Shown here: positions 1-64,000 of the stretch, one piece after another
How positions within the stretch are numbered: position 1 is the stretch's first letter
Layout of the letters: the number at the start of each line of letters is the position of its first letter
Assembly (NCBI RefSeq): GCF_018881835.1
Contig: NZ_JACVPO010000002.1
Span: 744,001-808,000, forward strand
Origin: Polynucleobacter hallstattensis
GTDB taxonomy: Bacteria; Pseudomonadota; Gammaproteobacteria; Burkholderiales; Burkholderiaceae
Length of the DNA: 64,000 nt
Reading direction: 5' to 3'
Made by a program: the position numbers and the translations under genes
The notes under the pieces: model-generated
Databases searched by the model: none
The model's input: only the letters and a program-made list of their open reading frames with translations
Told to the model about the DNA's origin: nothing

Positions 1-127
1 CAGAAACTTATCTTTTCATCGTCCGTAGGCGTTAACCCAGTCCACTGTGCCGTACATTTAAATGCAAATACGCAATTACGTATTGTTAACCCATCATTCA
101 TTTTTCATTCCTTTTTGCAAAATTACA

Positions 128-568
128 TTACAAATAAGCGGACGGCTGGGGCAATCTGCCGCTTTCAATCTGCTGATACTCAAAGTATTCATATCCAATC
201 TCACCCTCAAAATTATTGCCAATAATGTTGATGCAACTTTCCGTCAGTGAGACTGAATTACCAGTTTGCTTATCTACGCCACGATCACCATGAATAATGA
301 TTTTTGGCAGTACAAAGCCCTTGTGACTATAGGTTCCTGACGTTATCTTTGGTAGCTTAAGCATCTGGTTAATCCCAATAAAAAGGAGTAATTCAAAAAA
401 AGTGTTGTCTTTATCATCGGACTTAATTGATAGGTAACTTATCCAAGATTTGAATTTCCTTATTACAGCAGTCTCTATGGATACATCCCAGTTATATGCA
501 TAATTCTCGACCGAGATTTCCTCATCATGGGCAATGGGACCTCCAAAAAGTAATTCAATCTTTGCCAT
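128..568 (-). CDS. Hypothetical island protein, 146 aa
   Basis: I do not recognise this protein. It has no signal peptide or membrane segment and begins MAKIELLFGG. The middle is hydrophobic (FFELLLFIGINQML), which fits a soluble folded core. Its stop lies 127 bases from the window edge, and the DUF3857/transglutaminase gene starts its 3' end only 15 bases upstream of this start, so the two may share a transcript on the minus strand. The reading frame is long and uninterrupted and shows ordinary codon use, so I accept it as real, but I assign no function. Confidence 0.55.
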   Translation of the reverse strand: MAKIELLFGGPIAHDEEISVENYAYNWDVSIETAVIRKFKSWISYLSIKSDDKDNTFFELLLFIGINQMLKLPKITSGTYSHKGFVLPKIIIHGDRGVDKQTGNSVSLTESCINIIGNNFEGEIGYEYFEYQQIESGRLPQPSAYL

Positions 569-583
569 GATTAATAAAACCCC

Positions 584-2491
584 CTACTCATAAAAAACCT
601 GTGCTCGCATATCTTTTATAAAAATCTGATAAAAGTCTTTCCACTTCTGAAGCTCTTCAGGCTGACATACGGCACCAGGTCGCTGGACTTTCAAGACTCT
701 TGTTACAGAGACAACGTTTTTAGATTCTTCATAGGTTGATTCATACTCTATGCCGCCTTTCTTATAACTCGTATTTGGCGGGATTCGCGTTACCTTGGCA
801 TTGCTTGGGAAGCCAATCTTGTAGCTTTCCCCTATCCACTTAGTGGCACATGTATATGGCACAGTGAATTTCTCTGGAGGCCTGTCATTTGCAATGAGCG
901 CTAGCTCACCGGGTGCGAGGCCTACAGGTATGGCTATAGCTCCTGGGCCAGGCACATTGGCAATAGCATCTAATGTGAACTCAGTATTTGTCGTAAACGG
1001 CTCATTTAAGTCATATACGTAACTGGTCGTGATCTTTCCTTCACCAGTCTGCCTAAATTTAGCCAGATCACTTCTGACGAGCTTTTCTGAAAGCGTAGTT
1101 TCCGCGCCCTCATATCTATAACGTGCATTAATTTCAGCACTGCCAAAGTACATGGTGTGCGTTTTTCCTTTAATCCGGCCATCCTTCTCTATTTGCATAG
1201 TGATACCGGTAAGGATTTTGCTATCTTCTTTTTTTGGCTTCGGCGTATGCCCCACCTTAGCTAACTTAGTTAATAAGGTCGGCTTATCTATCTCGCTTGA
1301 TGGCAAGGTACCAAATGGCGCCATCTCTGCCGTAGAGTCCAAATAGAGGTCCCAAGCTGGAATATAGGTAATGACATGGTTAAAGGGCCCAATTACTGGA
1401 TATTTAGGAAGCGTATAGGCTACGCCTGAGTTAATTAAGGCGCTACTTGCATTAATACCTTTAGCTGCCAGCAAGGCTATGAGCAACGCGTTGTGATCCT
1501 TGCAGTCGCCATAACGATTCTTCAGAATGCTTGTGGCGTCATGGGGCACGATACCTCCATCCCCAAGGTAGATGGCTACATATCGGATATTTCGAGATAC
1601 CCAGTTATAAAGCGCTCGAGCCCGCTCCTTCTTTAGGTTCAGCGTCTTATCTGCAGCCACCTTCTTATCCACGTCTTTAGTAATTTCATCAGCCATCTTC
1701 TGAATATCAGGAGTTACCAATGACTTATCCGTAATGCGAGCCTCATAGGCTTTAGCAAAGTCTTCTTGGCTAGCAAAGGTTGAGATATAGATATGAGGGG
1801 AAAAATCACTGCTAGCTACCTGAAGCTGCTCTTTCTTTTTCATCTTCAGATTTTGATAGGTATAACTCACATGGCGCACACCGTCTATTACCTCATCCCT
1901 GGTTTGCTTAACGTCTTTGATATCGCTATAGAGCTTTAGATCTTCGGGATAATTTAAGTTGTACTCATAAGACAATACCTCTGCATTCGGAGAAAACGTC
2001 AGGCGCGTATAAAAGTATCCTGGCAATAGAGGCTTAAAGGTTGTGAGCTTGGTTTTGTAATAAGTCTTTGAACCAGGGGTTACCTTTGGAAAGATGATGA
2101 TCTTGTGCTTCTGGTCTGAGAACATTGCCGCCCCAGCGCTGTTGTCATCCTCCACAGTTCTAATAGCATTGGGTGCTACAGATATCTTCTCGCCCTTAGG
2201 GGTAATGGTGTAAGCCTCTAAGACCTCTAGCTTAGATAGCGTTGAGTTGTATGGCAGATCCGCCTGGGACTCTGCATCAACCACCAATTGGGATTTAACT
2301 AGCGTAGTTAGTTCGTCAATTTCAACTACAGTGCCATCAGCTTGAATAGTTTCAGTGATTACTGCTCGCTCTACTGCTGAGAGAGATTCCAACTCTCCTC
2401 TACCTGCACTAGTGATACCAACATTGGCTAGCAATAAAAATCCTAGAAGAACCGCTCCAAGACTACTGATGGATTGAAGTGCAAATTTCAT
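584..2491 (-). CDS. Exported DUF3857 / transglutaminase-like protein
   Basis: A 635-residue protein with an N-terminal signal sequence or anchor (residues 1-30), a DUF3857-type beta-rich domain (about 60-240) and a transglutaminase-like core (about 285-400). The papain-like triad is visible as Cys330 in YGDCKDH, His372 in FNHVI and Asp385 in YLDSTA. Proteins of this architecture are periplasmic or cell-surface and are presumed to act on peptide or amide bonds; their substrates are mostly unknown. The C-terminal region (about 420-635) is beta-rich, as usual in the family. It lies 7 bases downstream of a small exported protein gene, probably in the same operon. Confidence 0.85.
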   Translation of the reverse strand: MKFALQSISSLGAVLLGFLLLANVGITSAGRGELESLSAVERAVITETIQADGTVVEIDELTTLVKSQLVVDAESQADLPYNSTLSKLEVLEAYTITPKGEKISVAPNAIRTVEDDNSAGAAMFSDQKHKIIIFPKVTPGSKTYYKTKLTTFKPLLPGYFYTRLTFSPNAEVLSYEYNLNYPEDLKLYSDIKDVKQTRDEVIDGVRHVSYTYQNLKMKKKEQLQVASSDFSPHIYISTFASQEDFAKAYEARITDKSLVTPDIQKMADEITKDVDKKVAADKTLNLKKERARALYNWVSRNIRYVAIYLGDGGIVPHDATSILKNRYGDCKDHNALLIALLAAKGINASSALINSGVAYTLPKYPVIGPFNHVITYIPAWDLYLDSTAEMAPFGTLPSSEIDKPTLLTKLAKVGHTPKPKKEDSKILTGITMQIEKDGRIKGKTHTMYFGSAEINARYRYEGAETTLSEKLVRSDLAKFRQTGEGKITTSYVYDLNEPFTTNTEFTLDAIANVPGPGAIAIPVGLAPGELALIANDRPPEKFTVPYTCATKWIGESYKIGFPSNAKVTRIPPNTSYKKGGIEYESTYEESKNVVSVTRVLKVQRPGAVCQPEELQKWKDFYQIFIKDMRAQVFYE

Positions 2492-2498
2492 AGGATCT

Positions 2499-2786
2499 TT
2501 AACGTCTCACATACGACTGTATGTAAGCCTTTCGTTTGTTTACTTCGCCTGTAAAAATAATTCCTGCGCTGTCGTGAACCATGGCTAACGGCTCTTGTAA
2601 TAGAGTCTTATCTGGAAGATAAGGATTACCATTTCGATCCCTGAGCCTAAATTTAGGCAATCCTAGGATCCTAGAGGTATCCACATAGACAGCAACCGCT
2701 AATGGGGTAGAGAGGGGTACACCTGATTTTCCAGCTGGTGATACCTGGAGCGGCATGAGGGCAATGAATATAAGGGAGCTAATCAA
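2499..2786 (-). CDS. Small exported hypothetical protein, 95 aa
   Basis: Unknown protein. The first 15 residues are hydrophobic (ISSLIFIALMPLQV) and look like a signal peptide. The best start is a TTG at 2786, since a stop codon lies just upstream in frame. The mature part contains RLRDRNGNPYLPD and ends in a basic tail. It immediately precedes the transglutaminase-like gene, suggesting co-export of the two products. The start lies about 47 bases from the palindromic box at 2833-2849, which it shares with the divergent secreted-protein operon. Confidence 0.5.
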   Translation of the reverse strand: MISSLIFIALMPLQVSPAGKSGVPLSTPLAVAVYVDTSRILGLPKFRLRDRNGNPYLPDKTLLQEPLAMVHDSAGIIFTGEVNKRKAYIQSYVRR

Positions 2787-2832
2787 GGGGATCTTTTTTA
2801 GTTATTTAGTTTTTTTATTGTGTTGATCCACT

Positions 2833-2849
2833 AGCTCATTAGGTGAGCT
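2833..2849. promoter_or_regulatory. Palindromic box AGCTCA-N5-TGAGCT, copy 1
   Basis: A perfect 6-bp inverted repeat (AGCTCA, spacer TTAGG, TGAGCT) preceded by CACT. It lies in the divergent intergenic region between the minus-strand gene starting at 2786 and the plus-strand gene starting at 2906. Matching boxes occur at 5494-5510, 9063-9079 and 11336-11352, each upstream of an island gene. It is inferred to be an operator, most plausibly for the WYL regulator at 5565-6533. Confidence 0.55.
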
Positions 2850-2905
2850 CCATGGTTTTTATTCTGAAATTGTTGTGTTTTCAGATAACTTTTTGGGAGT
2901 CACCC

Positions 2906-3220
2906 ATGAAATACCTCATCACCCTATTTTTAATTGCTCAAGCAGTTCTATTGGTGCGGGGCGTATCTGCCCAAGCCATTTATGGCCCAACCGGTAACTA
3001 TGTTGGATATAGCCAAACATCCCCCAGTGGCGTGACTAATGTCTATAACGCTACCGGCCAGAATGTTCAGTCATTTCAGACTGATAACGGGCAGACTAAT
3101 TTTTATAACCCTCAAGGCGCGTATCAAGGAGCCTCTACAACTCCTGTATTTGCAAGTCCTAATACAACGATCAATACTCCACGCCAAGCACCTCAGGCGC
3201 CTTCAGTGAAAGGTTGGTAA
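2906..3220 (+). CDS. Small secreted repeat-type protein, 104 aa
   Basis: Start chosen at ATG 2906, preceded by TTGGGAG about 6 bases upstream, rather than an upstream start. A clear signal peptide (MKYLITLFLIAQAVLL ... SAQA, cleavage near residue 23) leads a Gly/Asn/Tyr/Gln-rich mature chain. The segment SPSGVTNVYNATGQ is nearly repeated in the protein at 3426-3731 as SPTGVTNVFDNNGN, so the two are paralogues. No enzyme motif is seen. It is first in a plus-strand run of small exported proteins, with a palindromic box about 57 bases upstream of the start. Function unknown; it may be an adhesive or surface-associated secreted peptide. Confidence 0.6.
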   Translation: MKYLITLFLIAQAVLLVRGVSAQAIYGPTGNYVGYSQTSPSGVTNVYNATGQNVQSFQTDNGQTNFYNPQGAYQGASTTPVFASPNTTINTPRQAPQAPSVKGW

Positions 3221-3223
3221 GAA

Positions 3224-3415
3224 ATGAAACGATTACTTATTGCCGCCTTGTTGACGAGCTTCACGATCCCTAGTTTTGCAAGGACTGATGGTGGGGGCAA
3301 AAAGAGTTCTCAAAAATATAACAACCCAAGTGGTCATGAAAATTGCTATTACTGCTGGAAGGACTTAAGTACCACCTATACGCCCTCCCGTCATAAATAC
3401 GCTAAAAAATCTTAA
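3224..3415 (+). CDS. Small exported hypothetical protein, 63 aa
   Basis: Signal peptide at residues 1-19 (MKRLLIAALLTSFTIPSFA), then a short basic mature peptide of about 44 residues with two close cysteines in ENCYYCWKD and a Lys-rich end. The start is 3 bases after the upstream stop, so translation is probably coupled. The CxxC-like YYC pair may form a disulphide or bind metal after export. Function unknown. Confidence 0.5.
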   Translation: MKRLLIAALLTSFTIPSFARTDGGGKKSSQKYNNPSGHENCYYCWKDLSTTYTPSRHKYAKKS

Positions 3416-3425
3416 GGAGACCCAA

Positions 3426-3731
3426 ATGAAACGATTACTTTTTATTGGCACCCTTCTTATCTCTAGCCTCAGCTATGCTCAAGTAACAAGCTGGGAAAAC
3501 TCCCCCTTCAATTACAACAATAGTCAGTACAACTACAACAACAGTTCGTATAACTACAATAACTCCCCATATAACTACAACAACAGTCAGTACAACTACA
3601 ACGCCAATAATGGGGTGTATGACAACAGCGGCAATCGTATTGGCTATGAGACCCAATCACCAACTGGCGTGACTAATGTCTTTGATAACAACGGAAATCG
3701 GATTGGGTACTCCCCTAGCAAAAGACAATGA
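3426..3731 (+). CDS. Small secreted Asn/Tyr-repeat protein, 101 aa
   Basis: A signal peptide (residues 1-18, ending SLSYA) is followed by five copies of a seven-residue unit, NS-x-Y/F-NYN (residues 25-59). Then comes a tail with two GNRIGY motifs around SPTGVTNVFDNNGN. The tail is related to the protein at 2906-3220. An SD-like AAGGAG precedes the start. Low-complexity Asn/Tyr repeats suggest an extracellular, aggregating or adhesive peptide, but this is inference. The stop overlaps the next gene's start in an ATGA. Confidence 0.55.
   Translation: MKRLLFIGTLLISSLSYAQVTSWENSPFNYNNSQYNYNNSSYNYNNSPYNYNNSQYNYNANNGVYDNSGNRIGYETQSPTGVTNVFDNNGNRIGYSPSKRQ
3498..3602 (+). repeat. Five 21-bp tandem repeats within CDS
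   Basis: Five in-frame 21-bp units encode NS-x-Y/F-NYN. Copies differ mainly at the third residue and at synonymous positions. The array could expand or contract by slippage without a frameshift. Confidence 0.8.
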
Positions 3732-4285
3732 TCGCCGAAATGATCATCGATACCGAGGAGTTTCTGGCGGTATTGAAAAGATTAAAGCCTAGAAAAACGA
3801 CAAAGGCCTCCTTAGCTGAAGAGCTTTATATTGCGCTCTTTAATGGTGAGGCCATCTTCTGCGTAAGAGGAGTCCAAACTAAATGCTTGGTTGAGAAATC
3901 AATCAACTGGAGGGGCTATATTGAAGTTAATTCTGGGGTTGTGCTGTCATTCTTAGCTGCAAGACCTGCCGGGTCGAATATCAAGCTGAGCGTTCGTGGC
4001 GATGTATTTCAGATAGAGAACATTAAGGTGCCCTGTAAGACCATGCAATCCCCAGAGTGGATTACTGCAATGAGCTTTGAGGCTCACCTACATGACGATC
4101 CTAAAGCTAAACCTCACACCATCAATTTGTATTGCCCAAAATGCGGCAAGAAGCGCGGGGAATTCTTTAAACAAAAGATTGTGAAGCAAAGGGAACTGGG
4201 TGATCCACCTCCCCCAAAGTATCCAAGCTCAAGAAAATGTGCAGCTTGTAGACACGAATGGCTAGAATTTAACGACCCATTATGA
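3728..4285 (+). CDS. Zinc-ribbon hypothetical protein, 185 aa
   Basis: The C-terminal third carries two Cys pairs, CPKCGKK and CAACRHEW (about 35 residues apart), typical of a zinc ribbon. The N-terminal 120 residues are alpha/beta without a signature I recognise. The alternation of a helix (EEFLAVLKRLKP) with strands loosely recalls one domain of a DNA sliding clamp, but this is weak. Translation is coupled at both ends: ATGA overlap with the secreted-protein gene upstream and a 4-bp overlap with the HAD gene downstream. An internal ATG at 3740 is an alternative start. Cytoplasmic; nucleic-acid binding is plausible. Confidence 0.6.
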   Translation: MIAEMIIDTEEFLAVLKRLKPRKTTKASLAEELYIALFNGEAIFCVRGVQTKCLVEKSINWRGYIEVNSGVVLSFLAARPAGSNIKLSVRGDVFQIENIKVPCKTMQSPEWITAMSFEAHLHDDPKAKPHTINLYCPKCGKKRGEFFKQKIVKQRELGDPPPPKYPSSRKCAACRHEWLEFNDPL

Positions 4286-4698
4286 ATAAATTACTCTTCT
4301 TGGATTTTGATGGAGCACTCCACCCAACCCACTTCGCTGGTGAAGACCCTTTCAATAGAGTTCATCTGCTTGAGGAAACTCTTGAAGGATCAAATATCGG
4401 AATTGTGATTTCTTCGAGTTGGCGCTTTACACATAGCCTTGAAAAACTACAGAAACTATTACCAAACTCAATCTCCAGTATGGTTATTGGCGTTACTGGA
4501 TCACCAGTCATTGGCAAACATCCGCGCTATCTGGAAATTCGGGCCTTCTTACAATCTCATGGACATAGTAACTGGAGAGCTTTAGATGACTCCTACTGGG
4601 AGTTTCCAACTCCATGCCCAGAACTCATTCGCTGCAACCCCAATACCGGGATCTCAGATAAGCAGATCCAGGAATTAAGCAAATGGATGCTTATCTGA
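4282..4698 (+). CDS. HAD-like phosphatase domain protein
   Basis: The 138-residue protein opens with the HAD motif I LDFDG (Asp8, Asp10), followed by VISSSWR (motif II Ser/Thr region) and a later acidic LDDSYW. This pattern matches the short HAD family often annotated as HAD domain in Swiss Army Knife RNA repair proteins. Such domains are predicted phosphatases acting on nucleic-acid ends or nucleotides. It has no membrane-embedding or signal sequence. Its start overlaps the stop of the zinc-ribbon gene by 4 bases, so the two are probably translated together and may act together. Confidence 0.75.
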   Translation: MNKLLFLDFDGALHPTHFAGEDPFNRVHLLEETLEGSNIGIVISSSWRFTHSLEKLQKLLPNSISSMVIGVTGSPVIGKHPRYLEIRAFLQSHGHSNWRALDDSYWEFPTPCPELIRCNPNTGISDKQIQELSKWMLI

Positions 4699-4711
4699 CA
4701 GTTGCTTATTT

Positions 4712-5131
4712 TTAGTAAGTATTCCACCCGCCAGCTCCATTAGGCAAAGTTTGTATGAGTTTTCCATTAGGTGTGTAGGTGTTGTAACCGCCCGCACCAC
4801 TAGGCAATGTTTGAGTCACCCCACCATTTGGCCCATACGTGTTGTAACCACCCGCACCATTTGGCAAAGTTTGTGTGAGCTGCCCATTAGGTGAATACGT
4901 GTTGTACCCGCCAGCGCCATTGGGTAACGTCTGAGTCAACTGTCCATTTGGTCCATAGGTGTTGTACCCACCAGCGCCGTTGGGTAAGGTCTGAGTTAGC
5001 GCTCCATTGCGACCATAGGTGTTATAGCCACCCGCACCGTTGGGCAATGTCTGAATAGGTTGGGCCGCTACAAACTCAATGCAAGATAAAGTAACTGCAA
5101 AAACGATCGTCTTTATGTTTGAAATGCTCAT
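4712..5131 (-). CDS. Secreted tandem 20-residue repeat protein, 139 aa
   Basis: A signal peptide (residues 1-23, ending FVAA) leads a mature chain made almost wholly of a 20-residue unit, QTLPNGAGGYNTYGPNGQLT in consensus. There are five full copies and a partial sixth that ends the protein in WNTY. Such Gly/Asn/Tyr repeats suggest a beta-solenoid or an extended surface fibre. It is the last gene of a three-gene minus-strand unit in which each start overlaps the preceding stop. I know no family name for it with confidence. Confidence 0.65.
   Translation of the reverse strand: MSISNIKTIVFAVTLSCIEFVAAQPIQTLPNGAGGYNTYGRNGALTQTLPNGAGGYNTYGPNGQLTQTLPNGAGGYNTYSPNGQLTQTLPNGAGGYNTYGPNGGVTQTLPSGAGGYNTYTPNGKLIQTLPNGAGGWNTY
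4715..5053 (-). repeat. 60-bp tandem repeats, 5.65 copies, within CDS
   Basis: Period 60 bp, in frame, encoding the 20-residue secreted repeat. Copies differ by scattered substitutions, many synonymous, so the array is under coding constraint and is not a recent duplication. It is not a CRISPR: there are no unique spacers. Confidence 0.85.
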
Positions 5132-5265
5132 AGAGCCTCCGGATTTATTAAAGAAAGATCCACTTCATGAAATTGAGCCTGCAATTCTTCCGACTCTGAA
5201 AACTCATCCAATAGATACCCTATGGAGGGAGTAATTCTTCGCACGGCGTAATTGAGCATGCTCAT
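5128..5265 (-). CDS. Small hypothetical protein, 45 aa
   Basis: This short frame runs from ATG 5265 to TGA 5128. It begins MSMLNYAVRRITPSIG and continues into an acidic helix-prone segment (DEFSESEELQAQ). GGAG lies 6 bases before the ATG. The ATG overlaps the stop of the upstream membrane-protein gene (TAATG) and its TGA overlaps the ATG of the repeat-protein gene (ATGA). This coupling on both sides is the main evidence that it is real. Function unknown. Confidence 0.6.
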   Translation of the reverse strand: MSMLNYAVRRITPSIGYLLDEFSESEELQAQFHEVDLSLINPEAL

Positions 5266-5450
5266 TAACGTCTCCGATACTTAGCTCGCACTTTTTCACG
5301 CTGCACAAATGACACATGCGCAATTAATGCCTCGCTGAAAAACATAAATAAGCCGATAAAGAAGGCTTGAACTAGCCCCAAATCCAGCCCGCCCTGCTCT
5401 AGGCAATAAGCACTGATAAACATTAAGAATAGACCTAATAACTTAACCAT
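5265..5450 (-). CDS. Small membrane protein, 61 aa
   Basis: Two hydrophobic stretches (about residues 3-17 and 26-45) separated by a short polar loop, with a strongly basic C-terminus (REKVRAKYRRR) that should stay in the cytoplasm. A GGGGTG ribosome-binding site precedes the ATG. It heads the three-gene unit ending in the secreted repeat protein and is divergent from the WYL regulator gene. The palindromic box at 5494-5510 lies in between. Function unknown; a role in export or retention of the repeat protein is possible but unproven. Confidence 0.55.
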   Translation of the reverse strand: MVKLLGLFLMFISAYCLEQGGLDLGLVQAFFIGLFMFFSEALIAHVSFVQREKVRAKYRRR

Positions 5451-5493
5451 TTTTCACCCCTTTTGTTGATATAGGTCAGATTAATGACCCACT

Positions 5494-5510
5494 AGCTCAC
5501 GAAATGAGCT
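5494..5510. promoter_or_regulatory. Palindromic box AGCTCA-N5-TGAGCT, copy 2
   Basis: A perfect 6-bp inverted repeat with spacer CGAAA, preceded by CACT as in copy 1. It sits between the divergent genes starting at 5450 (minus) and 5565 (plus, WYL regulator). Its position 54 bases upstream of the regulator's own start fits autoregulation. Confidence 0.6.
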
Positions 5511-5564
5511 ATAAAGTGATTAAAGTTATAAAAACAACAAAAGATATAACCATTAGGGGCTCTT

Positions 5565-6533
5565 ATGAGTGATATGGAACGGCTGCACCGCATTAAGTAC
5601 ATGATTCAGCAGCGTAAATGCGTACCTAGGGAAGATTTCTTGTCTGAGCTAGAGGTATCACCAGCAACCTTTAAGCGCGATCTTGAGTACCTACGTAGCC
5701 GCCTAAAGGCTTCTATCGTTTATGACCGCTTTATGGGTGGATATAAGTTTGAGAACCCAGACCAAGTAGACAAGATCGAAATGCCAGGGCTTTGGTTCTC
5801 TGAAAAAGAGGCTACTGCTTTAGTACTCATGCAGCACTTACTCTCTTCGCTTGATCAGGGTGGACTTATTGGCCCACATATTGAACCCTTAACTGCAATC
5901 ATCGATGGCATCTTAGGTCAGAGCGAGACATCTGCCAAGGAACTTCGCAAGCGAATCAAAGTGCTTGGAATGGGTGCGCGAAAAAATTCAATCGATAACT
6001 TCTCTGAAATTGGTGCAGCTCTACTCAAACGAAATCGCCTGGAGATTTCTTATTACGCTAAAGGGAAGGATGAACTCACAGAGAGGGAGATATCCCCCCA
6101 ACGCCTTATCTTTTATCGCGAGAACTGGTACCTGGATGGATATTGTCACTTACGCGATGGTTTGCGAAGTTTTGCAGTGGATGGGATTCGCAAGGCAACC
6201 TTAAGCAATAAGAGGGCACAAGAGATATCGGAGAAGGAGTGTCAAGAACACTTCTCAGAAAGCTATGGCATCTTCTCTGGTAAAGCCACCCAAAGGGCCA
6301 AGTTGCGCTTTACTCCTGAACATGCTCGTTGGGTTTCTGGCGAGAATTGGCACGGTCAACAGGTTGGCAGTTTTGATAAGGATGGTTATTACACACTTGA
6401 GTTTGACTACAACCAAGATCCTGAGTTGGTAATGGATATCCTAAAACATGGATCCGGGGTTGAGGTTCTAGGACCAGCAAGTCTTAAGAAGCGAATTAAA
6501 GATGAACTCACTAAATCCCTGGAAAGATATTAA
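5565..6533 (+). CDS. HTH-WYL domain transcriptional regulator
   Basis: A 322-residue protein with an N-terminal DeoR/HTH_11-like winged helix (about residues 5-65: RLHRIKYMIQQRK ... SPATFKRDLEYLRSRL), a central WYL domain (about 150-225, with ISPQRLIFYRENWYLDGYC) and a C-terminal WCX extension (about 235-320). Length and domain order match the YafY/PafBC and BrxR/CapW-type regulators, which commonly sit in defence or accessory islands and repress from palindromic operators near their own promoter. The WYL pocket is thought to sense a nucleotide or nucleic-acid ligand. A palindromic box lies upstream, and three more lie upstream of other island genes. Confidence 0.85.
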   Translation: MSDMERLHRIKYMIQQRKCVPREDFLSELEVSPATFKRDLEYLRSRLKASIVYDRFMGGYKFENPDQVDKIEMPGLWFSEKEATALVLMQHLLSSLDQGGLIGPHIEPLTAIIDGILGQSETSAKELRKRIKVLGMGARKNSIDNFSEIGAALLKRNRLEISYYAKGKDELTEREISPQRLIFYRENWYLDGYCHLRDGLRSFAVDGIRKATLSNKRAQEISEKECQEHFSESYGIFSGKATQRAKLRFTPEHARWVSGENWHGQQVGSFDKDGYYTLEFDYNQDPELVMDILKHGSGVEVLGPASLKKRIKDELTKSLERY

Positions 6534-6535
6534 TC

Positions 6536-7042
6536 ATGGAAGACCTCCTAAGAGAACCATCCCCACTACTGACAAGAGAATCTCCAAGACAAATAATCCT
6601 TGAAGACTTCAAAATGGATTTGCCTATTACGGGTGGCTGGGGTTACGACTTTGATACAGCTTGCGTAATAGATAAAAAAGATTCTTCGGTGAATCCAAAT
6701 ATGCCCTTCGATGGTCTAGGTATTGAGTATGTCTTTGTGGAAAAACGAATTTATGAAGAAATGATTATCTTTCGCCAATCCCACGAGAAGTTTTCTGGAA
6801 TACGCTGGGACCTTGAAAAGCAAGAGCTTATATCTCGAGATGAAAAGCACTACGACAAGCTAATCTTTAACGTCCTCGGGTTCTCCGATGCTATATGGGA
6901 TGAACTCACCAGTCGTTTTGAAGTAATCCAAAAGAGCGGTGAGCTTGAAAAAATGGTTGAATTAGATGCCTATAGAGAATCTAAGGCATATCGATTTAAA
7001 AGAGAGTTTTACTTCGATATCACAAGCTTCTACGGAACATAA
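6536..7042 (+). CDS. Hypothetical protein co-transcribed with WYL regulator
   Basis: Unknown soluble protein of 168 residues, acidic and rich in aromatic residues (ITGGWGYDFDTACVI, FYFDITSFYGT). It starts 2 bases after the WYL regulator's stop, so it is almost surely in the same transcript. No catalytic motif is evident. It could be a ligand-processing or partner protein of the regulator, but nothing in its sequence proves that. Confidence 0.6.
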   Translation: MEDLLREPSPLLTRESPRQIILEDFKMDLPITGGWGYDFDTACVIDKKDSSVNPNMPFDGLGIEYVFVEKRIYEEMIIFRQSHEKFSGIRWDLEKQELISRDEKHYDKLIFNVLGFSDAIWDELTSRFEVIQKSGELEKMVELDAYRESKAYRFKREFYFDITSFYGT

Positions 7043-7058
7043 ATAGAATTGGTATGGC

Positions 7059-7532
7059 CTACTTTCCAAGACTCCAGTCGTGAGCTAAATCAATAAAGAT
7101 GGCGGCCTCTGGGGAGAGGAACTCAGATGATGGAAAAATCCCCACGCGACCTAAATCTAATCGATCTGCATCCCAGCAAGTTTGAATGGTTGCATCCAGA
7201 GAGACATCTCCGCCAGAATGGTGCTTCAACGCGTAGCAAAGTCTATCTAATTGCTTTGGCTCTAGATCATAGAAGTCCCCGTGAATACCATGTGCAAACT
7301 CGGCAGCTCGCTGCCCATGTAAGGGATCACGCCCATCATTTAACCTGCAGCTGTCATGCAAAAAACCAAAAAGCTCAATCACCATCAAGTCAGCCTTGCG
7401 GAGTTGGCCAATATTTTTTCCATGATGCAAGACTCGCGCCCAGTGGTTGGCACCATGAATCCCTTGCCAATCGAGCTTAAATTCAGATCTGATGAGGGCA
7501 ATCATGCCAGAGCAATCGTATTCAGCTTTCAT
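7059..7532 (-). CDS. HD-domain metal-dependent phosphohydrolase
   Basis: The 157-residue protein has the ordered HD-superfamily metal ligands: His in GANHWARV, the HD pair in FGFLHDSCR, a downstream His in DPLHGQRAA, and a late Asp in CWDADRLDLGRVG. These predict a Mn/Fe/Mg-dependent phosphohydrolase acting on nucleotides or phosphate esters. It overlaps the stop of nothing downstream, but its ATG overlaps the end of the DUF3293 gene at 7532, so it is the last gene of a minus-strand operon (8567 to 7059). The substrate is unknown. Confidence 0.8.
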   Translation of the reverse strand: MKAEYDCSGMIALIRSEFKLDWQGIHGANHWARVLHHGKNIGQLRKADLMVIELFGFLHDSCRLNDGRDPLHGQRAAEFAHGIHGDFYDLEPKQLDRLCYALKHHSGGDVSLDATIQTCWDADRLDLGRVGIFPSSEFLSPEAAIFIDLAHDWSLGK

Positions 7533-7987
7533 TAATTAAGTCCTCTAACGGGGTAGCGCAAATTGAGGCTCACTAAGCCATCATCGCATTCAATCCATAG
7601 ATAGGCATTTTGTCCATATCGCCCCGCTAAGAGTTCTGCACTTTGATGTGAGATTCCCAGCACAAGAACGCTTGGCTCACTAGGCCAAATATTTAATGGG
7701 TCCCCGCCCTCTCCTGCAATAAACTCCAGCCCAAGAGATTTAATATCTTCAACTAAGGCATTGTGTTTATGTACATTGACTTCTGCAGTCGCAAGAATGC
7801 TGTGAGGATTAAAAGCAGTTAAGAATGCAGCACTCTTAGCCCCATATCTCTTCATCGATGAGATCAACTCTAGGCTGGGTTGACCAACCCTAAGATGGAT
7901 ATCTCCATCTTCTCCGTGAATAACATAGAACGCATCGCTATATGCCTTTGCTAAATCAGCAGGAATATCCTGGATTGGATTACTCAT
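7532..7987 (-). CDS. DUF3293 domain-containing protein
   Basis: The 151-residue protein matches the DUF3293 pattern: LRVGQPS near residue 33, then AAFLTAFNPHS, a GEGGDPLNIWPSEPSVLVLGI segment in the middle, and QNAYLWIECDD near the end. The family is small, cytoplasmic and of unknown function; it is widespread in Proteobacteria. It overlaps both neighbours by 1 to 4 bases, indicating translational coupling with the HD phosphohydrolase downstream and the 98-residue protein upstream. Confidence 0.8.
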   Translation of the reverse strand: MSNPIQDIPADLAKAYSDAFYVIHGEDGDIHLRVGQPSLELISSMKRYGAKSAAFLTAFNPHSILATAEVNVHKHNALVEDIKSLGLEFIAGEGGDPLNIWPSEPSVLVLGISHQSAELLAGRYGQNAYLWIECDDGLVSLNLRYPVRGLN

Positions 7988-8280
7988 ATCGTGAGCTCAT
8001 CTAGTTTTTCTTGGCTTTCTGCCATCGGAGATTCATCCCCTAGGTTTATAAGTGGCCTCAATTTATACCTATCGGTGATGGCCTCCGTGGAATAACCTTT
8101 AACCAGCTTTGTTCCACGCCACATTTGGTTAAATTTACGACTTGTCACTGTTTTAATCTCATACGCATCTTCGCGGCCGTCATACATTCCTAAATGACAG
8201 ACTACCTCAACTATTAACCCAAGGTTTTCGGGGCAGCCACCAACGATGACACATAAGGTTCCAGGTTTTAAGTGTGACAT
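7984..8280 (-). CDS. Hypothetical protein with KOW-like beta start, 98 aa
   Basis: The N-terminus (LKPGTLCVIVGGCPENLGLIVEV) resembles the beta-barrel opening of KOW or SH3-like domains, which bind RNA or protein. The remainder is polar. It sits inside the minus-strand operon with 4-bp overlap to DUF3293 and 2 bases from the upstream gene. Function unknown. Confidence 0.5.
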   Translation of the reverse strand: MSHLKPGTLCVIVGGCPENLGLIVEVVCHLGMYDGREDAYEIKTVTSRKFNQMWRGTKLVKGYSTEAITDRYKLRPLINLGDESPMAESQEKLDELTI

Positions 8281-8282
8281 CG

Positions 8283-8567
8283 TTATCTCCTAGCTAGTTC
8301 TGTAGGTGTTGTAGCATCTAACGCCTTGTTAATACGATGATGCAGCTTTAAGGCCGTTGAGAAGTAATACAACTTTGGGTTTAACTTGATGTTGGCGTAT
8401 TCCCAATCCTTAATTTCTAGGCTTACCCCTTTTGCCCAGTAGTAATACTTGCCACCGTCTTCAATTGCTATGCCGGTATATCGATACTCCGATAACCCTT
8501 GCTCGGCCGGATCAAACTTCTTGAACTCATCTGAATGCAGTTCAACACTAATTAATTGGAAATTCAT
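8283..8567 (-). CDS. Hypothetical protein, 94 aa
   Basis: First gene of the compact minus-strand operon leading to the HD phosphohydrolase. It is soluble, with a Tyr-rich centre (GGKYYYWAKGV), and has a GGAGAAG-type ribosome-binding site just before the ATG. No family was recognised. Confidence 0.5.
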   Translation of the reverse strand: MNFQLISVELHSDEFKKFDPAEQGLSEYRYTGIAIEDGGKYYYWAKGVSLEIKDWEYANIKLNPKLYYFSTALKLHHRINKALDATTPTELARR

Positions 8568-8647
8568 TTTCTTCTCCTATTTAGCCAATTGGACAAATGT
8601 CGGGGCTTGGCAATTCGGTTTAACTCCGCCCTCACTACTTTATGAAT

Positions 8648-9010
8648 CTAGTGGATCACTGCCTCCGCTACTTCAGGCTTTCCCTCTGGGTCTTTTTTTT
8701 GGCTAGTAACCAAGAATTCCTTAGTCTCTAGGGCAACTTTCAGATATTCATCAGTAGCAGCTCTAAAGTTATCTACGCCATCTTCTTTGCTAAAGATGTA
8801 GGTAAGGCTATAAATCAAGTTATCCGCATCTTCACCATCAACTGTGACGGTATTTCCTTCATCGCTATCAACAACCCTAAGGCCTCTTGAAAATACAGGC
8901 TTTTCACTATCAACCCAACTCATATCGAGACGGTCAATATCAAACCGAAGGCTGCGAAACAAATTATTTACAGTAAAACGGGCGCCGCCTAAATATGTGT
9001 AGTCACGCAT
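8648..9010 (-). CDS. Hypothetical protein, 120 aa
   Basis: The start was chosen at ATG 9010 because GGAGG lies 4 to 5 bases upstream; a longer frame begins at 9046. The product begins MRDYTYLGGARFTVNN and has no signal peptide or membrane segment. A palindromic island box (9063-9079) lies about 55 bases upstream, in promoter position. Function unknown. Confidence 0.5.
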   Translation of the reverse strand: MRDYTYLGGARFTVNNLFRSLRFDIDRLDMSWVDSEKPVFSRGLRVVDSDEGNTVTVDGEDADNLIYSLTYIFSKEDGVDNFRAATDEYLKVALETKEFLVTSQKKDPEGKPEVAEAVIH

Positions 9011-9062
9011 AAGACCTCCAAATAAATTAATTAGCTTTACAAACAAATTATCAAGACTGGGA

Positions 9063-9079
9063 GGCTCAAATATTGAGCT
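9063..9079. promoter_or_regulatory. Palindromic box, copy 3
   Basis: GGCTCA-AATAT-TGAGCT. Read on the minus strand it becomes CTAGCTCA-ATATT-TGAGCC, matching copies 1 and 2 including the CTAG-side flank. It lies upstream of the minus-strand gene starting at 9010. Confidence 0.5.
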
Positions 9080-9103
9080 AGATCTTCTTTGCCCAATAAA
9101 AAA

Positions 9104-9131
9104 CCCACCAAATTTGATGGGTTTGTCGCTT
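9104..9131 (-). terminator. Rho-independent terminator after nuclease gene
   Basis: On the minus strand an inverted repeat ACCCA(T)CAAATTTG(G)TGGGT is followed by TTTTTTATT. It lies downstream of the stop at 9249 and should end the transcript of the HD-hydrolase/nuclease operon. The roughly 115 bases between the stop and this hairpin hold no gene that I can see. Confidence 0.75.
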
Positions 9132-9248
9132 TTGATTACCCTTTCAGGGTCTCATCTTTTTAGCACCTTACTAGCGTTAGCAGGTTGCTGTGGCGACAAA
9201 GCCATCTCTTGATGTAGATTTGATTATGCTAACTTTAGTTAAATCTTG

Positions 9249-10706
9249 TCAAGATGATTTCTGACCCCATGCTTGCACAATCTTGACCATTGCAATCGTA
9301 TCTTGCTTGCAGTACTTAAGCATGGCATGCCGCACATTCTCTTTTCGCTCTGGAGTAGTTTGGCTATGTATAGCTTCTTTATAAGCTTCTTGTGCCATTG
9401 CCCCATCACTAACCTCTAGGTTTGCATAATCCAATTCAGGTGCAATTGTGGGCAGGACGTCTTTGATTGACCAAGACCCCTTCATATCAGGGTGGTAGTA
9501 ATGATTACGCGCTAGTGGCAGTAAATCAAAGAAGCGATCAGGAATTGCTAATAGCCCTGAAGAAAGATGTGGGAAGGCTGTGGCTAACTCTTTAATACGC
9601 GCCCCTTCAAAACCAGCGTTGTAAACAATTACTGGTCCCTGTGTAGAAACGGCCTCAATCAATGTTCTGGCGAACATTTCCCTGGGGTCGTTTCCCGAAA
9701 GATCTAAAAACTCTTTATGCGTGATCGATCCGTCGGTCTGCTCAATATGACATGACCACTGAAATGGCAGTTGCATATAAGGACGCGTGCCCGCCCAGAC
9801 CGGAACAGCAAAACCAATAGTTTCAAAATCGAGGTAATAACGTGGATATGGCAAAGCCTGTATTTGCTTAATAGCCTCGGACTCTAGTATGGCCTGACCA
9901 CTGAGAGTGGCCGCATGCACTTTGAGGTGCTTGGGATTACTCAAACGTTCGGAGGGCACATCACGCAAATCTTTGTAGCCATCGCTCCTTAATTCGGAAG
10001 CAATCGATTTGCCGTAGGGCAAGATTTCGACTGGATACTCCACGCCCTCTTCAGGCGGAGAGCAATAGGCAATAAAGTCACAGGTAAATGGATCTGTACA
10101 TTGTTCACCAGGAGCAATCGCAGGCTCAATTGTTAATGCTAAGGTTTTTTCGGCGGCTTCAACCCAAGATTGCACTTGAGAGATATTCGGCTTTACCTGG
10201 TTTGATAAATCAGCCTCAGCAAATAAACCTTCGTAATTTCCATCGCCCTGATAGACAAATTTATTATTGATATAAGCTAAGGCCATGCTAGTTGGTGAAC
10301 AACCCGCCTTCTCCATAACCCAACTTTGAACTGTTACATCATCAACATGGTAGCTTTTCACGCCAGTAGAAGATTTGACTTCCACTAGACGATATCCATC
10401 TTTTTCTGGGAAGAGTAAATCTGCGCGAATCATGACGTTCTCTTCAAAGAAGGCACCCTCGAAGATTGTTTGGTGTTTCGATACAGCCTCTTTAGTTTGG
10501 GCGATAGCCTCTACCCGATTAAGAGTCTCTATAAAAACTCCGCCTAGATAATTCTGGCGAGCAATATCTCCGACTTTGTTGCCCTCATCAAATCTAACCT
10601 GGGTTGCTGCGCTAATTTGGATGAGCTCAGGCCGATTTATTTGCAGCCATAGGCGTTTAGGGCACTGGCGGTGGGCAATGATCTTTGACTTGCTCAGACT
10701 TGCCAT
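9249..10706 (-). CDS. Cas4-like Fe-S nuclease fused to DEDDy exonuclease (DUF2779)
   Basis: A 485-residue two-enzyme protein. Residues 1-220 look like a RecB/Cas4-type PD-(D/E)XK nuclease: Asp96 in MIRADLLF, EVK at 109-111, and a probable 4Fe-4S site from Cys15 (HRQCPKRLW) plus Cys203, Cys209 and Cys215. Residues 285-485 are a DUF2779/DnaQ-like 3'-5' exonuclease: Asp293-x-Glu295 (exo I), Asn363/Glu367 in VYNAGFEGAR (exo II), and Tyr465-x3-Asp469 (exo III, DEDDy). The pairing suggests processing of DNA (or RNA) ends. Its start is 5 bases after the MESH1-like hydrolase gene, in one operon. Confidence 0.85.
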   Translation of the reverse strand: MASLSKSKIIAHRQCPKRLWLQINRPELIQISAATQVRFDEGNKVGDIARQNYLGGVFIETLNRVEAIAQTKEAVSKHQTIFEGAFFEENVMIRADLLFPEKDGYRLVEVKSSTGVKSYHVDDVTVQSWVMEKAGCSPTSMALAYINNKFVYQGDGNYEGLFAEADLSNQVKPNISQVQSWVEAAEKTLALTIEPAIAPGEQCTDPFTCDFIAYCSPPEEGVEYPVEILPYGKSIASELRSDGYKDLRDVPSERLSNPKHLKVHAATLSGQAILESEAIKQIQALPYPRYYLDFETIGFAVPVWAGTRPYMQLPFQWSCHIEQTDGSITHKEFLDLSGNDPREMFARTLIEAVSTQGPVIVYNAGFEGARIKELATAFPHLSSGLLAIPDRFFDLLPLARNHYYHPDMKGSWSIKDVLPTIAPELDYANLEVSDGAMAQEAYKEAIHSQTTPERKENVRHAMLKYCKQDTIAMVKIVQAWGQKSS

Positions 10707-10711
10707 GAGAG

Positions 10712-11260
10712 TTACTTACCTATCTCAGATTGATACTCGGCCCTACCTTTTTCAAGTAAAGCATCAAATACTTTCTCTAACTTGGAGTTTGACCCTCTAA
10801 TTCCAGCAACCACAGCAGCCGCCCATTCAAAGTATTCCTGCTTTCTTTTGGTATCCCAACCACTTGGGGGTGAAGCCAAGATATCCCGAAGATTGCAAAT
10901 CTTATCGGCAAGTTTGACTAACTTAGCCTCATGAGATGAATGAGGGGCGTGTGCAATTTGCTGCAGCTTGCGCTCTGCCTTAGGTAGCGTCTTGTCGTCT
11001 GTCACCTCCAAAACGATTGAGGCTACGTTCTTTCCGAATGCTTTAGTTAACTCTTCAGCCGTAGTTTGGGTATCTTCAATCGTGTCATGCAATAAGGCAG
11101 CGCATAGGACATCCCAATTTTGAACACCGCCCTCGTTTACAAGAACTTCAACTAATGCGATTGGGTGATTGATGTATGGAGATGCTTCAACGTCCTTGCG
11201 GCGCTGGTCTCGATGCTTAGTTGCAGAAAATGCAAGGGCAGTGACAAATTGATTAATCAT
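10712..11260 (-). CDS. MESH1/SpoT-like HD hydrolase (small alarmone hydrolase)
   Basis: A 182-residue stand-alone HD domain with the RelA/SpoT-hydrolase layout: HRDQRRKD near the start, YINHPIALVEVL, the HD pair with ED in ALLHDTIEDTQTT, and LVKLADKICNLRD. There is no synthetase, TGS or ACT domain. The family removes the 3' pyrophosphate of (p)ppGpp or acts on related nucleotides (NADPH in animals). In an island and next to a dual nuclease, its substrate may differ. GGAAG precedes the ATG. A 15-bp palindrome (11285-11299) and an island box (11336-11352) lie upstream. Confidence 0.85.
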   Translation of the reverse strand: MINQFVTALAFSATKHRDQRRKDVEASPYINHPIALVEVLVNEGGVQNWDVLCAALLHDTIEDTQTTAEELTKAFGKNVASIVLEVTDDKTLPKAERKLQQIAHAPHSSHEAKLVKLADKICNLRDILASPPSGWDTKRKQEYFEWAAAVVAGIRGSNSKLEKVFDALLEKGRAEYQSEIGK

Positions 11261-11284
11261 GATTCTTCCATTCTATAAGGTTTG

Positions 11285-11299
11285 TCTAGTGCCACTAGA
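11285..11299. promoter_or_regulatory. 15-bp perfect palindrome upstream of HD hydrolase
   Basis: TCTAGTG-C-CACTAGA, 25 bases before the start of the hydrolase/nuclease operon. It is symmetric and not followed by a T-run on the minus strand, so a protein-binding operator is more likely than a terminator. Confidence 0.4.
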
Positions 11300-11335
11300 C
11301 TCCATTACAGCCTGAACACACGATAAGGCAAGTAA

Positions 11336-11352
11336 AGCTCATCAGGTGAGCC
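11336..11352. promoter_or_regulatory. Palindromic box, copy 4
   Basis: AGCTCA-TCAGG-TGAGCC, one mismatch from a perfect inverted repeat, 76 bases upstream of the HD-hydrolase/nuclease operon and just after the stop of the 78-residue gene. The spacer ends in AGG as in copy 1. Confidence 0.5.
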
Positions 11353-11363
11353 ACTCGCCTGAC

Positions 11364-11600
11364 TTACTCGATAAAGGGCTCCCGAGTCCAATGATCGCGC
11401 CCCTCGACCTTGCCTGTAGAGATCTTGGTTTTACGGTGCGATTCCTCTGATCTTATGGCCTCCTCGAAAGCCTTCTCTTGAGCCTCTGCTTCAGCCTTAT
11501 TTTTTGCTAACTCGGAAGCAGGCACGACATCTTTACTGTCAATCATCTGCTTGAGAGTTTTCATGCCTTTTATTTTTCCAACATACTCAAGATCACTCAT
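11364..11600 (-). CDS. Small charged hypothetical protein, 78 aa
   Basis: Highly charged and helix-prone, with a coiled-coil-like middle (SELAKNKAEAEAQEKAFEEAI). It has no signal peptide or known motif. It lies between the large HTH-like protein and the hydrolase operon on the same strand. Function unknown. Confidence 0.45.
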   Translation of the reverse strand: MSDLEYVGKIKGMKTLKQMIDSKDVVPASELAKNKAEAEAQEKAFEEAIRSEESHRKTKISTGKVEGRDHWTREPFIE

Positions 11601-11642
11601 GCGTTAATCATAATTCTTTCTCGAGTGCGTACTCGGAAAACT

Positions 11643-12794
11643 TTATTCAAATCCATCGTCTCTAATGGGCTCATTCTGTCCGGGCAGACTCATACCGCTT
11701 GCCACCTTATAAATTGGATCCCTTGCGTTAATTTGCTCTTGCGCCCAACTTATCCAGCCGCCTAGCTCTTCTTTGTTTTTACGCCTTACAACCCTGTTGC
11801 TCTTTATGGCTTTTACAAACTCTCTAAGTACGGCCAATTCATTCCAGCGCTCTGCTGCATCCTTGAGCTGACCCCATTTCCAAGCATCGACCTCCTTGGC
11901 CCATTTGATATCAGCTAGGCGCTTACGCTCTGCCTGCTCTCTGGCTTCGCTAGCCTCTCGCTCCACTCTTGCTATCTTGGCATCAAATGAAAGCTCAGCA
12001 ATGAGATTTATCAATTTCCCAAGCTGCTCCTCAACGCTAGTCTTTTCAGAGTCTTTAACAATCTTCCAGCCATATATATCGTTATGACGAATTCTTAGCT
12101 CTAACCTTCCAGATGGGATGTATTCAATATCCATCATGTATGAGTGAGTGTGCCCACCACTAGTCCAGCTGCTTTTTCTTTTCATTGGCTTTGGCGGCTT
12201 AGTACTTACTTCATAGAACTCAATTGTCACTACGTCATCATCCCTCTTAAATGCAGTAACTTCTGCATTGGAGTATTTTCTATGACCACCCAGCCTATAG
12301 CCGCGAGAGATAAATTCGTTGATGAGGGTCTGAAGTATTCGCTTTACCCGTGGAACGCTATGTGGACCAATCTGGACATCAAAGCCAGCTTTAGATTCTG
12401 ACCTTCCAAATTTGGAATGGTTTTCCATCTGGAAGTCTTTGAAGGTCTTCTCGATCTCTTCATGGAATTTATTGCCCTTATAAATCTCTATGACAGGAAT
12501 GGGCTCAGCAGGTTTATTTAACCTAGCCTCCATGATCGCTTTATCCCGAGTCCGGACATGTATCAGGGGATCATGCTCGTTCCACCAAGGCTCTAATGGA
12601 GGCCTCTGCACTGCTATCTTCCCATGCTCCAGCTTGGCCCAGTAACCCAATGGCGGCTTTGGTACACCGTATTGCTTGCACCACTTGCCAAGGGCAACAT
12701 CGGAGAGCCCAATCCGCAGCGCAACCTTAGTGGCCGGCTCAGTCCACAGGAGTTCATATATTTCAGTGCGTGTGTATGATTCTCTTTCCATCAA
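11643..12794 (-). CDS. Large island protein with N-terminal HTH-like segment
   Basis: A 383-residue protein whose first 60 residues (YTRTEIYELLWTEPATKVALRIGLSDVALGKWCKQYGVPKPPLGYW, shown only in part by its key GLSDVALGKWCK helix) resemble a homeodomain-like HTH found in many uncharacterised proteobacterial island proteins. A basic central domain follows. Then comes a long charged helical stretch (about residues 270-330, rich in Glu/Arg/Lys) that may form a coiled coil. It is not a tyrosine or serine recombinase: I see no RHR-Y or catalytic Ser pattern. As the last gene before the attachment site it could be a DNA-binding maintenance or regulatory protein. Confidence 0.6.
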   Translation of the reverse strand: MMERESYTRTEIYELLWTEPATKVALRIGLSDVALGKWCKQYGVPKPPLGYWAKLEHGKIAVQRPPLEPWWNEHDPLIHVRTRDKAIMEARLNKPAEPIPVIEIYKGNKFHEEIEKTFKDFQMENHSKFGRSESKAGFDVQIGPHSVPRVKRILQTLINEFISRGYRLGGHRKYSNAEVTAFKRDDDVVTIEFYEVSTKPPKPMKRKSSWTSGGHTHSYMMDIEYIPSGRLELRIRHNDIYGWKIVKDSEKTSVEEQLGKLINLIAELSFDAKIARVEREASEAREQAERKRLADIKWAKEVDAWKWGQLKDAAERWNELAVLREFVKAIKSNRVVRRKNKEELGGWISWAQEQINARDPIYKVASGMSLPGQNEPIRDDGFE

Positions 12795-12846
12795 TAACCC
12801 CCTTCACAATGTGAAGACAATTAAAGCAAATTGTAAGGATGGAATG

Positions 12847-12869
12847 TGGGGGTACTTTTGGGGGTACTT
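12847..12869. repeat. Two 11-bp direct repeats TGGGGGTACTT
   Basis: Two exact copies in 12-bp register, about 65 bases inside the putative attachment site. GT-rich direct repeats next to tRNA attachment sites often serve as arm-type binding sites for tyrosine integrases. No integrase gene lies in the window, so this remains inference. Confidence 0.4.
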
Positions 12870-12933
12870 AGTGAAATTCGAACTCTTTTAACCTCTTCCA
12901 AGTACCTGTATTTAGAGCAGAAAGAGGCTTTTA

Positions 12934-12956
12934 GTTCGATCTCCGCCGACCCACCA
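12934..12956 (+). other. tRNA 3'-end-like attachment site (island right end)
   Basis: The stretch runs GTTCGATCTCC ... GACCCACCA. It has a T-loop (GTTCGAT) and ends in an encoded CCA, yet the bases upstream do not form the rest of a tRNA. The last ten bases match the acceptor end typical of tRNA-Lys. The T-stem length is one base off, so tmRNA or another tRNA remains possible. A strong terminator follows. This is the pattern left when an island integrates into a tRNA 3' end. The intact gene would then lie left of the window. Confidence 0.55.
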
Positions 12957-12977
12957 TTTTGTAGTACGTAACAGTCC

Positions 12978-13006
12978 AACGCCACCCACCAGGGTGGCGT
13001 TTTTCT
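12978..13006 (+). terminator. Strong rho-independent terminator
   Basis: A perfect 10-bp stem AACGCCACCC / GGGTGGCGTT with loop ACCA, followed by TTTCTTTAT. It lies 21 bases after the tRNA-like 3' end and was probably the terminator of the original tRNA or tmRNA gene. Confidence 0.85.
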
Positions 13007-13021
13007 TTATATATAAAGGCT

Positions 13022-13065
13022 CGTCAAGGGTGCGCAAGCCATCCCCCTTTGGAGCGCCCTTGACG
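13022..13065. repeat. Inverted repeat CGTCAAGGG ... CCCTTGACG
   Basis: Nine-base perfect arms at 13022-13030 and 13057-13065, separated by 26 bases. It lies in the gene-free stretch 12795-13223, between the attachment-like site and the Fic operator array. There is no T-run, so it is not an obvious terminator. Its role is unknown. Confidence 0.5.
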
Positions 13066-13144
13066 GAATACCAATCGGGTGTAATTGGGTGTAGAAATGG
13101 GTAAAATCTGCATTTAAAGCACTTGCAAGCTTGATTTACCCCTA

Positions 13145-13162
13145 ATTAATGGGGACTTTAAT
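13145..13162. promoter_or_regulatory. Fic operator copy 1
   Basis: ATTAATG-GGGA-CTTTAAT: an 18-bp inverted repeat with one mismatch in the left arm. It lies just upstream of the -35 element of the fic promoter. Confidence 0.6.
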
Positions 13163-13165
13163 AGC

Positions 13166-13195
13166 TTGACTCTTTATTAAAGAATCCTTTAATAT
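13166..13195 (+). promoter_or_regulatory. Probable fic promoter
   Basis: A TTGACT -35 at 13166-13171 and TAATAT (or TTAATA) at 13189-13195 give 17 to 18 bp spacing. The -10 and spacer are covered by operator copy 2, so repressor binding there would block RNA polymerase. Confidence 0.55.
13176..13193. promoter_or_regulatory. Fic operator copy 2
   Basis: ATTAAAG-AATC-CTTTAAT, with perfect 7-bp arms. It starts 31 bp after copy 1 and overlaps the promoter spacer and -10 region. Confidence 0.65.
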
Positions 13196-13205
13196 ACATA
13201 TTTAC

Positions 13206-13223
13206 ATTAAAGAGCTCTTTAAT
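13206..13223. promoter_or_regulatory. Fic operator copy 3, abutting the start codon
   Basis: ATTAAAG-AGCT-CTTTAAT, a perfect 18-bp palindrome starting 30 bp after copy 2. The ATG of the Fic gene begins at the next base, 13224. In RNA it could also fold over the ribosome-binding region (AAAGAG). Confidence 0.7.
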
Positions 13224-14372
13224 ATGAACCGAGTTAGCGGTACTTACGTTGTTACAACTACCCTTAGCGAATCCGTTAAGGCATTTGTTCCTGCGTTACT
13301 ACCACCCAAAGATCCTGCGCTCTCACCTGCCTGTTATGTAGAGCAAAACCAAGCTGCTGAGCTCGCATTAGCGCGCCTATCTGGTGTGACAGGTTTAGTG
13401 CCATCGATTGATTGGTTGCTTTATGGCGCCATCCGTAAAGAGGCTTTGCTGACCTCCCAGATTGAAGGCACTCAAGCCACCCTCGCCGACCTGTTTGATG
13501 ATGAGGCTGGCTTAGATATTAAGAATGCTGATGACATTGAAGAAGTCACCAACTACATGCAAGCATTTCGGTTTGTTAGAGAAAACTTGCGCGATGAGCC
13601 TGGTCTGCCTATTAGCGTTCGTCTTTTATGTAGTGCCCATCAATTACTGCTCAATGGCGTAAGAGGTACAGGCAAGCAACCGGGTGAGCTTCGTAAATCC
13701 CAAAACTGGATTGGTGGCACAAGGCCGGGTAATGCAGTTTTTGTTCCACCGCCGGCAGATGAGGTGCCTAAGCTTCTCACCAATCTCGAGCAATTTATTC
13801 ACAAGGAAGATGATGGTCTACCGCGTCTGGTAAATATCGCCCTTGCTCATGCCCAGTTTGAAACCATTCACCCATTCTTAGATGGTAATGGTCGTATTGG
13901 GCGACTTCTGATTGCGGCATTGATGGAATATTTTGGCTTGCTACCAGAGCCTCTGATGTATTTAAGCTCTTACTTAAAAGAGCATCAAATGGAGTATTAC
14001 CGCTTACTTGGCGCTATCAGAACTGAGGGTGATTGGGAGTCGTGGGTCAGCTTCTTTTTAGAAGGTGTTACCGAGGCAGCTACATCAGCTGAAAGAGGAA
14101 TTATTGAAGTGGCATCTAGAGTATCAGCTGATAGGCGTCTGTTGCTTGCATCTCAAAATGCAAGTCCTGCGAGTTTGCGCCTCTTTGAATTGTTACCAAT
14201 GATGCCGCGCTTTACGATTGATCGCATCAAGGCAGAGCTAAAGACAACCTTTCCAACTGCGAATGCTGCGGCCAGGACTTTAGAAGGACTTGGAATCGTT
14301 ACCGAGGTAACTGGTCAATCTCGCAACCGCAGCTTTAGCTATCAACCTTACATTGATTTGATTTCAAAGTAA
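13224..14372 (+). CDS. Fic-family protein adenylyltransferase with C-terminal winged helix
   Basis: A 382-residue Fic protein. The catalytic loop HPFLDGNGRIGR at 216-227 is intact, with His216 and the phosphate-binding GNGR. A class II inhibitory motif, Thr77-xxx-Glu81-Gly82 (TSQIEG), lies N-terminal, so the enzyme should be self-inhibited until Glu81 is displaced. A Fic_N-type domain precedes the core, and a winged-helix domain (about 315-380, with PTANAAARTLEGLGIVTEV) ends the protein. This is the layout of SoFic-like AMP-transferases that modify partner proteins using ATP. The winged helix plus three upstream operators suggests direct autorepression. Confidence 0.9.
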   Translation: MNRVSGTYVVTTTLSESVKAFVPALLPPKDPALSPACYVEQNQAAELALARLSGVTGLVPSIDWLLYGAIRKEALLTSQIEGTQATLADLFDDEAGLDIKNADDIEEVTNYMQAFRFVRENLRDEPGLPISVRLLCSAHQLLLNGVRGTGKQPGELRKSQNWIGGTRPGNAVFVPPPADEVPKLLTNLEQFIHKEDDGLPRLVNIALAHAQFETIHPFLDGNGRIGRLLIAALMEYFGLLPEPLMYLSSYLKEHQMEYYRLLGAIRTEGDWESWVSFFLEGVTEAATSAERGIIEVASRVSADRRLLLASQNASPASLRLFELLPMMPRFTIDRIKAELKTTFPTANAAARTLEGLGIVTEVTGQSRNRSFSYQPYIDLISK

Positions 14373-14397
14373 GGTTGATATCAAGCTTGATGCTTAG

Positions 14398-14541
14398 TTA
14401 AATCCACATATTGCCTAGGTGCTGGGCAATACGATCCATCGGTTGCTCAGAGCTAGCCACCGGTGCACCTAGACTTGCTGTTCGCACCCGTATAGGTTGA
14501 GGTCGATGATCAGGCCTCTCTTTATATTGCGCAATCTTGAT
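14398..14541 (-). other. Open frame in phase after the dehydratase stop, 47 codons
   Basis: After the TGA of the IlvD/Edd gene the same frame stays open for 47 codons to a TAA at 14398. It encodes a plausible soluble peptide (for example RPDHRPQPIRVRTASLG) with no ATG at its head; a GTG lies part way in. It may be a degraded gene remnant, a small gene with an odd start, or chance. The 169 bases between the Fic stop and the dehydratase stop hold nothing else. Confidence 0.25.
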
Positions 14542-16293
14542 TCAACGTTTTGGTGTTTTGCCCACCATCTTTACCGCTCGCAAGAAATCAAAGTCAACGC
14601 CCTTGTCTGCTTGCGTAACAGTATCTAAAAATAGTTTGAGATAGCCACGCTCTGCAGTGGGCTCTATCACTGGATTCTCTTTTGCACGCTTGGCTAACTC
14701 TTCCTCAGAGATCAACAAACTAATCTCACGATTCTTCACGCTCAAGCGAATACGGTCACCATTATTTACAAATGCCAGTGGTCCACCTACTGCGGCCTCT
14801 GGAGTCACGTGCAACACAATGGTTCCGAACGCTGTACCACTCATGCGTCCATCAGAAATTCGCACAATATCTTTTACGCCAGCACGAGCAAGCTTCATCG
14901 GAATCGGAATGTACCCCGCCTCAGGCATACCAGGTGCGCCTTTAGGGCCAATGTTCTTCAGTACCAAAATATCATCTGCCGTCACATCTAGGTCTGGACT
15001 ATCAATGCGATTGGCTAGGTCTTCACTGTTTTCAAACACAACAGCGCGGCCCTCATGCTCCATGAGTTTTTCATTGGCCGCGGATTGTTTGATGATGGCG
15101 CCACCGGGCGCTAAGTTGCCATGCAAAACTGCAATGCTGCCACGTGGATAAATCGGGTTATCGAACTTGCGCACTACATCTTGCTTAAAGCTTGGCGGAG
15201 CTGCATCAATCTCTTCGCCTAAAGTACGACCCGTTACCGTCATCGCATCGAGTTTTAATAAAGGCTTGAGCTCGCGTAGCAGCGTAGTCATGCCACCAGC
15301 ATCATGGAAGTTTTCCATGTAGTGATCACCAGATGGCTTTAAATCGACTAACACTGGCGTCTCATCACCCATCTTATCGAGTGCATCCAGGTCTATCTCT
15401 AGACCCATACGACCAGCGATAGCAGCTAAATGTACGATGCCGTTAGTCGAGCCACCAATCGCCAATAAAACACGCATCGCGTTTTCAAAAGCATCTGCTG
15501 TTAATACCTTATCAATCGTTAAGCCGTCTTTTGCCATTTGCACAGCGCGAGTACCAGTTTCTTCTGCAATCCGAATGCGGTCGGCAGTGACCGCTGGCGG
15601 CGTTGCCCCACCAGGCACAGTCATACCGAGGGCCTCAGAGATACATGCCATCGTACTAGCAGTGCCCATGACTGAGCAGGTACCTACACTAGCTACCAAT
15701 TGGTCATTCACTTCATCTTTTTCAGCTTCATCAATTTCGCCAGCACGGAATTTTCCCCAATAGCGGCGACAGTCAGTGCATGCACCCACACGCTCACTAC
15801 GATGGGAGCCAGTCAGCATGGAGCCAGTAATCAACTGAATTGCTGGAAGACCGGCAGAAGCAGCGCCCATCATTTGCGCGGGTACGGTTTTATCGCAACC
15901 ACCAATCATCACTACCGCATCCATCGGCTGAGCACGTAACATCTCTTCCGTATCCATTGACATCAGGTTACGCAAATACATGCTGGTAGGAGCGGCAAAG
16001 CTTTCATGGATTGAGATTGTTGGAAAATCCATCGGCAAGCCACCAGCCAACATCACGCCACGTTTTACAGCCTCAATCAATTGCGGCATGTTGCCGTGAC
16101 AGGGGTTATAAGCGCTGCCAGTATTAATAATGCCAATGACGGGGCGATCTAAGGCGCTATTGGTATAGCCAGCACCCTTGATAAATGCTTTACGCAAAAA
16201 CAAGGAGAAGCCTTTATCACCATAACTGGTTAAGCCTTTGCGAAGCCCGCCCTCTGGTGCCAGTTTTTTGGTCTCGTCCGAACTGTTGCTCAT
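14542..16293 (-). CDS. IlvD/Edd-family dehydratase (sugar-acid or dihydroxy-acid)
   Basis: A 583-residue member of the IlvD/Edd family of Fe-S dehydratases. The conserved GCDKTVPAQMMGAASAGLPA segment and the Cys in SVGTCSVMGTAST and ACTDCRRYWGKF are present as cluster ligands, along with SDGRMSGT near the end. Family members convert 2,3-dihydroxy acids or aldonic acids to 2-keto(-3-deoxy) acids. The GCDKTVPA/TDCRRYWGKFRAGE features favour the pentonate/aldonate (AraD-like) branch over housekeeping IlvD, but I cannot settle this by eye. The divergent VOC gene lies about 120 bases away. Confidence 0.85.
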   Translation of the reverse strand: MSNSSDETKKLAPEGGLRKGLTSYGDKGFSLFLRKAFIKGAGYTNSALDRPVIGIINTGSAYNPCHGNMPQLIEAVKRGVMLAGGLPMDFPTISIHESFAAPTSMYLRNLMSMDTEEMLRAQPMDAVVMIGGCDKTVPAQMMGAASAGLPAIQLITGSMLTGSHRSERVGACTDCRRYWGKFRAGEIDEAEKDEVNDQLVASVGTCSVMGTASTMACISEALGMTVPGGATPPAVTADRIRIAEETGTRAVQMAKDGLTIDKVLTADAFENAMRVLLAIGGSTNGIVHLAAIAGRMGLEIDLDALDKMGDETPVLVDLKPSGDHYMENFHDAGGMTTLLRELKPLLKLDAMTVTGRTLGEEIDAAPPSFKQDVVRKFDNPIYPRGSIAVLHGNLAPGGAIIKQSAANEKLMEHEGRAVVFENSEDLANRIDSPDLDVTADDILVLKNIGPKGAPGMPEAGYIPIPMKLARAGVKDIVRISDGRMSGTAFGTIVLHVTPEAAVGGPLAFVNNGDRIRLSVKNREISLLISEEELAKRAKENPVIEPTAERGYLKLFLDTVTQADKGVDFDFLRAVKMVGKTPKR

Positions 16294-16417
16294 AGCTTGC
16301 CCAATAGAATGCTCAAGATCTTAGTCTCCGTTGAATATCAATGTAGTTCTTAGTTAAATATACTAAACTTTGTAAATTATCGTATCTACAACCAGCAAGA
16401 TTTCATCAGGGGTCGCT

Positions 16418-16840
16418 ATGTCCAACATTCAACCATTTCACCTTGCCTTTCCAGTAGACAATTTAGAGGCAGCCCGCACTTTTTACGGTAGCACCTTAGG
16501 TTGCGCGGAAGGTCGCAGCTCCGATGAGTGGATTGATTTTGACTTCTTTGGGCATCAATTAGTTGCCCACCTAGCACCTGAAGAATGCAGTCATGCAGCT
16601 TCAAATGAGGTTGACGGGCATCAAGTTCCCGTAAAACACTTTGGGGTGGTGCTGACAATGCCAGATTGGCATGCGTTGGCGGATAGATTAAGCAGTAGTG
16701 GCATGAAGTTCATCATCGAGCCACAGATTCGCTTCAAAGGAAAAGTAGGCGAGCAAGCTACGATGTTCTTTCTAGATCCTGCTGGTAATGCCCTGGAGTT
16801 CAAGGCATTTGAGGATCCCAGCCAACTATTTGCTAAATAA
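16418..16840 (+). CDS. VOC (glyoxalase/dioxygenase superfamily) protein
   Basis: A 140-residue single-unit VOC protein with the two beta-alpha-beta-beta-beta halves. It begins [22 protein letters not shown] (metal-ligand His8) and ends [15 protein letters not shown] (Glu ligand), with His at [10 protein letters not shown] in between. Metal-dependent glyoxalase, dioxygenase or resistance activity cannot be distinguished. AGGGG lies 6 to 7 bases before the ATG. It is divergent from the dehydratase gene and convergent with the TonB receptor gene. Confidence 0.8.
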
Positions 16841-16881
16841 TCGGCCGAGATAGAGAAGCTGACTGCAAGCAATCTACTGCA

Positions 16882-18939
16882 TCAGAAAAACTGGTAACTC
16901 ATACCCGCCTGGAAATTGATGGGTGCGCCAGCAAAAATCCCGTCAGGACTTCTACTGGAAATATAGCGCCTGTTCAACAAGTTGTTCACCACACCAAATA
17001 CTTTCAAACTTTTATTGATAGCATAATTTGCACTCCAATTCACGGTGGTGATGGCAGGAATTTCCCCTAGAGTGCCAATGGAGTTTGGCAAAGCAGTATT
17101 TGCTGAATCGGCAAATTGAGGTGATAAGTAATTCAGACTAACTAAAGTATTGAGGCCATTTTTCTGATAGCTGATACCTAAATTCGATACCAACTCTGAT
17201 GTGTATGGGATACGGTTTCCATCTTTTCCCATGGATGAGTTACCAACAAATTTAGCAACTGGAATATAAGTCAGATTCCCACTCAGACCCCATCCAGATT
17301 CAAGTCCATACCCTAAAGATAATTCCATGCCCTGATGTAAGCTCTTGCCGCCATTGGCTTTAGTAATACCCGCAGCAAGACTTTGATTGACGATTTGATT
17401 ACTAAAGTTCATGCTAAATATCGCCGCATCATAGCTAAAACCATTATTAAATCCCCTTAGACCAAACTCGAAATTGGTTGATCTCTCAGGATCCAATTGC
17501 TGATCCACGCCCTTTTCACTAATGGCAGTTGTTAATTGAGCAGGCGCAAATCCTTTATATACGCTCGAGTAAATCTGTATCTCTGGAATCAGTTGCCAGC
17601 TTGCTCCAATTTGCGGAACAGTTTCTAAATTCTTTGCGCTACCTGACTTTTCAGTCAGGACATTATTTCGAGATTGGTTATAGCTTTCAATACGTATCCC
17701 AGGAGTCACTGCAAAGTCTTTTGATAGCAAGAATCTATTTTGCGCAAAGAGAGCCACTGAATTGGCTTTATTTTCTTCATGCCCCGACACTCTTCCAGAC
17801 TTAGCTAAGCTTCGGGATGCCACTAGCTGGTTTGATTGCGACTCAGTATGCAAGCGCAGTCCGAATTCAAACTCATTATTCATACCCATTGCCTCATAGG
17901 CATGAGTCACACGCGAATCTACTCCGAGCATTTGAAATTCACGGTTGCGCCCGAACATACAATCATTATCACCATTGCACGGAGTAAAACTCGTTTTGTC
18001 TGAAGTCCGGCCACTAACGACTTGACGCCAGTAATCTCGATCTAGGCGACTCCAGTAAAGCAATGTATTCAGCTTTGTCCCGGCGCTGAGCTCCCAGGAA
18101 TGGTTGAGGTCAACCGCATTTCTCTGCGTAACAAAGTAATCATTAGGAGCGGGATTTCCTGAAAATCGAGCAGCATATTGATTTGGTCTCAAGCCAACAT
18201 ATGAGGTATTAATATTGTTGTCATAGTGGGTATATTTCAGGCTGAGCCATTGATTTTGATCAATGGCCACCCCACCCTTGAAAAGAATGTCGTACATCTT
18301 GAAGCCATTGCCTTGATACCCATCACTCTCTGACTTAATGATGTTGATGCCTGCGATCGCTCCATTGCTTTCGGACTTTCCGCCGGCCTCGATTTGGGCA
18401 AATTGATAACCATAATTACCCGCTTTACCAGAAAGCTTAAAGCCCTCCTCCGGAGTCTTGGTCAGGTAATTAATAACACCTCCAATATTGGAAGGACCAT
18501 ACTGCAAGCCTGATGCCCCCTTTAAAACTTCAATGCCGCTCATACGATCAACAGGCGGGCTGTAATAAGAGGCGCTAGAAATAAATAGACTAGGATGAAT
18601 AGGAGCGCCATCCTCCAGTAACAACACTTTCTGACTACGACTAGGATTCAGCCCACGAATCCCAATATTAGGAATGGAACCTAAGCCACCTTCATCGCCT
18701 CGTATATTGATGCCAGGAATAGTCTTAAGGGCATCTTGAATAGATAAGGGTTGAAGTAACTCTAACTGCTTTTGATTAATCACATCGACTGTACCCGGAA
18801 TTTTCGAACGCGCATTTTCCTCGCTGCCGACAATATCCATTCTTGGTAAATCTATTTCCTTAGCCCCAATACCCAAGCTTAAGGAACATCCGAAAACTAA
18901 GGCTAAGCGTAAAGCCCAGGCCAATTTTTTTTGCTTCAT
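16882..18939 (-). CDS. TonB-dependent outer-membrane receptor (iron/haem type)
   Basis: ATG 18939 is preferred (GGAGA 6 bases upstream) over an upstream TTG. There is a signal peptide (residues about 1-26) and a plug domain (about 45-160) with IQDALKTIPGINIRGDEGG, IRGLNPSRSQKVLLLEDGAPI and IEVLKGASGLQYGPSNIGG. A 22-strand barrel of about 520 residues ends in SYQFF, with the expected C-terminal aromatic. The plug is close to the FecA type (ferric citrate). The adjacent hemP and tonB genes suggest haem or iron cargo instead. No FecI/FecR-like signalling genes lie nearby and the N-terminus lacks an obvious signalling domain. Confidence 0.9.
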   Translation of the reverse strand: MKQKKLAWALRLALVFGCSLSLGIGAKEIDLPRMDIVGSEENARSKIPGTVDVINQKQLELLQPLSIQDALKTIPGINIRGDEGGLGSIPNIGIRGLNPSRSQKVLLLEDGAPIHPSLFISSASYYSPPVDRMSGIEVLKGASGLQYGPSNIGGVINYLTKTPEEGFKLSGKAGNYGYQFAQIEAGGKSESNGAIAGINIIKSESDGYQGNGFKMYDILFKGGVAIDQNQWLSLKYTHYDNNINTSYVGLRPNQYAARFSGNPAPNDYFVTQRNAVDLNHSWELSAGTKLNTLLYWSRLDRDYWRQVVSGRTSDKTSFTPCNGDNDCMFGRNREFQMLGVDSRVTHAYEAMGMNNEFEFGLRLHTESQSNQLVASRSLAKSGRVSGHEENKANSVALFAQNRFLLSKDFAVTPGIRIESYNQSRNNVLTEKSGSAKNLETVPQIGASWQLIPEIQIYSSVYKGFAPAQLTTAISEKGVDQQLDPERSTNFEFGLRGFNNGFSYDAAIFSMNFSNQIVNQSLAAGITKANGGKSLHQGMELSLGYGLESGWGLSGNLTYIPVAKFVGNSSMGKDGNRIPYTSELVSNLGISYQKNGLNTLVSLNYLSPQFADSANTALPNSIGTLGEIPAITTVNWSANYAINKSLKVFGVVNNLLNRRYISSRSPDGIFAGAPINFQAGMSYQFF

Positions 18940-19032
18940 ATGCAATCTCCAGAGATAAAAACATCAAATCGCTGGCTAATCGCATATCAAAATACTTTTG
19001 CTGGCTAATAAATTAGGGTGCTTAGTGCATCA

Positions 19033-19209
19033 CTATTTAGTCAAAATAAGCTTCTTTAATTTAGTAATTCTTAAAATATATCTTTCGCCATCATGGATGA
19101 TGACAAGGGTTTTATCTTTGCCAAATAAAGTCGTACTGGCAATCACCTTGTTCAAACTCGATTGAGGATTTACAAAATCTGCTGTCGAGACATTTAACTC
19201 TGATTCCAA
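19033..19209 (-). CDS. hemP: HemP/HmuP haemin uptake protein, 58 aa
   Basis: A short frame between tonB and the receptor gene. Its C-terminal half, with VIIHDGERYILRITKLKKLILTK as core (key residues HDGERY, LRIT, KLILTK), is the HemP family signature. The likely start is TTG at 19209, overlapping the region of the tonB stop at 19211; a later in-frame TTG or GTG is possible. HemP-family proteins in Burkholderiales act as activators needed for expression of the cognate haem receptor. The order tonB-hemP-receptor is consistent with one iron-responsive transcript. Confidence 0.85.
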   Translation of the reverse strand: MESELNVSTADFVNPQSSLNKVIASTTLFGKDKTLVIIHDGERYILRITKLKKLILTK

Positions 19210-19210
19210 T

Positions 19211-19774
19211 TTAAGTCTCTAACCTGAAGTGGACCGGGAGATGGTAGCAGTGAGATAAGGCTTGATCCTTAGTCTCTAGAGCAGAAAATTTCCACTCTCT
19301 AACACCCTCTATGGCGGATCTATCTAGTTTTTCATAGCCAGAACTTTTGACCAACTGAACATGTTCAACGCGCCCTCGACCATCAATACATAACTTGAGT
19401 TGAACGGCCCCTTGCTCACGCATACGCCTACTTAAAAGGGGGTAAATGGGTTTTGGATTGAAAAATATATCTCTATCACGAAAAGTTCTAGCTACTGGAG
19501 ACAACATGCTTGGCTCATGATTACTGAAGTCCTTCGCAAGCGTTGATGCAAGGTAACTTGGAGTGATATTGATGTCCTGAGTTTGTTTTGATACTTTAGA
19601 TACAGCGCGATGATCAAGCGAGTCCCTCAAACTGATAGAGAACCTCTCTGTTGCAAAAGTCTGTGGAGCCCTCTCTTGAAATATCCCCACTCCAAAAATA
19701 ATGGAAATATGAATACCAATCACCCAAAGAGGAATGAGCTTAGACGCACTAATCTTTAATTTTTTTCCTATCAA
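19211..19774 (-). CDS. TonB-family energy transducer
   Basis: A 187-residue protein with an N-terminal membrane anchor (about residues 12-32) and a periplasmic linker without the usual long Pro-Lys repeat. A C-terminal TonB domain (about 105-187) carries YPLLSRRMREQGAVQLKLCIDGRGRVEHVQL and SSGYEKLDRSAIEGVREWKF. It couples the proton-motive force (with ExbBD, not in this window) to the receptor. The start is a TTG at 19774. A Fur box lies 39 to 57 bases upstream. Confidence 0.85.
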   Translation of the reverse strand: MIGKKLKISASKLIPLWVIGIHISIIFGVGIFQERAPQTFATERFSISLRDSLDHRAVSKVSKQTQDINITPSYLASTLAKDFSNHEPSMLSPVARTFRDRDIFFNPKPIYPLLSRRMREQGAVQLKLCIDGRGRVEHVQLVKSSGYEKLDRSAIEGVREWKFSALETKDQALSHCYHLPVHFRLET

Positions 19775-19812
19775 GAAATAAAGCCCTTAAATACATCAAC
19801 TCAAATATGAAA

Positions 19813-19831
19813 GATGATAATCATTCTCATT
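19813..19831 (-). promoter_or_regulatory. Fur box upstream of tonB-hemP-receptor
   Basis: GATGATAATCATTCTCATT matches the 19-bp Fur consensus (GATAATGATAATCATTATC) at most core positions, including ATAATCATT. It lies 39 bases before the tonB start, in promoter position. It predicts iron-repressed transcription of the whole unit. Confidence 0.75.
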
Positions 19832-19919
19832 TATTTTATTGGATGTTTTGCGCGCCAACAACCCTTTAAATCAAAGGCCTGCTTGCTCCAAGGACATTAG
19901 GAAGGCTTACTAGATTAAG

Positions 19920-21119
19920 CTAATGCTTCTGATGAATTTGTAAGCGCCAGAGTGAAGTGATTTCAGCTGCTCTTGCAAAATGAAGAGAGTCTGAATCATC
20001 AAATGCTTTCGGATGTTTAGGTTTGGTATCAATACGTTCAAGAACAACTAATCCGGCGTCTTCAATCCAAGAGAGTAGTTCTTGTCGGGATCTGAGTTCA
20101 AGATGCTCAGCCAAATCAGACAGAATCAACCAGCCCTCACCTTGAGGCAGCAAATGTTCTTTCAATCCCGCTAAAAATCCTTTAAGCATCTGACTCTCTG
20201 GATCATAGACCGCATGCTCTAATAAGGAGCTAGGTCTTGCAGGCACCCATGGTGGGTTACAGATAATTAATGAAGCCTTTCCTGCTGGAAATAAATTGGC
20301 CTTCACAATGTCTATTTGAGAACCCAAACCTAGGAGTGCAATATTTTCTTTGGCACATATAAACGCTCGATCATCTTGATCAGTGGCAACAATTTTTTGG
20401 ACATCCCGCATTGCCAAAATAATCGACAGCACACCAGTACCAACACCAATATCAAAAGCTATGGATGCCCCATCAAGGGATTTGGGTAAAGGGGCGCTAC
20501 AAACTAACTCAATGTACTCACCCCGAACAGGTGAGAAAACGCCGTAATGAGGGTAAACGTAAATTGGCTCGCCATTTTCATCAGCCAGAATAGGTAATCC
20601 ATTTTTGCGCCATTCATGAGCGCTGACTACGCCCAAGAGCTCACGCAAAGAAACTACATAAGACTGATCAACGGTGCCATACACCTCTGAACATGCTTGC
20701 GTGATATCGGGCGCACGACGTAAGGGGATGGTGTGATCCGGATTGCATTGGATTAACAACATACCTAGTATTCGGGCACGCTGAGATTGAATCAAGCGGT
20801 GTTGATTAAAAATATCTTTTGCTGTTTTCTTAGGGATGACATCATTAGACTTATCTATTCTCTTGCCGGCACGCTTTGATTTTTTTGATGGTTTATCTAT
20901 ACGACGAACTAAAGCCTGCAATAGCTGTCTAGCGTTTTGGAAATCGCCCTTCCAAAGAATAGCCGTACCTTCACATGCCAAATGATAAGCATCATCTGCC
21001 GTTAATGTATCGTCGGCAATCACCACTTTTTTATGTGCTGCTATGCCATTTTCAGAATGCCAAACTGCGCAGCAATTCTGGCCACCCTCTTCCCAATAAA
21101 TGGAGCTACCCTCGTTCAT
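19920..21119 (-). CDS. Class I SAM methyltransferase, 399 aa
   Basis: The Rossmann fold lies at about residues 215-330, with motif I DIGVGTGVLSI and acidic VATDQDDRAF. The NPPW motif that follows is typical of methyltransferases acting on amide or exocyclic nitrogen (PrmC/N6-adenine type). The N-terminal 200 residues are unassigned and include a Lys/Arg-rich linker (KKSKRAGKRIDKS). The substrate is probably rRNA, tRNA or a translation factor. It is 3 bases downstream of a carboxymuconolactone decarboxylase-like gene in the same operon. Confidence 0.8.
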   Translation of the reverse strand: MNEGSSIYWEEGGQNCCAVWHSENGIAAHKKVVIADDTLTADDAYHLACEGTAILWKGDFQNARQLLQALVRRIDKPSKKSKRAGKRIDKSNDVIPKKTAKDIFNQHRLIQSQRARILGMLLIQCNPDHTIPLRRAPDITQACSEVYGTVDQSYVVSLRELLGVVSAHEWRKNGLPILADENGEPIYVYPHYGVFSPVRGEYIELVCSAPLPKSLDGASIAFDIGVGTGVLSIILAMRDVQKIVATDQDDRAFICAKENIALLGLGSQIDIVKANLFPAGKASLIICNPPWVPARPSSLLEHAVYDPESQMLKGFLAGLKEHLLPQGEGWLILSDLAEHLELRSRQELLSWIEDAGLVVLERIDTKPKHPKAFDDSDSLHFARAAEITSLWRLQIHQKH

Positions 21120-21122
21120 GAA

Positions 21123-21674
21123 TTACTCAGGAGGATGCTCCTCAGGATTGACATCTAAGGCGATCAAAAACCGAGAGACCATGTTGTAAGCTGCCACTAC
21201 AGTGACAAGCTCAACGGTATCGGTATTTCCCAAAGCGGACTGTAAACGTTTCATCAGAGCGCTATCAACCTGGATATTGCGCGTCATCTGAAATGTGAGT
21301 GCTACTGCATCATTTTCAATAGTAGAAAATAAGGGGCTAGGAAAGCTTGGCTGGCCAATTAAACGTAGTGCTTGAACTTGCTCTTCAGTACCACCTGCTT
21401 TAATAAACGGCGGGGCGTGGTGAAAAAATTCATATTCGGCGCCATTAAGAACAGCCACCCCACACATTGCAAGCTCGCGCAGCTTTGGATCCAAGGAGAG
21501 ATTATTGCGAATCTCACCCACGAAATGATTCCAACCCTCGGCAATGGGGGTGCTATGTAACAGCATGCGATCCAAATTAATAAACTGGCCACCACGTCTT
21601 TTACGAATAGCTGCTACCAACTCAGCAGGCTCAGATAAGTCCATCGGCTGATAGGGGATTAAACGCTCACTCAT
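21123..21674 (-). CDS. Carboxymuconolactone decarboxylase (CMD)/AhpD-family protein
   Basis: A 183-residue all-helical protein of the CMD family: LREL(A)MCGVAVLNGAEYEFFHHAPPFIKAG in the first half and a long helix around TVELVTVVAAYNMVSRFLIAL. The AhpD-type CxxC pair is not present, so peroxidase-reductase activity is unlikely; a gamma-lactone decarboxylase or uncharacterised role is possible. It starts 9 bases after the Bug-type solute-binding protein gene stop and lies in the same minus-strand run. Confidence 0.75.
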   Translation of the reverse strand: MSERLIPYQPMDLSEPAELVAAIRKRRGGQFINLDRMLLHSTPIAEGWNHFVGEIRNNLSLDPKLRELAMCGVAVLNGAEYEFFHHAPPFIKAGGTEEQVQALRLIGQPSFPSPLFSTIENDAVALTFQMTRNIQVDSALMKRLQSALGNTDTVELVTVVAAYNMVSRFLIALDVNPEEHPPE

Positions 21675-21683
21675 ATCAATTCC

Positions 21684-22682
21684 TTATTGCGCTTCTTTAA
21701 TATTGTTCTCAATCACGAACTTACCCCAAATCGCAATTTGCTTACCGATAAAGTCACGCAAAGTTTCTGGGTTACCGGCGACAATCTGAATCCCTTGAGA
21801 CTTCAGTTTCTCCGATACAGCTGGTGTTTTTAATGCTTTAGTGACAGCCTCATTCATGGCATTCACAATTGCTGGTGGGGTTTTACCTGGGGCCAATACT
21901 GCCCACCATGCTGGCGCATTAAATCCAGGGAAACCACTTTCAGCAATCGTTGGCACATTCGGCAACTCAGGAGATCTTTTGGCGGTAGTGATTACTAAGG
22001 GAATAACACCGCCACTATCGACATGGGGCTTCACTAAGAATTCTGAGCCAACAGCCAGTGGAACTTGACCACCCAGTACATCTTGCATCAATGGGCCTCC
22101 ACCACGGTAAGGAACGTGATTCCAATCAAAGCCTGCTTGCTTAGCTAAACGTGCCATCGCTAAGTGACCCAAGCTACCAATGCCAATAGATCCATAACTA
22201 AATGGTTTGCCAGCCTTAGACTGGTCTACCAACTGCTTAAAGCTGGTGATCCCAGAATTCTTACTAGCGACTAATACCATCGGTGAAGTGCCAATTAAGG
22301 TCACAGGCGCTATATCTTTAATCGTGTCATATGGGAGCTTATCTTTGAGGATTGGATTGACACCGTGCGTGTCAAATACCACTGCAAAGGTGTAACCATC
22401 GGGATCTGACCTTGTCATAGCAGCAGTTCCAATCACACCAGATGCCCCACCAATATTTTCAACAATGACGTTTTGCTTTAATTCCGCTTGTAATGCTGGG
22501 GCCAAGGTGCGCGCCACTTGATCCACAGAGCCCCCTGGCGGGAAAACAGCAATCAGACGAATCGGTTTTTGAGTGGGCCAAGCGCCCACACCGGTAGTTT
22601 GAGCGCTAGCAAAAGAACCAGCAAACATCACAAATAGGCTAAATAAAAGCGCTTTTTTAGTTATTTTCAAGTAAATCGGCAT
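21684..22682 (-). CDS. Bug-family (TctC-type) solute-binding protein
   Basis: The start was moved to ATG 22682, where GGGAGA lies 7 to 8 bases upstream; a longer frame adds 14 residues. After a signal peptide (about 1-32), it has the family pattern of the Bug/TctC fold: KPIRLIAVFPPGGSVDQVAR, then VENIGGASGVIGTAAM, YGSIGIGSLGHLAMARLAKQ and VPYRGGGPLMQDVLGGQVPL. It is periplasmic and binds carboxylates or other small molecules. No TctA/TctB membrane genes are adjacent, as is usual for Bug orphans in Burkholderiales. Confidence 0.9.
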   Translation of the reverse strand: MPIYLKITKKALLFSLFVMFAGSFASAQTTGVGAWPTQKPIRLIAVFPPGGSVDQVARTLAPALQAELKQNVIVENIGGASGVIGTAAMTRSDPDGYTFAVVFDTHGVNPILKDKLPYDTIKDIAPVTLIGTSPMVLVASKNSGITSFKQLVDQSKAGKPFSYGSIGIGSLGHLAMARLAKQAGFDWNHVPYRGGGPLMQDVLGGQVPLAVGSEFLVKPHVDSGGVIPLVITTAKRSPELPNVPTIAESGFPGFNAPAWWAVLAPGKTPPAIVNAMNEAVTKALKTPAVSEKLKSQGIQIVAGNPETLRDFIGKQIAIWGKFVIENNIKEAQ

Positions 22683-22772
22683 AACAACGTCTCCCTCGAT
22701 TAAGACTGCAAGATTACCACCCATCCTCGCCGCTTGTTTGATAATAGATGCCAGAGCAAGATGAGATTACCC

Positions 22773-23540
22773 ATGAAACCAATTTTGAACATAGCTGCTT
22801 ACTTATTTGTCAGTCTAGACAATTTAACTGAGCTACGCACCAAGATCTTGGATGAGTGTAATTCTGGCGAGTTAAAGGGCACCATTCTCTTGACTGGTGA
22901 GGGTATCAATATGTTCTTAGCTGGAAGCGAACCAGCATTGCGTAGCTTTCTAGATTACTTGCGCCAGGATCCGCGTTTTGCACCCCTGCAAACCAAAGAT
23001 AGCTGGTCTGAAACGCAGCCCTTTAAGAAGATGCTGGTCAAAATTAAGAATGAAATTATTCGAATGAATCATCCAGCGATTCGTCCGGAAGAGGGTCGCG
23101 CCAACTTCATCACACCAAAAAAATTACAAGAGTGGCTTGATCGTGGAACAGATGATTTAGGACGCCCGGTCGTCATGGTCGATACACGCAATGCTTTTGA
23201 AGTTGAGTATGGAACTTTTGAAAATGCACTGCATTTCAATATCGAGAAATTTACAGAATTTCCCGAGGCCATCACTGCACATAAAGATGAGCTAGCTGAT
23301 AAAACTTTAGTAAGCTTTTGTACCGGCGGAATTCGTTGTGAAAAATCCGGGCTGTACATGCGCGAAATTGGCATGCAACACAGTTATCAGCTTGAAGGCG
23401 GCATTCTCAAGTACTTTGAAGAAGTAGGCTCCGCACATTACACCGGCAGCTGTTTTGTATTTGATGAGCGGGAAGCGCTAGAACCCAATCTAGACACCAT
23501 CCCACTGGAGCGCTCAATCCGAAAAAAACAAAGCGCGTAA
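22773..23540 (+). CDS. trhO: tRNA uridine 5-hydroxylase TrhO (rhodanese-like)
   Basis: A 255-residue UPF0176/YceA family protein. An N-terminal acylphosphatase-like region (TILLTGEGINMFLAG) precedes a rhodanese domain (about 125-215) with VDTRNAFEVEYGTF and the active-site loop FCTGGIRCEKS holding the catalytic Cys. The start at 22773 (MKPILNIAAYL) fits the family; an upstream ATG at 22761 is possible. The enzyme makes 5-hydroxyuridine at position 34 of a subset of tRNAs, oxygen-dependently. It is monocistronic. Confidence 0.9.
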   Translation: MKPILNIAAYLFVSLDNLTELRTKILDECNSGELKGTILLTGEGINMFLAGSEPALRSFLDYLRQDPRFAPLQTKDSWSETQPFKKMLVKIKNEIIRMNHPAIRPEEGRANFITPKKLQEWLDRGTDDLGRPVVMVDTRNAFEVEYGTFENALHFNIEKFTEFPEAITAHKDELADKTLVSFCTGGIRCEKSGLYMREIGMQHSYQLEGGILKYFEEVGSAHYTGSCFVFDEREALEPNLDTIPLERSIRKKQSA

Positions 23541-23552
23541 TTACTGAAGTTA

Positions 23553-23855
23553 CTAGCTCGATTTACCCACTAAAGTCATATGCTCAACAAAAGGGGGTTT
23601 TACGAAGAATGGCCCGACAATAGCTCGCCAATCAGCAAAAGCATCTGACCCCCTAAAGTCGACTGTATGGTTATCCAGGGTATCCCAGTAAATCAACAAT
23701 AAATAACGGGCAGGACTTTCGATACTGCGATTCACCTTAAAGCCCTGAAAGCCTTTAGCTTTAGCTATCACCGTATTGACGCCACGCACAATAGCCTCTT
23801 CAAATTCAGCACCCTTAGTTGGGTCAATTTCAATATCGCAGTGCTCCAAAATCAT
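23553..23855 (-). CDS. Antibiotic biosynthesis monooxygenase (ABM)-fold protein
   Basis: A 100-residue ferredoxin-like ABM protein. ATG 23855 was chosen since AGGAA lies 6 bases upstream. The pattern ILEHCDIEIDPTKGAEFEEAI, a central GFQGFKVNR, and YLLLIYWDTLDNH fits the family, which includes small haem-degrading or quinol oxygenases and many proteins of unknown substrate. It is convergent with trhO and divergent from the dehydrogenase gene. Confidence 0.75.
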   Translation of the reverse strand: MILEHCDIEIDPTKGAEFEEAIVRGVNTVIAKAKGFQGFKVNRSIESPARYLLLIYWDTLDNHTVDFRGSDAFADWRAIVGPFFVKPPFVEHMTLVGKSS

Positions 23856-23930
23856 GGGGATTTCCTTTGTCAAAATTACTCAGTGATCGATAGTAAACTC
23901 AAGCAGAATAACAAATCAGCAAAGAGAGTC

Positions 23931-24905
23931 ATGGCCAATTTACCCAATATTGTCATCCTAGGAGATTACGAGCGCGCTCTGCGTCGCTTCTCTCAATGGG
24001 ACCGGATAGAGCAAAATTCAAACCTCATCATTCATCATGAGCCTTTAAAGGATGAGGCCTTGTATGAGGCAGTCAAAGACGCTGATGTGATTGCCATCGT
24101 ACGCGACCGATCCCCATTTAACGAAGCTATGATTGCGAGGCTGCCAAAGCTCAAATTATTGATGTTCACAGGCAAGCGGAATGGCACGCTAGATAGCGCC
24201 GCCCTTCTTTCTCGCAACATTCCGATTGCCTGCTCGCCTGGAGGCCCTTCGAAAGAAACTACTGCCGAGTTAACCTGGGCATTAATTTTGGGCGCTTCAA
24301 AACAATTGGTTCGCCAAAATAATCTGGTGAGCTCCGGTGGCTGGCGCGATGAACTCTCCGTTCTACCCATGCTCTCGGGTGAGCGTTTGGGCGTTATTGG
24401 TCTTGGCGCAATCGGCAGCGCTGTTGCTCGCGTTGGCAAGGCATTCGGTATGGAGATTGTCACCTGGAGTCCCAATATGACTCCTGAACGCGCTGCAATT
24501 GAAAATGCAAGCTCCGTCAGTCTCGATGAATTACTACGCACATCAAAAGTAGTTACCTTGCACTTAGTAGCAGGCCCTGGAACTAAAGGCCTCATCAGCG
24601 CCGATCAACTCGCCTTAATGCGTCCAGACTCCCTCCTGGTTAATACCTCGCGCTCTGCATTGATTAATATGTCCGACTTATGCGCCGCCCTCAAAAAAGG
24701 TTGCCCCGGCCAAGCTGCTGTTGACGTATTTGATATTGAACCATTACCGTCCAATGATCCCTTACGCAATACCCCAAATCTATTGGTAACTCCCCACTTA
24801 GGCTTTATCGCTGAACCTGTATTCAAAATGTTCTCTCAAGGGATTACTGAAACTCTGGAGGCATGGTTGGATCAAAAGCCAGCACCTTATCCATACCAGC
24901 CTTAA
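23931..24905 (+). CDS. D-2-hydroxyacid dehydrogenase (SerA/GyaR family)
   Basis: A 324-residue NAD(P)-dependent dehydrogenase. The start at 23931 (GAGAG upstream) matches family length. It has the dinucleotide site LGVIGLGAIGSAVA, the catalytic Arg region NTSRSALI, the Glu in DVFDIEPLPSNDP and the His in VTPHLGF. It reduces or oxidises a 2-keto/2-hydroxy acid; the substrate is not readable. It overlaps the first chromate-transporter gene by 43 bases and probably shares an operon with both transporter halves and a Bug protein. Confidence 0.85.
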   Translation: MANLPNIVILGDYERALRRFSQWDRIEQNSNLIIHHEPLKDEALYEAVKDADVIAIVRDRSPFNEAMIARLPKLKLLMFTGKRNGTLDSAALLSRNIPIACSPGGPSKETTAELTWALILGASKQLVRQNNLVSSGGWRDELSVLPMLSGERLGVIGLGAIGSAVARVGKAFGMEIVTWSPNMTPERAAIENASSVSLDELLRTSKVVTLHLVAGPGTKGLISADQLALMRPDSLLVNTSRSALINMSDLCAALKKGCPGQAAVDVFDIEPLPSNDPLRNTPNLLVTPHLGFIAEPVFKMFSQGITETLEAWLDQKPAPYPYQP

Positions 24906-25447
24906 CGCTTTTGAAAACGCTGACTCCAACAGAATTATTTATTACTTTTAGCAAAATCGGTATGTCTGGTTTTGGTGGGGTGTTGCCTTGGGCTCGCCGT
25001 ACTTTGGTAGAGCGAGATAAGGTGCTGAGTTCAGAAGAGTTCAGCGCCATTCTTGGAATATGTCAAATTGTTCCAGGGCCCAATATTCTCAATCTTGCCG
25101 TCTGCATTGGCTCTCGTCTTTGTGGAGCTAAGGGTGCCTTTGCCGCAGCGCTTGGTCTGACTCTTGGGCCAATCTGCATTGTGATGTTGCTAGCAGTCTT
25201 GTATCAGCATTACAGCAATTTAGAAAATATTCAAGGACTACTCAGAGGTATCTCTGCAGTGGGCGTAGGATTAATTGCCTCTACCGGCATCAAAATGTTG
25301 CGTGATGAGTTTAAATATCCCGCAATGCTATTGGTCGTAGCCCTGACAGTGGTAGCCGCAAGCTATTTCCATTTAGGCCTTGGCTGGGTTGTTCTCCTGG
25401 TATCACCGCTTGCTTTGCTTTTAGCATTTAAGAAGGCGCGTAAGTGA
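24863..25447 (+). CDS. Chromate transporter family protein, first half (CHR)
   Basis: A 194-residue single-CHR-domain membrane protein with about six helices. The signature KIGMSGFGGVLPWARR and QIVPGPNILNLAV are present. It is paired with the next gene, which carries the second CHR domain. Short-chain CHR pairs act as heterodimers to export chromate or transport related anions. It overlaps the 3' end of the dehydrogenase gene. Confidence 0.85.
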   Translation: MVGSKASTLSIPALTLLKTLTPTELFITFSKIGMSGFGGVLPWARRTLVERDKVLSSEEFSAILGICQIVPGPNILNLAVCIGSRLCGAKGAFAAALGLTLGPICIVMLLAVLYQHYSNLENIQGLLRGISAVGVGLIASTGIKMLRDEFKYPAMLLVVALTVVAASYFHLGLGWVVLLVSPLALLLAFKKARK

Positions 25448-25968
25448 TGGGCATACTTCTCAGTCTATTCTTAAAGCTTTCTGCTTTTTCTCTCATTGCC
25501 TTCGGCGGGATTAATGCATTACTTCCCAGTCTCTTGGAGCTATCAGTTAATCAAGAGCAGTGGATCGACCTACAAACTTTTGCTGATTACTTTGCAATTG
25601 CGCAAGCTGCTCCCGGCCCGAATTTCATGACGGTTACCCTAATCGGCTGGCATGTTGGAGGGGTCCTAGGGGCGCTACTAGCTACTTTTGCTATTGCCTG
25701 GCCATCATCTATTTTGGTGTACTTTGTACAACGGCTGATCCTGAGTATGAATGATGAACAAAAAAAGAAGGCGATTCAGTATGCTGCTGCAGCACTAGCA
25801 ATTGGCTTAGTGCTTTCCTCTGCATGGCAGATTGCGCTGCAAATCAATCATAGCTATGCTGCATATGGATTGACTCTACTCACTATTGGATTGACGGTAT
25901 TTACCCGCTGGCACCCTTTATATTTGATTGCACTGGGCGCAGCCCTTGGACTAATGGGATTGATATGA
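25444..25968 (+). CDS. Chromate transporter family protein, second half (CHR)
   Basis: A 174-residue CHR protein with AFGGINALLPSLLEL and QAAPGPNFMTVTL, the same two motifs as its neighbour. The 4-base overlap with the first half and matching domain order indicate translational coupling of a heterodimeric transporter. The true substrate is not shown by sequence; chromate may be incidental. Confidence 0.85.
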   Translation: MMGILLSLFLKLSAFSLIAFGGINALLPSLLELSVNQEQWIDLQTFADYFAIAQAAPGPNFMTVTLIGWHVGGVLGALLATFAIAWPSSILVYFVQRLILSMNDEQKKKAIQYAAAALAIGLVLSSAWQIALQINHSYAAYGLTLLTIGLTVFTRWHPLYLIALGAALGLMGLI

Positions 25969-26939
25969 AACTTACCTTACTTCGCACTTTAATTCCTGGC
26001 TTGGCGCTCTCGTTAGCGCTGACTGCGCAGGCTCAAAATACGTACCCTAACAAATCAATTAATTTAATAGTGCCTTATGGTGCAGGTGGCAGTGCAGATT
26101 CTCGGAGCAGACAACTGGCTCAGAAAATGAGCATCATTCTGAAGCAAGCTATTGTGATTGATAACAAACCAGGTGCCGGTGGAAATATCGGCACTGAGTT
26201 TATTGCAAAAGCTGCGCCAGATGGCTACACCATTGGGATGGGAAACTTTGCACCAATGGCGGTAAACAAAACGCTTTTTGGCAATTTACGGTATGACCCA
26301 GAGACGGATCTGACCCCCATCATCCTAATAGAAAAGGGTCCACTAATTCTGGTGGTGAACCCAAATTCCCCGTACAAAACTATTCAAGATATTGTTGCAG
26401 CAGCTAAGGCAAAACCAGGGACTCTGACATTCTCCTCAGGAGGAATCGGTGGCAGTCATCAACTCTCAGCTGAGCTGTTTATGCAAAATGCCGGCATTCA
26501 AATGATTCATGTGCCCTATAAGAGTGGTTCTGCTGCTTTAACGGATTTGATGGCAGGTAACGTCGATATGATGTTTGATCAGATGTACTCTGCAGTTCCC
26601 AATATCAAAGCAGATAAACTGCGTCCTATTGCCATCACGAGTAAAAAGAGATCTCCACTATTTCCAAATGTACCCAGCTTTGCAGAGCTGAGCTACCCTA
26701 AGGTGGAAGTACTCAATTGGCAAGGATTTATTGCGCCTGCTGGCACACCTAAGCGCATTATCGACACATTAAATAAGGCCGCTAATGAGGCGCTGAAAGA
26801 TCCACAGCTAAGAGAGTTAATGCTCTCCCAAGGAAATGAAATTGGCGGTGGTAGTCCCGCCGATTTTGCAGCCCTGATCAAATCAGAGGCTGCAAAATGG
26901 AGTGCTGTGGTTAGGGCCGGAAACATCAAGCCCGAGTAA
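25965..26939 (+). CDS. Bug-family solute-binding protein
   Basis: A 324-residue Bug/TctC protein with signal peptide (1-23, AQA). Family segments: KSINLIVPYGAGGSADSRSR, DNKPGAGGNIGTEFIAKA and FSSGGIGGSHQLSAELFM. The start overlaps the stop of the second CHR gene (ATGA). Sitting directly after the transporter pair and dehydrogenase, it may deliver the ligand of that operon. Confidence 0.9.
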   Translation: MKLTLLRTLIPGLALSLALTAQAQNTYPNKSINLIVPYGAGGSADSRSRQLAQKMSIILKQAIVIDNKPGAGGNIGTEFIAKAAPDGYTIGMGNFAPMAVNKTLFGNLRYDPETDLTPIILIEKGPLILVVNPNSPYKTIQDIVAAAKAKPGTLTFSSGGIGGSHQLSAELFMQNAGIQMIHVPYKSGSAALTDLMAGNVDMMFDQMYSAVPNIKADKLRPIAITSKKRSPLFPNVPSFAELSYPKVEVLNWQGFIAPAGTPKRIIDTLNKAANEALKDPQLRELMLSQGNEIGGGSPADFAALIKSEAAKWSAVVRAGNIKPE

Positions 26940-26954
26940 GCTAGATACGCAAAC

Positions 26955-27332
26955 TTACTTCAGTGCCTGGTAAGTCAGAATACCTAAAAAAGTTAAGCAG
27001 AGTGAGCCAGCTAAATGTAGGAGCGCAGTACCCAGTGCCCAGCTCACTTCGCCACGCTGCATAAAACCGACCACTTCAGCAGAAAAGCTAGAGAAGGTAG
27101 TAAGGCCACCTAAAAAACCGGTAATCACAAATAACTTCCACTCGGGGGAGAGACTTTGGTTGTTACCAAAAAAGGCCACGGCAATTCCGACGAAATACCC
27201 GCCAACCATATTGGAAATAAAAGTTCCTAATGGCAGGGTTGAGGCAAGGCTGACTGTTGCGAGATTAAAGCCCGCCCTTAGCAAGGCTCCAAGACCAGCA
27301 CCACAAAAAATTGCAAAAATAGATGGCCACAT
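26955..27332 (-). CDS. crcB: Fluoride ion channel CrcB/Fluc
   Basis: A 125-residue, four-helix membrane protein with GAGLGALLRAGFN, the LPLGTFISNMVGGYFVGI segment (conserved Asn) and GFLGGLTTFSSFSAEV, the polar track motif. These are diagnostic of the fluoride channel, which forms a dual-topology dimer in the inner membrane. It is the only crcB gene here. No fluoride riboswitch is visible upstream, as the dioxygenase gene starts its 3' end 9 bases away. Confidence 0.95.
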   Translation of the reverse strand: MWPSIFAIFCGAGLGALLRAGFNLATVSLASTLPLGTFISNMVGGYFVGIAVAFFGNNQSLSPEWKLFVITGFLGGLTTFSSFSAEVVGFMQRGEVSWALGTALLHLAGSLCLTFLGILTYQALK

Positions 27333-27341
27333 ATTAGATAT

Positions 27342-28121
27342 TTATTGGATTGAGAAAGTCAGCATGCTAATGGATCCCATTTCCACTCCATTGATCAATA
27401 CCTTAGGAGCCTCACCTTGCTCTTGTAGGGCAAGCACATACAAAGCTGGCCAATAATGCTCAGGGGTCGGAATAGATAAATGCGCGGCATCACCACACTG
27501 CTCCCAATGAATTAAATTGTCGTGATGATTTGCATGCATCTCAGAAACAAAAAAATCATTGAACTCTCTAGCCCATGGATAAGGTGTTGCACCCTCCTCC
27601 CAATGAATGGTGCGCAAGTTATGCACAACATTACCGCTAGCCAAGATCAAGATATTCTCGTCACGCAAAGGACGCAATTTTTTAGCAAGCTCGTAATGCT
27701 CACTCGCAGATATGGAGCCATCTAGACTTAGTTGTACTACCGGTACATCTGCATTTGGATAGAGGTATGTCAGAACAGACCATGCGCCATGATCAACACC
27801 CCACTCGTTCTCCTCAAGCACCACGGGAACATCCAATAATTCTTTTACGCGATCTGCCAGCGCAGGACTACCTAGTGCTGGATATTGAATATCAAACAAG
27901 GCTTGAGGAAATCCACCAAAGTCATGAATAGTTTTGGGTTTAGCCATTGCTGTAACCCAAACTCCACGGGTTACCCAATGGGCCGAGATGACCAAGATGG
28001 CATCTGGGCGTTTGAGTGATTTACCAAGATTGGCCCAAGCAGCCGTATAGCGATTGGGCTCAATGGCGTACATCGGACTGCCATGGCCAGCAAATACTGC
28101 AGGTTGGCGATGGCTAGTCAT
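27342..28121 (-). CDS. DODA-type extradiol aromatic ring-opening dioxygenase
   Basis: A 259-residue LigB/YgiD-type protein. Zinc or iron ligands are visible: His in FAGHGSPM, His in ISAHWV, and His in GVDHGAW with a later ASGNVVHNLR. These enzymes open catechols, such as DOPA, by 4,5-cleavage; some act as quercetinase-like proteins. The substrate is not known here. It follows a 45-residue membrane protein in the same strand direction. Confidence 0.9.
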   Translation of the reverse strand: MTSHRQPAVFAGHGSPMYAIEPNRYTAAWANLGKSLKRPDAILVISAHWVTRGVWVTAMAKPKTIHDFGGFPQALFDIQYPALGSPALADRVKELLDVPVVLEENEWGVDHGAWSVLTYLYPNADVPVVQLSLDGSISASEHYELAKKLRPLRDENILILASGNVVHNLRTIHWEEGATPYPWAREFNDFFVSEMHANHHDNLIHWEQCGDAAHLSIPTPEHYWPALYVLALQEQGEAPKVLINGVEMGSISMLTFSIQ

Positions 28122-28130
28122 TAATGCAGA

Positions 28131-28268
28131 TTAGCCAAATACGTAGCCAGTGTGAGCTGCAACCAATGCAAACAAAATAGCCAAACTAGTAGCGGCTGCC
28201 AACATCACGATCAAGGTGATGATTTTCTTATTAACTTCTTCTTTTGACTCTTTATGCCATTCGTTCAT
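28131..28268 (-). CDS. Small single-span membrane protein, 45 aa
   Basis: ATG 28268 to TAA 28131. AGGGA lies 7 bases upstream. A charged N-terminus (MNEWHKESKEEVNKK) leads a single hydrophobic helix (residues 16-40). It is probably co-transcribed with the DODA gene, 9 bases downstream. No family recognised. Confidence 0.6.
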   Translation of the reverse strand: MNEWHKESKEEVNKKIITLIVMLAAATSLAILFALVAAHTGYVFG

Positions 28269-28312
28269 GCTAATTCCCTATTAAACACATTATTTGATAG
28301 CTTAATTATCCA

Positions 28313-28480
28313 CTATCGGCCGCGACCAGCCTTGCGCATCATGGCTTTTCCACCCCCAAAGCCTGCCTGAGGCCTACCGCCTGGGCCGGATGGGCCTTTG
28401 GGGGCTGGTGGACGGGCTACGGGCTTAGCTACTACAGGCTTAGCGGGGGTTTTTGATTCAGGTTTTTTATCGTCAGTCAC
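28313..28480 (-). CDS. Small Pro/Gly/Lys-rich basic protein, 55 aa
   Basis: GTG 28480 to TAG 28313. GGAGC lies 5 bases before the GTG. The product is low-complexity: Ala/Pro/Lys repeats (PAKPVVAKPVARPPA) then a Gly/Arg-rich end (GGGKAMMRKAGRGR). It is strongly basic, suggesting nucleic-acid or ribosome binding. It is divergent from the site-2 protease gene with 28 bases between starts. Confidence 0.55.
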   Translation of the reverse strand: MTDDKKPESKTPAKPVVAKPVARPPAPKGPSGPGGRPQAGFGGGKAMMRKAGRGR

Positions 28481-28508
28481 TTTTTGCTCCTATGGATATC
28501 ATATTGCC

Positions 28509-29171
28509 ATGTTTACTGACTATTCTATCCAAGCTGTAGCCATTAATGCGATTCCTTTGATTTTCGCCATTACGATTCATGAGGCTGCCCATGGGTATGC
28601 AGCCCGTCAATTTGGCGACAATACCGCTTATATGCTCGGGAGAGTCAGCCTCAACCCCATTAAACATATAGATCCGGTGGGAACTATTCTTATTCCCCTA
28701 CTGTTGATTCTGAGTGGTTCCCCCTTTTTAGTGGGTTATGCCAAGCCGGTACCAGTCAATTTTGGGCGACTACGCAACCCTCGAATTGACTCCATCTGGG
28801 TGGCCTTAGCTGGGCCTGGATCCAATTTCATCCAAGCCCTCATTTGGGCCATCTACTTAATTACCCTCTTTGGTTTTGACGTCAATGAGCGATTTCTCTT
28901 GGCTGTGGCTCAAGCGGGAATCACCTGGAACTTAGTCTTACTCGTGTTTAACCTATTTCCGCTACCCCCACTAGATGGAGGTCGCATTCTGGCCAGCTTA
29001 CTGCCAGCACGACAATCCATCGCCTTCGGAAAACTAGAGCCTTACGGATTCTTTATCGTTCTAGCCCTCGTCTTTACAGGCATCATTGGCAGCTTTTGGA
29101 TGGAGCCCTTGACGGCCTTTTTTAAGAGTGTTGTTTACTTTGTCACACTTCCCCTGCAAATGCTTTTCTGA
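28509..29171 (+). CDS. Site-2 protease family zinc metalloprotease (M50)
   Basis: A 220-residue integral membrane protease. ATG 28509 is taken as start, as MFTDYSIQAV leads directly to the zinc site HEAAH and ARQFGD. The third ligand lies in NLFPLPPLDGGRIL, the NPDG-like motif typical of the family. A PDZ domain is absent, so this belongs to the short SpoIVFB-like or Rip-like group. It cleaves transmembrane segments of regulators; the substrate is unknown. Confidence 0.9.
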   Translation: MFTDYSIQAVAINAIPLIFAITIHEAAHGYAARQFGDNTAYMLGRVSLNPIKHIDPVGTILIPLLLILSGSPFLVGYAKPVPVNFGRLRNPRIDSIWVALAGPGSNFIQALIWAIYLITLFGFDVNERFLLAVAQAGITWNLVLLVFNLFPLPPLDGGRILASLLPARQSIAFGKLEPYGFFIVLALVFTGIIGSFWMEPLTAFFKSVVYFVTLPLQMLF

Positions 29172-29232
29172 AGTATTCTAAAAAAATTCGAACTCATCAA
29201 CAGTAACCCACTGACCTCACTGGAGCTTAACT

Positions 29233-29685
29233 ATGAAACTAAAACATGTAATTTTGGCCGCCATCATGCCCGCACTAGTCTCAGGAACAGGCCTTGCTTA
29301 TGCACAATTTAAAAAACCAGAAGACGCTATTAAATATCGTCAAAGTGCTTTTACTGTGATGGCCAATTCCTTTGGAAAAATTGCTGCGGTTGTTAAAGGC
29401 GAGGTGCCATTTAATAAAGATGAAGTAGCGAAAAACGCGGCAGTTGTTGCCATGATCTCGACTTTGCCATGGCAAGCATTTAGCCCAGGTACAGAGGGTG
29501 GTAATGCACTTCCAGGCGTATGGTCAGATAACGCTAAATTTAAAGCAGCTGGTGAAAAAATGCAGTTGGCTGTTGCCAATCTGAATACCGCTGCGCAGTC
29601 AGGTGATCAAGAAGCAATTAAAAAGGCTTTTGGTGCAGCAGGCGCTACCTGCAAAGGTTGTCATGATGACTTTAAGAAAAAGTAA
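29233..29685 (+). CDS. Cytochrome c' (c556-like) haem protein
   Basis: A 150-residue protein with signal peptide (1-24), a four-helix bundle and a single haem-binding CKGCH near the C-terminus (CKGCHDDFKKK), the position typical of class II cytochromes c. It is matured in the periplasm by the ccm operon at 56.7-63.6 kb. It has roles in NO binding or electron transfer. The next gene on the opposite strand encodes a cytochrome b561, suggesting a shared redox theme. Confidence 0.9.
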   Translation: MKLKHVILAAIMPALVSGTGLAYAQFKKPEDAIKYRQSAFTVMANSFGKIAAVVKGEVPFNKDEVAKNAAVVAMISTLPWQAFSPGTEGGNALPGVWSDNAKFKAAGEKMQLAVANLNTAAQSGDQEAIKKAFGAAGATCKGCHDDFKKK

Positions 29686-30366
29686 TCACCTAGAAATGAA
29701 GTAACCCAGAGTTATCGCAATGAGGCTGAGTAGTAATAGCGCAAAGCCTCTTTGCAAACTTCCATCCTTGGAAGCCTGACCCAAGTCTGCAGAGGGATTG
29801 ATTTCTGTTTCGCTTGGGTCAATTTCTTTATCACCCACTAACATGGGTTTGATTAAATTCTCACCTTTGAATTTTTGGTAATACAAGATCGCGCACAGAT
29901 GAAGTGCAATCAAAATAATGAGAATGTTCTCGTTAAAATAATGAATTGACGTAAACAGCTGTACTGCATCATTAGAAACATATTTTGCAAAAGGCCCCTC
30001 AAAGGAAATGTCATCATTTGCAAAAAGACCGGTTACCGCTTGAAGTCCAACTGAAAAAAGTAAAGCCAGAACAGACAATGCGCCCAAGGGATTGTGGCCA
30101 AGCCCCACCTTAGTTTTACCGCTCAGAAAACGTATTAAGTCCTTTGGACTTGCTACAAAATGAATAAAGCGCGCATGGTAAGAGCCAACAAAGCCCCATA
30201 TGATTCTGAAGACAATCAAGCTGAATACGCAGTATCCAGAAAACGCATGCCAACTCATCGCATTTCCGCCGATCTTGACAGTAACAAAACTCAGAATAAT
30301 GCCGGCAACCAAGAGCCAGTGAAACAAGCGAATCGGCAAATCCCAAACGCGGATGATTTTTTTCAT
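29686..30366 (-). CDS. Cytochrome b561-family di-haem membrane protein
   Basis: About 226 residues with four membrane helices and the paired haem ligands of the bacterial b561 group: IRLFHWLLVAG in helix 1, SWHAFSGYCVF, and two later His in IHYFNENILIILIALHLCAIL. The start is uncertain: ATG 30366 or a GTG 18 bases upstream. It probably moves electrons from quinol to a periplasmic haem protein such as the neighbouring cytochrome c'. Confidence 0.85.
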   Translation of the reverse strand: MKKIIRVWDLPIRLFHWLLVAGIILSFVTVKIGGNAMSWHAFSGYCVFSLIVFRIIWGFVGSYHARFIHFVASPKDLIRFLSGKTKVGLGHNPLGALSVLALLFSVGLQAVTGLFANDDISFEGPFAKYVSNDAVQLFTSIHYFNENILIILIALHLCAILYYQKFKGENLIKPMLVGDKEIDPSETEINPSADLGQASKDGSLQRGFALLLLSLIAITLGYFISR

Positions 30367-30410
30367 ATCTAAAGAATAAATCACTACCCCCTTTAGAATA
30401 AGAAAAATTC

Positions 30411-31616
30411 ATGAAAACTAGCCAAGCCTTTAAAACTCTGCTGCTCTACCGTATAGGCGCAACCTTGAGCTATCAAATCATGATGGTTGCAGTGGGGTGG
30501 CATATCTATGAGATTACCAATAGCGTTATTTCTCTTGGCCTAATTGGTCTTGCGGAGCTGATTCCCTACTTTGCGTTAGCACTCTATGCTGGCCATGCAG
30601 TAGATCGCCATTCTCGGAAATGGATCGCTGCGATTGCTTGCACTTTCCATATTGCCGTTGCCTTATTTCTAGTTGCAATAGCACTTGACTGGTTAGCGCC
30701 GCCCGTTCTCTTGATTTATTCAGCGGTAGCTTTTTTAGGTTTAGCTCGCGCACTATTGCGTCCTTCTTATCAGGCCATCTTTGGACAAATTATTCCCCGA
30801 GATCAAATGCCGCGCTATACCGCATATGCATCCTCTGCATTTCAGATTTGCGTAGTAGCTGGACCAGGTCTGGGCGGGCTCATGATTGGATTTGCTGGGT
30901 TGGAGTGGACCTATGCGCTGGCTGCATTGAGTGGAGCTGTCGGCCTATATGGAGTGAGCTTTATTCGCATCAAACATGAAAAGTCAGAGGGTATGAGTAA
31001 TGATTTCCTCAAAAGCTTTTTGGAAGGCTTCAATTACGTACGAAAACACGAACTGATTGTCAGCATCATGCTGCTCGACATGTTTGCCGTGCTATTTGGT
31101 GGCGCAGTATCTATACTCCCCGCTTTTGTTAAGGAGGTTCTTAATGCTGGTCCAGAAACCTTGGGAATTCTGAGGGCGGCACCAGCAGCTGGAGCCGTTA
31201 TTACAGGTCTTTATTTAGCGCGTCGACCACTGCTGGAAGATTCTGGAAGGCATTTATTGCTATCGGTTGGAGGCTTCGGGATTTCCATTATTGCCTTCGG
31301 ACTTTCAAACAATCTTTGGCTTTGTGCACTCTTCTTATTCATTTCCGGCTGCTTTGACTCTATCTCGGTAGTCATCCGTGGCAGCATTATGCAATTGACT
31401 ACCCCAGATCAGATGCGGGGCAGGATCAGTGCAATCAATGGGATATTTATTGGCTCCTCCAATGAATTGGGGGCACTTGAATCTGGCATTGCAGCGAGTC
31501 TTATGGGGCTTATTCCGTCAATCGTATTTGGTGGAGGTGCGACCTTGCTAGTTGTCTTGCTGACCTACAAGCTTGCACCCCAACTCAGAAAACTCAATCT
31601 CAAAGATCTTACCTAA
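30411..31616 (+). CDS. MFS transporter, EntS-like (DHA3)
   Basis: A 401-residue, 12-helix major-facilitator protein. DRHSRKW after helix 2 is the MFS loop motif, and the C-terminal half holds DQMRGRISAINGIFIG, typical of EntS-type exporters (siderophore or drug efflux). No siderophore biosynthesis genes are nearby. It starts about 26 bases from the divergent b561 gene. Confidence 0.85.
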   Translation: MKTSQAFKTLLLYRIGATLSYQIMMVAVGWHIYEITNSVISLGLIGLAELIPYFALALYAGHAVDRHSRKWIAAIACTFHIAVALFLVAIALDWLAPPVLLIYSAVAFLGLARALLRPSYQAIFGQIIPRDQMPRYTAYASSAFQICVVAGPGLGGLMIGFAGLEWTYALAALSGAVGLYGVSFIRIKHEKSEGMSNDFLKSFLEGFNYVRKHELIVSIMLLDMFAVLFGGAVSILPAFVKEVLNAGPETLGILRAAPAAGAVITGLYLARRPLLEDSGRHLLLSVGGFGISIIAFGLSNNLWLCALFLFISGCFDSISVVIRGSIMQLTTPDQMRGRISAINGIFIGSSNELGALESGIAASLMGLIPSIVFGGGATLLVVLLTYKLAPQLRKLNLKDLT

Positions 31617-31632
31617 ATCGACTTAGTTAGTC

Positions 31633-32574
31633 TTAGTCAATCTGAGGCAGATCTTTTTGAATAATCTTTAGACCTTCGCGCAAGGCCTCCTGGTAGCGCT
31701 CTCGCTCCGCCTTCATGGTCTCTGCAGTCCAAGCATAAAAACCCTCGCCGGTTTTCATACCCAGCTTGCCACTAGCGATGCGATCACTTAAGCATTTGGC
31801 AATATCGGGGGAGTTATTGAGGGTTGGATAAATCGTTGCGCCACCGGCACCATGCACATCCAATCCAGCATGATCTCTCTGCATTGCAGGTCCTGCAGCG
31901 ATGTAACGAAAGCCAAAGCCAAAACGTACGGCCTTATCGATATCTTCTAAGCTAGCAATCCCAGCATCAACCATTGCGAAGGCTTCGCGGGACAAGGCAT
32001 GCTGCAAGCGATTTGCCAAGAAACCTGGCAAATCTTTTTTCACAGTTACGGGAACCATGCCGCAAGCTGTCATCAGACGAGAAAGGCTTTCGCCCACCAT
32101 CGGCGAAGTCTTTGCACCGTAAACCACTTCTACGCAAGGCACTAGATGCGCAGGCATGAAGAAATGCAAGCCAATCATCCGTGCCGCTGTTTTCAGTCCC
32201 GCTGAAATATCACTAATTGGAAAGCTGGTGCTATTACTCGCCAAGACCGCCTCTGGTTTTGCATATTGCTCTAGTTTGGCAAATAACTCTTGCTTGATAT
32301 CCAAGCGCTCAGGCACGCACTCGATCACTAAATCGATTTCTGACCAATCTATTTCCTCCAGGGAGCCTGCTGTAGAGAGTAAGTGAAGGCGGTGCTCATA
32401 ACCAAGATCGATCATGGTGTTGGCAAAGTAATCCGGTAAAAGTGCACGGCGCTCGGTAGTGGGCTCCAGCACCTGAACCGCACAGCCCCCGCGTGCGCAA
32501 ACAGCAGCTACATCAGCGCCCATAGTGCCGCCACCAACGATAACGACCTTAGTTTCAGATGGGGTAAATAACAT
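31633..32574 (-). CDS. 3-hydroxyacyl-CoA dehydrogenase family NAD-binding protein
   Basis: A 313-residue enzyme: Rossmann motif VVIVGGGTMGADVA, the VLASNSTSFPISDI (Ser) and GLHFFMPAHLVPCVEVV (His) catalytic segments, and the C-terminal six-helix domain with GFLANRLQHALSREAFAMVD. There is no crotonase domain. It might act on 3-hydroxybutyryl-CoA, L-gulonate or a related 3-hydroxy acid. The neighbouring sugar/hydroxy-acid cluster favours a small 3-hydroxy acid. Confidence 0.85.
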   Translation of the reverse strand: MLFTPSETKVVIVGGGTMGADVAAVCARGGCAVQVLEPTTERRALLPDYFANTMIDLGYEHRLHLLSTAGSLEEIDWSEIDLVIECVPERLDIKQELFAKLEQYAKPEAVLASNSTSFPISDISAGLKTAARMIGLHFFMPAHLVPCVEVVYGAKTSPMVGESLSRLMTACGMVPVTVKKDLPGFLANRLQHALSREAFAMVDAGIASLEDIDKAVRFGFGFRYIAAGPAMQRDHAGLDVHGAGGATIYPTLNNSPDIAKCLSDRIASGKLGMKTGEGFYAWTAETMKAERERYQEALREGLKIIQKDLPQID

Positions 32575-32658
32575 CTCAATTTCTCCTTCAGGGGCAAGAT
32601 AAGGATCAAAAATCCTCTTACAATGCCTTCATTATTCCAATAAAAAAGTAAGTGAGAC

Positions 32659-33588
32659 ATGATCCCAGTCAATTCAGTGCTGCAGGTCGGGCAATTTCCT
32701 GAGGTAATGCAAGCGGCAATTGACCGGCGCATTAGCCCGGTTCGCTTTCCCGATCTCAACGCCAATCTACCTCCAGGCTCTTATGAGAGTATTTTGATTC
32801 GCTCAAACACTCAGCTACCCGCCCAATTACTTGAGAAGCTTCCTACGGTAAAGATGGTGGCTACTTGTGGCGTAGGTTATGACAATCTTCCTCTGGACTA
32901 CCTGAAGGTCAATGGAATCAAGGCTAGCAATACTCCGGGTGTTTTAAATGACGCAGTTTGCGAGCTGGCGATTGGCATGCTCTTTGGTTTATTGCGTCGT
33001 ATTCCACAGGCGCACGAGTTTGTTAAAAGTACTGCTTGGTCCAAGGGTTTATTTACCGTCACCACAACGCTTGCTGGTAAACAGGTCGGGATTGCAGGCA
33101 TGGGTCGCATTGGACAAGATCTGGCAAAACGCTTAGAGCCTTTTAAGGTTAATTTGGCCTATACCGGCCCGACGCGAAAAGAGCTGCCCTACGAGTACTT
33201 TTCCGACATTCAATCTTTGGCAAAGGCATCTGACGTCCTTTTTCTCGCTTGCCCTGCCACCCCAGAAACAGAAAAAATGATCAATGCTGAAGTCTTAGAA
33301 GCTCTCGGACCTCAAGGCTATCTTATTAATATTGCACGCGGTAGCGTAGTAGATGAGGCTGCACTTTTAGTTGCACTGCAGCAAAAATGGATTGCTGGGG
33401 CAGCGCTCGATGTGTTTGAAAATGAACCAAATCCAAACCCAGGGTTCTTAAATATCGATAATGTTCTATTAACTCCGCATATTGGAAGTGCAACCTCCGA
33501 AACACGGCAATTAATGACAAATTTAGCGATAGATAATTTAGAAGCTTTCTATAATAAAAAACCACTTCTGACCGAAGTAAAAAATTAA
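32659..33588 (+). CDS. 2-hydroxyacid dehydrogenase
   Basis: A 309-residue NAD(P)-dependent enzyme with GIAGMGRIGQDLAKR (nucleotide site), IARGSVVDEAAL (Arg), DVFENEPNPNP (Glu) and LTPHIGSAT (His). It is similar in kind to GyaR/GhrB glyoxylate/hydroxypyruvate reductases. It leads a plus-strand operon with a DapA-family aldolase and a TAXI-TRAP transporter, so its substrate is likely a hydroxy or keto acid brought in by that transporter. Confidence 0.85.
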   Translation: MIPVNSVLQVGQFPEVMQAAIDRRISPVRFPDLNANLPPGSYESILIRSNTQLPAQLLEKLPTVKMVATCGVGYDNLPLDYLKVNGIKASNTPGVLNDAVCELAIGMLFGLLRRIPQAHEFVKSTAWSKGLFTVTTTLAGKQVGIAGMGRIGQDLAKRLEPFKVNLAYTGPTRKELPYEYFSDIQSLAKASDVLFLACPATPETEKMINAEVLEALGPQGYLINIARGSVVDEAALLVALQQKWIAGAALDVFENEPNPNPGFLNIDNVLLTPHIGSATSETRQLMTNLAIDNLEAFYNKKPLLTEVKN

Positions 33589-33600
33589 AACGGAGCAAGT

Positions 33601-34527
33601 ATGACTATTACCTTACATCCCTCAACATTACCTGCGGTACTCTCGCCTGTATTGACTCCGTTTAAAGCTGACGGTAGCCCTGATGCACAAAAATTGCTCA
33701 AGCAATGCCAATGGCTCGAAGCTAATGGTGTTGGACAAGCAATCTTCGGTACAAATTCAGAGGCCAACTCTATTTCAGCTCCACAAAAAATGGATACGCT
33801 AACAGCACTCATTAAAGGCGGCTTGAATCCCGCCCATATGATGCCTGGTACCGGCGCAACTTCGATTGACGCCACTGTCACGATGACCCGTCATGCAGTT
33901 CAACACCAATGTGCCGGCGTATTGATGTTGCCACCGTTCTATTACAAAGATGTCACTGATGATGGTCTGTTCGCCTTTTACTCAGAAGTCATCCAAAAAG
34001 TAGGTGATGCTGGTTTACAAATTTATATTTACAACATTCCACCAGTTACTAAGATTAATTTAAGCCTCTCTTTATTAGAGCGTCTCGCCAAAGCCTATCC
34101 AAAGACGATCGTTGGCATGAAAGATAGTTCCGGTGATTGGGCTTACACAGAATCCGTGATTAAACTGTTAGCACCCTCCGGTTTCCGCGTTTATGCTGGT
34201 AGCGAAGTCTTTCTCATGCGCACCTTGCACGCTGGTGGCGTAGGTTGTATCTCTGCCACAGCTAACGTAAACCCGGGGGCTATCTCCCATTTAGCAGCGC
34301 ACTGGAAAGAATCTGATGCAGATCAACGGCAAACTGCTTTAGATCAAGTACGCTCTATATTTGCTCAATATCAAATGATTGCCGGTATGAAAACTGCGGT
34401 TGCGCATTACAGTAAGGATTCAGAGTGGTTGCGCGTGCGCCCACCACTGATGCAACTGAGTGCAGACCAGCAAGCAAAGCTATTGAGTGAGCTACAAAAA
34501 ATTAATTTCAGCATGCCAGGCCTTTAA
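33601..34527 (+). CDS. Dihydrodipicolinate synthase (DapA)-superfamily aldolase
   Basis: A 308-residue TIM-barrel class I aldolase/lyase. The Schiff-base lysine is in VGMKDSSGDW and the Tyr in IYIYNIPPV. The DapA-type GTTGE loop is FGTNSEANS here, so this is likely a keto-acid aldolase or dehydratase rather than lysine-pathway DapA. GGAGC precedes the ATG. It lies in an operon with the 2-hydroxyacid dehydrogenase and TAXI-TRAP genes. Confidence 0.85.
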   Translation: MTITLHPSTLPAVLSPVLTPFKADGSPDAQKLLKQCQWLEANGVGQAIFGTNSEANSISAPQKMDTLTALIKGGLNPAHMMPGTGATSIDATVTMTRHAVQHQCAGVLMLPPFYYKDVTDDGLFAFYSEVIQKVGDAGLQIYIYNIPPVTKINLSLSLLERLAKAYPKTIVGMKDSSGDWAYTESVIKLLAPSGFRVYAGSEVFLMRTLHAGGVGCISATANVNPGAISHLAAHWKESDADQRQTALDQVRSIFAQYQMIAGMKTAVAHYSKDSEWLRVRPPLMQLSADQQAKLLSELQKINFSMPGL

Positions 34528-34555
34528 TTTAATAGATGCAAAACAGGAGACAAAA

Positions 34556-35506
34556 ATGAAACTTATAAAAGCAATTGCCGTATCTATCACGATGTTGTTC
34601 GGTGCTGCACAAGCACAAAACATCTCTATCGCAACCGGTGGTACCGGCGGCGTTTATTACCCAATGGGTGGAGGCCTAGCCTCAGTGTTATCCAAGCATG
34701 TACCAGGAATGTCAGCAACTGCTGAAGTGACAGGTGGTTCAGTAGATAATTTAAAACTCGTTGGCACTGGTAAACCATACGTTGGCTTCTCAATGGCTGA
34801 TGCTGCTAAAGATGCTAAAGATGGTGAGGATAAATTTAAGGGCAAGCCAGTAGATTTACGCAATTTACTGATTCTGTATCCAAACCTCATGCACGTTGCT
34901 ACCGTGGAATCCACTGGCATTAAGACCATGAAAGACCTCAAAGGTAAGCGCATCAGTACAGGCGCACCAGGCAGTGCTACAGAAGTAATGGCTTTTCGCT
35001 TGTTAGAGGCTGCAGGGCTGGACAAAGACAAAGATGTCAAGCGTGAGCGTTTGAGCGTTGCAGAATCTGTCAACGCTGTAAAAGACCGCAAGATTGATGC
35101 CTTCTTTTGGGTAGGTGGCTTACCAACTGCTGCTGTAACCGATTTAGCAAACAGTCCTGGCATGAAAATTGTCATGGTAGACACTAATGCTGAAGTCCCT
35201 GCTATGAATAAAAAATATGGCAATCTTTATTTCCCATCCGAGATTACAAAGCAAACTTATAGCGGCATGGAGAAAGATAACAAAGTAGCAGCGGTTGCCA
35301 ATCTTTTGGTTGTGAACGCTACGATGTCTGATGCAGAGGCATACAAAATTGTTAAGGCTATTTTTGATAACCAACTTGAACTCGTCCGCTCACATGCTGA
35401 GTACAGAAATATCAAGTTAGAAAACCAAAAAGCAAATGCCTCACCGATTGCCTATCATCCAGGCGCACTAAAGTACTTTAAAGAAAAAGGTATCAAAGTA
35501 AACTAA
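34556..35506 (+). CDS. TAXI-family TRAP solute-binding protein
   Basis: Start at ATG 34556 (AGGAGA upstream). Signal peptide (1-21, AQA), then the TAXI signature ISIATGGTGGVYYPMGGGLA, plus LKGKRISTGAPGSATEVMA and DAFFWVGGLPTAAV. It is periplasmic and about 316 residues. It hands its ligand to the fused TRAP permease encoded next. Known TAXI ligands include glutamate, keto acids and other carboxylates. Confidence 0.9.
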   Translation: MKLIKAIAVSITMLFGAAQAQNISIATGGTGGVYYPMGGGLASVLSKHVPGMSATAEVTGGSVDNLKLVGTGKPYVGFSMADAAKDAKDGEDKFKGKPVDLRNLLILYPNLMHVATVESTGIKTMKDLKGKRISTGAPGSATEVMAFRLLEAAGLDKDKDVKRERLSVAESVNAVKDRKIDAFFWVGGLPTAAVTDLANSPGMKIVMVDTNAEVPAMNKKYGNLYFPSEITKQTYSGMEKDNKVAAVANLLVVNATMSDAEAYKIVKAIFDNQLELVRSHAEYRNIKLENQKANASPIAYHPGALKYFKEKGIKVN

Positions 35507-35514
35507 GCGATATC

Positions 35515-35535
35515 GGGGTGAGTCAATCTCACCCC
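35515..35535 (+). promoter_or_regulatory. Intercistronic hairpin between TAXI protein and permease
   Basis: A perfect 8-bp stem GGGGTGAG / CTCACCCC with loop TCAAT, directly after the binding-protein stop, then TTCTGCTTTATTG. It is likely to stabilise or partly terminate transcripts so that binding protein is made in excess over permease. Confidence 0.65.
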
Positions 35536-35582
35536 TTCTGCTTTATTGCCGTACATAAATATAAAAATAGATTGATTAAGAC

Positions 35583-37595
35583 ATGAATCAAAATGTAATT
35601 GATAACGAAACCCAAGAAAAATTAGATGCCTTCATTAAACAAGAGGAGGGTGATTCTAACGACTACAAAGGTATGCTGGCCGTATTCATTACGCTGGTAG
35701 CAATAGGCATGTCTTTATTTCATCTATATGCAGCTTATTCGATCGTTCCAACGCATCAGCTTAGAGTCATCCACGTTGCCTTGGTTTTGTTTTTAGTGTT
35801 CTTAAGCTTTCCGATTGCCGCTCGTTTTAAAAATAAATTGAAGTTTTGGGATGTTTTATTTGCCATAGGCTCCATTGCCATTGCTTATTACATTATGGCC
35901 GGCGGCGATAATCTCATGGACAGAAACACCGCCCCAAATTCTACCGATGTCATGGTTGGTATCGCCCTCATCCTGCTCATTCTTGAGGGCGTGAGAAGAA
36001 CTAATGGCATGGTGCTCGTCACCGTTACAGTACTTTTCTTGCTATATGCCTTCTTTGGCAATTACCTTCCCGCCCCATGGACTCACAAAGGTTACGACTT
36101 AGATCGGCTCGTGGGTTATATGTATATGAGTCTTGAGGGTATTTATGGCACCGCAGTCGACGTCTCTGCGACTCTGATTATTCTTTTCACTATCTTTGGC
36201 GCCTTTTTACAATTTACTGGCGCGGGAAAATTCTTTATCGACTTCTCTTTTGCCGCAATGGGCGGCAAATCATCTGGGGTAGGTAGAACGATTGTCTTGT
36301 CCTCCTTCCTCATGGGTGGCCCATCAGGATCCGGTGTGGCAACTACCGTCACGGTCGGCTCTGTAGCTGCACCTATGCTTGAAAAAGTAGGTTACGAAAA
36401 AAATGCCGCGGGTGGTCTTTTGGCTGCAGGCGGACTTGGTGCGATCATCTCACCACCAGTATTGGGAGCGGCCGCCTTTCTGATTGCCGACTTCCTCAAA
36501 ATCTCCTACTTAGATGTGTTGCTCATGGCAACTATCCCCACAATTTTGTTCTACCTTGGCTTGTTTGTCATGGTTGAAATTGACGTACGTAAGTACGGTA
36601 TGAAAAATATTCATTTTCCATCCGCAGAAAGCGCCTGGCAGTTAACTAAAAAATATTGGTTTCATTTTTTCTCTTTGATTTCTATTGTAGTTTTCATGAT
36701 GTTTGGCTTCTCGCCAGTGATGTCAGTCTTTTGGGCTACCGTTGTTTCTGCGCTGTCTAGCATGTTGCGCGAAGATACCGCAATCATTCCATGGGCCTGG
36801 TTCAAAGGTAAAGAACCTTTCATTTCTGGTCTTTATCGATCCAGCTTATCGAAGGCGCTCTCATCTGGTTCTACGGGCGTATTGGCGATTGCGGCAACGT
36901 GTGCAGGTGCAGGCCTCATCGTTGGTACTGTTACCCTCACTGGCCTAGGTCTCAAATTTAGTTCCATCGTGATTCAATATGCGGGAGGCTCATTGCTGCT
37001 AACGGCCATTTTTACAGCATTGATTGTGTGGATCGTTGGCCTCGCAGTACCAGTAACCGCCTCTTATATTATTTGCGCTGTGATTGCTGCGCCGGCACTC
37101 ATTAACTTAGGTGTGCCTGCATTTGCTGCGCACATGTTCATCTTCTATTACGCCGTACTTTCTGAGGTGTCGCCCCCAACAGCTTTATCTCCATTTGCTG
37201 CAGCCGCAATTTGTAAAGGCAATCCCTATAGAACCACTTTACAAACTTGGAAATACGTTGCCCCAGCAATCTTGGTGCCATTTATGTTTGTCCTCGATAA
37301 ATCAGGCGTGAGCTTGCTCCTGATGGGGTCTACCAGTGCACTAGAGCAGGCTGACTGGACGCAGATTGCATGGATTTCATTTACTGCTGTAGTTGGCATC
37401 ATTTGTTTAGCTGGTGGCTTGCAGGGTTGGTTTATTGAAAAAACCAAAGTATTTGAGCGCGTCATTATGGTGATCTCCGGGGTGGCTTTAGCCTATCCCT
37501 CCACGGAGGCTGATCTCATTGGTTTTATTGGGTTTGCTTTGGTACTGATCACCCAACTCATTACTCATTACAAACTCAATCCCAAATCTACCTGA
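35583..37595 (+). CDS. TRAP transporter permease, fused 4TM/12TM subunits
   Basis: A 670-residue membrane protein combining the small (DctQ-like) and large (DctM-like) subunits, as usual in TAXI-TRAP systems. There is a soluble N-terminus of about 28 residues. Helical signatures include GGPSGSGVATTVTVGSVAAPMLEKVGY and LGAIISPPVLGAAAF in the large subunit, and a later SEVSPPTALSPFAAAA. It is Na+- or H+-driven. It works with the binding protein encoded upstream. Confidence 0.9.
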   Translation: MNQNVIDNETQEKLDAFIKQEEGDSNDYKGMLAVFITLVAIGMSLFHLYAAYSIVPTHQLRVIHVALVLFLVFLSFPIAARFKNKLKFWDVLFAIGSIAIAYYIMAGGDNLMDRNTAPNSTDVMVGIALILLILEGVRRTNGMVLVTVTVLFLLYAFFGNYLPAPWTHKGYDLDRLVGYMYMSLEGIYGTAVDVSATLIILFTIFGAFLQFTGAGKFFIDFSFAAMGGKSSGVGRTIVLSSFLMGGPSGSGVATTVTVGSVAAPMLEKVGYEKNAAGGLLAAGGLGAIISPPVLGAAAFLIADFLKISYLDVLLMATIPTILFYLGLFVMVEIDVRKYGMKNIHFPSAESAWQLTKKYWFHFFSLISIVVFMMFGFSPVMSVFWATVVSALSSMLREDTAIIPWAWFKGKEPFISGLYRSSLSKALSSGSTGVLAIAATCAGAGLIVGTVTLTGLGLKFSSIVIQYAGGSLLLTAIFTALIVWIVGLAVPVTASYIICAVIAAPALINLGVPAFAAHMFIFYYAVLSEVSPPTALSPFAAAAICKGNPYRTTLQTWKYVAPAILVPFMFVLDKSGVSLLLMGSTSALEQADWTQIAWISFTAVVGIICLAGGLQGWFIEKTKVFERVIMVISGVALAYPSTEADLIGFIGFALVLITQLITHYKLNPKST

Positions 37596-37621
37596 ACATA
37601 TTGAAGTAGTTCAAGATCATA

Positions 37622-37653
37622 AAAAAATCCCGCCTTTTGAGCGGGATTTTTTA
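37622..37653 (+). terminator. Rho-independent terminator after TRAP operon
   Basis: A 9-bp stem AAATCCCGC / GCGGGATTT with a 7-base loop and a T-run. It is preceded by an A-run, so it may also act for the convergent gene at 37674-38807. Confidence 0.85.
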
Positions 37654-37673
37654 TTACCTAGTATGTAAATACA

Positions 37674-38807
37674 TTAAACAATCTTCGTCCAAGCAGCCTT
37701 GCCAGCATACTTTTTGATAGCAGTTTCATCAAACTCAAATCCTAAGCCTGGTGTCTTATGTAAGATCAAATCGCCATTCTTGAAGGTGAGCTGCTTGTTA
37801 ATCAATCTACGGAAGTTTAAGACCTGATCATCTAAGAAGAATTCCACAAAACGTGCATTTGGCGTTGCTGCCACTAAAGGAGCATGCAGATCATGCATCC
37901 AATGTGGGCAAACAATCACACCCTTCAAATCCGCATAAGCAGAAATACGGCGCCATTCCGTGATGCCACCGCAAACTGCCGCATCAGACTGCAAAATAGC
38001 GACGCCACCAGCTTCAATTAACTCCCTAAAACGCCAGCGTCCAGCCTCCATCTCACCAGTAGCAACGTTGATTTTGGTCTGACGAGCTAGGGCCGCATGC
38101 AGATCGATAGCATCCGGGGAAAATGGCTCTTCGATCCAATAGGGGTTGTAAGCCTCAAAGCGACGAACGTATTCAAGGGCAGTCGGTAGATCACGCCAGG
38201 CATTGTTAGCATCTAGGGTCAGCAAAACATCGTCGCCTACAGCCTTACGAGCAGCTTTAACCCTCGCCTCTTCTTCTCTTGGGGATAAGCGCCCTACCTT
38301 CATTTTGACGGCCTTAAAGCCCTGTTTTACGTAGGACTCCATTTCTTTACCCAGCATGGCGGGTGTTTTACCATCAAGGTAGTAGCCACCGCTGGCATAA
38401 GCTGGGACGCGATCATCTACGACTGATCCCAAGTATTGATGAAGAGGTAATTTCGCAGCACGCGCATTTAAGTCCCAGAGGGCAGTGTCGAGAATTGAGA
38501 TGCCACGCATCACTGCGCCGGCCCGCCCTTGCAAAATAGACTCGTTATACATATCCATCCAGAGACCTTCACTGCGATGACTATTTTGACCAATCAGTTT
38601 TGGGGCTAGTAACTGCTCAACGGCAATCTTGGCAATATCTCCACCCGCACTGCCGACATAGCAAAATCCAATACCCTCATTACCATCCTTACCCCGCACT
38701 TTAACCAAGCAATAGTGCCGCTCTGAAACCGTTCGAGTGGAAAAAGAGGTGACCTTATCTAGAGGCACCGCTATAGCAGCAACTGATACAGACTCAATAA
38801 TCGGCAT
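37674..38807 (-). CDS. Enolase-superfamily mandelate racemase/muconate lactonizing enzyme
   Basis: A 377-residue enzyme with start moved to ATG 38807 (AGGAA upstream). The acid-base Lys lies in AVKMKVGR, and the Mg ligands Asp, Glu and Glu lie in LTLDANNAW, YWIEEPFSPDA and NVATGEMEAG. The catalytic His is in CPHWMHDLHAP. The MR subgroup dehydrates or racemises sugar acids. Its position beside the TRAP/aldolase operon suggests conversion of an aldonate to a 2-keto-3-deoxy acid. Confidence 0.85.
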   Translation of the reverse strand: MPIIESVSVAAIAVPLDKVTSFSTRTVSERHYCLVKVRGKDGNEGIGFCYVGSAGGDIAKIAVEQLLAPKLIGQNSHRSEGLWMDMYNESILQGRAGAVMRGISILDTALWDLNARAAKLPLHQYLGSVVDDRVPAYASGGYYLDGKTPAMLGKEMESYVKQGFKAVKMKVGRLSPREEEARVKAARKAVGDDVLLTLDANNAWRDLPTALEYVRRFEAYNPYWIEEPFSPDAIDLHAALARQTKINVATGEMEAGRWRFRELIEAGGVAILQSDAAVCGGITEWRRISAYADLKGVIVCPHWMHDLHAPLVAATPNARFVEFFLDDQVLNFRRLINKQLTFKNGDLILHKTPGLGFEFDETAIKKYAGKAAWTKIV

Positions 38808-38914
38808 GAAAATTCCTTTAACGAAAAATTTATTGTATCTACAACTTTTGCCACTTTCCTTGACCAACTTCAATAGAAAATTGCTGCACTACAACATAAA
38901 AAATAGGGGGCTTG

Positions 38915-40378
38915 GTGACAATATTGGATAATTGGATGGTGAAAAAAATAGCGGGCCAATTACCTTACTTATTGAGAAACGTCATCAACGTTGTCAGCCT
39001 CTCTCTGATCGTATTTATTTCAAGCGCGCAAGCACAACCAGCAAGTCAAACAAGTCAGGCTAGCAAAACCCCTCAGATAAAACAAAAAGCCGTCAGTACT
39101 AGTAATAAGCAGGCTGGCATTCAGCTGAAAGAAAATTCACTCAATCGCTCCACCAAAAGCATGAACTTAAATCCTGAATTATTTAAACGGATTGAGGGCG
39201 TATATAGCAATGAAAGCGGTGCGAATCTGGACTATCGGGTCCAGCGTGGTTGCCTACGTCGCAGCTTTAATGAGGAAAATCTTCCAGCTAATCTGGGTTT
39301 AGAAAACCGAGAATTGAATGATTTCTTCAAATCTCAAACTAAAGGGTTCTTTGATCGAATGCGGGGTGATTGCATCCCTTATGCATTAGCTCTAGGTAGC
39401 CGCAACCGCTTTGAATCCTTGAGTGTAATGAATGGTCCGATACAGGATGCCAAGACTGAGATTTGGACTTTTACGCCATCAGCAGCGGGCAACTTCTTGA
39501 TTCAGCAAGACTACCTGAAAGATGAGTCCAAGCGCTTTACGGAAATCCAATTGCCTCTGAGTGCTGTTTTATATGACCCCAAAAAAGTGGGAGATAAATT
39601 ACCCGTTGAACTGGTTTGGGAACTGAACTCCATCATCAAGCAAATTTACCCCGAAGAAAATAATGCGCTTGAAAATACCAATAGCATTGTTCGTCTGATT
39701 GTCGACTTTGGTGATAAGGAACGTTGGGCTCAAATCTGGGCAGTCGAAATTATTGAAGCATCCTCTAGTGAAGTATTTGCCAGCGCTTTTTGGGTCGAAA
39801 GAAGTGATATTCCCGGGGGCTTCTATACCGGCAGTGGGGAATCTATTGAACGTACCTTCTGGACTAACCCCCTGAGCTATCGACGCATCTCCCGCGGGGT
39901 TGGTAGTGTTAGAGCATCAAGCAAAAAAGCTGCGCCGCCAAAGAACGGCAGCGCTGCTGTCGCTGCCCCCAAGCAAAGATATCGCACCCATATGGGAATT
40001 GATTATTCTGCGCCAATTGGGACGCCAATCTTTAGTGTAGCCACAGGCAAGGTAGTGCATTTGGGCTATAGCGGCGCGTTTGGTAACCTCATCATTCTTG
40101 AGCATCCCGGTAATTACCGCACCTACTACGCCCACTTGAGTGGCTATAACACCGAACTAGAAGTGGGTAATGAAGTACGACGAGGCCTAGAGATTGGCTA
40201 TGTCGGATCAACCGGACGCTCCACCGGCCCCCATCTCCATTTTGAATTGAGAAAAGATGGGGTCTATGTTGATCCCTATGCCGTAAAAACCCAGCTGGAT
40301 TTATGGAGTATGCGTGATAGCGATAGCGGCTTACTTACCCGAGAAATTCTACTGCTGGGTACACCACTAATGAATTAG
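38915..40378 (+). CDS. M23 LytM-type peptidase with C-terminal lysostaphin-like domain
   Basis: About 487 residues. The start is uncertain: a GTG at 38915 has GGGGG 5 bases upstream, while a TTG (38912) or ATG (38936) are alternatives. An N-terminal membrane anchor or signal (about 20-40) precedes a Ser/Gln/Lys-rich linker and a long middle region. A LytM domain lies at about 365-450: HMGIDYSAPIGTPI (zinc ligands His and Asp), and GPHLHFEL (His-x-His). It cleaves peptidoglycan cross-links, or regulates amidases if inactive; the ligands look intact. Confidence 0.85.
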   Translation: MTILDNWMVKKIAGQLPYLLRNVINVVSLSLIVFISSAQAQPASQTSQASKTPQIKQKAVSTSNKQAGIQLKENSLNRSTKSMNLNPELFKRIEGVYSNESGANLDYRVQRGCLRRSFNEENLPANLGLENRELNDFFKSQTKGFFDRMRGDCIPYALALGSRNRFESLSVMNGPIQDAKTEIWTFTPSAAGNFLIQQDYLKDESKRFTEIQLPLSAVLYDPKKVGDKLPVELVWELNSIIKQIYPEENNALENTNSIVRLIVDFGDKERWAQIWAVEIIEASSSEVFASAFWVERSDIPGGFYTGSGESIERTFWTNPLSYRRISRGVGSVRASSKKAAPPKNGSAAVAAPKQRYRTHMGIDYSAPIGTPIFSVATGKVVHLGYSGAFGNLIILEHPGNYRTYYAHLSGYNTELEVGNEVRRGLEIGYVGSTGRSTGPHLHFELRKDGVYVDPYAVKTQLDLWSMRDSDSGLLTREILLLGTPLMN

Positions 40379-40400
40379 GAAATACAAATCAGCAATTGAA

Positions 40401-40429
40401 AAAGGGGCCTCCAAGGCCTCTTTATTTTT
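40401..40429 (+). terminator. Rho-independent terminator
   Basis: Stem AAAGGGGCCT / AGGCCTCTTT (one G-U pair) with a 3-base loop, then ATTTTTA. It follows the M23 gene and can also serve the convergent universal stress protein gene. Confidence 0.7.
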
Positions 40430-40443
40430 AGATGCGCCAGATA

Positions 40444-40884
40444 TTAACCAAGCACCAATACCGGTATCTTAGAATGCACGATCACCTCGTGTGTTTCACT
40501 ACCTAATAAGATACTCTTAATACCAGTGCGCTTGTGTGAGGCCATCACAATCACGTCAGCCTTTGATTTCTTGGCACCATCCAAAATACCCTCTGATAAA
40601 TTGCTATTAGGAATATGGAGCGTGCTTGCTTTTACGCTAGCACCCAATAAAAGAGAAGCCTTTTTAAAGACATCCAAGGCATAAGCTTCGCAGACCTTCT
40701 TATGGTCTTTTTGAGAAATGCCGTAACCCATAGAGCTATCGGAATAGACCATCGGTGGCATTGGATCAGAAACATAAACCAATGTCACTGCAGCTTTATC
40801 GGCTTTTGCAAGCTCAGCTACCTTTTTTAAGGACTTTTTACTTACATCTGAACCATCCACTGGTACTAATAAGTGCTTGAACAT
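40444..40884 (-). CDS. Universal stress protein (UspA family)
   Basis: A 146-residue single-domain protein. ATG 40884 was chosen, with AGGAG 5 to 6 bases upstream, over a start 24 codons earlier. It has the first beta-strand HLLVPVDGSDVS, VIVMASHKRTG and the ATP-binding G-x-x-x-x-x-x-LLGS pattern near the C-terminus. It probably binds ATP and is induced by stress or oxygen limitation in other bacteria. Confidence 0.9.
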   Translation of the reverse strand: MFKHLLVPVDGSDVSKKSLKKVAELAKADKAAVTLVYVSDPMPPMVYSDSSMGYGISQKDHKKVCEAYALDVFKKASLLLGASVKASTLHIPNSNLSEGILDGAKKSKADVIVMASHKRTGIKSILLGSETHEVIVHSKIPVLVLG

Positions 40885-40973
40885 ATCAACTCCTATTAAA
40901 TTAACCTTAATACCTTTCATTCCATCATAATCTTTATTGTTCAACTGTAAAAGCATAAAAAAAGGAAACTAAA

Positions 40974-41375
40974 TTGCTCAAGTACTTTGCAGTGTATTTT
41001 TCGTTCCTCTTATCACTGATCATCATTGATTTGATTTGGCTTCTTGTCATCGCCAAAAATCTCTATCGTGACGAGATGGGTTCGCTCATGGCTAGCGAGC
41101 CAAAATTATGGGCAGGATTAGTTTTTTATCTCTTATATGCACTTGGGGCTTCGATTTTCGTGATCTTTCCAGCGATTTCAAAACAGTCCTGGATATATGC
41201 GGCGCAGTATGGGGCCCTCTTTGGTTTCTTTTGTTATATGACTTACGATCTAACCAATCTCGCAGTGATTCGCGACTTTTCTATGCGCTTGGCATTTGTA
41301 GACATTGTCTGGGGATCGGCTGTTACCGCGCTATCCGCAACTATCGCCTACTGGGTTGGCAATCGAGTGACTTAA
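40974..41375 (+). CDS. DUF2177 membrane protein
   Basis: A 133-residue, four-helix protein starting at TTG 40974 (AAGGAA upstream). IDLIWL, GLVFYLLYALGASIFVI and FFCYMTYDLTNLA are characteristic of DUF2177. Function is unknown; it lies in the inner membrane. It ends 14 bases before the SulP transporter gene, likely in the same transcript. Confidence 0.85.
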   Translation: MLKYFAVYFSFLLSLIIIDLIWLLVIAKNLYRDEMGSLMASEPKLWAGLVFYLLYALGASIFVIFPAISKQSWIYAAQYGALFGFFCYMTYDLTNLAVIRDFSMRLAFVDIVWGSAVTALSATIAYWVGNRVT

Positions 41376-41388
41376 GAGTCTTTTGCAC

Positions 41389-43017
41389 ATGCGTTTTTTT
41401 CACCCCAAACTACTCGATTCTCTTAAGGGCTATAACGGCGCCCTTTTAAGCAAAGATATATTGGCAGGCATTACGGTTGGGGTAGTCGCACTACCTTTAG
41501 CGATGGCATTTGCGATTGCCAGCGGACTCAAACCAGAAGCAGGTATTTTTACCGCAATCATCGCTGGTGGATTCATTTCTATCTTGGGCGGCAGTCGTGT
41601 ACAAATTGGTGGGCCAGCTGGTGCATTTATTGTCATCGTATACGGCATTGTTGAGAACTATGGCGTTGCCAATTTACTCCTAGCGACTGTAATGTCTGGA
41701 GTATTTTTATTTCTGATGGGTCTCTTTCGGCTAGGGACATTAATTCGCTTTATTCCGATCGCGGTCATTATTGGTTTTACTAATGGCATTGCCGTACTGA
41801 TTGGACTATCTCAAGTAAAAGAATTTTTTGGTCTTCAAATCACTAAAATGCCTGCTGAGTTTTTTCAAGCAGTCCAAACTCTGTATGCTGCTGCAGACAC
41901 TATTAATCCTCACGCTTTCATACTATCGATCGGAACCCTCGCCATTCTGATTGCTTGGCGAGCCTTTCAAAAACAGCTTGGCTATCTTAGCCGCCTCCCA
42001 GGAACTGTCATTGCCATGGCTGCGGCCACCATAGTGACGAGTGCATTCAATCTTCCAGTAGATACCATCGGTAGTCGTTTTGGCGGCATCCCATCTAGTC
42101 TTCCTAGTTTTGAATGGATCCCCATTAGCTGGAGTACCGCTCAATTTGTCATTGCACCTGCCATTACTCTTGCCCTACTTGGGGCGATTGAATCACTGTT
42201 ATGCGCCCGGATTGCTGATGGGCTGATTCATGATCGTCACGACTCCAATCAAGAGCTGATGGCTCAAGGTGTTGCCAATGTAGTCACTCCATTCTTTGGT
42301 GGCATGCCAGCCACAGGAACTATTGCTAGAACGGTGACCAATATACAAAGCGGAGGAAGCACCCCAATTGCCGGGGTCGTTCACTCGGCAACCTTGCTGG
42401 TGATTATTTTATTTGGAGCACCGCTAGCAAAAAATATTCCTCTGGCTAGTCTAGCTGCCATCCTGATGTTTGTTGCTTGGAATATGGGTGAATGGAGAAA
42501 GTTTGCAGACCTCAAGCAATTTCGTCTCCCTTATCGCTTAACTATGTTGAGTGTATTTTTTCTGACCATCGTCTTAGACCTTACCATCGCAATACAAGTG
42601 GGGCTACTGCTTGCATTCATTACCTTCGTTTATCGCATTTCGAGTTTGTCGCGCTATGAACCGGTCAATCTCATGGATTTTCCAGAGCTACAGCAATATC
42701 AGGGAACCATTGCTGCATTTAGAATTTATGGCGCCATCTTTTTCGGCGCAGTCAAAATTCTGGAGAACATTGAAAACGAATTACCCTCAAAAGTATTGAT
42801 ACTTGATCTTAAGAATGTGATCTACATCGACGTCTCCGGAATGGATGCCGTACTTGAACTTGAAGCAGTTTGTAAAAATCGCAATATTAAGCTCATAGTT
42901 TGTGGACTGGCGCATCAACCCTACGAGATGGCCACTCGAGCAGGCCTCTTAGAGCACCTGCCTGCCGATTGCATCTACCCGGACCTGCAACAGGGAATTG
43001 CTCGAGCAATTAGTTAA
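41389..43017 (+). CDS. SulP-family anion transporter with STAS domain
   Basis: A 542-residue membrane protein with about 12-14 helices (1-410) and a cytosolic STAS domain (about 435-540). SulP features: AGITVGVVALPLAMAFAIASG and the GGSRVQIGGPAGAFIVIVY loop. STAS: LDLKNVIYIDVSGMDAVLEL. Candidate substrates are bicarbonate (BicA-type) or sulphate. The next gene on the other strand is a TauE/SafE-type protein. Confidence 0.9.
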   Translation: MRFFHPKLLDSLKGYNGALLSKDILAGITVGVVALPLAMAFAIASGLKPEAGIFTAIIAGGFISILGGSRVQIGGPAGAFIVIVYGIVENYGVANLLLATVMSGVFLFLMGLFRLGTLIRFIPIAVIIGFTNGIAVLIGLSQVKEFFGLQITKMPAEFFQAVQTLYAAADTINPHAFILSIGTLAILIAWRAFQKQLGYLSRLPGTVIAMAAATIVTSAFNLPVDTIGSRFGGIPSSLPSFEWIPISWSTAQFVIAPAITLALLGAIESLLCARIADGLIHDRHDSNQELMAQGVANVVTPFFGGMPATGTIARTVTNIQSGGSTPIAGVVHSATLLVIILFGAPLAKNIPLASLAAILMFVAWNMGEWRKFADLKQFRLPYRLTMLSVFFLTIVLDLTIAIQVGLLLAFITFVYRISSLSRYEPVNLMDFPELQQYQGTIAAFRIYGAIFFGAVKILENIENELPSKVLILDLKNVIYIDVSGMDAVLELEAVCKNRNIKLIVCGLAHQPYEMATRAGLLEHLPADCIYPDLQQGIARAIS

Positions 43018-43022
43018 TCCTA

Positions 43023-43754
43023 TTAACTGATACAGAAACCGCCTTTAAGTAAAGCTTCTGGCAAATACCAGGCACGATAAAGACCAAATAGTGCGGCTGA
43101 CAATAAAAGGCCTGCAGCAATGTATCTCACCACAGCATATTGACTCAGTTGCGCCATAGTCGCTGAAAACTTTGAAATCAGCAATAGATTAGGTAAGGTG
43201 CCCAAACCAAACGCCAACATGAGCGCTGCACCTGCTAAGGTATCGCCCGATAAAAAGGCGAGCGGCAAAACACTGTAGACCAAACCACAAGGAACAAGCC
43301 CCCATACCATCCCACTAAACCAGCGCGATGAACGGCTTGTGAAACCCCCTAAATATTGAGCCCAATAAGTAGCCAATCGTGCGCCAAGCCACTTCCCGGG
43401 CAATGGAGAAGCATTAGATCTTGGGCGCAAAAGACGTAAACCCATGAGCAATAAAAGGAGCGATGTAATTGCAAATAAAGGGCGCTGAATGGGCACTATA
43501 TTTTGCTGCCAAAGAACTGCTCCAACCCGAGCCGCTAAGGCGCCGAGCAAAACATAGGTCGTCAAACGTCCAGCATGCATGATGAGCTGAAGATAAAAAA
43601 GCTCAGACTTACTTAGCAACGGAACAGAAGTCGCTTTACTAGAGTTACCTTGACGCTCAACTGCTGCAGCAATACCGCCACACATCAAGGCACAGTGCCA
43701 CCCACTGACTAAAGTGCCCAAGAAGATGGCTAACAGAAGGCTAGCAGTCAGCAT
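43023..43754 (-). CDS. Sulfite exporter TauE/SafE-like membrane protein (UreH/DsbD-like)
   Basis: A 243-residue protein with about six helices and MCGGIAAAV after HCALMCGG near the start, the cytochrome-biogenesis/UreH_2 signature found near cbb3 oxidase genes. It is likely to move copper or a redox equivalent for oxidase assembly, but this is inference from the neighbourhood. It is divergent from fnr with 66 bases between. Confidence 0.75.
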   Translation of the reverse strand: MLTASLLLAIFLGTLVSGWHCALMCGGIAAAVERQGNSSKATSVPLLSKSELFYLQLIMHAGRLTTYVLLGALAARVGAVLWQQNIVPIQRPLFAITSLLLLLMGLRLLRPRSNASPLPGKWLGARLATYWAQYLGGFTSRSSRWFSGMVWGLVPCGLVYSVLPLAFLSGDTLAGAALMLAFGLGTLPNLLLISKFSATMAQLSQYAVVRYIAAGLLLSAALFGLYRAWYLPEALLKGGFCIS

Positions 43755-43820
43755 TGCAGAGAAATATTAAAATTGCACATTATCCGAGTAGAATAAACTG
43801 ATACGGCAACTTGATCTAAT

Positions 43821-44579
43821 ATGAATTACACCAACTCAGATGTCCCCAGCGGCAAATGCTCAGTCTGTGTACTAGGTCAGTTTTGCTTGCCCGCAGGCAT
43901 CAGCCCATCTGACATTGCCAAGATTGATACTCTCGTAAAAGAACGGGTTCACTTACAAAAAGGTGAAAGCCTCTACCGTCACGGTGACCCACTTTCTGCG
44001 GTTTATAGCGTCCGCTTTGGCACCCTCAAGACTGAATACGGGCTGGAGGATGGACGTCAACAAGTAATTGGTTTTCATCTGCCTGGCGAGATCTTGGGGC
44101 TCGATGGCATTGGCGAGGGAAGTTATCAATCTGAAGCGATTGCTCTAGAGGAGAGTGAAGTTTGCATTATTCGCTATGAGGCATTTGAGGATTTGGCACG
44201 CCAAATTCCAGCTCTACAAAAACAGTTCCACCGCATTCTGAGTCGCGAACTCACACAAGATCAACGTCACCTACTCTCACTTGGTAGTCTGCGCGCAGAA
44301 GAGCGTTTAGCGGCCTTCTTATTGAGCCTTTCTCAGCGCCTAGCTGCTCGCGGCTATCAAAACAATGAATTTGATTTACGCATGAGTCGCGTAGAGATTG
44401 GTAGCTACCTTGGCATCCAGATTGAGACGGTCAGCCGAATGCTCTCACGTTTTACTGAGTCAGGGCTAATTCAAATCAAACAGCGTCACATCAAACTGAT
44501 TGACATGGATGGGCTATATGAACTAGCTGGAGTCCCCAATCCAGATCGCGCCCTTCAAATCAAGCCTATACACTCTTAA
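43821..44579 (+). CDS. fnr: FNR-type oxygen-sensing transcriptional regulator
   Basis: A 252-residue Crp/Fnr protein. Cys13, Cys16 and Cys22 (KCSVCVLGQFC) and Cys115 (EVCIIRYE) repeat the spacing of E. coli FNR (20, 23, 29, 122), so it should carry a 4Fe-4S cluster and dimerise under low oxygen. The HTH IQIETVSRMLSRF near residue 200 contains the FNR recognition pattern E-x-x-S-R. It should bind TTGAT-N4-ATCAA, which occurs upstream of ccoN. Confidence 0.95.
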   Translation: MNYTNSDVPSGKCSVCVLGQFCLPAGISPSDIAKIDTLVKERVHLQKGESLYRHGDPLSAVYSVRFGTLKTEYGLEDGRQQVIGFHLPGEILGLDGIGEGSYQSEAIALEESEVCIIRYEAFEDLARQIPALQKQFHRILSRELTQDQRHLLSLGSLRAEERLAAFLLSLSQRLAARGYQNNEFDLRMSRVEIGSYLGIQIETVSRMLSRFTESGLIQIKQRHIKLIDMDGLYELAGVPNPDRALQIKPIHS

Positions 44580-44836
44580 ATCAAGCCGCGATCCTGTCCA
44601 TTACTGCCATCCGAGTCGATGCCTGGCAAGATGTAGGCCGTAAGAGCGCTTGAAAATGAGCAAAAGATCCAAATAACAAAAAATCCAATTGTGTAAATGC
44701 CTTCATCCGAAATGTTAGGGTGAACACCAAAGAACAACAGCTCGGCAGGATGCACAATACTAAAGAGTAGACCTTCAGCCAAAATAGAAACTAAGAATGA
44801 TGGCCACATAATCCAAATAAATAGACGGTGCTTCAT
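44576..44836 (-). CDS. Small two-helix membrane protein of the cco cluster
   Basis: An 86-residue protein with two hydrophobic segments (about 6-28 and 46-70) and a polar C-terminus. It overlaps the upstream FixH-like gene by 4 bases and lies in the ccoNOQPG operon. No named family recognised. Assembly of cbb3 oxidase is an inference from position. Confidence 0.6.
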   Translation of the reverse strand: MKHRLFIWIMWPSFLVSILAEGLLFSIVHPAELLFFGVHPNISDEGIYTIGFFVIWIFCSFSSALTAYILPGIDSDGSNGQDRGLI

Positions 44837-45036
44837 TTGCTGCCCCGCTCTACTTTAAGCTGCTCTACTTTGAGTCCACGCTTCAGAACGCCATCTCGTA
44901 CTGGCTTATCTGAGTATAAATTTACAGCCAAATAAATAGTAATCACGCAACCAATGGCAGCGACTGCTGGTCCACTAATTAGCAACCATGGCCATAGCTG
45001 CTTAAACCATGGTTTGCTTGTTTCATGTTGTGACAT
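44833..45036 (-). CDS. Short FixH/CcoH-like protein, 67 aa
   Basis: Start at ATG 45036 with GAGAGGA upstream. The N-terminus KPWFKQLWPWLLISGPAVAAIGCVITIYLAV is that of FixH/CcoH (one membrane helix), and a short KPVRDGVLKRGLKVEQL tail follows. The usual periplasmic beta-sandwich of about 80 further residues is missing. It follows ccoG in the operon and may be a minimal CcoH that helps CcoP enter the complex. Confidence 0.7.
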   Translation of the reverse strand: MSQHETSKPWFKQLWPWLLISGPAVAAIGCVITIYLAVNLYSDKPVRDGVLKRGLKVEQLKVERGSK

Positions 45037-45066
45037 ATTCATCCTCTCTATCTCTTGCAATATAGC

Positions 45067-46524
45067 TTAGCGGGGAACAATAAAACTGGATTTTTCATCG
45101 CGAGTTCTGGTAATCAACTCATTGCCAGACCTCTCATGACCAATCACATCAAAATGAATTCGGTAGTTACCGGGCTCATGCGCCCCAACAGTAGTACTTA
45201 CTTTTACCGGAATTAATAGATTGCTAGCTGGACCCACCTCAACTTCAGTAATAACTTGCCCTTGCGAATTCAGAATTCTTAAATCAGATAAGCCACTTGC
45301 CTTGAGCTGTACATTCATATTATTTTCTGATGCATTCATGATCTGAATGCGGTAAATATTTTCGATACGAACGCCATCTACTTCGCGAGCTAAAGCTCCG
45401 CGGTCTCTCATCACATCTACCCGCAATGGATTTCGAGTAATTAATGAAATCAGGAAAGCGCTAGTAAGAACCGTAATAAAAGCAGCATAAATCAAAACGC
45501 GTGGACGTAAAATATGGCGAATAGCACTCTGATTGGTTTCTTGATCTTCAATAGCCCGCTCGGTTGTATAGCGAATCAAGCCTTTTGGATAATCTACTTT
45601 TTCCATTACTTGATCACAAGCATCAATACAGGCGCCACAACCAATGCACATGTATTGCAGACCATCACGGATATCAATACCGGTTGGGCAAACTTGTACA
45701 CAAATACTGCAATCTACGCAATCACCAAGACCAAGAGTTGCATGATCTGCTGATTTGTTACGACTACCCCGTGGCTCACCGCGGACCTTATCGTAGGTAA
45801 CCAAGAAAGTATCCTTATCGACCATCACACTTTGAAAGCGCGCATAAGGGCACATATATTTACACACTTGCTCACGCATGAAACCCGCATTACCCCAGGT
45901 TGCAAAGCTATAGAAACACAACCAAAAGGTTTGCCATGGTCCCAAAGATAGATGCAGGATTGCGGCACCGAGCGTTTCAATTGGGGTGAAATAGCCAATG
46001 AAGGTAAACCCAGTCCAAAAAGCAATCAAGAGCCACAGGAAATGCTTGGTAATCTTGAGGCGCCACTTATGAATACCCCAAGGCCACTCCTCACCATCTA
46101 AGCGAATCCGCGCAAAACGATCGCCTTCAACCTTACGCTCGATCCACATAAAAATTTCGGTATAGACCGTTTGGGGACAAGCGTAGCCACAAAATAATCG
46201 ACCCGCAATCGCCGTGAATAAAAAGAGAGCTAAGGCAGAGAGAATTAACAGGAGCGTGAGATAAATTACATCCTGTGGCCACAGCACGAGACCGAAGATA
46301 TAAAACTTACGCTGAATTAAATCAAAGAGTACTGCTTGACGATCATTCCAACTAATCCAAGGCAGACCATAAAACAATAATTGCGTTGCAAATACCAAAA
46401 TGAGACGCCAGCGAGCAAATAAGCCACTAACAGATCGTGGGTAAATCTTTCGCCGGATCTCATAAAGAGATTCCTCTATGACATCTATCGGAATAGGCTT
46501 GCCTATCGGCGAATGATCTGACAC
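45067..46524 (-). CDS. ccoG: cbb3 oxidase accessory ferredoxin CcoG/RdxA
   Basis: A 485-residue protein with about five membrane helices and two 4Fe-4S ferredoxin motifs (CVDCSICVQVCP and CIGCGACIDACD), plus YACPQTVYTEIF upstream. A C-terminal Ig-like FixG domain (about 365-485) completes the family architecture. It reduces or handles copper for cbb3 assembly. It is 3 bases downstream of ccoP in the operon. Confidence 0.95.
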   Translation of the reverse strand: MSDHSPIGKPIPIDVIEESLYEIRRKIYPRSVSGLFARWRLILVFATQLLFYGLPWISWNDRQAVLFDLIQRKFYIFGLVLWPQDVIYLTLLLILSALALFLFTAIAGRLFCGYACPQTVYTEIFMWIERKVEGDRFARIRLDGEEWPWGIHKWRLKITKHFLWLLIAFWTGFTFIGYFTPIETLGAAILHLSLGPWQTFWLCFYSFATWGNAGFMREQVCKYMCPYARFQSVMVDKDTFLVTYDKVRGEPRGSRNKSADHATLGLGDCVDCSICVQVCPTGIDIRDGLQYMCIGCGACIDACDQVMEKVDYPKGLIRYTTERAIEDQETNQSAIRHILRPRVLIYAAFITVLTSAFLISLITRNPLRVDVMRDRGALAREVDGVRIENIYRIQIMNASENNMNVQLKASGLSDLRILNSQGQVITEVEVGPASNLLIPVKVSTTVGAHEPGNYRIHFDVIGHERSGNELITRTRDEKSSFIVPR

Positions 46525-46527
46525 TGA

Positions 46528-47451
46528 TTACTTGGCTGCAGACGTCTTGTTATTAGACAAACCCCAAACATAAGCCGTTAAAAGATGAATCTTTTCAGGG
46601 CTCAATACTTTATCTTGAGATGGCATCATAGCCATTCGGCCTTTAGTGATGGTCTCCACTATGGTTGCCTCTGATCCACCATATAGCCATGTCTTATCAG
46701 TTAGGTTAGGTGCTCCCATGGCAATATTGCCTTTACCATCCACACCATGACAAGCCACGCAATTGGATTTAAATAATTCTGCGCCACGAGCGACTTTTAT
46801 ATCATCAGCAGGTAGACCAGACAAACTGCGAACATAGTTGGCTAAATCTACAATCTGCACAGTCTCGAGATGTCCATATGCAGGCATCACTCCATTGCGT
46901 CCATTAATGAGGGTCGTCTTAATATTTTCAGGAGATCCACCATAGAGCCAGTCACCATCGGTTAAATTTGGAAAGCCTTTAGAGCCGCCGGCATCTGAAC
47001 CATGGCACTGAGCACAGGAGTTCAAGAACAAACGTTGGCCCATTTCACGCGCCTTAGGATCTGCAGCAACTTCCTCAATGTTCATCTTCACATATTTAGC
47101 GTAGACGGGCTTTAACTCATCATTGGCCTCTGTCATCGAGCTCATCAAAGCGCCGTCAGTGGTGTAGCCAACCACCCCCGGAAATGAGCCCAACCCCGGA
47201 AATAAAATCAGGTAGCCAAAGGCAAAGATGCAAGATAGTAAGAACATCCAGGCCCACCAGCGTGGCAATGGGTTATTGAGTTCGCGCAAATCGCCATCCC
47301 AAACATGACCCGTATCCGCTACTGCACCGTCTGCTGTATGAATTACCTTGGCCTTACGTTGTGAAGCCAGAAGCCAAATACACCAAACAATACCGACCAA
47401 TGAAACTAGCGCGATGTAGTTACTCCAACCGCTATTAAAAAAGTCACTCAT
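46528..47451 (-). CDS. ccoP: cbb3 oxidase subunit III, di-haem cytochrome CcoP
   Basis: A 307-residue protein with two N-terminal helices (about 11-30 and 65-85) and two c-haem domains, CAQCHGSDAGG (about 145) and CVACHGVDGKG (about 235), each with a distal Met later in the domain. It accepts electrons for the oxidase. The start overlaps the ccoQ stop in TCATGA. Its haems depend on the ccm operon. Confidence 0.95.
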   Translation of the reverse strand: MSDFFNSGWSNYIALVSLVGIVWCIWLLASQRKAKVIHTADGAVADTGHVWDGDLRELNNPLPRWWAWMFLLSCIFAFGYLILFPGLGSFPGVVGYTTDGALMSSMTEANDELKPVYAKYVKMNIEEVAADPKAREMGQRLFLNSCAQCHGSDAGGSKGFPNLTDGDWLYGGSPENIKTTLINGRNGVMPAYGHLETVQIVDLANYVRSLSGLPADDIKVARGAELFKSNCVACHGVDGKGNIAMGAPNLTDKTWLYGGSEATIVETITKGRMAMMPSQDKVLSPEKIHLLTAYVWGLSNNKTSAAK

Positions 47452-47615
47452 GATTTGTCCTTACTAAATTCATCCGGGAGATCAAATGGCAGTTCAGCTG
47501 ATTCTTCGTTGGCAGACTTTCTACCGGGTGACCAAGCCCACCAAATAATTCCTACAAAAAAGGCGAGTCCAATGACTGTTGAAAAAGCGGAAAGGTAAGC
47601 TGTGATCTGTTCCAT
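47448..47615 (-). CDS. ccoQ: cbb3 oxidase subunit CcoQ, 55 aa
   Basis: ATG 47615 to TGA 47448. One hydrophobic helix (about residues 7-27, ending GIIWWAWSPGRK) and an acidic tail, as in CcoQ/FixQ, which stabilises the complex. It lies exactly between ccoO and ccoP with a 4-base overlap into ccoP. It is easily missed because it is short. Confidence 0.9.
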   Translation of the reverse strand: MEQITAYLSAFSTVIGLAFFVGIIWWAWSPGRKSANEESAELPFDLPDEFSKDKS

Positions 47616-47620
47616 TTGAT

Positions 47621-48271
47621 TTATTTCACAACAACTTCATCAACCATGATGTAGCGACGATTGACACCCAAACCTTGAAGGTAGGCAATCAGGGCATCCT
47701 CTTCAGTTTTACCTTCCAACTCCTTGGGAGCTTTTGCAATCATTTCATCAGTGTAAGGAACGCCTAAACGACGCATCGCCATCATATGAGACTGAATCGA
47801 GGACGCATCGGCAGCACTCTGCTGCAACCAAGGATATCCGGGCATATTGGACTCAGGGACGACATCACGCGGGTTACGCAAGTGGATACGATGCCAATCA
47901 TCCGAGTAACGAGCGCCAACCCGAGCTAAATCAGGGCCGGTACGCTTACTACCCCATAGGAAAGGACGATCAAATACTGACTCGCCAGCCAAAGAGTAAG
48001 GACCGTAACGCTCAACTTCAGATCGTAATGTACGAATCTGTTGTGAGTGACAGCCAACGCAACCTTCGCGCTGGTAGATATCACGGCCAGCCAAACGCAA
48101 TGCTGTGTATGGCACTACGCCAGAGCTTGGTTCAGTTGTGGTGTGCTGAAAAAATAGCGGGACGATTTGAACTAAACCAGCAATCGACACCACAATAATG
48201 GTGGCAATAATTAACCAACCAACATTTTTTTCAAGCGTTCCGTGGGAAAAGAATTTATTTTCGTTAGACAT
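47621..48271 (-). CDS. ccoO: cbb3 oxidase subunit II, cytochrome CcoO
   Basis: A 216-residue mono-haem cytochrome c. It has one membrane anchor (about 18-38), the haem site [19 protein letters not shown], and the [21 protein letters not shown] signature characteristic of CcoO. It passes electrons between CcoP and CcoN. It starts 11 bases after the ccoN stop. Confidence 0.95.
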
Positions 48272-48282
48272 TTTTCTTCCCC

Positions 48283-49725
48283 TTAGTGAACAGCTACCGA
48301 TGTTTGTGGAATAGGGGCATTGACGAATGTTTTACCAATTACTGTCTTGTAAACGTTATATGCCATCAAGAACATGCCGCTTAAGTAACAGAGGCCGCCT
48401 AACAAACGAATCACATAGAAAGGATAGGTTGCTTTTACAGATTCAACAAAGCTATAAGTTAATGTACCGTCTGGTTCAAATGCTCTCCACATTAAGCCTT
48501 GCATTACTCCGGCAATCCACATTGCAGCAATGTACAGCACAACACCAATCGTAGCGATCCAGAAATGGACCTCAATCAAACGGGTGCTGTACATATCCTT
48601 TTGCCCAACTAAACGGGGGATGAGATAGTACAAGGATCCAATCGTAATCATGGCAACCCATCCAAGGGCACCTGAATGAACGTGGCCAATAGTCCAGTCG
48701 GTGTAATGGGACAAGCTATTCACAGTCTTGATAGACATCATTGAACCTTCAAACGTAGACATGCCGTAGAAAGACAATGCCACTACTAAGAATTTCAAGA
48801 TGGGATCGGTGCGTAATTTAAACCAAGCACCAGATAAAGTCATGATGCCGTTGATCATGCCGCCCCATGATGGAGCCAGCAGAATAATTGAGAACACTGT
48901 TCCAAGGGACTGTGTCCAGTCAGGCAAGGACGTGTGTTGTAAATGATGGGGTCCAGCCCACATATAGGTGAAGTTCAAAGCCCAGAAGTGAACGATGGAT
49001 AAGCGATATGAATAGATTGGACGCTCTGCTTGCTTGGGAATGAAGTAATACATCATGCCTAAGAAGCTGGTCGTTAAGAAGAAACCAACTGCATTGTGGC
49101 CATACCACCACTGCACCATGGCATCTTGTACACCAGCATATGCAGAATAGGATTTCCACATACTTGCTGGCATTTCCAAATTGTTAAAAATATGCAGAAT
49201 GGCAATCGTCAGGATGTACGCACCAAAGAACCAATTAGAAACATAAATATGTTTGGTTTTGCGCTTCATGATGGTACCAAAAAATACTACAGCATAGGCA
49301 ACCCAAACCACAGTGATTAGGATATCAATTGGCCACTCTAGCTCTGCATACTCTTTAGAAGTTGAGATGCCCAATGGCAAGGTTACTGCTGCCAACACAA
49401 TCACAGCCTGCCAACCCCAAAAAGTAAAAGCAGCTAGCTTGTCACAAAAAAGTCTTGCCTGACATGTGCGCTGCACGATGTAATAAGACGTCGCAAACAA
49501 GGCTGATCCACCGAATGCAAAGATGACCGCATTGGTATGTAATGGACGTAAGCGACCATAGCTTAACCAGGGAATATTGAAAGTAATATCAGGCCAAATA
49601 AGCTGTGCTGCAAGAATCACTCCCACGAGCATACCCACAATTCCCCAAAGTACTGTAACGATGGCAAATTGACTGACAACCTTGTAATTGAAGGTATCTT
49701 GATTGCCCCCCACGGTAAGTCCCAT
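48283..49725 (-). CDS. ccoN: cbb3-type cytochrome c oxidase subunit I, CcoN
   Basis: A 480-residue, 12-helix haem-copper oxidase subunit. Start at ATG 49725 (GGAGAA upstream), not the earlier ATG at 49758. Haem/copper His ligands include [24 protein letters not shown] and the HH pair in [14 protein letters not shown], and [15 protein letters not shown]. It reduces O2 with high affinity. It is first gene of ccoNOQPG-fixH and lies 54 bases downstream of the class II FNR promoter elements. Confidence 0.97.
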
Positions 49726-49778
49726 GGTTTCTCCTTTTTTGTGACCTAACAGCGACATAATCTAAATAGACTGAATTC

Positions 49779-49784
49779 ATTATC
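49779..49784 (-). promoter_or_regulatory. Probable -10 element of the cco promoter
   Basis: GATAAT on the minus strand. Its centre is 32 bp from the centre of the FNR box, matching the class II FNR arrangement (box centred near -41.5). Confidence 0.65.
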
Positions 49785-49806
49785 AAAGTAAGCCTGATGG
49801 GTCGTT

Positions 49807-49820
49807 TTGATCTATATCAA
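49807..49820. promoter_or_regulatory. FNR box TTGAT-N4-ATCAA upstream of ccoN
   Basis: A perfect FNR consensus half-site pair (TTGAT, CTAT, ATCAA), 82 bases before ccoN. The fnr gene at 43821 encodes the expected binder. It predicts induction of the cco operon at low oxygen. Confidence 0.9.
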
Positions 49821-49895
49821 AAAGGATGCGTGCATTTACGCTTTTTGCAACTGGATTGAGTTCTTTGTATTACCTAACTACCTAAAAAAATAGAG

Positions 49896-50075
49896 TTATT
49901 TTTTATTGCAATCATTCCTATTTTTAGATTGAGGCGTATCGTCATCCATCAAAATCGCCTCCCCTGGACCCTCTAGATCATCAAATTGACCGGCTTTCAC
50001 AGACCAAAAGAAAATCCAGGCCAAGAGCCCGATTAAGAGTAAGGAAATGGGGATCAATAGATAAAGGCTTTCCAT
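49896..50075 (-). CDS. ccoS: cbb3 oxidase maturation protein CcoS, 59 aa
   Basis: ATG 50075 to TAA 49896. MESLYLLIPISLLLIGLLAWIFFWSVKAGQFDDLEGP has the CcoS/FixS signature (one helix, then the WSVKxGQFDDLEGP motif). It is required to insert cofactors into cbb3 oxidase. It is directly downstream of ccoI. Confidence 0.95.
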   Translation of the reverse strand: MESLYLLIPISLLLIGLLAWIFFWSVKAGQFDDLEGPGEAILMDDDTPQSKNRNDCNKK

Positions 50076-50084
50076 AGCTCTAGT

Positions 50085-52523
50085 CTAGGCCTTTCTGAGG
50101 CGCCAAGCATTTAATGTAACTGCGAGAGAAGACAAAGACATGCCGATACCGGCAACCCAGGGGTTGACCCACCCCATCATCGCCACTGGAATAGCCAGCA
50201 AGTTATAGACTAGCGCCCAAATCAAGTTTTCTTTAATAACCCGCTGTGTTTTATCAGCCAGTAAGAGCGATTTGGCCAAAGGGGCTAAAGAGCTTGCAGT
50301 CAAAATCGCATCTGCACCCGCTGTAGCGAGGGGCGCGCCGGCCCCGACCGCAATAGAAACATCCGCCCGCGCCAATAGAGGGGCATCGTTAATACCATCA
50401 CCAATTGCCCAAACAACACGACCCTGGTTTTGCAGGCTCTCAATATAGCGATATTTATCTTCTGGAGAGCACACACCTTTGAACCGATCGATACCAACAT
50501 GGTGCGCCCACCATGCCACCGTCACTTCATCATCACCTGAAACCAAATGGACCGCAATCTTGCGAGACCGCGCTGCAGTTAATAACTTTTCCAATCCTGC
50601 TCTTGGAGTATCTAAGAATAGAAAGCTCGCAATCAACCCTTTGTTATCCGCTAGATGCACTTGTCCATATTGACCGTCTTGCGCAATCTGCTGAGCACCC
50701 ACCCACGCAGCACTTCCCAGTCGATAAATACCCGAGCTCAGGCCTTTGCCCAATTGATTAATAACCGCCTCAGGCAAGGTGCCTAGCGAAAGATTGTCAG
50801 CTTCTGCAGCACGCAATAGCGATAGTGCAAGAGGATGTTTTTGACCTGCCTCCATTGATGCAGCAATGCTCAATACATCTGCTCGAGAAAACTCCGGGCG
50901 AACAACTATGACTTCTTGTAATTCTGGTTGACCCATAGTGAGGGTACCAGTTTTGTCCAGCACTAAATCCGTTGCCTTGACCAAACCTTCTAGCACATGA
51001 CCACGCACAATCAATAAGCCGAGCTTTGTTACAGCACCCTGAGCTGCAGCCATTGCCGTTGGTACGGCAAGAGATAGGGCGCAAGGACAACTGGCAACCA
51101 GTACGGAGACTAAAACAGTCCAAGCTCTGCTAGGGTCGACGTAATACCAAATTGCTGAAGATAAAAAAGCAACCATCAACAGAAAGCCTACAAAATATCC
51201 AGCCCACTTTTCTGCGAGACTCACCATGACAGGTTTGGCTTGCAATGCTTGAGCTAGTAATGAGGCAATACCTGCAATACGAGTAGATTGGCCTACCGCA
51301 TCGATTCTCATCAATATCGGATTGAGAATATTGTGCGTACCTGCGTACACTCGATCACCAATCTTCTTATCAATCGGCTTAGATTCACCAGTCAGAAGCG
51401 ACTCATCTAAAGAGCTCTCAGACTCAATCAAAATTCCGTCAGCTGGAACTACATCACCCGGAGGAACACGAATCACTTCACCAGGATTACAGTGAACCAC
51501 CGGCACAATTTCAACTTGCTGAGAGGTGGGATAGCTTGGCACTCTCTCACACGTAGCAGGTAACTGCTTTGCCAGAGCCTCTGCTCCACCCTGCGCATCT
51601 TGTCGAGCCAACAACTCTACATAGCGTGCCGCCAAAATAAAGGCAACAAACATGGTGATGGAATCAAAATAACCCTGACCTGAGCCTGCCACAAGATTTA
51701 CGGTACCCGCACTAAATGCTAGGGCTAGAGCTAGAGCAATCGGCACATCCATACCCAACATATGCGTTTGCCGAAACGAAGCAACACTCCTCAAGGCCGC
51801 CCTGAAAATAGGGCCTGCTGAATAAGTCATCACTGGAACCGTGAGGATCCAGCTAGTCCAGCCCAATAGAAGGTCATACTCCACCGTAATATCGCTGTCA
51901 CCCACATACGTTGGCCAGGCATACATCATGACTTGCATCATGCCTAGTAATGCAACCCCTAGTCTAGTCAGTAATTGACGACGTTCTTTTTTAGACTTCT
52001 CAATTGAGAGTGAAGGCTCAAAAGGCCACGCTTCGTAACCAATACGCTCTATTTCAAAGAGTAGGCGAGCAAGACTAGTTTTCTCAGGCGAAAATTCCAC
52101 CTTGACCTTTTGACTGACGTAGTTAATCTGCACTTCTTTGACACCAGGGATACGGCGTAAGTGCTGCTCGCATAACCACACACAAGCAGCGCAGCGAATC
52201 TTCTCCAATCGTAGAGTAGTCTCTAAATAAGCTTCTTTACTACTCGGCCGCGTGTATCTACCGAGCAAAGAAGGATCATCGTAGGGGGTCAGACTGTCAG
52301 GAATTTCACTTGAAGCAAGGTAGGCTGCTGGCTTATCGCTTGACTGTGCGCGGCGTGCATAGAACACTTCTAGGCCTTCGCCATGAATCGTTTGTGCAAT
52401 TGCCATACAACCAGCACAACAGAATTTTTTATTGATGCCGCTAAGCTCAAGCTCGTAAGGGTCGTTCGGAAGAATAAAGCTGCCACAGTGATAACAGCTA
52501 TTGCTTGGCAAGCTAGAGCTCAT
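50085..52523 (-). CDS. ccoI: cbb3 oxidase copper P1B-ATPase CcoI/FixI
   Basis: An 812-residue P-type ATPase; start at ATG 52523, 7 bases past the MFS stop. There is an N-terminal Cys-rich segment (CYHCGSFIL, FCCAGCMAI) and HMA domain (AACVWLCEQHLRRIPGV, about 95-160). The membrane CPC of the P1B type is present (SCPCALSLA), as are the phosphorylation motif DKTGTLT and GDGINDAPLL. It exports Cu for oxidase assembly. It is in the same direction as ccoS and the upstream MFS gene. Confidence 0.93.
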   Translation of the reverse strand: MSSSLPSNSCYHCGSFILPNDPYELELSGINKKFCCAGCMAIAQTIHGEGLEVFYARRAQSSDKPAAYLASSEIPDSLTPYDDPSLLGRYTRPSSKEAYLETTLRLEKIRCAACVWLCEQHLRRIPGVKEVQINYVSQKVKVEFSPEKTSLARLLFEIERIGYEAWPFEPSLSIEKSKKERRQLLTRLGVALLGMMQVMMYAWPTYVGDSDITVEYDLLLGWTSWILTVPVMTYSAGPIFRAALRSVASFRQTHMLGMDVPIALALALAFSAGTVNLVAGSGQGYFDSITMFVAFILAARYVELLARQDAQGGAEALAKQLPATCERVPSYPTSQQVEIVPVVHCNPGEVIRVPPGDVVPADGILIESESSLDESLLTGESKPIDKKIGDRVYAGTHNILNPILMRIDAVGQSTRIAGIASLLAQALQAKPVMVSLAEKWAGYFVGFLLMVAFLSSAIWYYVDPSRAWTVLVSVLVASCPCALSLAVPTAMAAAQGAVTKLGLLIVRGHVLEGLVKATDLVLDKTGTLTMGQPELQEVIVVRPEFSRADVLSIAASMEAGQKHPLALSLLRAAEADNLSLGTLPEAVINQLGKGLSSGIYRLGSAAWVGAQQIAQDGQYGQVHLADNKGLIASFLFLDTPRAGLEKLLTAARSRKIAVHLVSGDDEVTVAWWAHHVGIDRFKGVCSPEDKYRYIESLQNQGRVVWAIGDGINDAPLLARADVSIAVGAGAPLATAGADAILTASSLAPLAKSLLLADKTQRVIKENLIWALVYNLLAIPVAMMGWVNPWVAGIGMSLSSLAVTLNAWRLRKA

Positions 52524-52530
52524 AAATGAA

Positions 52531-53775
52531 TCATGACTTGCGGGTGATAGACCTACTAACCCAGCCGTTACGACGCTCATAGAGCACAAACAGAACACCC
52601 CAAACTACCACCGCAGCATAGGCCCAGACCCAAGATATTTGGGAGGCACGTGAGCCAGTTAAATCAAGCACAAAACCAAAAATAGCTGGGCCCAACAACC
52701 CGCCTCCAAAGCCCATCAGGGAATGGAGCCCCATTGCAGCCCCTTTAATATTGTCTTTAGCACTAATGACTAAGCCCGCGGTTAAGGTGGAAGAATCGGC
52801 CATGATGAAAATCGTATGCCCCACTGCTAAAGCAATAATCAACCACCAAGATTGTCCGGTAGAGCAAGCGAGCGCCACTCCAAATGCTGCGCTAGATAGC
52901 ATGACAAAGAAAATCCATTTTTGGCGCCCTATTCTTAAGGCAATCTCGTTTCCGATAATGGATGCAGGAACGCCAAAGAAATTAATCACACCTGCAAGAG
53001 TAGTGGCAGTGAATAGAAAGGGATCGCCTGTCATCATTGCACAGAAACCAAAAAAGGCTACGATCCAACTGCGGGAAGCAAATAACTCGATTGAGTGGAC
53101 GGTATAGCCAAAAATAAACCCTGAGGCTGTTTTATCTTGCAAGACTAAGCGCCACTTATCAAGCGGAAAAATATCTTGTAAACGAATGCTTACTGGACCG
53201 TGCCACTTTTCATGGGCGAGCGCAGGAATAAATAAGAGCACAATCAACAGTGCAGTGAATGGACCCAAGGCGATGATTCCAAAAACATAGCGCCAGCCCA
53301 AGCTACTTAAGATCCAACCAGAGCAAAGATAAGAGAAGCCAGTGCCAATACCAAAGAATGCAGTGTAGAAAGCAATGTGGCGGGTTAGTTCGCCAGTCTG
53401 AATACGATCTGACAGAATTTTTAAGCCAGGCATATAAGTGCCCGCTAAACCAACTCCATTGAGCGCCATAAATATCAAAGCGGTCCAAAAGTTATAGGCA
53501 AAGAAGCTCATGCCGAGTAATCCACAAGTCGCTGAGAGACCGCCTACAAGATAGACTTGTTTGGCATCAACGCGATCAGTGAGAGCCGTTGCTAATGGAA
53601 CCATCAGCATGTAACCAAAGAAGAAGGCGCTAGCAATGAGTCCAGACTGTAAATTACTGAGATGCCATTCATCTTGCAATGTTGTTAACACCACTGCGTA
53701 ACAGGCAAAACCCAAGAGCGCACAAGTTTGCGCTACCAGCATTAGGGGTGTGTAACCAGTGGGTTTCAAACGCAT
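52531..53775 (-). CDS. MFS transporter
   Basis: A 414-residue, 12-helix major-facilitator protein with ATALTDRVDAKQVYLVGG as loop 2-3 motif. Upstream of ccoI by 7 bases and downstream of the oxygenase gene by 6, so probably part of that transcript. No substrate is indicated; a CynX/NimT or nitrate-type carrier is possible only as a guess. Confidence 0.8.
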   Translation of the reverse strand: MRLKPTGYTPLMLVAQTCALLGFACYAVVLTTLQDEWHLSNLQSGLIASAFFFGYMLMVPLATALTDRVDAKQVYLVGGLSATCGLLGMSFFAYNFWTALIFMALNGVGLAGTYMPGLKILSDRIQTGELTRHIAFYTAFFGIGTGFSYLCSGWILSSLGWRYVFGIIALGPFTALLIVLLFIPALAHEKWHGPVSIRLQDIFPLDKWRLVLQDKTASGFIFGYTVHSIELFASRSWIVAFFGFCAMMTGDPFLFTATTLAGVINFFGVPASIIGNEIALRIGRQKWIFFVMLSSAAFGVALACSTGQSWWLIIALAVGHTIFIMADSSTLTAGLVISAKDNIKGAAMGLHSLMGFGGGLLGPAIFGFVLDLTGSRASQISWVWAYAAVVVWGVLFVLYERRNGWVSRSITRKS

Positions 53776-53781
53776 AAGAAC

Positions 53782-54537
53782 TTACTGCTGACTGCTATTA
53801 GGGGAATCCTGGAAGCCGTTTGAGCGGAAAGTGAGTACCAAAGTATCCCTATAGCCGTACTGATCCAAGGGCTGAATCGGAGTAGATTCATGAATCATTC
53901 TTTCATCATTCATCAGTAATAAAGACCAGGGCTCAGTGAGAGTAAATCGCAAACCAGCAGAACCGGTTGCAGCAAAAATTCGGGTCTCGCCACCCTTAAT
54001 GCCAACCCGATTGAGTAAAAAGACGGCTACAAAATCAACACCGTCACGATGAGCTCCCTCTGGAGTTGGTCGCCCTATCCCATCCGTTGTATCAATCCGA
54101 AATTGGTGAGCCTCAATAAACCAGGTATTTACTTGCTTAACGCTATTGAGAATATGAGTTAATCCCAGTAAAAGAGCATGCCAAGTAGGCTTGCTAGTGA
54201 GATCAGCTTGCGAAGGCTCAAACCAACGCTCGATACCTCCATGAAGGGCGTTGTAATTAACAGACTGCCAGTGAGCACGATGCGGCACGATAGCCAAAGA
54301 TTCTCCCTTGACCTCAAAGCTTGAGTGGCGGCGAAAGCGATATCGCCCACCGTCCTTAAGATAGGGATCTCTGGGCAAGCCTTCCCAGAACTGAGTGAGA
54401 TTGCGTAGCTGATCAAGATCCACATGTGCAATTGCCGCAACATCATGAGCAGAGACAACTGCAAAACCATCATCTCGTAAAGATTGAACCAACTCCCTAG
54501 CGGGCGTTAGTGGAGGCAAAAGGCTGGAAAGAGTCAT
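53782..54537 (-). CDS. 2OG-Fe(II) dioxygenase family protein
   Basis: A 251-residue protein. The non-haem iron triad is visible as His and Asp in EGAHRDGVDF and His in NDERMIHESTPIQ, with Arg in YGYRDTLVLTFR for 2-oxoglutarate. It resembles the family of 2OG-Fe oxygenases seen near biofilm or amino-acid hydroxylation genes. Its substrate is unknown. It leads the MFS-ccoI-ccoS run. Confidence 0.85.
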   Translation of the reverse strand: MTLSSLLPPLTPARELVQSLRDDGFAVVSAHDVAAIAHVDLDQLRNLTQFWEGLPRDPYLKDGGRYRFRRHSSFEVKGESLAIVPHRAHWQSVNYNALHGGIERWFEPSQADLTSKPTWHALLLGLTHILNSVKQVNTWFIEAHQFRIDTTDGIGRPTPEGAHRDGVDFVAVFLLNRVGIKGGETRIFAATGSAGLRFTLTEPWSLLLMNDERMIHESTPIQPLDQYGYRDTLVLTFRSNGFQDSPNSSQQ

Positions 54538-54566
54538 GGGTTTATTTTAGGCGCATACCAATTCAT

Positions 54567-55868
54567 TTAGGAATAACGACTCAAACGGCTGCGCACCTCT
54601 CCCACATGGCCTTTTAGGTCATACAACTCTTTTGCATCCAACATGGACACTTTGATATTACCCACCCTTCGCTCAATATTCTCCAAATCCTTCAGGTTCT
54701 TTTCTTTTAAATCGGGATTGGAGGCATTTTTTTCTACCACCTTAAGTTCCTCATAGACCTGCGATAACTTGAGTCGCAAGAGTAAATTTTTAGCTGCAGG
54801 GATATAGGTAAATAAAGGAATCAAAATCACTAGAAGTGGAATCACAATTTTTGCGAAGCGTCCAATCCATACTGCCGTCCAGAAAGGCAAGTGACGATGC
54901 AAAAAAGACGGGCCATCCTTTAAGTAGATTTCAGCATCAACATGCAAAGGAAAATCAAGGCCAGTACCGGATGGAAACTCTCCCGGCTTTTGTAAATATG
55001 AATAAGTTTTTAAAATATCGTAGGTGGAGCCAAGCAACAGTGTTACTAATGCAGGACTAACATCGTTCTTACCCACTAAGGTAGCTGTTGCAGCCAGCAC
55101 CTGAATGTCTTGACGCGGAAGATCGTAGGCGATGCTGACGACACCACGTGGCACTGTTACTTTTGAGAGGAAAGGGAATAAGTGAACATAGGCTTCAGCC
55201 TGCTCAAAGCTCATTAAGCGAATGCCCGGAGTTTCATAAAATTTTTTGACTAAAGGAGCTTCGGCAGCACTTACCAAAAATACAGCATCTAGCTCTCCTT
55301 TTTTGAACTTCTCCAAAGCATCAAGTGGTTTTAATTTTTCAGCACGAATATCGCTCAGACTCAATCCACTTGCCGCAAGTAATTGAGAGGACAGGGACAA
55401 GGTGCCACTACCTTCATTGCCGATTGATACTCGCTTACCTTTTAACTGACTCAATAAACCTAATCGTCCGGATTCACTTGGAAAACTAGACTCTCTATAC
55501 CAAACCCATACCGGCTCATAAAATACACCGGCGATAGAAATAAAATCGGGGTGCTTGGATAAGTCAGCTACGCCACCCTGAACCATCGCAAAATCAACGC
55601 CAGCGTGTGGATCCTTTAACAACGCTAAGTTATCAATTGTTCCACCAGTGGTTCTCAACTTGAGAGAAATGCCCTCCCCAGCAAGTTCACTTTGGAGCTT
55701 TTCACCAAATTGTTGATAAAGACCGGTTGGGAAACCCGTCGCTAACTCAATCGACCTAGGTGGGGGTGGCACCAACACCCAGAGTGTGGCAAATAGTATG
55801 ACAACTAGCATCAAAAAGGCGATGACCACTGCCACAGGATTATGGATATTTTTGCGAATGAAGTTCAT
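54567..55868 (-). CDS. Membrane-anchored TAXI-family binding protein
   Basis: A 433-residue TAXI-type protein with an unusual layout. Instead of a cleaved signal peptide it has a membrane helix at about 13-34; then a TAXI domain (IELATGFPTGLYQQFGEKL, FKKGELDAVFLVSAAEAPLV). A second helix (about 330-355) and a charged coiled-coil tail follow (EELKVVEKNASNPDLKEKNLKDLENIERR region). No TRAP permease gene is adjacent. It may sense or present ligand at the membrane. Confidence 0.8.
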   Translation of the reverse strand: MNFIRKNIHNPVAVVIAFLMLVVILFATLWVLVPPPPRSIELATGFPTGLYQQFGEKLQSELAGEGISLKLRTTGGTIDNLALLKDPHAGVDFAMVQGGVADLSKHPDFISIAGVFYEPVWVWYRESSFPSESGRLGLLSQLKGKRVSIGNEGSGTLSLSSQLLAASGLSLSDIRAEKLKPLDALEKFKKGELDAVFLVSAAEAPLVKKFYETPGIRLMSFEQAEAYVHLFPFLSKVTVPRGVVSIAYDLPRQDIQVLAATATLVGKNDVSPALVTLLLGSTYDILKTYSYLQKPGEFPSGTGLDFPLHVDAEIYLKDGPSFLHRHLPFWTAVWIGRFAKIVIPLLVILIPLFTYIPAAKNLLLRLKLSQVYEELKVVEKNASNPDLKEKNLKDLENIERRVGNIKVSMLDAKELYDLKGHVGEVRSRLSRYS

Positions 55869-55983
55869 AAGAATTCAGCTTGTTTTTGCCATTATGCCCC
55901 GAGCCCAAGGATCTGGAGCGGAATGAATTGATTCGAATTATTTCAGGATAAGATGGGGGTTTTAAAGAGCCATTAGGAGAATA

Positions 55984-56745
55984 ATGAATTCAGCTGCCAA
56001 CAAAGTAGCCCTGGTCACAGGAGCCGGAACAGGTATCGGAAAAGCTGCAGCAAAAGCGCTGCTGCAAGGTGGATTTAGAGTCGTTCTCACTGGTAGAAAT
56101 CTAGAGAAGCTCAATTTAGCCATTCGCGATATTGGAGGAAGTAGTCAAAACTGTCTCGCAGTGAGTTGCGATGTCGGCAAACCAGAGCAAGTAAAGAAGT
56201 TATTTTCTGAAATCCAAAAACAGTTTGGCCGCATTGACGTGCTATTTAATAATGCCGGCATGGGAGCACCTGCCATCCCTATGGAAGATCTGAGTTACGA
56301 ACAATGGATGAATGTTGTTAATGCTAATCTCTGCGGAGCTTTCCTATGCTCTCAAGAGGCTATCCGCATGATGAAGGCTCAGACTCCGCAAGGTGGGCGA
56401 ATCATTAATAATGGCTCGATCTCTGCACATGCGCCCCGCCCGATGTCTGCTCCATACACAGCCACCAAACATGCCATGACTGGATTAACCAAGTCTATTG
56501 CATTGGATGGTCGTCAATTTAAGATTACCTGCGGTCAAATCGATATAGGTAATGCCGGCACTGAAATGACTATTCCTATGGCTGCCGGTATTTTGCAGCC
56601 AGATGGCTCAAAAAAGGCAGAGCCACTCATGGATGTAGATCATGTCGGGCAAGCCGTCCTGCAGATGGCTCAACTGCCTTTAGAAAGTAATATTCTGTCG
56701 ATGACCATCATGGCAAGCAATATGCCATTTGTTGGTCGGGGCTAA
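55984..56745 (+). CDS. Short-chain dehydrogenase/reductase
   Basis: A 253-residue classical [16 protein letters not shown] (cofactor), NNAGMGAPA, catalytic Ser in NNGSISAHA, and YTATK. AGGAGA lies 3 to 4 bases upstream of the ATG. The substrate is unknown. It is convergent with ccmI, whose stop begins at the next base. Confidence 0.9.
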
Positions 56746-57936
56746 TTAAGGCCTAATCTGTCCAATGATGAGGCGAGCATTAGTCGTGCCCACCTTGATC
56801 GTTTGTGGCGTAGATATCAAGTCACCGGCTTCTGGCATTGCCATTCCTGTTTTTGAAATACGCACCTCAACCGACACTTCAGCCATTTGAGAAATCAATG
56901 CATTGGGGCTCATTGCCAATGCATCATTCAAAACAAAGTTCATTGGGAATGCAGCCACCGGAGTTTTGAGAACAGCCACCGGCATACGCTCACCTGGCTT
57001 ACGAGCAATCACCATCAAAACATCGCCTGCTTTAATTTTAGATTTCAGTTCTGGCGCAATCTCTACTTGTCCGCTCACGCCTTGATTGTTGATTACTGGC
57101 GCAATAGCCGGCGCAAGTCCACCCTTGCTACGCGCCTCTGCAATAGAAGCTGCAATCGTACGAGCTTCATCGGACTCGGGGGGCAATAGCTTTGCTAACT
57201 TCTCCCAGGACCGCACTGCCGCTTTATAGTTCTGCGCATTAAAATCAGCAGTTCCAGAAAGCCAAAGAGCCAATAAATTATTTGGATCTTGGGCTAATGC
57301 CTGATTAATGAGTTGCTGTGGCTTACCTGCAAAATTACCATTCGCATTGGCTGCTAATACATCGGCATAGTCAGCCAATAATTGGGGGTCAGAATCAACA
57401 AAAGAGCCTGCACGAGCATAAGCATTTGCAGCGTCAGTATTGCGACCCAAAATACGATATGAGCGAGCCAGCATGGCCCAACCCTTGAGATTATCAGGCT
57501 CTTTATCCATCTTGGCTGCAAACTCTGCAACCATCTTTTCAACTGACTCTTGAGTCATCGGTTTCTCAGCACTCTTCTCGGCAATCTGAGCGGCATCACC
57601 AAGGTAGAAATAGAAACCCGCTGAAAGTATCGATACAAAAAGGCAAATCCCAATAATGGTTTTCTGAGGTGAGCCTAATACTGCATGATCATCCGCTTCA
57701 TCCGTATCCTGAAAAAGCCGTTGACGCATTTCTGCATGAGTCTGCTCATAGCTATGACTATCTACAGTTCCCGCTAAACGATCAGCCTCAAGCTTATCAA
57801 GCTCCTCCCGATAGATAGCTGCATTCATCTGACGACGCGAGGTAGCAGATTCTTTTGCAGGAAAAAACAATGGACGTAGTAGCAGTACCAAGACCAGGAT
57901 CAATAAAAGAAGAGCGGAAATTACAAAACTAGTCAT
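56746..57936 (-). CDS. ccmI: Cytochrome c biogenesis protein CcmI
   Basis: A 396-residue protein with two N-terminal helices (about 5-22 and 95-115) and TPR repeats at about 130-260 (LKGWAMLARSYRILGRNTDAANAYARA). A C-terminal periplasmic domain follows. It chaperones apocytochrome c to the haem lyase CcmF/H. It is the last gene of the ccm operon, 1 base after ccmH. Confidence 0.9.
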   Translation of the reverse strand: MTSFVISALLLLILVLVLLLRPLFFPAKESATSRRQMNAAIYREELDKLEADRLAGTVDSHSYEQTHAEMRQRLFQDTDEADDHAVLGSPQKTIIGICLFVSILSAGFYFYLGDAAQIAEKSAEKPMTQESVEKMVAEFAAKMDKEPDNLKGWAMLARSYRILGRNTDAANAYARAGSFVDSDPQLLADYADVLAANANGNFAGKPQQLINQALAQDPNNLLALWLSGTADFNAQNYKAAVRSWEKLAKLLPPESDEARTIAASIAEARSKGGLAPAIAPVINNQGVSGQVEIAPELKSKIKAGDVLMVIARKPGERMPVAVLKTPVAAFPMNFVLNDALAMSPNALISQMAEVSVEVRISKTGMAMPEAGDLISTPQTIKVGTTNARLIIGQIRP

Positions 57937-57937
57937 A

Positions 57938-58426
57938 TTATTTTTCTATTGAACTGGACTTGGCATCCTGAAGTAGTGCATCAATGCGACGATTATCTGC
58001 TTCAGATAGCGTGGTACTGGGCACAGCCTGATTTCTGCGACGCAGATACACCATCAAGCCAATAATTCCTGCAAGCAAAATTACAAAAGGGCCTATCCAT
58101 AGGAGCCAGGTGATCGGCTTAACAGGAGGGCGATATAAAACGAAGTCGCCGTAACGCTCCACCATAAAATTCCGAATTTGCTCGTCCGTCTTGCCCTCAT
58201 TAATCAGGATACGAATTTCTCGGCGCAAATCATTTGCTAGCTCAGAGCGTGATCCCGCAAGGGATTCATTCTGACAAACTAAGCAGCGCATTTCTTCCGA
58301 AATCACAATCAGACGCTGCTCGGTGACTGGGTCATCAGCCAAAGGTACTGCATCCTTAGCAGACGCACTGATAGAACACAGCACGACAAAAGTGAGCAAG
58401 AGGGATTGAAGCGTCTTTTTCAACAT
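57938..58426 (-). CDS. ccmH: Cytochrome c maturation thiol protein CcmH
   Basis: A 162-residue protein with signal peptide (1-23), the redox motif RCLVCQNESLAGSRSELANDLRR and one C-terminal helix (about 105-125). It reduces apocytochrome cysteines with CcmG. The ATG overlaps the ccmG stop. Confidence 0.95.
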   Translation of the reverse strand: MLKKTLQSLLLTFVVLCSISASAKDAVPLADDPVTEQRLIVISEEMRCLVCQNESLAGSRSELANDLRREIRILINEGKTDEQIRNFMVERYGDFVLYRPPVKPITWLLWIGPFVILLAGIIGLMVYLRRRNQAVPSTTLSEADNRRIDALLQDAKSSSIEK

Positions 58427-58950
58427 TATTTGAGCTCATCCAACAAAGGAATGATCTTCTTACGAAGTAATTCCATCGTGATCGGTCCAATATGTTTAAA
58501 CCGAATGACGCCAGTCTTGTCAATCACGTAGGTTTCTGGAACGCCATAGACACCATAATCAATACCCACTCGGCCATTGGCATCAAAAGCCGATAATAGG
58601 TACGGGTTACCTTGAAGAGCAAGCATGGTCATGGCGTTCTCACGCTTGTCTTTGTAATCCAATCCAATAATTGGCGCCACTTGCAATTTACCCAGCTCAA
58701 CAAGTACGGGGTGCTCCTCACGGCAAGCTACGCACCAAGAGGCCCAGACATTCAAAATCCAAGGCTTACCTTTCATGCTCTCTGGTGAAAAGGTCTTTTG
58801 AGGATCTGCCAGTTGAGGCAATTCAAAAGCAGGCGCCTGCTTCCCAATCAGTGGCGAAGGTATTTCCTGTGGGTCACGATTTAAGCCTACCGCTAAAAAT
58901 CCAACCAAAATTACAAACAAAATTAGCGGAATTAAAAACTTGGCTTTCAT
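58426..58950 (-). CDS. ccmG: Thiol:disulphide oxidoreductase CcmG/DsbE
   Basis: A 174-residue membrane-tethered thioredoxin. One helix (5-22), active site WASWCVACREEHP, cis-Pro in YGVYGVPETYVID. It keeps apocytochrome CxxCH cysteines reduced. Overlaps ccmF by 4 bases. Confidence 0.95.
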   Translation of the reverse strand: MKAKFLIPLILFVILVGFLAVGLNRDPQEIPSPLIGKQAPAFELPQLADPQKTFSPESMKGKPWILNVWASWCVACREEHPVLVELGKLQVAPIIGLDYKDKRENAMTMLALQGNPYLLSAFDANGRVGIDYGVYGVPETYVIDKTGVIRFKHIGPITMELLRKKIIPLLDELK

Positions 58951-60866
58951 GCTGCTGCCTTCTTTAATTTCATGCGATAGCGCTTATCAGACATCGCCAG
59001 CAAACCACCCAGAGCCATCAATACACAACCACCCCAAATCCAATCAACAAATGGCTTGTAATAAACCCGGACTGCCCATGCTTTGTCATCCAACTCTTCA
59101 CCTAATGAAACATAGATATCTCTCGTAAGACTGGCATCAATCGCCGCCTCGGTCATAGGCATCGTTGATGAAAAATAACTGCGCTTTTCTGGGTACATCG
59201 TCGCTTCTAGCTTACCATTGCGAGTTAACAAGAAAGTACCTTGCATCGCTTTATAGTTTGGCCCAGGAACAGGGCTAACGCCCTGCAGCTGAATGTCATA
59301 GCCACCGACACTAACGCTTTCACCGGCGAGCATACGCACATCTTTTTCCTCTTGATAGGTGCCCACCATGGTGACGCCAATCGTAAAGACTGCTATCCCT
59401 AAATGCGCTAGCTGCATACCAATAAATGAACGTGTTGGCTTACCCGCCTTTGCTTGGCGAATAATTTGCAGCACCCCAGAAGAAATCACCCAGAAAGCCA
59501 ATAAGAAACCAAGGCTGCTAAGCCAAGTAAATTCACCCATAGCAAACGGAATTAAAGCCGCCGCAATCACAGCTACTAGGGCTGCAATCCATAAGCGCTT
59601 GATCACATCCAAGAGATTCGAGTTCTTCCAACTTGTCCAAGGCCCAATCCCCATCAGAACTAACAAAGGAATCATGATGGGCACAAAGACGCTATTGAAA
59701 TATGGAGGCCCTACTGAGATCTTTCCTAAATGCAGCGCATCAATCAGTAAAGGGTAAAGAGTGCCCAAGAGTACTGATGCAGCAGATACCACTAAGAAAA
59801 CATTACCAAGCAAGATAAAGGTTTCGCGCGACGCTAAGCTGAACTTACCGCCAAGAGTACTTTTGGGAGCACGCCAAGCGTAAAGCGTCAAAGAAGAGCC
59901 CACCACCAGTACCAAGAAAATCAAGATAAAGACGCCGCGTGTAGGGTCAGTTGCAAATGCATGTACTGAAGTGAGCACTCCAGATCGAACCAAGAAGGTT
60001 CCCAAAAGCGATAGTGAGAAAGCGGTAATTGCTAACAACACCGTCCAACTCTTAAAGCCGCCGCGCTTCTCGGTGACCGCAAGCGAATGGAGCAAAGCGG
60101 TACCAACCAGCCAAGGGATAAATGATGCATTCTCCACAGGATCCCAGAACCACCAGCCACCCCAACCGAGTTCGTAATAAGCCCACCAAGAACCCAGTGC
60201 AATACCGAGCGTGAGAAATACCCAAGCAGCCGTTGTCCATGGCCGCGACCAGCGCGCCCAAGCAGCATCTAAACGGCCGGACAACAAAGATGCAATCGCA
60301 AATGCAAACGCCACTGAGAAACCAACATATCCCATATACAACATTGGCGGATGAAACACCAAGCCTGGATCTTGCAGGAGTGGATTGAGAGATCGTCCAT
60401 CCTGGGCGGCTGGTAGCAATCTCTCAAAAGGATTGGAGGTGGCGATCACGAACAGTAGTAGACCGGTAGTCACTAAACCCAATACACCGATTACGCGCGC
60501 CACCATAAATTCATCTAGCGCCTTCGAAAGCTGAGCCACTAAAAATGTCCAAGTCGATAGCAAGAAAACCCAGAGTAATAGTGAACCTTCATGACCGCCC
60601 CATACCGCACCCAAGCGGTAAATGACGGGCATTTGTGAATTTGAATGCTCTGCTACATAAAGAACAGAAAAATCATTTGAGTAAAAGCTCCAAGCCAAAA
60701 TCACAAACGCAATACCAAGCAATAGAAAAACAGTTTGTGCAGCTGGTCTTGCTAACAAAATCCATTCACGGCGACTTTGATGCGCGCCGACTAATGGAAG
60801 TGCCCCTTGAATGATGGCGATACATAAGGCAAGTATTAGTGCGTAATGTCCAAATTCAGGAATCAT
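58947..60866 (-). CDS. ccmF: Haem lyase subunit CcmF
   Basis: A 639-residue protein with about 14-15 helices and the WWD haem-handling motif WGGWWFWDPVENASFIPWL, plus periplasmic His residues such as HEGSLLLW. It ligates haem to apocytochromes c with CcmH/I. Its start overlaps the end of ccmE. Confidence 0.96.
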   Translation of the reverse strand: MIPEFGHYALILALCIAIIQGALPLVGAHQSRREWILLARPAAQTVFLLLGIAFVILAWSFYSNDFSVLYVAEHSNSQMPVIYRLGAVWGGHEGSLLLWVFLLSTWTFLVAQLSKALDEFMVARVIGVLGLVTTGLLLFVIATSNPFERLLPAAQDGRSLNPLLQDPGLVFHPPMLYMGYVGFSVAFAFAIASLLSGRLDAAWARWSRPWTTAAWVFLTLGIALGSWWAYYELGWGGWWFWDPVENASFIPWLVGTALLHSLAVTEKRGGFKSWTVLLAITAFSLSLLGTFLVRSGVLTSVHAFATDPTRGVFILIFLVLVVGSSLTLYAWRAPKSTLGGKFSLASRETFILLGNVFLVVSAASVLLGTLYPLLIDALHLGKISVGPPYFNSVFVPIMIPLLVLMGIGPWTSWKNSNLLDVIKRLWIAALVAVIAAALIPFAMGEFTWLSSLGFLLAFWVISSGVLQIIRQAKAGKPTRSFIGMQLAHLGIAVFTIGVTMVGTYQEEKDVRMLAGESVSVGGYDIQLQGVSPVPGPNYKAMQGTFLLTRNGKLEATMYPEKRSYFSSTMPMTEAAIDASLTRDIYVSLGEELDDKAWAVRVYYKPFVDWIWGGCVLMALGGLLAMSDKRYRMKLKKAAA

Positions 60867-61297
60867 TATTTATTTCCATTTTTTTGAGCCTGCTCCAAAG
60901 CATGCTTCGCCTCTGGAGGCATATAGTTCTCATCGTGCTTAGCTAAAACTTCACTTGCAACAAATTGTCCACTTGGATCGAGACGACCTTGAATCACTGC
61001 GCCCTTACCCTCTTTAAACAAATCCGGAAGAATGCCAGTGTATGCCACCGAAATATCTTTCACCATATCGGTAATCACAAAGTGCACCGTTAAACCATCT
61101 CGTTTAACCGATCCATCCTTGACCATGCCACCAATACGGAAGACTTGACCAGCCGGTGACTTACCAGCAGCTACCTCACTCGGGGTGACATACAGAGCAA
61201 TATTACTGTTAAGGGCATTCAAAATTAATACTGCCGCGATGCTAATGGCAATCAGTGCGCCAACAATAATGGCAGCTCGCTTATGTCTTGGTTTCAC
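60866..61297 (-). CDS. ccmE: Haem chaperone CcmE
   Basis: A 143-residue, membrane-anchored OB-fold protein. One helix (about 9-28), and the haem-binding [14 protein letters not shown] with the covalent His and the Tyr ligand. It accepts haem from CcmABCD and hands it to CcmF. The 4-base overlap with ccmD continues the operon coupling. Confidence 0.96.
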
Positions 61298-61482
61298 TTG
61301 CCACCCTTTTGATCAAACTGCTCAGCCAAAACTTCACGTTGCAGTCTGCGTACGATTGCCCGATGGCGCGTACGAACAGCCAGAGGCTCTAATAAGAACA
61401 CCAAGGCGCAGGCACCAAAGCTGCACCATACATATAGGGCATAACCACCCATGGCAAAGAATTCAGCCGAACTATTCCACAT
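61294..61482 (-). CDS. ccmD: Haem exporter protein CcmD, 62 aa
   Basis: The start is taken at ATG 61482 in a TGATG overlap with the ccmC stop. One helix (about 10-32, [21 protein letters not shown]) and a basic cytoplasmic tail, as in CcmD. It releases haem-loaded CcmE from CcmABC. Confidence 0.9.
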
Positions 61483-62252
61483 CAATGCTTCACCTCATTT
61501 AATTGCCTAACCCAATCAGTATGAGCTTCGCGCTCCAAAATGATGGCGCGCACACGCATTAACCCTACTGCAATTGAGTACATCCACAAGCATAAAGCCA
61601 TCAGTAGCATCCCCCAAAGCATAGTCTGGGCCATGGCTGGTGCCTTAGTGAGCGAAACAGAGGCACCTTGGTGCAAGGTATTCCACCATTTCACTGAAAA
61701 ATAAATAATAGGCACATTGACCACGCCCACTAAGGCCAAGATCGCACCCGCTTTATCGGCACGGCGGACATTATCAATAGAGGCTTGCAAAGCGATAAAA
61801 CCGAGATACAAAAAGAGTAGGATTAATTCCGAAGTTAAGCGCGCGTCCCATACCCACCAAGCGCCCCACATAGGCTTACCCCAAAATGCACCAGTCCATA
61901 GGGATAAGAAAGCCATCCAGGCGCCGATCGGGGCTAAAGCCTGAGCCATCATGGCCGATAGGCGAGTATTAAATATCAGACCCAGTCCAGCCCATACAGC
62001 CATCACTACATAGATGAACATCGACATCCAAGAAACGGGTACATGAACAAAAATAATGCGGTAGCCCTGACCCTGAACTGCATCTACTGGCGCCACAAAG
62101 AAACTGACCCACAAACCGGCAGCTCCAAAAATCATGGTGAGCGCCCAAAACCAAGGAATCATTTTTCCAGCTAGCGGATAAAAGGCGCTCGGACTCGAGA
62201 ATTTGAACCAGCTCATTACGTGACTAGAAGATAAATTGTTTACATTACTCAT
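61482..62252 (-). CDS. ccmC: Haem transporter membrane protein CcmC
   Basis: A 256-residue, six-helix protein with the WWD motif WGAWWVWDARLTSELIL and the His-containing loops VHVPVSWM and LHQGASVS. It loads haem on CcmE. The start overlaps ccmB by 4 bases. Confidence 0.96.
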   Translation of the reverse strand: MSNVNNLSSSHVMSWFKFSSPSAFYPLAGKMIPWFWALTMIFGAAGLWVSFFVAPVDAVQGQGYRIIFVHVPVSWMSMFIYVVMAVWAGLGLIFNTRLSAMMAQALAPIGAWMAFLSLWTGAFWGKPMWGAWWVWDARLTSELILLFLYLGFIALQASIDNVRRADKAGAILALVGVVNVPIIYFSVKWWNTLHQGASVSLTKAPAMAQTMLWGMLLMALCLWMYSIAVGLMRVRAIILEREAHTDWVRQLNEVKH

Positions 62253-62914
62253 TCAATAGCAATCTTTACGGCGCTCGCACAAACCCAAGGTACAAATGCT
62301 AATGCCAAAATCAATAAAGCGCCTAACAGTGAAAAATGCCCTGTGATATCGAGCCCTACACTACTGGCGTATACGGCACCTGCACCAAAAATTAATACCG
62401 GAATATAGAGCGGCAAGATCAGAAGGCTCATCAATACGCTACCACCCCTCACTCCAAGGGTTAGGGCCGCCCCAACAGAGCCTAGCAATGATAAAACAGG
62501 TGTTCCGAGCAACAAGGCTGCCATTAGCACACCTAAAGACTGGGCATCTAAGTCAAACTGAATACCGATCACCGGCGCTAACAACACCAAGGGCAGCCCA
62601 CACACCAGCCAATGGGCTACGATCTTGCCAAATACTAAGGCGGTAAATGAATTCGGGGACAAGACCAGTTGCTCTAAGGTGCCGTCTGCGTAATCAGCCG
62701 CAAACATCCGCTGTAAACCAAGCAAGGTTGAGAGTAAGGCTGCAACCCAAATCACACCAGGCGCAATCTTTCTCAACAAGGCAGTATCAGCACCAATTCC
62801 CAATGGAAATAAGCTCGTCACAATCACAAAGAAAGATAATGCAGTAAGAACCTCGCTCTTACGACGCATCACTAGCAACAGGTCGCGATGAACAATGGCG
62901 ATAAAGGCGTTCAT
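62249..62914 (-). CDS. ccmB: Haem ABC transporter permease CcmB
   Basis: A 221-residue, six-helix permease with FAADYADGTLEQLVLSP, a CcmB family signature. With CcmA it forms an ABC unit that powers release of holo-CcmE. Overlaps ccmA by 4 bases. Confidence 0.95.
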   Translation of the reverse strand: MNAFIAIVHRDLLLVMRRKSEVLTALSFFVIVTSLFPLGIGADTALLRKIAPGVIWVAALLSTLLGLQRMFAADYADGTLEQLVLSPNSFTALVFGKIVAHWLVCGLPLVLLAPVIGIQFDLDAQSLGVLMAALLLGTPVLSLLGSVGAALTLGVRGGSVLMSLLILPLYIPVLIFGAGAVYASSVGLDITGHFSLLGALLILALAFVPWVCASAVKIAIE

Positions 62915-63558
62915 AGGTCTAGCACTCGCAGACCAGAAATAGCTAAGGACTGATGACTAGTCAGTACGATCAAACCATTACCCTGAAGATGCTCGACGAT
63001 CAAATCTTGCAACTCCCCAATGGCATGGGTGTCTAGGGCATTAAAGGGTTCATCCAAAATCCAGACTTGCGCCCGTCGCGTTAGCATCCGCGCCATCAAA
63101 ACACGTTTTTTCTGTCCGGCCGATAAACAATTGACAGGCAGGTCTTCGCGCCCTTTTAGGCCAAATCGCCATAAGCTAGCAAAAGCGTCTTGCTCGGAGA
63201 GTGCAATGCCATCGATCGCAGCATACATACGCAAGTTCTCAATAGCACTGAGGTCTTCTTTCAGTGCATCGCGATGACCTAAAAACAATAGTTTGCTGTG
63301 ATATTCCGATGCTTGTTTTTTGATGGGTTGACCATACCAAAGCACCTCTCCAGACTCGGGAGAAGCCAAGCCCGTGAGCAAGCGTAATAGGCTTGTTTTA
63401 CCAACGCCATTCTCGCCACGAATATGGAGGCACTGCCCAGCAAATAACTGCAAATCAAGACCTGAAAAAAGAGCTCTTTCACCACGCACGCAAGTGATGT
63501 TCCGAGCCTCAAGGGCTGCGGTTGTAGATGCTGGAAAGGAGGAGTTGGTCGTTGTCAT
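62911..63558 (-). CDS. ccmA: Haem ABC transporter ATPase CcmA
   Basis: A 215-residue ABC ATPase. ATG 63558 is preferred to an upstream TTG. Walker A is GENGVGKTSLLR, signature LSAGQKKRVLMARML, Walker B VWILDEPFNALD. First gene of ccmABCDEFGHI; the operon's promoter should lie in the 150 bases upstream, where I see no clear box. Confidence 0.95.
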   Translation of the reverse strand: MTTTNSSFPASTTAALEARNITCVRGERALFSGLDLQLFAGQCLHIRGENGVGKTSLLRLLTGLASPESGEVLWYGQPIKKQASEYHSKLLFLGHRDALKEDLSAIENLRMYAAIDGIALSEQDAFASLWRFGLKGREDLPVNCLSAGQKKRVLMARMLTRRAQVWILDEPFNALDTHAIGELQDLIVEHLQGNGLIVLTSHQSLAISGLRVLDL

Positions 63559-63719
63559 TGGAAGCAATGGCTTGAATCAAACCACCTCAGGCATTGTCCA
63601 AGACCCACTTGGGGCTGTCAAACAAGCTAAAAACGGTCTTTAAAAAAGAAACTTCTTTTAATTCAATTACTTAGATAATTATAAGCTCGATACCATTGAT
63701 TACGGGAATACTAAAATTA

Positions 63720-64000
63720 TCAGTCTTTTAAAGGCATTCGAGAGAGTGGTGCAACTGATACGCCTTGCACCTGATATTGACTAATCAGATCAGCCACCAA
63801 GCCAGATCTAATGAATTCTTCTACACAAGCATCCAAAAACTCAATCGACTCTAGGTGGGACTTATGTGCAGTAATCGCCTGTTGTATTCCAGTAAATTGG
63901 CCATCCAGAATTCTGGATCCAGGAATATCTTGAGAAGCAGCAACTAGGCCAGTTCGTAAACCTGCCAAAGCATCTAATTTCTTGCTAACGAATAATTCAA
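63720..64000 (-). CDS. Extracellular solute-binding protein family 3, partial (3' part)
   Basis: The frame continues past the window edge, so the N-terminus is missing. The visible C-terminal 94 or so residues (GLRTGLVAASQDIPGSRIL, IQQAITAHKSHLESIEFLDACVEEF and YQVQGVSVAPL) match the end of amino-acid-type periplasmic binding proteins. The stop lies about 160 bases from ccmA, in the same direction. Ligand unknown. Confidence 0.7.
   Translation of the reverse strand, partial: ELFVSKKLDALAGLRTGLVAASQDIPGSRILDGQFTGIQQAITAHKSHLESIEFLDACVEEFIRSGLVADLISQYQVQGVSVAPLSRMPLKD

Follow-up and report, generated by a model that had tools for sequence, protein, structure and literature searches.

Four copies of a 17-bp palindrome, RGCTCA-N5-TGAGCY, lie in promoter positions of an island of Polynucleobacter hallstattensis, within a window of 64,000 nucleotides (positions 744,001 to 808,000 of contig NZ_JACVPO010000002.1). 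This box probably serves as operator for the WYL regulator that the island itself encodes; this regulator would activate its own gene and the accessory operons. The box is conserved in related genomes, and new here is a -10 element at a single fixed distance after it (box-N10-TAnnnT).

The boxes and their distribution

The initial annotation had reported four intergenic copies of AGCTCA-N5-TGAGCT in promoter positions. The positions (2833, 5494, 9063 and 11336) are right and all four boxes lie between genes, but the palindrome is exact only at 2833 and 5494. The other two each carry one outer mismatch (GGCTCA... at 9063, ...TGAGCC at 11336), and RGCTCA-N5-TGAGCY covers all four. They are listed without strand:

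2833..2849: box 1, AGCTCATTAGGTGAGCT; exact; between two divergent operons; same box in a related genome (G004)
5494..5510: box 2, AGCTCACGAAATGAGCT; exact; bidirectional promoter between the WYL gene and that of a 61-aa membrane protein
9063..9079: box 3, GGCTCAAATATTGAGCT; one outer mismatch to AGCTCA-N5-TGAGCT
11336..11352: box 4, AGCTCATCAGGTGAGCC; one outer mismatch to AGCTCA-N5-TGAGCT

Mechanically called ORF starts overlap box 1 (GTG at 2843) or lie near box 3 (TTG at 9046); the later ATGs at 2906 and 9010 match homologues. Within the window alone, sites with at most two mismatches number eight, a modest excess over shuffled sequence (mean 3.4, largest 7 in 100 shuffles), and the strong evidence for the box is comparative rather than window-level enrichment. 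In 1,131,509 bases of island DNA, 139 copies of GCTCA..TGAGC have spacing 5 and no other spacing from 0 to 12 accounts for more than 12, with a slight bias to spacer 5 from a few stretches (e.g. L085, L087, L089, L094) chosen for a box already seen. Among 60 permuted palindromes, GCTCA..TGAGC included, the next best reaches 13 and the median is 1.

In the whole genome, the exact 12-base palindrome occurs twice, both times in the island. The 10-base core GCTCA-N5-TGAGC is found 12 times, four of these being the island boxes, and a reversed control pattern is never found. Of the remaining eight core sites, two have flanks that match the R...Y pattern as well; umuC adjoins one of them, and the other is on contig C1. 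Complete promoters number five: the four of the island and one before the gene of a conserved 43-aa protein beside umuC. The many copies at unrelated promoters that would speak against an island regulon are thus not seen, with the qualification that the single outside promoter persists in species in which no WYL protein is detected.

Promoter architecture

The -10 elements facing the genes of the island are the following:

2860..2865, plus strand: TATTCT, box 1 rightward promoter; box-N10-TAnnnT
2817..2822, minus strand: CACAAT, weaker, box 1 leftward promoter; matches AnnnT, but without the T before it
5521..5526, plus strand: TAAAGT, box 2, toward the WYL gene; box-N10-TAnnnT
5478..5483, minus strand: TAATCT, box 2, toward the 61-aa membrane protein gene; box-N10-TAnnnT
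9047..9052, minus strand: GATAAT, box 3, toward the 120-aa protein gene; matches AnnnT, but without the T before it
11320..11325, minus strand: TATCGT, box 4, toward the MESH1-like gene; box-N10-TAnnnT

Across the boxes collected, AnnnT at +28 is present on 131 of 164 sides that face a gene, versus 9 of 58 geneless sides (Fisher P 3e-18, sides and genomes not being independent). Identical flanks entered the count a single time, and those sides whose only gene lies at another distance were set apart as ambiguous (60 Polynucleobacter-type, 28 distant). The -35 position falls within the box and displays no -35 consensus: among 128 promoters picked for box-N10-TAnnnT, the mean score of the best -35 match at spacing 16-18 is 2.18 of 6, against 2.56 in control windows. 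An ordinary promoter with its own -35 was rejected, as a TTGACA-like element is found at no constant place. A site over a non-consensus -35, at a fixed distance from the -10, is the arrangement of DriD- and PafBC-type promoters. Of 133 boxes surveyed, six are inside ORFs of at least 100 aa and ten lack any ORF head within 150 bp. A single box often serves two divergent promoters, as its dyad is symmetric.

The palindromes could also be read as RNA hairpins (terminators or leader structures) instead of protein sites. A 6-bp stem with a 5-nt loop could form and one conserved copy is located downstream of umuC, but boxes 1 and 2 each separate a divergent gene pair, box 3 is located past a repeat judged by eye to be more terminator-like, and the -10 stands at one offset from the box, making this reading highly improbable. 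It was rejected on position and on the lack of a T-run directly after the four window boxes.

Genes behind the boxes

2906..3220, plus strand: exported 104-aa protein, first gene of the box 1 rightward operon; family of 42, box-headed in 26 loci
up to 4698, plus strand: remainder of this operon; two further exported proteins, a 185-aa protein and a HAD_SAK_2 protein (Pfam 4.7e-24)
584..2786, minus strand: box 1 leftward operon; 95-aa exported protein (2499-2786; 14 of 16 family members box-headed) and DUF3857/transglutaminase-like protein (584-2491; Pfam DUF3857 9.5e-27)
4712..5450, minus strand: box 2 leftward operon; 61-aa membrane protein (5265-5450; 12 of 13 family members box-headed) and an exported protein (4712-5131) containing six repeats of 20 aa
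5565..6533, plus strand: WYL regulator (wHTH-WYL-WCX), proposed reader of the box; Pfam WYL 1e-20, WCX 1e-15
6536..7042, plus strand: 168-aa protein, second in the WYL operon; no family match above cut-off
7059..9010, minus strand: box 3 operon; 120-aa protein (8648-9010; family box-headed in 14 of 18 members), proteins of 94 and 98 aa, DUF3293 protein (7532-7987; Pfam 7.3e-18) and 157-aa protein (7059-7532), weakly like HD phosphohydrolases (NCBIfam PRK10119 0.00029, below cut-off)
9249..11260, minus strand: box 4 operon; RelA/SpoT-type HD hydrolase, called MESH1-like (10712-11260; Pfam HD_4 5.6e-18; NCBIfam spoT_relA 4.4e-23, below its cut-off), and DUF2779 protein (9249-10706; Pfam DUF2779 1.5e-45; weak RNase_H_2 0.00045, below cut-off; weak PADLOC Cas4 6.7e-06)

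PADLOC analysis of 10 island proteins returns only WYL-type matches and the Cas4 match, with no BREX or CBASS match, and PHROGs analysis of 10 proteins only a WYL relative and HD hydrolases. Together, these genes appear to be a scattered, movable set under one WYL regulator.

The WYL regulator and its pairing with the box

The protein encoded at 5565..6533 has the domain order of WYL-domain transcription factors, a wHTH followed by WYL and WCX, which an AF2 model places at residues ~1-62, 146-217 and 243-320 (mean pLDDT 77.6, pTM 0.49). No second WYL protein was found in the genome. Its recognition helix, S-x-A-T-[FLI]-[KR]-R-D, is nearly invariant and present in 108 of 108 WYL homologues. PafC residues R201/R204, whose mutation together with PafB R211/R214 is described to abolish ssDNA binding, align with A204/G207 of the island protein, and none of the 108 homologues displays the Arg at 204 or 207 expected of the DriD/PafBC type. 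Since both ssDNA-holding arginines of PafBC are absent throughout, the signal sensed by this family probably differs from the PafBC ssDNA signal.

Comparison of promoters from homologous islands, as proposed in the initial annotation, shows that 42 of 56 WYL homologues have an exact box at 40-81 bp upstream, all 42 being among the 51 with at least 55% identity (Polynucleobacter, window included; pieces shorter than 250 aa dropped, stretches drawn from 49 out of 60 matching genomes). Three of the nine misses have a one-mismatch box at a similar distance, one has a box before the first gene of the operon, and the remaining five have no box near the WYL gene. Among named loci (the best 80 of 408), the box is located within 300 bp upstream in 43; at those of lowest identity (47-54%) it is found in 12 of 36, the other 24 having none within 300 bp. 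Removal of 26 named loci duplicating genome loci left 114 of 140 in the combined set. Polynucleobacter bastaniensis carries a pair of WYL copies. Distant box-bearing homologues (44-53% identity) include Sulfuricella, Thiotrichaceae and a Variovorax plasmid (44%, one plasmid examined), and a one-base variant, GGCTCACCCCATGAGAC, is found upstream of three of five homologues of 39-44% identity. By these comparisons, the putative regulator and operator pair recurs in distant bacteria. One of 11 viral loci has a box (48% identity over 111 residues, at a contig end). Phage records contain two weak relatives, of 27-33% identity.

The earlier proposal of one island-wide regulon read by the WYL protein thus gains support from the box-WYL conservation, the near-invariant recognition helix and the lack of another WYL protein in the genome, which together point to binding of the boxes by this protein.

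Genomes without the WYL regulator

The umuC-side box and its -10 are intact in 21 of 54 upstream regions of WYL-less genomes. The box itself displays no association with WYL presence, being found in 18 of 33 regions with WYL versus 22 of 54 without (Fisher P 0.27; 90 of 96 matches covered, genome G016 counted twice); three regions from genomes with only a 40% WYL relative were kept apart, one having the box. The boxes retained in WYL-less genomes include perfect ones, and two of these genomes also have orphan regulon operons under boxes. These observations would suit a different conserved chromosomal regulator owning the box, with the WYL gene merely one of its targets. Against this, the box goes with WYL genes in distant taxa despite different neighbours, and complete promoters are 5.6 times rarer without WYL: their mean per genome is 2.80 in 46 genomes with a close WYL match, some holding only part of the gene, versus 0.50 in 68 without. 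The latter are 68 of 91 genomes; on the WYL side 50 of 60 were used and 46 compared, three with only a 40% relative and one fragment being left out. Furthermore, neither PF13280 nor the wHTH profile has a match in any of 15 WYL-less genomes, and such a reader would need to be common to all. Ownership by another regulator is thus distinctly unlikely.

Proposed mechanism and significance

In the preferred reading, with the WYL protein as an activator, the two winged helices of a WYL dimer would each occupy a half-site, on either side of the -35 position in a sigma-70-type promoter with a poor -35, and the dimer would recruit RNA polymerase to the -10 (TAnnnT) starting 10 bp after the box. By activating its own gene, the regulator would set up a positive feedback loop; it would likewise activate the island's accessory operons. 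The signal is probably a nucleotide or another small ligand housed in the WYL/WCX part, and not ssDNA held in PafBC fashion. A more tentative extension, which we consider possible but doubtful, is that these WYL activators form a class of their own, which would have lost the ssDNA arginines, respond to another ligand and govern a plug-in regulon, joined by genes landing behind box-N10-TAnnnT; in WYL-less species a second regulator would read the box, so that at least one box promoter, before the small membrane protein, stays.

A WYL family would thereby gain a defined operator, a defined promoter layout and a readable regulon, most of whose genes are unknown, in an abundant, harmless freshwater genus. 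The operator may be used as a handle to search for regulon genes in Betaproteobacteria and Gammaproteobacteria, and the missing arginine pair, which predicts that the ligand is not ssDNA, is relevant to the sensing function of WYL domains.

Comparison with known WYL systems

Among the matches listed in a literature search mostly outside subscription journals, no paper was found on the RGCTCA-N5-TGAGCY operator or a Polynucleobacter WYL regulator; the available portions of PMC7522526 and PMC5644125 do not mention a WYL regulator and have no bearing on the island one.

DriD is the highest fold match of the AF2 model (Z 17.3; 3.4 Å, 194 residues), followed by PafBC (Z 15.2; 7.6 Å, 295 residues), BrxR (Z 13.6; 14.7 Å, 215 residues) and CapW (Z 12.7; 13.3 Å, 242 residues), and PafBC is the best PDB sequence match (1.1e-19). 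On both sequence and fold, BrxR and CapW come below DriD and PafBC, which is a ranking and not an exclusion. CapW with ssDNA (9c5g) is also among the fold matches; this structure indicates that ssDNA binding is not confined to activators.

BrxR and CapW adjoin accessory or defence genes, and the island protein accessory ones; it also has upstream of its own gene an inverted repeat with a 5-bp spacer, of the kind that BrxR is described to bind near its own gene while repressing (PMC9122601). The Acinetobacter BrxR site is reported to overlap the -35, also in repression (PMC9122589); therefore box position alone does not give the sign of regulation. In one form of the BrxR/CapW model evoked in the initial annotation, a WYL dimer would cover the -35 region, and the operons would stay silent until it is released by phage infection or stress. 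Both proteins appear among the matches by sequence and fold, and SspF/G/H-like genes (2-10 kb away) and a cytosine methyltransferase lie just left of the window; these points are consistent with such a repressor. It nevertheless seems unlikely: there is no -35 consensus to hide, the box takes the -35 place at a constant 10 bp from the -10 across many promoters, as described for DriD promoters (PMC12340889), DriD and PafBC rank higher, and the Ssp-like stretch has no box. BrxR/CapW are characterized as repressors (PMC12255303) linked to BREX or CBASS, for which the 10 island proteins give no match, and BrxR half-sites are 10-11 bp long.

The activators offer closer parallels. SiwR of Mycobacterium smegmatis is a WYL activator reported to act on an imperfect palindrome between -35 and -10 (PMC10693628), but its site is 19 bp long, serves one adjacent operon, and R204 and R207 of its WYL domain are described as required. 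PafBC, the mycobacterial DNA-damage activator described to work by sigma adaptation where promoters carry a -26 motif (PMC11804915), differs in being a heterodimer or fusion and in the arginines discussed above. DriD of Caulobacter crescentus shares with the island regulator the wHTH-WYL-WCX order, a dyad over a poor -35 at constant distance from the -10 and a bidirectional promoter adjoining its own gene (PMC12340889); unlike the proposed island regulator, it recognizes ATACGAC-N7-GTCGTAT, senses ssDNA and lacks self-regulation, and the two are 16-20% identical over the structural-comparison alignments. By analogy, the promoter anatomy of the island would fit WYL activators such as DriD and PafBC better than repression of the BrxR/CapW type.

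The box and its partner gene

The four palindromes of the window fit the motif RGCTCA-N5-TGAGCY, which also accommodates the 186 different sites (141 + 45) collected from related loci. Their positions were given correctly in the initial annotation, while the sequence AGCTCA-N5-TGAGCT assigned to all four holds exactly for two, the others being off by one outer base. In the 2.10-Mb genome, where the window covers bases 744001-808000 of contig C2, the exact 12-base palindrome is confined to the island. Of 12 genomic copies of the 10-base core, 4 fall inside the 8.5-kb stretch that contains the boxes; the reversed control pattern has 0 copies. Complete promoters (box-N10-TAnnnT) number five in the whole genome.

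Boxes, complete promoters and regulator gene
2833: box 1, complete promoter rightward
5494: box 2, complete promoters on both sides
5565..6533 (+): WYL gene, encoding a wHTH-WYL-WCX regulator
9063: box 3, GATAAT at the -10 place
11336: box 4, complete promoter
near 353.4 kb of C2, outside the window: fifth complete promoter

The relatives of the host genome carry the name Polynucleobacter, and 60 of 151 such genomes match the WYL protein, fragments counted. The homologue survey covered 1,131,509 bases from 49 of these 60 and kept homologues of at least 250 aa (n=56). An exact box lies 40-81 bp upstream of 42 of the 56, all 42 within the 51 sharing at least 55% identity with the query. Among the nine misses at this identity, three have a one-mismatch box at a like distance, one has a box ahead of the operon's first gene, and five have none near the gene in the surveyed stretches. 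The exact box is absent at all five homologues of 39-44% identity, three of which carry a box differing by one base at a comparable position. In G040:C1, G076:C1 and G146:C5, two WYL paralogues lie near each other, one sharing about 75% and the second 40% identity with the query; the second has a variant operator. At G053:C1:911999-912352, a WYL C-terminal match falls in a 13455-aa open frame; a giant gene may adjoin or contain it.

Over the same 1,131,509 bases, a spacer of 5 yields 139 core sites and every other spacer from 0 to 12 at most 12, with a small bias as a few stretches were picked for a box already seen. With 60 arm-permuted palindromes, the true one included, the others give at most 13 sites (median 1). 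For 123 of 133 boxes, an ORF of at least 45 aa begins no more than 150 bp away, and 62 have such ORF heads on both sides; 10 have no such head and 6 lie inside frames of at least 100 aa.

The box-WYL pairing is old. An exact box precedes the WYL gene by no more than 300 bp at 43 of the 80 best-matching named loci (of 408); for the 36 of lowest identity the figures are 12 with (e.g. Sulfuricella, Thiotrichaceae, Burkholderiales) and 24 without. An exact box also accompanies a Variovorax plasmid homologue, the one record examined out of four, at 44% identity, as well as one viral locus out of 11 (48% identity over 111 residues). Across 108 homologues, the recognition helix hardly varies from S-x-A-T-[FLI]-[KR]-R-D. 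The genes behind the boxes vary between distant groups, some being weakly SprT-like or YfbR-like (both under the Pfam cut-off), which leaves the WYL gene as the constant partner. In G040, G076 and the distant loci L199, L202, L212 and L213, a second box directly follows the WYL stop codon, which puts boxes on the far side of the gene too. Paired boxes 44-45 bp apart precede the weakly SprT-like gene in L189, L191 and L201.

Promoter architecture

When 159 promoters are aligned on the box, the sole strongly conserved outside element consists of an A at +28 in 94% and a T at +32 in 85%, mirrored more weakly across the box. This element is a -10 of the form TAnnnT starting 10 bp past the box. The side counts below come from related genomes and from both sides of single boxes, and are thus non-independent. 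Strict TAnnnT at +27 is found on 37/70 one-sided and 51/94 two-sided gene-facing sides, and on 5/58 geneless sides; AnnnT at +28 on 131/164 gene-facing vs 9/58 geneless sides, and in distant loci on 17/29 vs 7/33. In the window, its A and T are kept on all six gene-facing sides and on neither of the two others. The -35 hexamer would be expected in the middle of the box, where the best TTGACA match averages 2.18 of 6, vs 2.56 in control windows (128 promoters, selected for the -10).

Genes of the proposed regulon and mobility of the island

The gene content of the regulon is a patchwork. The island operons encode exported repeat proteins, transglutaminase-like, HAD_SAK_2 and DUF3293 proteins, a MESH1-like HD hydrolase and DUF2779, while boxes in other islands neighbour DUF4407, redoxin, vWA/VIT and cytosine methyltransferase genes. 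At 13175-13225, palindromic ATTAAAG-like repeats directly precede a gene at 13224 that is Fic-like by eye, and may be that gene's own operator.

The island is mobile. It adjoins ilvD in the host genome, while in G004 blocks of the same island (93-94% identity) lie near 1.53 Mb and ilvD at 0.954 Mb; in G107, G031 and G059 a phosphatase-like gene (by eye) takes its place beside ilvD. SspF-, SspG- and SspH-like genes, 2-10 kb left of the window, adjoin a type II cytosine methyltransferase gene (L076, the 20 kb to the left), with terminase- and portal-like genes, phage-derived by appearance, farther left. No box occurs in this Ssp-like and phage-like stretch.

Boxes in genomes without a detected WYL protein

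The promoter near 353.4 kb, between what we take to be umuC and a yqhA-like gene, precedes a conserved small ORF (G000:C2:353209-353337, L256) of 41-47 aa, with one membrane helix likely by eye, matched in 93 of 151 genomes. Of 90 upstream regions examined, exact box and TAnnnT are present in 18/33 from WYL genomes, 21/54 from WYL-less genomes and 1/3 from genomes with a distant relative only; nearly all others lack a box altogether. The WYL-less G136 and G138 (L343, L344) also keep operons for a 120-aa protein of the regulon under intact boxes, G138 with 94-aa and HD-like proteins in a box-headed operon as well. Profile searches of 15 WYL-less genomes returned neither a WYL domain nor a related wHTH. 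Either the regulator has often been lost and regained, or a different protein reads the box. Complete promoters average 2.80 per genome with a close WYL match (n=46) vs 0.50 without (n=68).

Comparison with known WYL regulators

The initial annotation proposed repression, as by BrxR and CapW. The box does share with BrxR operators an inverted repeat with a 5-bp spacer (PMC9122601), and one BrxR operator is described as overlapping the -35 (PMC9122589). However, the predicted site covers a poor -35 at a constant distance from the -10, as is reported for DriD, one of whose promoters is bidirectional (preprint, PMC12340889). PafBC and DriD also rank ahead of BrxR and CapW by sequence search and by predicted fold (Z of 17.3 for DriD, 15.2 for PafBC, 13.6 for BrxR and 12.7 for CapW; model pLDDT 77.6, pTM 0.49). 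Site placement and ranking together favour activation over repression.

PafBC and SiwR are reported to require a WYL-domain arginine pair for ssDNA binding and activation (PMC11804915, PMC10693628). Unlike in these, the pair is missing here: PafC R201/R204 align with A204/G207, and none of 108 homologues has Arg at either position. Nothing thus points to an ssDNA sensor, though at the promoter the protein may act in a manner resembling DriD.
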